Shown here piece after piece: positions 1 through 23,331 of a stretch of DNA of 23,331 bases. The notes beneath the pieces are model-generated. The model saw only the letters and a list, made by a program, of their open reading frames with translations. It was not told the origin of the DNA and made no database searches. Every line of letters begins with the position of its first letter. Positions within the stretch are counted from its first letter, which is position 1. Source of the DNA: a virus; IMG/VR virus record IMGVR_UViG_3300029787_000345, positions 1 to 23,331 of that record. One strand, written 5' to 3'. Made by a program: the position numbers and the translations under genes.

Positions 1-1219
1 CGAGCCGACCATCCTCGCGTCCGTAGTCCCAGTCCCTTGCCAACTTGGCTGACAACGCACGTTCCAGCTTGCGCCGCATGACGTTGACCTCGCCAGTCAT
101 AGCGGAAAGCTGGTTGTTGTACGCCTTGGCTGTCTTGGTTCTCAGCTTGCGAGAGAAGCGCGTCTTGCCAGTGCGGTGATGCCACTCGTCATTGGCTGTC
201 GTGTAAGGTCTGTAGCTACCATGCGTACCAGATGCACTCGATCTGGCCTCGGCGATTTCCTTGCGGACAATCGTGCCGACATCGAAGTTGTCATAGACAT
301 CCTCGAACTCACCGACACCAGTGACCTCATCGCTACCCTGTCGCTCACGACCACCTTCGCCACCGTCAAAGCTGTTTACTCCAGCTCCCCCGTGATCGTC
401 ACCTTCATCTCCGCTGGGTTTATCCCCATCACCTTCATCGCCTCGATCATCGCCAGAGCCAGCAGACGTTTCTTCCCCTCGCTCGTCGTCACCAGCACCA
501 CTTCCAGTTCCGTGTCTGACGTCATCGCCGTCGCCACTATCCCCTTTACAGCGGCCTCCTTCAGTCTCTTCCTCTTCTTCTGGCTCGTCGCGATAATCTC
601 CATCTCGTATCTCCTTCTCGACAATCTTGGCTAGGGTGATGACGTCTGCGGTGTCCTTGCATCCGTCCAATGAAGCAATCCACTTGGGCAACTGCCGCTG
701 GATGTCTTCGGGCAGCATGTCGATGCACTCTTGGCTCAGACCGCCGTAGTCCCTGCGGCCCTCCCATGTCAGTGCAACAGACGTGATGAACTTGTCATCG
801 CCCAGACGTGGATCGTCTGGCTTGATGCTGTTCAAGAACTCCTTGTTGACCGCAGTCGACACGGCCTTGAGGTTCTCGGCTGCACCTGGGTACTCGTCGA
901 TGACACGACGCTCCAGCCAGACGTCTTCCAATGCGTTGTGGACCCCGCGCAGCAGCTTGTTGTCACCGCACTCCTCCGCAAACTTCTTGAGCGCACGGAA
1001 GTCTGTGTGCCTGACATGCCCAGCTTCGTGGTCAACGTAACCGCGCATGATGTCTTGCTCTTTGTCACTCACGTCAGAGTTTTGATCCAACGTGGGCAGG
1101 ATGATGGTGGAGCCGTCAGTCGCGGCCCCATCACCTTGGAACACGACGTTGATGTCGTGCTTGCGCCCGAAGACGCTCGAAGTCTTGCCAATCTCGTGGC
1201 TGAAAAGATGTCCTTTCAT
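1..1219 (-). CDS. CobT-like protein with HExxH motif, partial (C-terminus beyond left edge)
   Basis: The open frame reads leftward from ATG at 1219 to the window edge (406 codons, no stop). The start is supported by GGGAG upstream and lies 10 nt after the CobS-like stop, so the two are probably co-transcribed. Residues 64-68 are HEAGH, an HExxH zinc-binding motif. About 27 residues later comes NALED (95-99), a pattern that supplies the third Glu ligand in gluzincins. Residues about 211-300 form a very acidic Gly/Asp/Glu-rich linker, as in CobT. The visible end, around residues 396-406 (WDYGREDGRL), resembles the CobT segment just before its von Willebrand factor A domain, so that domain probably lies beyond the edge. 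In bacteria CobT partners CobS in aerobic cobalt chelation; in phages the substrate is unknown. A protease or chaperone-like role with the AAA+ partner is possible. The family call is fairly sure; the function is not. Confidence 0.75.
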   Translation of the reverse strand, partial: MKGHLFSHEIGKTSSVFGRKHDINVVFQGDGAATDGSTIILPTLDQNSDVSDKEQDIMRGYVDHEAGHVRHTDFRALKKFAEECGDNKLLRGVHNALEDVWLERRVIDEYPGAAENLKAVSTAVNKEFLNSIKPDDPRLGDDKFITSVALTWEGRRDYGGLSQECIDMLPEDIQRQLPKWIASLDGCKDTADVITLAKIVEKEIRDGDYRDEPEEEEETEGGRCKGDSGDGDDVRHGTGSGAGDDERGEETSAGSGDDRGDEGDGDKPSGDEGDDHGGAGVNSFDGGEGGRERQGSDEVTGVGEFEDVYDNFDVGTIVRKEIAEARSSASGTHGSYRPYTTANDEWHHRTGKTRFSRKLRTKTAKAYNNQLSAMTGEVNVMRRKLERALSAKLARDWDYGREDGRL

Positions 1220-1229
1220 GTTCGTCTCC

Positions 1230-3098
1230 CTATTTCAGAACTCGGTTGCCGATGCCCTTGAGCACCGCTTTGTCTTGCGTGGTACACGCATTGAGAATTG
1301 TCATGTCGAACGCCATGTCGATTGCCTTGGTCTCGTCACCAACCATGTCTGTGAACGCCACAATCGCTTGGGCGAACGCCATGAAGTTGCGTGGCGAGAT
1401 AGGCTGCAAGACCTTGGCGTTCGTGAACGCTTCGAGATGCTCGGTGATGTACTTGCCCACCTTGTCAAGCGTGTCTGCCTTCAGCTTGTGCTGGCTCTCA
1501 ATCAGCTTGCGACGCTCGGTGGACGTCATGTATGGGACATGCACGAACGTCTTGAACCTGTTGAGAAATGCTTGCGATTGGACCCTCGCACCCTGATACA
1601 TTCCGAACTCATCGCCTTGGCCAACTGTGTTGGCTGTAGCGAAGGCACGGAACATCGGGTGTGGCTTGATGAGACGGCCACCGTCCTCTGTCAGCAACAG
1701 ACCGTTGCCCTCAAGAGCACGTTGCATCACATAGCTGACGTCAGCCCTGATGAAGTCGCACTCGTCAAAGCAAGCAATGCACGGCGTCTGCAACATCTGC
1801 GGCAGAATACCCTCAACGAACGTAGATGCAGTCGCACCGCCATCGTTCACGAGTGTGTCACGACCCAGCAAGTCAGCGCGGCTGATCTCGCTGTCGAAGT
1901 TGACACGCAAGAACGGAAAGCAAGTAAAGGCGGCAACCTGTTCGAGCAGGGTGGTCTTGCCACAGCCTGTGTGACCGTGAAGCCACTGCGGCTGGTTGGT
2001 AACGATGGAGTACAGAACCATCGTCAACTGGTCCTTGCGGAAGATGTAGCTGTCATCACGCGTTGGCACGAGAGGATGCGGTGCGTCCCACTCCCACACA
2101 GGTATCTTGAACTCCAAGCCCTTGCGCTTGATACCAGTGAAGCCAAAGACATCCGCCGCGACCTTGAGCCTGACCTTGCCAGACGGATACGCACCAGACG
2201 CAACCGCCGGAGCAGATGCAGACGCCATCATCGAAGCCTCGGCCTCGGCCTTGGCTTGCGCCTCGGCAATCTTCTCAGACGCGCCGTTGATCTCCTCGAT
2301 CAGCGTAGCAATCGGCGGCAGCTTGGCGTTCTTGAGAGCGAGGTCAATGAGCGAAGACTCCGCACCTGCTGGCACTGTGTACTTGGTTGCCGTAGGCTCT
2401 GCTTTCGGTTTTGGCGCGGCATCGTCGAACTGCAACTCGGTCATCGCGATGGCATTTTTGACACGCTCTGGCAACTCCGAGTACCGCGAAAGCTCAAACT
2501 CGGTGCGAAGATTGACCATGTTCTGAGCCGCATCACACTTGCCATTCCACTCTTCAATCGAGTGATATTTACGCATGGCTGAGAAAGCATCGTCCGAGGA
2601 TACCCCGCACCGCTCGACAACGTGGTCGTGTATGTCGATGATGTCCTGCAAGCCGAATGTCTCTGGCGCATAAGCAACGGTTGGCAAGAACTCGGCATCA
2701 CCCATGACGGCGGCGTTGTTGGCGGCCACCATCTCGGATGTGAGTTTGTTCGGACGCCCGAACGCATAGCCAGACTTGCTTGTGGGCGAGGCTGTGCCGT
2801 ATTCGTCAGGAGTTCTGATTGCCTGAATTACATCGCCGAACTTGATAGTGTCCATGCAAAGAGCCGTCAGCGTGTCGAGGTCGAGCGCATCACGAATGGC
2901 AGACCACGCTGGCCTGATCTTCATCTGGTTTGGCTCGTCACCGCAGATAGGTGAATGTTTGATTGCGGTTGCTAAATCGAAGGCTTTTGATGCCTTCTCC
3001 AGTATCGGCGAGACCAGCCTGCGAAGCTCGAATCGTGTTTCGCGATGGGTTCCGAGAGCGTATGCTTTTCGGAGGTCGTCTGTGGTTGGTTTATTCAT
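1230..3098 (-). CDS. cobS: CobS-like AAA+ ATPase
   Basis: 622-aa MoxR/CobS-class AAA+ ATPase. Walker A is GHTGCGKTT at residues 375-383, with K381. It is followed by the CobS-typical stretch FLRVNFDSEISRADLLGRD. Walker B is CIACFDE (D445, E446), and the sensor-1 region FRAFATANTVGQGDE matches the CobS pattern. Bacterial CobS is about 330 aa. Here the CobS core starts near residue 310 and is preceded by an extra region of about 300 residues ending in an Ala/Glu-rich segment (about 275-300), probably a linker or coiled coil. An in-frame TTG nine bases upstream (3107) is rejected because AAGGAG at 3109-3114 would leave it almost no spacing, whereas ATG 3098 has 10 nt. CobS hydrolyses ATP to drive a CobT-containing complex; many marine phages carry cobS, with unknown role. 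The CobT-like gene follows directly. Confidence 0.9.
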   Translation of the reverse strand: MNKPTTDDLRKAYALGTHRETRFELRRLVSPILEKASKAFDLATAIKHSPICGDEPNQMKIRPAWSAIRDALDLDTLTALCMDTIKFGDVIQAIRTPDEYGTASPTSKSGYAFGRPNKLTSEMVAANNAAVMGDAEFLPTVAYAPETFGLQDIIDIHDHVVERCGVSSDDAFSAMRKYHSIEEWNGKCDAAQNMVNLRTEFELSRYSELPERVKNAIAMTELQFDDAAPKPKAEPTATKYTVPAGAESSLIDLALKNAKLPPIATLIEEINGASEKIAEAQAKAEAEASMMASASAPAVASGAYPSGKVRLKVAADVFGFTGIKRKGLEFKIPVWEWDAPHPLVPTRDDSYIFRKDQLTMVLYSIVTNQPQWLHGHTGCGKTTLLEQVAAFTCFPFLRVNFDSEISRADLLGRDTLVNDGGATASTFVEGILPQMLQTPCIACFDECDFIRADVSYVMQRALEGNGLLLTEDGGRLIKPHPMFRAFATANTVGQGDEFGMYQGARVQSQAFLNRFKTFVHVPYMTSTERRKLIESQHKLKADTLDKVGKYITEHLEAFTNAKVLQPISPRNFMAFAQAIVAFTDMVGDETKAIDMAFDMTILNACTTQDKAVLKGIGNRVLK

Positions 3099-3153
3099 GT
3101 CTGGCAATCTCCTTGTCCAGTGTGAGGTTGACGAGATTAGACACCTTTGGTTG

Positions 3154-3183
3154 TGTATAACCTCTTAGACAACGCATAGTCAA
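3154..3183 (-). promoter_or_regulatory. sigma70-like promoter for the cobS/cobT-like unit
   Basis: On the minus strand, TTGACT (3183-3178) is followed after 18 nt by TATACA (3159-3154). This matches 5/6 of the -35 and 4/6 of the -10 consensus. Predicted transcription starts near 3147, about 50 nt before the ATG at 3098. A short inverted repeat CTTAC-ggtgt-GTAAG (3187-3201) lies just upstream of the -35 and could be an operator. The terminator at 3231-3262 isolates this unit from the gene upstream. Identified by pattern only. Confidence 0.5.
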
Positions 3184-3230
3184 CAACTTACGGTGTGTAA
3201 GGTGTCTGCGTATGCGTGAATTGGGTAAAG

Positions 3231-3262
3231 AAAAACGCCGCTGACGTTGCCGTCTGCGGCGT
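3231..3262 (-). terminator. Rho-independent terminator after the 65-aa gene
   Basis: On the minus strand ACGCCGC pairs with GCGGCGT. An inner GACG-GCAA-CGTC hairpin closes with a GNRA (GCAA) tetraloop after one A/A mismatch, and a T5 tract follows. It lies 22 nt after the stop of the 65-aa gene and upstream of the cobS promoter. Confidence 0.85.
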
Positions 3263-3284
3263 CTACGAACAGATTTTGTGTAGG

Positions 3285-3482
3285 TCATTTCAACTTGACC
3301 TCGTAAGCGTCGTCGAACAAAGCCTTGATGACCTCGGCTGCGTCATCCGACATGATGTCGGCTTTGCCCTCGCCCATTGGCGAGTTAACCCACTCGACGC
3401 CTTGCGCCTCAAGAACTTCCTTCATGGCGGATTTCTCTTTGGCTGAAATCTTGCGTGAAGCACGTCCAATAATTTTTGTCAT
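3285..3482 (-). CDS. Small hypothetical protein (65 aa)
   Basis: Not recognised. The ATG at 3482 is chosen because AGGAGG lies 8 nt upstream; a start further out at 3518 would overlap the upstream hairpin and has no ribosome site. The protein begins basic (MTKIIGRASRKISAKEKSAM) and becomes acidic towards the C-terminus (SDDAAEVIKALFDDAYEV). It is predicted soluble and largely helical, with no signal or membrane segment. It forms a single-gene unit: hairpin/leader element upstream (3517-3576), GNRA-loop terminator downstream. A small phage-encoded regulator or host-takeover factor would fit its position among early-type leftward genes, but nothing in the sequence proves this. Confidence 0.7.
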   Translation of the reverse strand: MTKIIGRASRKISAKEKSAMKEVLEAQGVEWVNSPMGEGKADIMSDDAAEVIKALFDDAYEVKLK

Positions 3483-3516
3483 TCGGTATCCCTCCTGCGT
3501 TGTTACGAATTGACAC

Positions 3517-3560
3517 AAAACGAGACAGGTCGTTCAGCAATTTGCCGAACAACTTGTCTC
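3517..3560 (-). terminator. Long palindrome with T-rich 3' side, probable terminator and/or regulatory hairpin
   Basis: Two 19-nt arms (3522-3540 and 3542-3560) are near-perfect inverted repeats. Read as minus-strand RNA they pair at 18 of 19 positions, including two G-U pairs. The 3' side on the minus strand continues GTTTTGTG. It starts 14 nt after the stop of the 136-aa gene, so it may terminate the four-gene cluster. It is also the centre of a duplicated element whose other copy is at 5069-5115, so it may instead belong to the leader of the 65-aa gene. Confidence 0.55.
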
Positions 3561-3576
3561 ACCATTAAAGTTCCTT
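3521..3576 (-). promoter_or_regulatory. Bipartite leader element, copy A (upstream of the 65-aa gene)
   Basis: Plus-strand CGAGACAGGTCG (3521-3532) and CCATTAAAGTTCCTT (3562-3576) flank the centre of a 39-nt palindrome. It matches copy B at 5069-5115, including an identical 11-mer TAAAGTTCCTT. Each copy precedes a single gene that ends in a GNRA-loop terminator. Confidence 0.5.
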
Positions 3577-3985
3577 AAATCGTGGCCGTGTATGGGACTT
3601 CTGGTTCCTCGCACGACGTGATTGGTTCTTCGTCGTCATCGCACACGACGTCCCAAATCTCGAAACTGGAATCGTCGTATCCCCAGCCGCCCTTTTCGGG
3701 TTCGGTGACGGTCATCTCGTGGTCGCCCAGCTCTTTGGCTTCGTGCTCGTCCGCCGCCCAGAACTCCTTTTGGTACTCGGTTGTCATGGTCGCGAACACG
3801 GTGTATTGCTTGCACTTGACGACACGCAGTTCGAGCGATGGATCGTCGTTGATTGCCTCGGCCATCTCGGCATTGGCCTCGGCCTCGGTGTCGAACATGC
3901 ACGGGCGTCTGACGTTGTCGTCTCCAGTGACGCCCCAGACGTTGATCCAGCCGTCGAACTCGGTGAGTGTTTGAACTACATACAT
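3575..3985 (-). CDS. Acidic hypothetical protein (136 aa)
   Basis: Not recognised as a named family. The ATG at 3985 is preceded by AAGGGAG. The protein is strongly acidic, with many Glu/Asp clusters (TEAEANAEMAEAINDDP, VCDDDEEP), aromatic segments (GWINVWG, EIWDV) and no membrane segment. Strong acidity with small size is seen in several phage early proteins that mimic DNA or bind host enzymes, but that is only analogy. It is the last gene of a packed leftward cluster (4532 to 3575): only 3 nt separate it from the stop of the Cys4 gene, so coupling is likely. A long hairpin follows its stop. Confidence 0.75.
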   Translation of the reverse strand: MYVVQTLTEFDGWINVWGVTGDDNVRRPCMFDTEAEANAEMAEAINDDPSLELRVVKCKQYTVFATMTTEYQKEFWAADEHEAKELGDHEMTVTEPEKGGWGYDDSSFEIWDVVCDDDEEPITSCEEPEVPYTATI

Positions 3986-3988
3986 GGG

Positions 3989-4147
3989 CTATTCTCCCTT
4001 CGTTTCGGTTGAGGTTATTGGTTTGGCTTCGCCGTATAGGAAGCACTCGTAGCAGGCTGTTTCGGCGAACTCGCACTCTTCACAGCCCTCGACTGGCGCG
4101 TAGCCATCGTTCTTCCAAGCGATCAACTCTTCGTGTGATTTAGCCAT
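3989..4147 (-). CDS. Cys4 (zinc-ribbon-like) small protein (52 aa)
   Basis: The 52-aa ORF starts at ATG 4147 behind AAGGGAGTT. It contains CxxC-x6-CxxC (C22, C25, C32, C35, in GCEECEFAETACYEC), the spacing of a small treble-clef or zinc-ribbon knuckle. The N-terminus (MAKSHEELIAWKNDGYAP) is helical and charged. Such mini zinc proteins are common among phage accessory genes and may bind nucleic acid or a host protein; the specific role is unknown. It lies 14 nt after the 44-aa gene and 3 nt before the acidic gene, within one cluster. Confidence 0.7.
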   Translation of the reverse strand: MAKSHEELIAWKNDGYAPVEGCEECEFAETACYECFLYGEAKPITSTETKGE

Positions 4148-4161
4148 GATCGTGAACTCCC

Positions 4162-4296
4162 TTACTTGTGGTTGAGAAGGTTGCAGATGCGTGTGGCTTC
4201 TGCGTGTGAACGGCAACGCTCCACGATGTGGCCAGACACAACGTGTCTGACCCCATATCCGCGTGTGAGGTTGATGACGTGGTAGGTGTTGCCCAT
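4162..4296 (-). CDS. Small hypothetical protein (44 aa), coupled to the upstream membrane gene
   Basis: ATG 4296 overlaps the stop of the upstream gene as TGATG, a classic reinitiation arrangement. An upstream in-frame start at 4386 would overlap that gene by 90 nt and is less likely. The 44-aa product has a beta-rich start (MGNTYHVINL) and a helical end (HAEATRICNLLNHK) resembling the C-termini of many small phage proteins. No domain is recognised. It is below typical gene-caller thresholds but supported by coupling and by the ribosome site of the next gene just downstream. Confidence 0.55.
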   Translation of the reverse strand: MGNTYHVINLTRGYGVRHVVSGHIVERCRSHAEATRICNLLNHK

Positions 4297-4532
4297 CACC
4301 ACAGCCACTCGCTGATGATCGTGGCCATGCTGATGCACTCGCCCATGTGCCACGTCGTTGCCGACGTCCAGACACGCGAGCCGCAATGGCTCAACCAGTT
4401 GACGACCATGAACATCAGGAAGGCGTAGGCGCAGAACGCACCAGTGACGTAGGCAAAGACAGTCGCGAGTGTGCGATAGAACGGCGGACGTCTGTAGGCG
4501 TCGGCGTTGTAGCGGAGTCGTGTGCGTCTCAT
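4296..4532 (-). CDS. Small membrane protein (78 aa)
   Basis: Start ATG 4532 (protein begins MRRTRLRY), with AGGAG at suitable spacing; the in-frame ATG at 4556 lies at the edge of the terminator and lacks a ribosome site. After a basic, Tyr/Arg-rich N-terminal 22 residues there is one clear hydrophobic segment (about residues 24-45, including FAYVTGAFCAYAFLMFMVV). The positive-inside rule suggests an N-in topology. The function is unknown; superinfection exclusion or inner-membrane takeover are possibilities only. First gene of the leftward cluster, starting 25 nt after the terminator of the Ala/Lys-rich gene; no separate promoter was seen in that gap, so it may be expressed by read-through. 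Confidence 0.65.
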   Translation of the reverse strand: MRRTRLRYNADAYRRPPFYRTLATVFAYVTGAFCAYAFLMFMVVNWLSHCGSRVWTSATTWHMGECISMATIISEWLW

Positions 4533-4556
4533 GTCAAATCTCCTGTTTGCAGACAC

Positions 4557-4590
4557 AAAAAAACCCCCACAGGCTCGCGCCTGTGAGGGT
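4557..4590 (-). terminator. Strong Rho-independent terminator after the Ala/Lys-rich gene
   Basis: On the minus strand a 12-bp stem (ACCCTCACAGGC with GCCTGTGGGGGT, one G-U pair) closes a GCGA (GNRA) tetraloop and is followed by a T7 tract. It ends the 135-aa gene unit. Confidence 0.93.
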
Positions 4591-4610
4591 GATAGGTCGT
4601 CCCGAAGGGA

Positions 4611-5018
4611 CTATGCGTTGCGCTTGGCAACGTATGCGGTCAGGAACGCGGCGAGTGCGTCTGCGTCCATGCCATCGAGCGCGGATGCCAGCGCATCCAT
4701 CGCGCCAGCAGGCTCGGCCTGCTTGGCAGGCTTCGCCTTGGCCTTGGGCTTGGAAGCCTTCGGCTTTGGCGCGGGAGTCTCGGCGGCCTTCACGGCTGCC
4801 CACGCCTTCGACTTGGCTTCGCCAGTCGCCGCATAGGCGGCCACGCGAAGGGTGTCCTTGGCGGCGATGGCGTCGCGCAGGCGTTCCCAGCGGACGCGAC
4901 CCGAAGCCTTGGCCTTCTCGGCGATGTACGCGACCAGATCGCGCTTCTTGGCTGCGGACTTGGCTGCGATGTAGGCTTGTGCAGCTTCGCTGCATGAGAG
5001 GTTGGTTGATTTTGCCAT
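4611..5018 (-). CDS. Ala/Lys-rich, possibly DNA-binding protein (135 aa)
   Basis: Start ATG 5018, set by AGGAGG nine bases upstream; the frame stays open further upstream but that extension reads as noncoding DNA. Residues 1-80 are charged and helical (SAAKKRDLVAYIAEKAKAS). Residues about 82-104 are a Pro/Lys/Ala linker (PAPKPKASKPKAKAKPAK) reminiscent of histone H1-like or bacterial nucleoid-protein tails. The C-terminus is a separate helical patch (MDALASALDGMDADALAAF). A nucleoid or DNA-compacting role is inferred from composition only; a transcription regulator is an alternative. It is a stand-alone transcription unit: shared leader element at 5069-5115 upstream, strong terminator downstream. 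It is the first leftward gene from the strand-switch region, a typical place for an early gene. Confidence 0.75.
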   Translation of the reverse strand: MAKSTNLSCSEAAQAYIAAKSAAKKRDLVAYIAEKAKASGRVRWERLRDAIAAKDTLRVAAYAATGEAKSKAWAAVKAAETPAPKPKASKPKAKAKPAKQAEPAGAMDALASALDGMDADALAAFLTAYVAKRNA

Positions 5019-5447
5019 GATTGGCCTCCTGTGTGAGCGTGGGTGAAACCCTGCGCTCGCGCTCACGGCGAGGCAGGTCGGAGAGCAGTTTTGCTGTCCA
5101 CCCATAAAGTTCCTTCGGAGTGCGCCCCTGTGTGTGTACGCGAGGACGACCCGACAAATGCTGTGCTGGTAAGTTTTTGGAATGATTGGAACGACTTGCC
5201 GAAAGGCATTGTGTGGCCGCACGGAAGGTGTCACACGCAAACGTGCAAGGTGTGATGCGCTACATGCGAGGCAAAATCCCCTTTTTGAGGGTGCAGAAAT
5301 CGAGCAAAAACAGCAGGTTAGCACCGATCAAGGCGCGTGTGTGTCACAGACGTAGCACATCACATGCGGGGGGCGGGGGTCATGCCGCCGGAGGGTCGCG
5401 CGTATGTTGAGTCACCTCCCCACCCCCGCGAGTAATCGGAGCAAATT
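5019..5447. other. Divergent strand-switch region with GC-rich inverted repeats
   Basis: No convincing gene. Leftward and rightward genes diverge from here. Contents: the leader-type element 5069-5115; GGACGACC at 5144-5151; inverted repeat TCACAC/GTGTGA (5231-5236, 5250-5255); direct repeat GTGTCACA (5228-5235, 5341-5348); and a GC-rich nested palindrome with outer arms GCGGGGGT/ACCCCCGC (5373-5380, 5422-5429) and inner arms GGAGG/CCTCC (5390-5394, 5415-5419). Its position directly before the terminase genes makes a packaging (cos/pac) or divergent control site plausible. No clear sigma70 promoter was found. Confidence 0.6.
5069..5115 (-). promoter_or_regulatory. Bipartite leader element, copy B (upstream of the Ala/Lys-rich gene)
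   Basis: On the plus strand: CGAGGCAGGTCG (5069-5080), an imperfect 20-nt inverted repeat (5080-5099), then CCATAAAGTTCCTT (5102-5115). Copy A at 3521-3576 has CGAGACAGGTCG, a 39-nt palindrome, then CCATTAAAGTTCCTT. Both read leftward as AAGGAACTTTA, hairpin, CGACCTG-CTCG, then a ribosome site. Promoter or leader; function unknown. Confidence 0.5.
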
Positions 5448-5972
5448 TTGGAAACGTCCAAAGGAAGAGTGGAAATAAAGTGCAAGGTCTGCGGAAAAAT
5501 CTTTGAAACCAAAAAGTTTCACGAAGAAAGACGCAGGTTTTGCTCCATGTCGTGCAGAAAAGCAGACAAACAGGTGAGAAACATGACAGCCATAGCCAAA
5601 AAAGCAGAAGAAACCAGACTAACCCCGCAGCAATCGTCACAGATACGCGGACAAATCGCCAATTACGTCACAGACCAGATCAATATGGCCCATGCCGTAG
5701 TCACTGGCTCCATAGAATGGAACCCAACGCAAGCTCGCGTCTTCGGGATGCTCCTGAACAAGGTAGTCCCAGACCTAAACGCCAGTTTCCACCAGCACGA
5801 GCACGAAGTTAAGCAGCTCACAGACTTATCGCGCTCCGAACTGGAGGCCATCGCCCAGGGCGTGGCCTCCATAGACGTCGAGTCCCAAGAAGACGAGGCA
5901 GAACAAGCCGGAAAGATGGCTTACGGCAACATCATCATCGAGGAGAACCCATCCTATGACAGTAACCAATAA
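5448..5972 (+). CDS. Putative terminase small subunit with N-terminal Cys4 motif
   Basis: 174 aa. The start is TTG at 5448 with GGAG seven bases upstream. It is preferred over later ATGs because it alone includes the full Cys4 motif: C12, C15 (CKVCGKIF) and C32, C36 (RRFCSMSCRK), a zinc-ribbon-like module. Residues 60-130 are helical (IRGQIANYVTDQINMAHAVV; WNPTQARVFGMLLNKVVPDL), then a segment rich in His/Glu and LTDLSRSELEAIA, and an acidic C-terminus. This layout, with the gene two positions upstream of the large terminase, fits a small terminase that recognises the packaging site in the adjacent intergenic DNA. Family assignment rests mainly on context; a zinc-binding DNA-recognition protein of another kind is possible. 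Confidence 0.55.
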   Translation: METSKGRVEIKCKVCGKIFETKKFHEERRRFCSMSCRKADKQVRNMTAIAKKAEETRLTPQQSSQIRGQIANYVTDQINMAHAVVTGSIEWNPTQARVFGMLLNKVVPDLNASFHQHEHEVKQLTDLSRSELEAIAQGVASIDVESQEDEAEQAGKMAYGNIIIEENPSYDSNQ

Positions 5973-6180
5973 ACAGAAGGACGCTTTGCCCGCAGACCTC
6001 ACCCTAAACGAACTTGGCAAAGCAATGTCGCAGGTCGACCTCTCCAACGTCTCCCCACACCAGCGCGAAAAAGCAATCTTCGACCATTTCACCCGCATCA
6101 TGGGCGACACACTCGTCGACAAAGACAAAGCCCGCGAAGTCAAAGCCAGCAGAAAGCTCCGTCAACAGCTATGGGGGTAA
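5956..6180 (+). CDS. Small hypothetical protein between terminase genes (74 aa)
   Basis: ATG 5956 overlaps the end of the preceding gene by 17 nt, with AGGAG in range; the stop overlaps the start of the large terminase. Not recognised. The product is charged and helical (LTLNELGKAMSQVDLSNVS, HQREKAIFDHFTRIMGDTLV), with a basic C-terminus (KAREVKASRKLRQQLWG). No cysteines or membrane segments. The tight packing between packaging genes suggests a role in packaging or terminase regulation, by context only. Confidence 0.7.
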   Translation: MTVTNKQKDALPADLTLNELGKAMSQVDLSNVSPHQREKAIFDHFTRIMGDTLVDKDKAREVKASRKLRQQLWG

Positions 6181-7790
6181 TGTCCCAATCACAGGTCGCC
6201 AAGTACGTCATCAAGCTGCGCGACGCCCAAGACTCGTTCCTTGGCTTCGTCAAGCTGCACTATCCTGACTGGACGCTTGCAGACTTCCAGCTCGAACTCA
6301 TCGACGCCCTAGACAAACTGGAGCGCGACCAGCTCGGCACAAACAATCTTCTAATCACCATGCCACCACGCCACGCCAAATCCACCTTTGGCACAGTTCT
6401 GTTCCCCAGCTACTACATGGCCCGCAATCCAAACCGCTACGCCATGTCTTGCTCATACAACTCCCAACTCGCCACAGACTTTGGCCGTCAAATCCGCACA
6501 GTCGTCGAAGAAAAGTGCATGACCCAAGCCTTCCCAGACTTCGGCCTTTCCAAAGACAGCCGTGCCGTCGACGTCTGGCGCACAGACCAAGGCGGTGCAT
6601 ACTTTGCAGTCGGCGTGGGCGGAACAACATCTGGCCGCCCCGCCAACCTCCTCATAGTCGACGATCCAATCAAGTCACGCGAAGACGCGGAGTCCATGAC
6701 CCAGCGCAACAAGACATGGAACTACTACACCTCCGCACTCTCTACCCGCCTACAGCCAGAGGGCAACCAATCCCCGCCCAAACAAATCATCATCCTCACA
6801 CGCTGGCATCCAGACGACCTTGCTGGCCGCCTCATGGAAAGCCCCGACTGGAAAGAAGGTCTCTGGTCACACGTCAACTTCTCAGCAATCAAAAAGGTCC
6901 ACGGCCACAAGATCAGCCGCCGCGACCTACCCAAAGACCACCCCCAATACCTAGACTCCGGCGAACTACACAAAGTTTCCCCCGCCCAACGCAAAATCCT
7001 GTCCGAAGAAGAAGCTCCACTTTGGCCCGAACGCTTCCCACTCGACGAACTAAAACGCCGCGAACGCCTCAACCCACGCGAGTTTGCCTCCCTCTACCAA
7101 CAACAACCCTATGTCGAGGGCGGTAACATCATCAAAACAGAATGGTGGCGGAAATACCCAGCCGACCTTTCGCCCGAAAACTTCGTCACCCTTGTTATCG
7201 GCGTCGACACCGCTTTCAAGAAAACAGAAACCGCCGACTACTCAGTCGCAGTCGTCGCTGGCATGGACAAGAACGGCGACATCTACATCGTCGACATCAT
7301 GCGCGGCAAGTACGACTTCCCCGAACTCAAACAACGCCTCATCCGCCTCAACACCAAGTGGCGCGGCAAAGGCTTACGAGCCATGTACATCGAGGACAAG
7401 GCATCTGGCCAATCGCTCCTCCAAGAACTCAAGCGCGAGTCTGGCATGTCCCTGATCCCCTACAAGGTCGTCCACGACAAGGTCGCCCGTGTAAACGCGA
7501 TCCTCCCTCTCATCGAGGGAGGCCGCGTCTTCATCCCCGAACAATCACAATGGCTCGACGAGTTCATTGACGAAGCAGTCTCGTTCCCATCTGGACGACA
7601 CGACGACCAAGTGGACGCTATGACAATAGCAGTCGACGTTCTCTCCAGAACATCAATCTCACCCGAAGCGTGGATGCTTCATACAGACACATCACAATCG
7701 CTCAACAACATAGAAACCAAAACATTCGGCAAGTCTCTCAGAGAAGCCTTCAACAAGTCTGCACCCAAGTGGAGCGGCTGGGGCATGTGA
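6171..7790 (+). CDS. terL: Terminase large subunit (packaging ATPase/nuclease)
   Basis: 539 aa, full length. The N-terminal ATPase has a Walker A variant MPPRHAKST (64-72), Walker B LLIVDD (D164, D165) and the coupling motif IILTRWHPDDLAGRL (about 207-221). The C-terminal RNase H-like nuclease has GVDTAFK (D346), MYIEDKASGQSLLQEL (about 404-419) and GRHDDQVDAM (D479, D482) as the metal-binding acidic residues. It translocates DNA into the prohead through the portal and cuts genome ends. The start at 6171 could instead be ATG 6180, which overlaps the upstream stop as TAATG; neither has a clear ribosome site, so coupling is likely. GGACGACC follows the stop codon directly. Confidence 0.97.
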   Translation: MGVMSQSQVAKYVIKLRDAQDSFLGFVKLHYPDWTLADFQLELIDALDKLERDQLGTNNLLITMPPRHAKSTFGTVLFPSYYMARNPNRYAMSCSYNSQLATDFGRQIRTVVEEKCMTQAFPDFGLSKDSRAVDVWRTDQGGAYFAVGVGGTTSGRPANLLIVDDPIKSREDAESMTQRNKTWNYYTSALSTRLQPEGNQSPPKQIIILTRWHPDDLAGRLMESPDWKEGLWSHVNFSAIKKVHGHKISRRDLPKDHPQYLDSGELHKVSPAQRKILSEEEAPLWPERFPLDELKRRERLNPREFASLYQQQPYVEGGNIIKTEWWRKYPADLSPENFVTLVIGVDTAFKKTETADYSVAVVAGMDKNGDIYIVDIMRGKYDFPELKQRLIRLNTKWRGKGLRAMYIEDKASGQSLLQELKRESGMSLIPYKVVHDKVARVNAILPLIEGGRVFIPEQSQWLDEFIDEAVSFPSGRHDDQVDAMTIAVDVLSRTSISPEAWMLHTDTSQSLNNIETKTFGKSLREAFNKSAPKWSGWGM

Positions 7791-7798
7791 GGACGACC
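7791..7798 (+). repeat. GGACGACC octamer directly after the large terminase stop
   Basis: The octamer abuts the TGA of the large terminase and lies in the 37-nt gap before the portal gene. Other copies on the sense strand of noncoding DNA are at 5144-5151, 17997-18004, 21032-21039 and, on the minus strand, 4595-4602. One further copy, on the minus strand at 7467-7474, lies inside the terminase coding sequence. Function unknown. Confidence 0.6.
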
Positions 7799-7827
7799 AC
7801 TCAACCTAACGAAGGTATCTTTCCACT

Positions 7828-9765
7828 ATGAGTGTAACAGGCCCAAATTATCGCACCGCGCAGTACGGAGCATCTCTCAACGAAGGAGTGGTCGTCGACC
7901 TATCCGAGTACGCGGAACGTCTCGTAAACTACGAAGACATCTCGCACCTTCTCAACGAAGATCAGGAACGCCGCATCGTCGACTACGTCAAGTCGATGGT
8001 CGACATGTCCTACTACAAAATCCGTGGCCGCTACGACCACTGGAAAGAAGCTGACCGCGCACACGACGTCTACGTCCCAGCAGGAACCACAGACTTCCGC
8101 GAAAAGGCAGTCATCGCAGACACCCGCGCAATCGCAGACACAGTCCTCACCTACCTCATGGCAGCACTCGGTGGCCGCAACCCGATGTTCCAACTCGAAG
8201 GACTCAACCGCAAATCGCGCAACGCCTCAATGATCCTCGAACGTGTCCTCCACCAACAGATGCGCCGCACAGCAGGCGAAGCCCGCCTTGCACAACTCCT
8301 CCTAGACAGCATCCGCTATGGCTTCGCACCAACCAAAGTCGTCTGGGACGGCAAATCAAACCAGAACCAGATCGTCAACTTCGATCCACGCCGCTGCTTC
8401 CCTGATCCCCGTGTCAACTTCGGTGACTGGGAAAACATGCAGTACATAGCCTTCGCAGACTATGTCTCCTTCAACTCACTTCTCTACTCTGGCCTATACC
8501 CCAAGCTCCGCATGTTCCCAGCCCTGCGCCACAAGGTCAGTCCGCCACGCAACTCGTGGAGCGCACACCACTTTCACAAAGAAGATTTGCGCGGCCTCTC
8601 AATCGACCCTGCAACCGCGCACCAGCGCGAACGCTCAGACCACGCCTACTTCACGCTTGGCGATGCACGGGTCGTCGACGAAGCATGGGTCCGTCTATCA
8701 GGCCACGAGATCGGCATACCAACCATCGACCAGATATATCTCTGCGTCACGATCCTCGACGAGAACGTAGTCATCCGCTTTCAACTCAACCCTTACGGCC
8801 AGCAAATGCCAGCCGTCATCGGTGGCCTCTACCAAGACGCACACAAGACATACGGCCAATCACTCTACGATCTGATCCTGCCGATGCACGACATCGCCAC
8901 CTATCTGATGCGCTCACGCATCGACAACATCTCGGCAGCACTCAACAACCTTATCTTCGTAGACCCAACGCAAGTCTCCGTCCCAGACCTCATCGACAGG
9001 AACCCATACGGCGTTGTCCGCACACTCCCTGGCTCGAAACCAGGCGACGGCGTCTTCATCGCCCAAGTCCCAGACGTAACGCGCGGTCACTTCCAAGACA
9101 TCACTGCCATGTCCGAACTCAAGCAGCGCGTTTCAGCAGCCTCAGACGCCCAACAAGGTATGCCAACCGCAGGCGGCGTCCGCACAGCCACAGAAGTCCA
9201 ACGCCTTTCACAACTCGGATCACAACGTCTTGGCGTCCTCTCCCGCGTCCTCTCCGCCACCACCATCCGCCCGATGGTCCGCATGATGGTCGCCAACATC
9301 CAAGACAGCCTATCCATGCAAGGCTCAATAAACATCGACGGCCAGAACATGCCCAACCAACTCAGCAGCATGGTCGAAGACGGATACCTCGACTACGACG
9401 TCAGCAAAGACCTGCAAGGCGACATCGACTACCTCGTCATCGACGGCACACTCCCCCTAGAACCTACGCGCAACGCTGAAACATGGATGAACATGCTTCA
9501 GATCATGCAGAACACTGGCCTCAACATGGAGTACAACGCTGGCCAGATCGCCGAAGAAGCCATCCGCGCAATGGGCATCACCGACCTAGATCGTTTCCGC
9601 GTCAACCAGAAAGACATGGCACAGAACGGTCCATCGCCATCCCAGCAACTCGCCATCATGGAAAAAATGCGTGGCGCATCCGTCCAACCAGCCGAGCAAG
9701 TAGGCCGCGAAGTGGAGAGGGGCAACCTCATCCCAATGAGCGAAGCGAGGAGTGCAAATGGATAA
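7828..9765 (+). CDS. Portal (head-tail connector) protein
   Basis: 645 aa, in the 500-750 range of podovirus portals. The call rests on sequence character and position: an N-terminal region rich in charged helices (YYKIRGRYDHWKEADRAHDV), a middle containing DPRRCFPDPRVNFGDWENM and GLYQDAHKTYGQSLYDLIL, and the C-terminal half with a portal-like helical segment (AASDAQQGMPTAGGVRTATE, VQRLSQLGSQRLGVLSRVL). It forms the dodecameric ring at one head vertex through which terminase pumps DNA. It lies 37 nt after the large terminase; only a weak GAAGG precedes the start. The downstream coiled-coil gene overlaps its last 8 nt. No nuclease or protease fusion was seen. Confidence 0.88.
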   Translation: MSVTGPNYRTAQYGASLNEGVVVDLSEYAERLVNYEDISHLLNEDQERRIVDYVKSMVDMSYYKIRGRYDHWKEADRAHDVYVPAGTTDFREKAVIADTRAIADTVLTYLMAALGGRNPMFQLEGLNRKSRNASMILERVLHQQMRRTAGEARLAQLLLDSIRYGFAPTKVVWDGKSNQNQIVNFDPRRCFPDPRVNFGDWENMQYIAFADYVSFNSLLYSGLYPKLRMFPALRHKVSPPRNSWSAHHFHKEDLRGLSIDPATAHQRERSDHAYFTLGDARVVDEAWVRLSGHEIGIPTIDQIYLCVTILDENVVIRFQLNPYGQQMPAVIGGLYQDAHKTYGQSLYDLILPMHDIATYLMRSRIDNISAALNNLIFVDPTQVSVPDLIDRNPYGVVRTLPGSKPGDGVFIAQVPDVTRGHFQDITAMSELKQRVSAASDAQQGMPTAGGVRTATEVQRLSQLGSQRLGVLSRVLSATTIRPMVRMMVANIQDSLSMQGSINIDGQNMPNQLSSMVEDGYLDYDVSKDLQGDIDYLVIDGTLPLEPTRNAETWMNMLQIMQNTGLNMEYNAGQIAEEAIRAMGITDLDRFRVNQKDMAQNGPSPSQQLAIMEKMRGASVQPAEQVGREVERGNLIPMSEARSANG

Positions 9766-10027
9766 GCAACAAGTCCTAGCCGGAAACATTGACGGCAAGA
9801 TCGTAGACTACGTCGAGGAAGTCATGCGTGTTCACAACATCGAAACCACCGCCAGAGAAACAGAAATTCTGGCTCGCGTCACAGCAGTCAACGATCACAT
9901 CCAGCTCTTGTCAGAACAACTCAAAGAACTGAAAACTCAAATGACGGAGTCCACTTCGGACGACAAGTACGCTCTTACCAAGGCAAAATTGATCCGAATG
10001 ATGAAAGACATGGGGTACTACGACTGA
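9758..10027 (+). CDS. Small coiled-coil protein (89 aa)
   Basis: Start ATG 9758, with GAGGAG five to six bases upstream; an in-frame GTG at 9752 is too close to that site. It overlaps the portal end and its TGA overlaps the fibre start at 10027 as TGATGG, so all three are coupled. The product is mainly helical with heptad-like leucines (ILARVTAVNDHIQLLSEQLK, ELKTQM), predicted coiled coil, and a short C-terminal helix (LIRMMKDMGYYD). It could be a small virion or fibre-assembly protein; no family is recognised. Confidence 0.7.
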   Translation: MDKQQVLAGNIDGKIVDYVEEVMRVHNIETTARETEILARVTAVNDHIQLLSEQLKELKTQMTESTSDDKYALTKAKLIRMMKDMGYYD

Positions 10028-13000
10028 TGGCAAAGACCCAACCAACAGGAGAACAGATACGCTTTCGCTCTGCTAATACGGGCGAGCATGTTCTTGACAC
10101 ATATCTTGAGTCCGCAGAAATCGGGGGCCGCAATCTCACAGACTTGCTCGATGATCTCTTTGATCCATCGAACAACGGCACATTCCGCGCAAGCAACTTC
10201 GAGTTCCGCTTTGACCCCGCCACAGACAAGCTACAGTTCCGTGTTGGCCAGTTTGCGTCTGCCACGGCTGGCTTCACAGACTTAACCACATTCTTCAGCA
10301 TCGAAGGCACGTTCAGCACCAGCACAACCTACAACAACTTCGATGTCGTCACCCTCTCGAACAAGGATGTTTACATTGTACATGGTCTCTCCAGCGGCAC
10401 GACTTTCTCGTCTGAATCCAACTTCATCTCTAGCGCGAACACAGAGAAGCTCGTCGATGTATCGGGCGCACAAGACTGGGCCTCAAAGGTCAACGGCATC
10501 GTCGACTCCACAGACTACTCATCAAAAGCCTACGCCATCGGTGGAACAGGAGTAGACACAGGGTCAGGTTCCGCAAAAGACTGGGCCATCAAAACATCCG
10601 GCACAGTCGGCAACACCAGCGAAAACTCTGCCAAGTACCACGCCACCGCCGCCGCTTCATCTGCCTCAACTGCCACCACACAAGCCAATTTGGCGACCAC
10701 AAACGGCGCGGCTCAAGTAACTTTGGCGACTGCCCAAGTCGCGCTGGCAACAACCCAAGCCAACAACTCGGCATCAAGTGCCAGCTCATCGTCGACATCA
10801 GCAACAAATAGCGCAAATTCTGCGTCTGCGGCCTCGACTTCAGAGACAAATGCCGCCGCGTCTGCGGCCACAGCAACCACCCAAGCTGGCCTAGCGACCA
10901 GCAATGGAGCCGCCCAGGTTGCTTTGGCGACGACCCAAGCCAACAATGCGGCGTCATCAGCTACAGCGGCATCAAATTCGCAGACAGCCGCAGCAGCATC
11001 AGCCGCATCAGCCGCAAACAGCTATGACTCCTTTGATGACAGATACCTCGGAGCCGCCAGTAGCAACCCCTCGCAGGACAATGACGGAAACTCGCTGGTT
11101 GCTGGCGCATTATATTTTAATAGCACCGCAAACGAAATGCGTGTCTTTGATGGCGGGAACTGGATTGCAGCCTCGTCTGCTGGCACTGCCAGCCTACTAA
11201 TCTACAAGTACACAGCGTCATCAAACCAGACCAGCTTCGGTGGATCAGACGACGCATCAAACACACTCAGCTATACCGTAGACAATCTCATCGTCACCTT
11301 AAATGGTGTGGTCCTCGAAGTCGGCACAGACGTAACAGCAACAAACGGTACAACAGTCGTCTTGGCGTCTGGCGCAGCAGCCAACGATGAACTCAACGTC
11401 TACGCCTTCAAGTCATTTACCACCGCAGACATGGTCAGCAAAAGCAATGGCGGAACCTTTCAAGGCAACGTGGACTTTGCTGCTGGCATTGACGTAACAG
11501 GAAACATCACCGCGACAGGCACTGTTGATGGGCGTGACCTGCAAACAGACGGCACAAAGCTGGACGGCATCGAAGCGTCAGCAGACGTGACAGACACGAC
11601 AAACGTAGTCGCAGCACTCACCGCTGGCACAGGGATTAACATAGCTGGCAACGGCACTATCTCAAACACCGCGTCTACGGACTTGGTTTCAGACACGTCT
11701 CCCCAGCTTGGCGGTGACTTGCAAAGCAACGGCAACGATATTGACTTTGCTGACAACGACAAGGCCGTGTTTGGTTCTGACAGTGATTTCACCCTTCATC
11801 ATAACAGCACAACTGGTGAGAACCTTTTGAGCCTAACTGCTGGCCCACTTGAGATGCACCAAGCTGGAACAAACTCTGTGCTGCAAGTGCATAATGACGG
11901 CAGCAATCACAACCAACTTGTTCAGTTTTTCAAAGGCAATTCCGCTCATGGAAACATTAGCACAGACACAGGCAAGCTGATTGTTAATGCTAACGGCGAG
12001 TTAAATTTACGGGCTGGCAGTAATGATATTGTCACCATCAACAACACTGGTGATATAACAGTAAAAGGCCAAGGTTCTAGCCGTGCAATGATGGTGCTAC
12101 AAGCTGGTTCTAACACCTCAAACAGTCAGGTTAGATTTGGCGACCAAGCCGTAGATTCCGCTGGGCGCATCTTGTACGACCATTCAAATAACTTTATGCG
12201 GTTTGATACTAATGAGGCTGAGAAGATGCGCCTGACTTCGGATGGTCGCTTGGGAATTTCTAATAGCAGCCCAACTTCATCACTGGTTGTTTCTGGTGGT
12301 GTAGACGCAAGCCCTGCCGCTGCTGGTATTCATGTTGGTATGTCTGGCAATAATGCAGCTATTGAAATGGCTGGCTCTGACGGCGGCTTTATTGACTTTG
12401 GCCCAGCGGATGACGCTGTTGATTATCGTGGTCGTATTAGATACGTCCATTCCGATAACACGATGCGTTTCTATGCTAGTGGTGCTGGTACACAAACGAT
12501 GACTGTGAATAACACTTCAGTCGGCATCGGCACTGGGACACCGTCATTCGGAACAACCTCTTCTGCTGGTTTGGAAATTGCACACGCAACAAGGGGTATC
12601 ATACGTTTAGAAGGAAATAACGCAGCGCAAGCGTTGGAGCTTTATGGTGACAGCACTGGTGGGACGATTGATGCTAGAGGTTCGGGTGCAGTCCTTCAGT
12701 TTGACATTGGCGGCAGCGAGAAGATGCGCATTACAAACGGCGGCATCACGACTGTGGGTGGGACGAGCGGCATTGCTAGACTTAACGCTGTGGCTCAAAA
12801 CTGGCCCGAAAATGCACTAGGGATTTATTCAGCTAATATATCGGGACAAACTAATTTTGCTGGGATTGCGTTCTTTAACCAAGATACGGACGCAACAGTT
12901 GGTAATGTAGCTGACATTTACACCAACCCTACTGGAACTCTCAGTTTAACTTCAGCAGCCAACCCAGCAATTCAGTTGAAATATGGGTCAGGTGGGATCA

Positions 13001-14133
13001 GCGGTGGAACTCCTGCATTGACCGTTAACAGCAGCGGCCAAGTGCAAATCGGCGCATACGCCGCAGCATCAGATGCAATACTGTCAGCGGTTGATAGTGG
13101 CAATGGGCTTGAGTGGGGTCACTCTAACGCTGCTGGATATAGAAGTACGCTTGGTTCACACGCTGGTGGTGGTCAGCCATTCATAGCTCTACACGCAGAG
13201 GCAGGAACTAACTCCAACTCGTTTAGAACAAGGGGTCTTAAAGGCGTAGTGCTTACAACAGACAACGCTGGTGCTTTGCTTATTAGCCAAGCAATCAACG
13301 CGTCTGCCGATAATCAATCTCTAACGGAGAGGGTTCGCCTTACTGCTGGTGGATTGTTAGGGGTCGGCACTTCAAACCCTACCCTTGATTCATCTTTGGC
13401 TGGCGTAGGTGTTAATGCAAGTTCTGCGATGACGCAGATTCACAATGCTAATGGTGCAATCTTAAAATTATCAGACCCTAGCAACGGTTCTAATCGTGGC
13501 GCACAAGTTGCCTTGATTGGCACTGCTATGATTATTAACAACTGTGAAGCCGACAAGATAATATTTGGTACTGGAAACTCGCAAAAGATGCAACTTACAT
13601 CCAGTGGAAATATTAGATTAGGTCAGAGTGGTACAGATCATCCAGGTTCTGGCAACAGCACCACTGGAATTGGCTTGAGATCAACTGGTGACGCTTTTTT
13701 CTCTGATGCAGATTCAGACGCAATTTACGGCAATAGAAATAACGCAGGTGGTGTAATTTCTATAGCTTTAGGTGGAACTGCAAAAGGTGGAGTTGCTGTA
13801 GCAAGTGGCGGCGTAACTTTTAACACAACCTCTGACCGTAGATTAAAAGAAAATATAGAACCCCTAGAAGCCACCGATAAGTTAATGGAGATGAATCCAG
13901 TTTTATTCAACTGGAAAGCTGATCCTGACGGCCCTAAAAACATGGGCTTTATAGCGCAAGACATGAAGAACATCATGCCAGAAGCAGTGTCTTCTGACGA
14001 TACAGAAGAAAAAATGTTGCGCATGGACTACGGACGCATCACGCCAATCTTGGTCAGCGCACTCCAAGATGCTCACAGAAAAATAGAACAACTAGAACAG
14101 CGACTAGCTGATATGGAGACTGGCAATGAGTAG
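10027..14133 (+). CDS. Tail fibre protein 1 with C-terminal peptidase S74 (intramolecular chaperone) domain
   Basis: 1368 aa. The N-terminal ~190 residues are probably the virion-attachment part. Residues about 204-335 are Ala/Ser/Thr/Gln-rich repeats with an internal duplication (ATTQANLATTNGAAQV; ATTQAGLATSNGAAQV). The shaft carries recurring EKMRLTSDGRLGI-type units (EKMRITNGG, QKMQLTSSGNIRLG, RVRLTAGGLLGVG), typical of S74 fibres. The C-terminus is TSDRRLKENI: S1269 and K1274 have the +5 Ser-Lys spacing of the self-cleaving dyad. The domain then continues NMGFIAQDMKNIMPEAV and ends in a coiled coil (ALQDAHRKIEQLEQRLADME). S74 domains trimerise the fibre, then cut themselves off, here predicted just before S1269. 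Base composition changes near 11750. Receptor-binding host-range protein. Confidence 0.93.
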   Translation: MAKTQPTGEQIRFRSANTGEHVLDTYLESAEIGGRNLTDLLDDLFDPSNNGTFRASNFEFRFDPATDKLQFRVGQFASATAGFTDLTTFFSIEGTFSTSTTYNNFDVVTLSNKDVYIVHGLSSGTTFSSESNFISSANTEKLVDVSGAQDWASKVNGIVDSTDYSSKAYAIGGTGVDTGSGSAKDWAIKTSGTVGNTSENSAKYHATAAASSASTATTQANLATTNGAAQVTLATAQVALATTQANNSASSASSSSTSATNSANSASAASTSETNAAASAATATTQAGLATSNGAAQVALATTQANNAASSATAASNSQTAAAASAASAANSYDSFDDRYLGAASSNPSQDNDGNSLVAGALYFNSTANEMRVFDGGNWIAASSAGTASLLIYKYTASSNQTSFGGSDDASNTLSYTVDNLIVTLNGVVLEVGTDVTATNGTTVVLASGAAANDELNVYAFKSFTTADMVSKSNGGTFQGNVDFAAGIDVTGNITATGTVDGRDLQTDGTKLDGIEASADVTDTTNVVAALTAGTGINIAGNGTISNTASTDLVSDTSPQLGGDLQSNGNDIDFADNDKAVFGSDSDFTLHHNSTTGENLLSLTAGPLEMHQAGTNSVLQVHNDGSNHNQLVQFFKGNSAHGNISTDTGKLIVNANGELNLRAGSNDIVTINNTGDITVKGQGSSRAMMVLQAGSNTSNSQVRFGDQAVDSAGRILYDHSNNFMRFDTNEAEKMRLTSDGRLGISNSSPTSSLVVSGGVDASPAAAGIHVGMSGNNAAIEMAGSDGGFIDFGPADDAVDYRGRIRYVHSDNTMRFYASGAGTQTMTVNNTSVGIGTGTPSFGTTSSAGLEIAHATRGIIRLEGNNAAQALELYGDSTGGTIDARGSGAVLQFDIGGSEKMRITNGGITTVGGTSGIARLNAVAQNWPENALGIYSANISGQTNFAGIAFFNQDTDATVGNVADIYTNPTGTLSLTSAANPAIQLKYGSGGISGGTPALTVNSSGQVQIGAYAAASDAILSAVDSGNGLEWGHSNAAGYRSTLGSHAGGGQPFIALHAEAGTNSNSFRTRGLKGVVLTTDNAGALLISQAINASADNQSLTERVRLTAGGLLGVGTSNPTLDSSLAGVGVNASSAMTQIHNANGAILKLSDPSNGSNRGAQVALIGTAMIINNCEADKIIFGTGNSQKMQLTSSGNIRLGQSGTDHPGSGNSTTGIGLRSTGDAFFSDADSDAIYGNRNNAGGVISIALGGTAKGGVAVASGGVTFNTTSDRRLKENIEPLEATDKLMEMNPVLFNWKADPDGPKNMGFIAQDMKNIMPEAVSSDDTEEKMLRMDYGRITPILVSALQDAHRKIEQLEQRLADMETGNE

Positions 14134-14461
14134 CTTTGGACCTGACCACCATGCTGCAACTTGTTGGGCGTGTTGGGAGCAAACTGGCACTAACAGCGTT
14201 TTGGATAGCCACAACTGTTCTGGTTTTACAGACAATGGAACAGGATTTATCCAAATCAATATTGCTAACAACATGGCTAATACTAACTATGCCAGCACTG
14301 GTAATAGTGAAATCTCAGGACACTACACATCGCAAGGCATCAATAATAACAACGGTGGTCAAAACACAGGCTATGCCGCCAAATTCACTGCAAGAGTAGA
14401 TAACGGCAGTCGTGTGGACCCCAACAAAGCTGGTTCAGTCGTTCATGGTGATTTGGCATGA
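14126..14461 (+). CDS. Stand-alone fibre-tip-like small protein (111 aa)
   Basis: ATG 14126 overlaps the fibre-1 end by 8 nt, and its stop overlaps the next start by 4 nt. The protein is Asn/Gly/Thr/Ser-rich. The segment SVLDSHNCSGFTDNGTGFIQ followed by INIANNMANTNYASTGNSE resembles the DSFNVSSITDNGTG-type knob found at the end of many marine phage fibre proteins, but here it is a separate gene. Cysteines cluster in TCWACWE. It may cap or decorate the fibre, or be a detached receptor-binding tip. Family resemblance is from memory of pattern, not a search. Confidence 0.65.
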   Translation: MSSFGPDHHAATCWACWEQTGTNSVLDSHNCSGFTDNGTGFIQINIANNMANTNYASTGNSEISGHYTSQGINNNNGGQNTGYAAKFTARVDNGSRVDPNKAGSVVHGDLA

Positions 14462-14877
14462 AGATGATTGACCGAATTATAAATGCAAAGAAACGACTTG
14501 AACCTCATCAGACAGAATACGTTGTAGTCTACGAAGATTTAGAAATGGACTGTTGTTCCGTTTATCACCCCGACCCTCACGCTATGGCTTCTCTGATGGA
14601 CGGCGGCGTATTCCCGCCTGTCTGGGTCTATTGGGAATTGGCAAAAGACGAAGCCCAGCCTGATTTTAAGCGTCACACTAGAGGCTACCTATTGCACGAC
14701 ACGCCCCGCGAAGGTCCGAAAACAGAAAGCGAAGCCCTGTTGTATCTCATTATGAAGGATGTGCCACAGCATATCTGGCGTAACTACGAAACCAGCAACA
14801 GCGTCCACCTCAAAATCATTAGGCGTGAACAGCAGCCAGACAGAGAGTTTAGAAATGCGTGGAGAGTAGCGGCATGA
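14458..14877 (+). CDS. Fibre-cassette hypothetical protein (139 aa) ending in an FRNAW motif
   Basis: ATG 14458 overlaps the preceding stop; its own TGA overlaps the next ATG (ATGA). Soluble and mixed alpha/beta, with MDCCSVYHPDPHAMASLMDG, GGVFPPVWVYWELAKDEAQP and LLYLIMKDVPQHIWRNYE. The last residues, DREFRNAWRVAA, repeat a motif in the next protein (SDRHFRNAWALDG), suggesting the two share a short functional or ancestral segment. The function is unknown; it sits among fibre-associated genes, so assembly or adsorption is likely. Confidence 0.7.
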   Translation: MKMIDRIINAKKRLEPHQTEYVVVYEDLEMDCCSVYHPDPHAMASLMDGGVFPPVWVYWELAKDEAQPDFKRHTRGYLLHDTPREGPKTESEALLYLIMKDVPQHIWRNYETSNSVHLKIIRREQQPDREFRNAWRVAA

Positions 14878-15230
14878 CAACAATCATTGCGGACAAAGAC
14901 GGCAACGAGATTGATGTTGCTTCAGCCACAGTGCCAAGCGACAGACATTTCCGTAACGCTTGGGCTTTGGACGGCACAGTCATTACAGAAGATTTGGCAA
15001 CAGCTAAAACAATCTTTGCCAACAAGATTAGAGAAGCCCGTAAGCCGCTGCTTGAGGCATTAGACGCCGACTACATGAAGGCTCTTGAAACTAGCTCAGA
15101 TACAGCCGCAATTGTGGCTGACAAACAGGCGTTGCGTGATGCGCCTACGGCTGGCAACAGCGCGACTACAATCACTGAACTGAAAGCAGCGTGGCCTTCA
15201 TGCTGCGGCACAAGCCCATACAAGGAGTAG
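14874..15230 (+). CDS. Tail/fibre assembly chaperone-like protein (118 aa)
   Basis: Start ATG 14874, with GGAGAG upstream and ATGA overlap with the previous gene; an in-frame GTG at 14859 is less likely. The order FRNAW, then helical REARKPLLEALDADYMKALE, then KQALRDAP and TELKAAWP resembles small phage fibre-assembly proteins (DUF4376-like), which have a RQALRD...ELKAAWP end. It probably assists folding or assembly of the neighbouring fibres. A structural role is possible. Confidence 0.6.
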   Translation: MTTIIADKDGNEIDVASATVPSDRHFRNAWALDGTVITEDLATAKTIFANKIREARKPLLEALDADYMKALETSSDTAAIVADKQALRDAPTAGNSATTITELKAAWPSCCGTSPYKE

Positions 15231-15233
15231 AAA

Positions 15234-15581
15234 ATGGCAAACACATATGAGTGGACTTACCCACAATTAGAACGAGTAGCAAAAGAGGGTGACAATTCTG
15301 ACGTTGTCAAAGTCATCCATTGGCGCGTAACAGCAACGTCCGACAGCGACAAAGATGCTGACGACAACTTCCTGACGGCCACAATGTACGGCACGACAGG
15401 CGTAGAGGTCGATGATGGTGCTGCGTTTACACCGTATAACGACATCACCAAAGACTGGTGCAAGACAAAAGTCTTGGAAGGCATGACCAAGACTGAGGCT
15501 GAAGTGAAGACAATGCTTGACGCGCAGATTACCGAAAAGGCAACCCCAACCATCCTGACAGGGACACCATCCGGCTGGTAA
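15234..15581 (+). CDS. Conserved marine-phage small protein next to fibre genes (115 aa)
   Basis: ATG 15234 follows AAGGAG at good spacing, three bases after the previous stop. The product has an N-terminal VVKVIHWRVTATSDSDKD beta segment, an acidic loop, TATMYGTTGVEVDDGAAFTP with YNDITKDW, then a helix (KTKVLEGMTKTEAEVKTML) and the Pro-rich end PTILTGTPSGW. This HWRxxAxD...YGT...FTPY...W pattern recurs in marine phages beside fibre genes (DUF7936-like, from recall). Function unknown; a virion or fibre-associated protein is likely. Confidence 0.65.
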   Translation: MANTYEWTYPQLERVAKEGDNSDVVKVIHWRVTATSDSDKDADDNFLTATMYGTTGVEVDDGAAFTPYNDITKDWCKTKVLEGMTKTEAEVKTMLDAQITEKATPTILTGTPSGW

Positions 15582-15596
15582 GCTAGGAGAATAACC

Positions 15597-17735
15597 GTGA
15601 CCAGAGCAAGAGACTTAGCAAACTCGGCAGACAACGTCTGGACAGACGCAGACAACACCAAGTTGGATGGCATTGAAGCGTCAGCAACCGCAGACCAGAC
15701 TAACGCGGAAATCAGAACGGCTGTCGAGGCTGCAAGTGACTCCAATGTTTTTACAGACGCTGACCACACAAAGCTGAACGGTATTGAAGCGTCAGCAGAT
15801 GTAACTGACTCAACCAATGTAGCCAATGCTGGTGCGCTGATGACCAGCGGCGGCACGGTTACTGGCGATATCAACTTCGGCGACAACGACAAGGCCGTGT
15901 TCGGTGCTGGGTCTGACTTGCAGATTTATCACGATAGTGCAAACAGCTACATTCAAGACACAGGCACAGGTGACTTAATCATTACAAGTGGCGTTCATCG
16001 TGTTCGCACAGACCAGTTTCAGTTAAATAATGCAGCTAATAATGCGGCACTTATCACTGCTGCAAATGGTGGTGAAGCCAAACTGTTTCACAACGGGTCA
16101 CCTAAAATCGCCACCACTTCATCTGGCGTTTCTGTAACTGGCAGTGCGGTTGCTTCTCTCTTTCAAGTTGGCTCTGGTCAATACTTTGATACATCTGGCG
16201 GCAATGTACGCATCAACAACATAAACAACGCAGACATTTTATTCAGAACAGGCTCTTCTGGAACTGAACGGATGCGCCTGACCAGTGCGGGTCGCTTAGG
16301 TCTGGGAGTTAGCAGCCCTGCTACCCCATTTGAAGTGTTTACCAACGCCAATGCTTTAGGTATCCGATTATCAACAACAGGTGGAAATAAAGTAGTTGAT
16401 ATCTTAAACAACGACTCAAGTGGCGCAGCCGAAGTCAGGGGGTATTATAACAACAATTCTGGAACTCAGGCAGAAGGGTTTAGACTTGAAGCGTCCGGCG
16501 ACACGTTTTTCAATGGTGGCAATGTCGGCATTGGCACTGCAAGCCCATCTGGGGCAAGGCTTCATGTCGTATCTTCTGACTTAACTTCCGCAAAGTTTGA
16601 AACTTCAAATGGTAATTCCATAACATTGGGATATGATAATTTAAGTGCAAGCAGAACTGGTGATTTCTTTATCGACAATCGAAGTGCGTCAGGAAACAAC
16701 ATCCAATATCGTTCCGGCAGTAGTGCGGCGCATATCTTTAATACTAACACTAGCGAAAAGATGCGCCTCTCAGGCAGCACTCTCTCGGTTGGAACTACGA
16801 CAACCGACATTTATGACAGCACAAGTGAAACAGGTAGTATAATTAGCGATGGCTATCTTGCTGTAGCAAGAGCGTCAAGCGTTGCCTATTTCAACCGCCT
16901 TTCAAGCGATGGTAGAATTGTAGACTTTCGTAAGAACGGTTCAGTGATTGGTGAAATCCGCACATACGGTGGCGATTTAGCCATTGGAACTAACAATGTT
17001 GGGCTGCGATTTCTCGACTCAACAGACGCAAATGCGTTACGGATTGCTCCAAGCAACATTGGTAGCAATACTGATGTAGATAACTCTATCGACTTGGGCT
17101 ACACAAGCAGACGCTTTAGACACGGTTTCTTTGCGAACACTGTTTTTGCTGAGTCATTCACAGGAGTAGCCGACACAGATACCACCATTAGAATGGCTGG
17201 TTCTAACTATATCCAGTTTTTCACTAACAGCAGTGAGAGGGCTAGGTTCTGGAACGAAGGTAGCTTCAGTATTGGAACATCGACCAACAACTACTCCGCA
17301 TCAAATGGCTTTGGCGTTAATATGGCCAGTGCGGCATACGCCTTCTTAGCGCATCCGAATGGAACAGCAAGCGGAACAAGCTATTTTCTGTTCTCTTACA
17401 ATGGCGGTGCAATAGGCTCTATAAGCCAAAACGGCACTACAGCCGTGCATTACAGCACATCTTCAGACAGACGCCTCAAGTCCAACATCCAAGACGCTGA
17501 ATCCGCATCCTCTAAGATTGACGCCATTCAAGTACGGCAGTTCGATTGGAACGCAGATGGTTCTCATCAAGACTACGGCCTGATAGCCCAAGAGTTGCAG
17601 CCGATAGAGCCAATGGCAGTCACAGGCGATGCCAATAGTGATGAGATGATGGGCGTGGACTATAGTAAGCTCGTACCAATGTTACTGAAAGAAATCCAAG
17701 AATTGCGTAGCCGCGTTGCGGCATTGGAGTCTTAG
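15597..17735 (+). CDS. Tail fibre protein 2 with C-terminal peptidase S74 domain
   Basis: 712 aa. The start is GTG at 15597, preceded by AGGAG at 7-nt spacing. The first ~100 residues contain two TKLDGIEASA-type units and DNDKAVFGAGSD, also present in fibre 1 (its residues about 510-580), but the ~500-residue N-terminal part of fibre 1 is absent. The shaft carries ERMRLTSAGRLGLGVSSP, EKMRLSGSTLSVG and ERARFWNEGSFSIG repeats. The C-terminal S74 domain is SSDRRLKSNIQ, with S623 and K628 at the catalytic +5 spacing, followed by DYGLIAQELQPIEPMAV and a coiled coil (LLKEIQELRSRVAALES). Predicted to trimerise, then self-cleave. It may be a second receptor-binding fibre or a distal segment joined to fibre 1. 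Confidence 0.92.
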   Translation: MTRARDLANSADNVWTDADNTKLDGIEASATADQTNAEIRTAVEAASDSNVFTDADHTKLNGIEASADVTDSTNVANAGALMTSGGTVTGDINFGDNDKAVFGAGSDLQIYHDSANSYIQDTGTGDLIITSGVHRVRTDQFQLNNAANNAALITAANGGEAKLFHNGSPKIATTSSGVSVTGSAVASLFQVGSGQYFDTSGGNVRINNINNADILFRTGSSGTERMRLTSAGRLGLGVSSPATPFEVFTNANALGIRLSTTGGNKVVDILNNDSSGAAEVRGYYNNNSGTQAEGFRLEASGDTFFNGGNVGIGTASPSGARLHVVSSDLTSAKFETSNGNSITLGYDNLSASRTGDFFIDNRSASGNNIQYRSGSSAAHIFNTNTSEKMRLSGSTLSVGTTTTDIYDSTSETGSIISDGYLAVARASSVAYFNRLSSDGRIVDFRKNGSVIGEIRTYGGDLAIGTNNVGLRFLDSTDANALRIAPSNIGSNTDVDNSIDLGYTSRRFRHGFFANTVFAESFTGVADTDTTIRMAGSNYIQFFTNSSERARFWNEGSFSIGTSTNNYSASNGFGVNMASAAYAFLAHPNGTASGTSYFLFSYNGGAIGSISQNGTTAVHYSTSSDRRLKSNIQDAESASSKIDAIQVRQFDWNADGSHQDYGLIAQELQPIEPMAVTGDANSDEMMGVDYSKLVPMLLKEIQELRSRVAALES

Positions 17736-17737
17736 TA

Positions 17738-17968
17738 ATGGACCTAGTTCACATCATAGATGCGCTGGCTGGCATAGTAATCATGGGTCTTGCCTATTTT
17801 CTTGGCACTCAGGCCCGTGAGCTAAAGCGCGTCGAAATCTTGCTTAACAGAACCAGAGAAGACTATGCCTCCCGCTCCGAGCTGCGTGACGACATGCGAG
17901 CCGTCACAGACGCGCTCAACCGCGTCGAAGACAAACTAGATCGCGCTCTTGGGCAGTTTGGCAAATAA
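17738..17968 (+). CDS. Membrane-anchored coiled-coil protein (76 aa), lysis candidate
   Basis: ATG 17738 lies two bases after the fibre-2 stop, with TGGAG upstream. One hydrophobic segment (residues about 4-23, IIDALAGIVIMGLAYFLGTQ) is followed by a charged helix of ~50 residues with heptads (LKRVEILLNRTREDYASRSE; MRAVTDALNRVEDKLDRALG). This layout occurs in i-spanins and XhlA-type holin-associated proteins. No endolysin lies beside it in this window, so a lysis role is a suggestion only. A virion membrane-contact protein is an alternative. Confidence 0.7.
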   Translation: MDLVHIIDALAGIVIMGLAYFLGTQARELKRVEILLNRTREDYASRSELRDDMRAVTDALNRVEDKLDRALGQFGK

Positions 17969-17996
17969 CTTTCTCTATAAGGAACCCCTAAGTTAA

Positions 17997-18004
17997 GGAC
18001 GACC
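17997..18004 (+). repeat. GGACGACC octamer in the gap after the membrane/coiled-coil gene
   Basis: The context TTAAGGACGACCACTAACC is closest to the copy after the large terminase (TGAGGACGACCACTCAACC), sharing 11 consecutive bases (GGACGACCACT). Just upstream is TATAAGGAAC (17982-17991), sharing AAGGAAC with the leftward leader elements. The 95-nt gap (17969-18063) holds no gene. Confidence 0.55.
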
Positions 18005-18063
18005 ACTAACCATGTCAGGAATATTATGGGTCTCATGTCTTAGACAACTGGAGAACCGCCCAC

Positions 18064-18180
18064 ATGGAAAAGTACAACCTCAAAGGCCCGCAAGTCAGAC
18101 GTCCCATGAACAAAAAAGGTCATGGTTCGGTAATCGCTGGTCGCCCGATCAAGCGCAAAGCACGGGGTCTCAAGAAATAG
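18064..18180 (+). CDS. Very small basic protein (38 aa)
   Basis: ATG 18064 is preceded by GGAGA at about 9 nt, and the TAG is immediately followed by the ATG of the next gene, so the ORF fits exactly into the gap. The product is strongly basic, beginning MEKYNLKGPQVRRP and ending RPIKRKARGLKK. It may bind DNA or RNA, or be a minor head component. A 101-aa ORF in another frame (18012-18317) overlaps two better candidates and is rejected. It is short, so confidence is moderate. Confidence 0.55.
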   Translation: MEKYNLKGPQVRRPMNKKGHGSVIAGRPIKRKARGLKK

Positions 18181-18453
18181 ATGAAGCCCAATGCCAAGCT
18201 CAAGGCTGTCAAAGAGCTTCAAAAATCAAATGGCTGGCAAGTTATGGTCGAAGTTATGCGAGACGAAATCCTTGCATCAGCAATGTCCATTGCAGACTCA
18301 GCCAAAATGGATGTTGACGAGATCAACTTCCGGCGCGGCTCGATCTGGGCTGCCAAGCAACTAATGGACATGCCGATACGTCTGCAAGTCCGTCTTGAGT
18401 CTGAAGCAGCTCTCGATGCTGTGGACGACAACAAGAAGTCTGCCGATCAATAA
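18181..18453 (+). CDS. Helical hypothetical protein upstream of the scaffold (90 aa)
   Basis: ATG 18181 starts directly after the stop of the 38-aa ORF, without its own strong ribosome site, so coupling is likely. The product is predicted almost entirely helical: a basic N-terminus (MKPNAKLKAVKELQKSNGWQ), a long amphipathic middle (MVEVMRDEILASAMSIADSA; NFRRGSIWAAKQLMDM) and an acidic tail (EAALDAVDDNKK). Soluble, no cysteines. Proteins like this often sit between portal and scaffold in marine podoviruses; function unknown. Confidence 0.75.
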   Translation: MKPNAKLKAVKELQKSNGWQVMVEVMRDEILASAMSIADSAKMDVDEINFRRGSIWAAKQLMDMPIRLQVRLESEAALDAVDDNKKSADQ

Positions 18454-18502
18454 TACTAATCATCACTAGATCGCCCCGCCGAGGCTGGGCAAGGAGAGCA
18501 AA

Positions 18503-19561
18503 ATGGCAACACCACAAAACCCCCAAGACCAAGCCGCAATGATTGACGCTATTGCCGCCAACACTATGGGCGTTGAACCCGCAGTGCCGCAACAGGCCGC
18601 ACCTGCACCAGAACCAAAGAAGGACACCGCCGCAGACACTGCCGCAGAAAAAGGAAGTCCTGAAACAGAAGGCGACAAGATGACCGCCGAGGCCATCATC
18701 TATGAAATCGACTTCGGAGAGACAGACCAAGAAGGCAACAAGAAAAACCGCAAGCTAACCCCACAGCAAATCAAATCCACTTTTGATCGCTACTCAGCGA
18801 TGAACTACAAGAACGCCCAATACAAACCGATCACAGACGTGATTGAAAACTACATGAGAGCCAATCCTGGCTCGACTCCAAAGCAAATTGCAGAACAGCT
18901 AGAAAGCATTTCCAAAGCAAATCAGTCCAACCCGACTATGGGCAATACAGACAACGCACAATCAACTGCTCCAAGCGGACAGACAGCTATGTCTGCGGAT
19001 GAGATGAGCAAGGCTATGGAAAAGTGGGAAGAGGACAACGCTGCCACACTCCCTCCTGGCTACAAAGAAATGATGAACGCCAACGGCTCCGGCATGGCGA
19101 ACATGCAAAAAGCATTGGCCGACACTCAGAACATGCTCAAGATGGTCTTGGCTAACTCGCAAGGCGTCGCAGACGCAGCAAAGGGCCAAGTTCAAGGAGC
19201 ACAAAACGAGCAGATCAACGCAGTCCGTGGCCAGATCGCCAACAACATTGACCGCGTACAGCAGGCACTAGGTCTGCCAGACTCCGCCGCAGACGACTTC
19301 ATGGTCTTCGCAGCAGAGCGCGGCTTTACAATGGAAGACTTTGTCGACCCTCAGATGACGGTCAAAGTCATGCAAGACTTCAAGAACAACATGGACAGCC
19401 CCGAAATGGAGCGCATGAGAAACATTGCACAACGTCGCCAAGCCTTCACAGGTTCTCTTGGCGCGACACCATCTGCATCAGGCGGCGCAGCACCAACTCC
19501 AGAACAAAGCACCTTCGATCAGTTTGCTGCATCGGCTATGGCTAAACGTGGCATGACATGA
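18503..19561 (+). CDS. Putative scaffolding protein
   Basis: 352 aa, directly upstream of the major capsid protein, with a strong AAGGAGAG site. Composition fits a scaffold: Ala/Gln/Glu/Met-rich, no predicted globular enzyme fold, a disordered Pro/Ala/Lys N-terminus (VPQQAAPAPEPKKDTAAD) and long helical stretches (MANMQKALADTQNMLKMVLA; NEQINAVRGQIANNIDRVQQ). The C-terminus has FAAERGFTMEDFVDPQMTVK, then a flexible Ser/Gly/Pro linker and a short basic end (FAASAMAKRGMT), which in scaffolds contacts the coat protein. It would guide prohead assembly and then leave. Assigned by position and composition. Confidence 0.75.
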   Translation: MATPQNPQDQAAMIDAIAANTMGVEPAVPQQAAPAPEPKKDTAADTAAEKGSPETEGDKMTAEAIIYEIDFGETDQEGNKKNRKLTPQQIKSTFDRYSAMNYKNAQYKPITDVIENYMRANPGSTPKQIAEQLESISKANQSNPTMGNTDNAQSTAPSGQTAMSADEMSKAMEKWEEDNAATLPPGYKEMMNANGSGMANMQKALADTQNMLKMVLANSQGVADAAKGQVQGAQNEQINAVRGQIANNIDRVQQALGLPDSAADDFMVFAAERGFTMEDFVDPQMTVKVMQDFKNNMDSPEMERMRNIAQRRQAFTGSLGATPSASGGAAPTPEQSTFDQFAASAMAKRGMT

Positions 19562-19641
19562 TGGCAGCTTTCCCCGTACCGATGGTCGACTTGATACAAA
19601 TTACCATAGGCTTGGTAATTCTGTACCAGATCAGGAAATGA
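19561..19641 (+). CDS. 26-aa single-membrane-span micro-ORF
   Basis: ATG 19561 overlaps the scaffold stop as TGATGG, favouring reinitiation. The 26-aa product is one hydrophobic segment (VDLIQITIGLVILYQIRK at its end) with a basic C-terminus, a plausible minimal membrane peptide. Caution: the same bases contain an inverted repeat AATTACC/GGTAATT (19599-19605, 19614-19620) and a possible sigma70-like promoter (TTGATA 19591, 17-nt spacer, GGTAAT 19614), so this DNA may act as a control region for the capsid gene instead. Confidence 0.4.
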   Translation: MAAFPVPMVDLIQITIGLVILYQIRK

Positions 19642-19670
19642 CTAAGTGGGGATTGCACGAAAGAACGACG

Positions 19671-19703
19671 CCTCTTCAAGCGAAAAAAAATCGTTTGAAG
19701 AGG
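19671..19703 (+). other. A-loop hairpin in the major capsid leader
   Basis: 13-bp stem (CCTCTTCAAGCGA with TCGTTTGAAGAGG, one G-U pair) closing a loop of seven A. No T tract follows on the plus strand, so it is not a standard terminator for the scaffold gene. It lies 143 nt upstream of the capsid ATG and could be an RNase III processing or mRNA-stabilising structure. Confidence 0.65.
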
Positions 19704-19737
19704 ACGAACACCCAGACAAAACCGTCTAAAGTAACAA

Positions 19738-19771
19738 ATGTACCGTATCGCGCTACGGCTCGTTAGTACAT
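19738..19771 (+). other. Nested hairpin in the major capsid leader
   Basis: Outer arms ATGTAC (19738-19743) and GTACAT (19766-19771) enclose an inner CCGTA-TCGCGC-TACGG hairpin (19743-19758); base 19743 is shared, so the two stems may be alternatives or stack. It lies between the A-loop hairpin and the capsid ribosome site (AAGGAG before 19847). Possible leader structure controlling capsid expression. The 19642-19846 gap otherwise holds no gene. Confidence 0.5.
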
Positions 19772-19846
19772 CAGGGCAAGCGATGGACAGACCCGCACTG
19801 CTCGACCAAACCCGAACGTAACCTCTTGCCATGAAGGAGTTATTCA

Positions 19847-21031
19847 ATGGCTATTCAAGGTATGCGCGGAACTGGCGAGTTTACCTCCGATTTCCGCCCC
19901 AAAAACTACCGTGAGCTTTTCACGCTTCTCGAACCAAACGGCAACGCACCGCTCAACGCTATGCTTGCAATGGGTTCATCCGAGCCAACTGACGACCCTG
20001 AGTACAAGAACTTTAGGGATGAACTTCCTGATCGTACTCTGAAGGTCAACGGCGCAGTCGCAAGTACCTCAACCACCAGCATCACAGTTGATGCGGCAGA
20101 CGATAACAAGTTTGCTATCTCCGGCTCCATCATCATTAACCAGACAACTGGTGAAGTGATGCAGGCAACCGCAGACACAACTGGCACAACACTGACAGTT
20201 ACTCGTAACATTGGCGGCACTAGCCACCAGATTGCGGATGACGCCGTCCTGTTTGTTGCTGGCTTTGCAGCGGCTGAAGGCGCGACCTCTCCAACGGCCA
20301 TCACATTCGATGCCACCGTAGTCTCGAACTACACCCAGATTTTCCGTACAGCGTTCCAAGTATCAAATACTTTGAGCAGCACATACCTGCGGACTGGTGA
20401 CAAGATGGACGAGTCCATGACTAAGGCACTCAAGCTCCATATGTCAGACATCGAACGTGCTATGTTCTTTGGACGCAAGGTCGAGTCCAACGGCTCCACC
20501 GCATCCCCAACCCGCTACACTGGCGGCTTGACCAACAGTCTGACTAACGTCGTTGACATTGTATCATCATACGCTTCTTACGGCGGTTCTGGTGCAGGTC
20601 AAATGACCGAGGCTGGCTTCGACAGTCTTCTTATCTCGACCATCTTCAAGTATGGATCGAAGCAGAAGATTGCTTTTGTCGGCGAAACAGTGGCGGCAAC
20701 GCTCCAAGCAATCGGTAAAGATCGCTGGAAGCCAACCGCAGTTGAAGGCGCATACGGTGTGAACCTCACACAGTACAGCACCTTTGCTGGAGACCTGATG
20801 ATCCACCTGCATCCGCAGTTCCGTCAGCTCGACCACATGAAGACCGCAATGGTCATCGTCGACTTCCCGTACCTTGTGTACCGCTACCTCGAAGGTCGTG
20901 ATACGCAGCTTCTTGAGAACCGCCAAGCGGTTGATGCAGACAGCATCAAGTCCGAGTACCTCACCGAGTGTGGTCTTGAGCTTCTGCAAGATAAGGTACA
21001 CGCCTACATCACAGGCTGGTCAAGCAAGTAA
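19847..21031 (+). CDS. Major capsid protein (SU10-type, DUF5309 family)
   Basis: 394 aa, with a textbook AAGGAG at 7 nt. After an N-terminal arm (GTGEFTSDFRPKNYRELFTL) come a beta-rich insertion (about residues 70-140, SITVDAADDNKFAISGSIII; TLTVTRNIGGTSHQIADDAV) and then NYTQIFRTAFQVSNTLSSTY, MTKALKLHMSDIERAMFFGR and a C-terminal HK97-type half ending DKVHAYITGWSSK. The TLTVTR-GGT and NYTQIFR...VS signatures are those I associate with SU10/DUF5309 coat proteins. It builds the icosahedral shell together with the upstream scaffold. GGACGACC follows its stop and a strong terminator lies 29 nt downstream. Family call from recalled pattern. Confidence 0.9.
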   Translation: MAIQGMRGTGEFTSDFRPKNYRELFTLLEPNGNAPLNAMLAMGSSEPTDDPEYKNFRDELPDRTLKVNGAVASTSTTSITVDAADDNKFAISGSIIINQTTGEVMQATADTTGTTLTVTRNIGGTSHQIADDAVLFVAGFAAAEGATSPTAITFDATVVSNYTQIFRTAFQVSNTLSSTYLRTGDKMDESMTKALKLHMSDIERAMFFGRKVESNGSTASPTRYTGGLTNSLTNVVDIVSSYASYGGSGAGQMTEAGFDSLLISTIFKYGSKQKIAFVGETVAATLQAIGKDRWKPTAVEGAYGVNLTQYSTFAGDLMIHLHPQFRQLDHMKTAMVIVDFPYLVYRYLEGRDTQLLENRQAVDADSIKSEYLTECGLELLQDKVHAYITGWSSK

Positions 21032-21039
21032 GGACGACC
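21032..21039 (+). repeat. GGACGACC octamer directly after the capsid stop
   Basis: Abuts the TAA of the capsid gene (TAAGGACGACCAACTGTCC), mirroring the arrangement after the large terminase. It lies between the stop and the terminator at 21061. Confidence 0.6.
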
Positions 21040-21060
21040 AACTGTCCACAATCAGCGATT

Positions 21061-21091
21061 ATAAGGGGGCGTTCATCGCCCCCTTATTTTT
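21061..21091 (+). terminator. Rho-independent terminator after the major capsid gene
   Basis: Perfect 11-bp stem ATAAGGGGGCG/CGCCCCCTTAT with loop TTCAT, followed by T4. It would limit transcription into the connector genes, making the capsid mRNA more abundant. Confidence 0.95.
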
Positions 21092-21104
21092 ACTGGAGGA
21101 CTAA

Positions 21105-21431
21105 ATGGCAGCCACAAAGAAAACCGTAGCCAAAAAAGCTACCAAAAAGACCCGCGCTCGCACCGAAACTGGCGCGTTCATAGCAGACGATCCCACCACC
21201 CCAGACGTCAATGAAGCATGGGTAGAAGAAGAGGTAGCTGGCAGCGTACCAGAAACTGGTTTCACCTATTACGAAAGCCGCGAACAAGAGCCTTCAGCCT
21301 TCGTCTGTGCAGACATCAACCCAACCAGAAATTTCTCTTCAGGCAGACTTGAGTGGAAAGTCGCCAATGAAGACGTCGCAAGATTTGAGTCTCACTTCTT
21401 CTTCAGGAACGCTCGTGTCGTAAGGATGTAA
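21105..21431 (+). CDS. Virion-associated hypothetical protein with Lys-rich N-terminus (108 aa)
   Basis: ATG 21105, with TGGAGGAC upstream, 14 nt after the terminator. The first 20 residues are Lys/Ala/Thr-rich (AATKKTVAKKATKKTRAR), probably disordered and able to contact nucleic acid. The rest is acidic, then beta-rich (GRLEWKVANEDVARFESHFF, FRNARVVRM). The position between capsid and head-tail adaptor suggests a head or connector accessory (head-completion or minor capsid), but no family is recognised. Confidence 0.7.
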   Translation: MAATKKTVAKKATKKTRARTETGAFIADDPTTPDVNEAWVEEEVAGSVPETGFTYYESREQEPSAFVCADINPTRNFSSGRLEWKVANEDVARFESHFFFRNARVVRM

Positions 21432-21435
21432 AGCC

Positions 21436-22056
21436 ATGACAACCTACTATCTGCCAAACGGACAGCCATACAAAGGAGACACTCATGTTATGGATGGTGT
21501 TCGCATGTCAGGTGCTTCGCACACAGCCAATAGCGAAGTGCTTGTAACAGAGAGCAGCAACTCAAACCCACAAATCAAGGACGGACGAAGCCCGCTACAG
21601 ACGATGTGTATGCAGGCTCTCAGACGTTACGGCGAGTTCTCACCTGGCACGGTAGATGGCGACGTGCTCCTCATGTTTATCGACTTTGCCAACATGGTAA
21701 TCGACGACATTCGGATGCACCCCTATGCACCAACATCAACAACAGCAAACTCGAACGGAACCACAACTACCGTACCCATAACCTTTGACTACTATGAAAG
21801 TCTGTCAGACGTGCGGGACATCGACGACATCATCATCGTTCAGGGTCTCCTCTACCACTACGCAATGCAGCAGGGCAGCGAGAAGCTCCAGATGTACATG
21901 CCGATGTACCACCGCACACTCAACCAGCAGCTCTGGCGCAGACTTAACGGATACACCGTCCGATACAAAGAAAACACAAACTACGATCTGACTGAACCAT
22001 ATGGTCAGCTCCAGCTTCTCAACATCAACAACAGTAGCAGCGATACGTCCTACTAA
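21436..22056 (+). CDS. Putative head-tail adaptor (tail tubular A / P22 gp4-like)
   Basis: 206 aa, starting four bases after the previous stop. The helical core resembles podovirus adaptors: LQTMCMQALRRYGEFSPGTV, VLLMFIDFANMVIDDIRMHP, then a beta/loop insertion and IDDIIIVQGLLYHYAMQQGS with YHRTLNQQLWRRLNGYTVRYK. Such proteins form a ring beneath the portal and connect it to the tail hub. Its TAA overlaps the next ATG, so expression of the hub is coupled. Order capsid, adaptor, hub is as in T7/P22-like phages. Confidence 0.7.
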   Translation: MTTYYLPNGQPYKGDTHVMDGVRMSGASHTANSEVLVTESSNSNPQIKDGRSPLQTMCMQALRRYGEFSPGTVDGDVLLMFIDFANMVIDDIRMHPYAPTSTTANSNGTTTTVPITFDYYESLSDVRDIDDIIIVQGLLYHYAMQQGSEKLQMYMPMYHRTLNQQLWRRLNGYTVRYKENTNYDLTEPYGQLQLLNINNSSSDTSY

Positions 22057-23331
22057 TGACCAGCCCTATAAAATCACCGAGTGGCGTCAAAACCAAAGCC
22101 TACTCCTACGAGAACTTCCAAGGTCTCGACACATCGAGGGACATCACGTCCCTCGATACGGGCAAGCAGCAGCATCTATCCAAAATGATAAACGCCACAT
22201 GTGACTGGCGCGGACAAATGGTTCGAGACGCATCAGCCAAGTTTCGCAAGGGTGAGTTCGTTACCAAACACATCAAGTTTTTTGGAGATGATGAGACCGT
22301 CTGGATTGAGCAGACTGGTTCTGGCCTGACATTGCGCTCTGACAGGGACCACACCTTGGTGGACGCGCACCCCACGTCTGCCATTGTCGCGTCAACAGTC
22401 TTTAACCAAGCGGTACAATTTACATCTCGCTTCAGACCTATGTACCGATACAACGGCATCAACTTTGAACGCAATCAGTCTCCCTCGATCAACAATATGT
22501 TCCCAGCATACTGCGCGTCTGTACAAAGACGTCTGGCAGTTGCAGGCATCCCTGGCCGCGAAACCCAAATCCACTTCAGTCGCGTCGACCAAGACGAAAT
22601 CTTCCCAGACGACGAAGAAGATGGCAGCACCAACGTACTCCGCGCTGGCTTCATCGACATCGCAAACCTGCTCGGCTCCGCAGACACCATCACTGGCCTC
22701 GGATCATTCGAGCAAAACAGGCTGGTAGCCTTCACGGCAGACCGCGCAATCATCTTCAAGATCGACCCAAACATCGACAACTGGCTAATTGACGACAACG
22801 CAAACATCAACATTGGCTGCGCCAGCCACAACACCATCGTCAATGCTGGCACAGACTTGCTCTTCTGCTCACGATCCGGCATCCACTCGATCAAACGCTC
22901 AGAAGAGAACGGCATCCTTGTCTTTAGCTACAGCATGTCTGACAAGGTCGACATTCTATATCGTGAACTCTTCCGATCCGTCCCTAACCCAGAAGAGATC
23001 AGCGCGGTCTTCGATCAGGACACTGCCCAATACCACGTCTTCTTTCCACAAGACGGTGACTTCCTGTGTAAACGCCTAACTTTGGCCATGAACCCAGAAG
23101 GGGGCGAGGCTCAACCCAAGTTCAGCACGGGTGACTTCCTCAACTCTCGTTGCGGAGACTTTCTCAATGGCAAGATGGTGCTCGGTACGTCTGGCGGCGC
23201 ATTTGAAGTCTTGAAAATAGAAGACGTAGATAACGCAGCCGTTACCCCAGAATTAGACATCACAACACCATTGCTATGGCACGGATCACTTGAGTCAACC
23301 AAGGAGACAAACAGCATAATCCTGCAAGCTG
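22056..23331 (+). CDS. Putative tail hub/tube stabilisation protein (P22 gp10 / T7 gp12-like), partial
   Basis: The open frame runs from ATG 22056, overlapping the adaptor stop (TAATG), to the right edge: 425 codons, no stop. The N-terminus has YENFQGLDTSRDITSLDTGK, common in podovirus hub proteins, which bind the adaptor early in the chain. It then has beta-propeller-like blades: VAFTADRAIIFKIDPNIDNW, IGCASHNTIVNAGTDLLFCS and RSGIHSIKR, then YHVFFPQDGDFLCKRLTL and GDFLNGKMVLGTSGGAFEVL. The family is typically 450-800 aa, so the C-terminus is missing. It completes the short tail tube. Named by pattern and order. Confidence 0.75.
   Translation, partial: MTSPIKSPSGVKTKAYSYENFQGLDTSRDITSLDTGKQQHLSKMINATCDWRGQMVRDASAKFRKGEFVTKHIKFFGDDETVWIEQTGSGLTLRSDRDHTLVDAHPTSAIVASTVFNQAVQFTSRFRPMYRYNGINFERNQSPSINNMFPAYCASVQRRLAVAGIPGRETQIHFSRVDQDEIFPDDEEDGSTNVLRAGFIDIANLLGSADTITGLGSFEQNRLVAFTADRAIIFKIDPNIDNWLIDDNANINIGCASHNTIVNAGTDLLFCSRSGIHSIKRSEENGILVFSYSMSDKVDILYRELFRSVPNPEEISAVFDQDTAQYHVFFPQDGDFLCKRLTLAMNPEGGEAQPKFSTGDFLNSRCGDFLNGKMVLGTSGGAFEVLKIEDVDNAAVTPELDITTPLLWHGSLESTKETNSIILQA

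Follow-up and report, generated by a model that had tools for sequence, protein, structure and literature searches.

A cobS-like and a cobT-like gene, adjacent to each other on a fragment of a marine phage, probably encode a machine that remodels proteins at the expense of ATP and carries its own metallopeptidase, and not a cobalt chelatase; this machine is likely to act early, on proteins of replication or recombination. The fragment, 23,331 bases from a virus record, is called the window hereafter. That the pair could be a protease or remodelling machine rather than a chelatase had been put forward in the initial annotation, and the proposal gains support from the predicted fold of the CobT-like protein, from the lack of CobN in 16 phage and virus records, and from the presence of a VWA domain with a MIDAS motif. 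The analysis shows the sequence motifs and how strictly they are conserved, a predicted fold, the absence of CobN from the phages, and the genes found next to the pair. As the HExxH motif is intact in the phage CobT-like protein and absent from the true B12 protein, a protein-cutting or remodelling machine is more likely than a vitamin enzyme.

From these observations we infer the following mechanism. The ring formed by the CobS-like ATPase, a member of the MoxR clade of AAA+ proteins, would engage the C-terminal VWA/MIDAS domain of its CobT-like partner. A target protein bound at the MIDAS would be delivered or unfolded with the energy of ATP hydrolysis. The target would then be cut by the N-terminal gluzincin-like domain, in which H64, H68, and E98 would serve as metal ligands and E65 as the catalytic base. 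The N-terminal extension of CobS, of approximately 300 residues, may select the substrates, which would likely belong to the DNA replication or recombination machinery of the phage or the host, and the pair would probably act early, at the replication stage.

The gene pair and its transcription

The terminase, portal, tail fibre, and major capsid genes occupy the plus strand of the window, and the cobS-cobT pair is found on the minus strand, near but divergent from the terminase/portal/capsid block. No match to the whole window was found by megablast among phage records. An ORF with weak matches to HNH/homing endonucleases is present just upstream of the terminase gene (5448-5972). The CobS-like ORF (1230..3098, minus strand) starts with an ATG at 3098 and its stop codon ends at 1230, which yields a protein of 622 residues, or 625 if an upstream TTG is the start codon. 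The CobT-like ORF (2..1219, minus strand; PF06213, E 1.3e-15) starts with an ATG at 1219, 10 nt after cobS, and remains open to the edge of the window, such that its first 406 residues are available. The spacing, a HEAGH motif at residues 64-68, a NALED motif at residues 95-99, and an acidic linker were all found as initially described.

The acidic linker and the beginning of a helical region that precedes the VWA domain are encoded at 2..574 (minus strand), and the VWA domain itself is absent because the window ends inside cobT. It had been suggested to look for such a domain to the left of position 1, and it is indeed present in full-length relatives. In a 98% identical relative (L005), the CobT-like protein has 645 residues, with the acidic linker followed by a VWA domain at residues 420-632 that matches PF11775 (CobT_C, E 8.8e-31) and has an intact MIDAS, DLSGSM. 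The N-terminal CobT domain seen in the window, the acidic linker, and the VWA domain with its MIDAS in L005 thus identify a member of the CobT family, and an ATPase with intact Walker motifs that adjoins a MIDAS-containing VWA protein identifies a MoxR-clade AAA+/VWA pair.

The CobS-like protein matches PF07728 (E 8e-13) and phrog_249 (E 1e-50), and its AAA+ core begins near residue 305, with the Walker A (GHTGCGKTT) and Walker B (ACFDE) motifs both intact. TIGR01650 is matched at residues 330-613 in the CobS protein of the 98% identical relative, and the solved CobS structure 9ujv covers profile positions 321-613 and no others. Because the AAA+ core starts only at approximately residue 305, the N-terminal extra region (residues 1 to ~300; 2199..3098, minus strand) that had been noted from the ORF alone is real. 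It is predicted to be mainly helical, with two small strands, in an AlphaFold model of middling confidence (pLDDT 79.6, pTM 0.47), and no significant fold match was found for it in the PDB using Foldseek. Alignments indicate that the extension is lineage-specific, being common to the podophages that resemble the Roseobacter phage CRP-810, in which it is conserved, and weakly shared with cobavirus-like phages. CobS proteins of the podophage-type group are 518-739 residues long, compared with approximately 313-380 residues for canonical CobS and 350-443 for those of cyanophages and phage-plasmids. A role in binding or selecting substrates is a guess. A weak PADLOC match of the ATPase core to IetA was not taken as a sign of defence. 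A CobS-like gene is found near nearly all cobT loci for which enough flanking sequence is available.

A strong intrinsic-terminator-like hairpin with a U tail (3231..3264, minus strand; -22 kcal/mol, z -4.7) was detected by pattern scan and RNA folding between the preceding gene and cobS, and it is consistent with a separate transcription unit for the pair. A second strong hairpin, which resembles a terminator and has a T run, lies on the minus strand at 4563-4590, near the point at which the gene blocks diverge. The pair had also been credited with a promoter of its own and with being alone in its unit. Neither claim was borne out: no sigma-70-like site was found upstream of cobS on the minus strand, and cobT is followed by short same-strand ORFs in L005 (from ~8113) and by ten same-strand genes in CRP-810.

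The HExxH site and the predicted fold of the CobT-like protein

Relatives were gathered from podophages, cyanophages, SSU5-type phage-plasmids, annotated phages and plasmids, and one Roseobacteraceae genome. When 44 N-terminal domains of podophages, cyanophages, and phage-plasmids, with 16-94% identity to that of the window, were aligned, the only invariant residues were H64, E65, H68, N95, E98, D99, E103, and G112. They include both histidines and the glutamate of HEAGH (1016..1030, minus strand) and, within NALED (923..937, minus strand), E98, the proposed third metal ligand. A chance occurrence of HExxH was rejected, given that the motif does not vary among the 44 domains even where identity falls to 16%. 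In a separate check of 77 loci, taken from two more viral scans plus one genome scan, 76 have HExxH and EDxxxE; the exception stops at a contig edge, so that the motifs are found in 76 of the 76 loci with a complete N-terminus. HExxH is also present in the copies carried by an ICE and by IncC and other conjugative plasmids. A conserved HExxH with a downstream glutamate, as found in both the 44 sequences and the 76 loci, is the sequence signature of gluzincins.

The motif has been lost from the proteins of the Stenotrophomonas phage BUCTxx99 and of the Acinetobacter plasmid ZW85p2, both of which keep their CobS neighbour; thus, peptidase activity is not always needed. These copies (L008 1742-3727 and L176 5918-7840) have RE..T and QE..K forms of the site and retain the equivalent of E98, and they represent natural inactive controls. 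All 95 proteins in the alignment, canonical CobT among them, retain an equivalent of E98.

The N-terminal domain (residues 1-215; 575..1219, minus strand) was modelled by AlphaFold with high scores (pLDDT 91.9, pTM 0.88). HExxH is predicted to lie on a helix spanning residues 52-71, followed by two short strands and by a helix spanning residues 88-109 that harbors E98. The model places the two helices next to each other, which is compatible with the formation of a metal site by H64, H68, and E98, whose failure to form one had been named as an argument against a protease. Plain Foldseek searches of the PDB gave no significant match for this domain. After re-alignment of the Foldseek candidates with VIA-align, ranks 1-19 were all occupied by gluzincin-type metallopeptidases, with Z scores of 5.4 to 4.2, the best of which is below the caution line of Z = 8. 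Among the top matches were the M48 proteins 3c37 and ZMPSTE24, M1 aminopeptidases and LTA4 hydrolase, M4 enzymes, and the minigluzincins selecase, abylysin, and jannalysin (Z 4.4-4.7). Each score is modest, and it is the consistency of the matches that suggests a gluzincin-like fold. The alignment of the predicted fold covers most of the minigluzincin domain, and the best match is to an M48 enzyme (Z 5.4), with modest Z scores and no detectable sequence similarity. To our knowledge, neither the minigluzincins nor the M48 enzymes work with a VWA or AAA+ partner. Among viral models, Foldseek retrieved this fold from tailed viruses of haloarchaea and from Gordonia phages. Two profile matches were set aside, a weak one to PF18818 (zincin-like MPTase-PolyVal) in three members only, and one to AcrIIA26 (9zq6, E 5e-4) that spans approximately 70 residues without HExxH and is probably due to chance.

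Canonical CobT is homologous to phage CobT over nearly its entire length (E 2.7e-72 with profile A2), and the CobS-CobT part of the aerobic cobaltochelatase (9uka and others) shares the AAA+ plus VWA/MIDAS architecture and the acidic linker. In contrast with the phage proteins, canonical CobT lacks HExxH, canonical CobS lacks the extension of approximately 300 residues, and the two work with CobN, which was not found in the phages. HExxH is absent from 36 of the 36 canonical alphaproteobacterial CobT proteins in our tree (e.g., DAYALRLAHHD) and from the solved canonical CobT 9uka (GDSMALRQARH), all of which keep the E98 equivalent. In the tree, which was built from the C-terminal part of CobT alone so as to exclude the motif, the canonical CobT proteins group in a single clade that SH-aLRT fully supports, and two changes suffice to explain the distribution of HExxH. 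Since this tree is unrooted and has several long branches, loss of HExxH in the canonical line appears likelier but is not proven. We tentatively consider it possible that phage and plasmid CobST are widespread metalloproteases driven by an AAA+ motor, with replication or recombination complexes as their targets, and that the CobT of the cobaltochelatase descends from such a protease and became a pseudo-protease, its zinc site having been lost on recruitment to B12 synthesis. In a literature search of partial coverage, no paper was found that describes canonical CobT as a degenerate form, and nothing relevant turned up on CobT and zincins or on a VWA-linked protease in phage CobT.

CobN, vitamin B12, and the hosts

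A cobN homologue elsewhere in the phage genome had been designated as another observation that would contradict the protease reading. A search of 16 phage and virus records, among them that of L005 and seven complete genomes including CRP-810, gave no match to CobN (PF02514), and a cobaltochelatase complete within the phage was therefore rejected. In L005, the CobT-like and CobS-like proteins score far under the NCBIfam equivalog cut-offs (145 vs 759 bits for TIGR01651 and 165 vs 559 bits for TIGR01650, respectively). Thus, with no CobN encoded alongside in those records and with equivalog cut-offs that are not reached, the pair departs from an aerobic cobaltochelatase.

The phage subunits might instead work with the CobN protein of the host to increase cobalt insertion and thereby the supply of B12 to B12-dependent enzymes of host or phage, such as class II ribonucleotide reductase, as has been proposed (PMC8651126). 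The clear homology to CobS and CobT speaks for this idea, as do the occurrence of CobN in many Alphaproteobacteria and the presence of a ribonucleotide reductase large-chain match in cobavirus-like relatives; such a match is also found in SSU5-type relatives. The host of the phage, if it is a relative of Roseobacter, could have CobN. Nevertheless, the low equivalog scores, together with the retention in the phage form of an HExxH motif that is absent from all canonical CobT proteins examined, make this explanation unlikely. It also fits poorly with the carriage of the pair by phages of E. coli (Cyrano) and Klebsiella, with HExxH read in the E. coli phage: PF02514 has no match in an E. coli control genome. 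As far as we know, neither E. coli nor Klebsiella uses the CobNST route. Moreover, no match to the large chain of ribonucleotide reductase was found in CRP-810 and five records of similar size. CRP-810 gp49 (L003 4213-4371) is annotated as 'ribonucleotide reductase A subunit', but this label is doubtful, as the protein has only ~52 residues and the CRP-810 genome has no Pfam match to the large chain.

A survey of 192 alphaproteobacterial genomes (G010-G201) identified canonical CobT in 154 of them; 83 of those 154 genomes have no confident CobN, and in 74 of the 83 CobN gave no match of any kind. The Caulobacter control similarly has CobT without CobN. Cellular CobST may thus have roles beyond cobalt insertion.

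Neighbouring genes and related systems

In T5S1, the pair adjoins genes for a DNA polymerase and a primase/helicase. It is found beside DNA polymerase III alpha in some relatives and beside the sliding clamp and clamp loader in others, and near ssb, RecT/Bet, and an exonuclease, or near ssb alone, in further ones. In CRP-810, it belongs to a block opposite the virion genes, with no replication gene directly beside cobST. Four loci on conjugative plasmids and an ICE (L012, L175, L178, and L179) all encode a MoxR/AAA ATPase and an HExxH-VWA protein; a DUF3150 gene adjoins in three of the four, and ssb, RecT/Bet, or an exonuclease is nearby in three. No mention of DUF3150 was found in the literature searched.

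These locations bear on a second alternative, in which the pair would be a MoxR/VWA chaperone with a peptidase that processes structural proteins in virion assembly. Such a role was proposed for the jumbo phages of group 2.2, in which the MoxR-VWA pair of the Acidianus two-tailed virus served as the analogy (PMC7824862), and in the window the terminase, portal, and capsid genes lie near the pair, although the two blocks diverge. In most annotated relatives, however, the pair resides in a replication/recombination region and not among virion genes, and it is also carried by conjugative plasmids and an ICE, which renders a function in assembly quite improbable. That HExxH holds a structural or sensing metal in a non-proteolytic remodeller is very improbable, since E65, which a merely structural metal would not need, is as invariant as both histidines, even if two mobile relatives and all canonical CobT proteins examined persist without the motif.

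A remodelling machine with a built-in peptidase thus accounts best for the pair, and similar systems are found in other phages. The closest complete phage, Roseobacter phage CRP-810 (OR671924, 57.7 kb), encodes the same pair in the same order (gp06/gp07), with a CobS protein of 617 residues that has the long extension and a CobT protein that is 54% identical and contains HEAGH and NALED. It has a similar terminase-portal-fibre-capsid order and is about half identical to the window; its proteins are annotated as cobaltochelatase CobS and CobT, with no mention of the peptidase site. The 'peptidase' and CobS of T4-like cyanophages and pelagiphages are more distant, with approximately 16-23% identity in the N-terminal domain, and other genes may separate the two. 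They have HEVGH, the acidic ED motif, a VWA domain, and the CobS neighbour, and the protein of cyanophage S-CAM9 was detected by the family profile. The jumbo-phage pair, likened here by description only, has the same set of domains, a MoxR ATPase and a VWA protein with an N-terminal metallopeptidase, but no link to CobST was drawn (PMC7824862).

Earlier work reports that cobST is widespread in tailed viruses; the name 'peptidase' used in cyanophages was called a mistake and a hijacking of host CobN was proposed (PMC8651126). The evidence presented here favours the peptidase reading over that verdict. The idea of a MoxR/VWA-metallopeptidase pair is itself partly known, having been independently proposed for jumbo phages in 2021 with a role in virion assembly (PMC7824862); the present analysis widens it to podophages, phage-plasmids, and ICEs and connects it with CobT. 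Within the N-terminal domain of phage CobT, no part is more conserved than the peptidase site, and the true B12 subunit is devoid of it. If the proposed function is correct, virus surveys mis-assign cobST to cofactor synthesis, and a core gene pair of cyanophages would gain a testable function as an ATP-driven protease.
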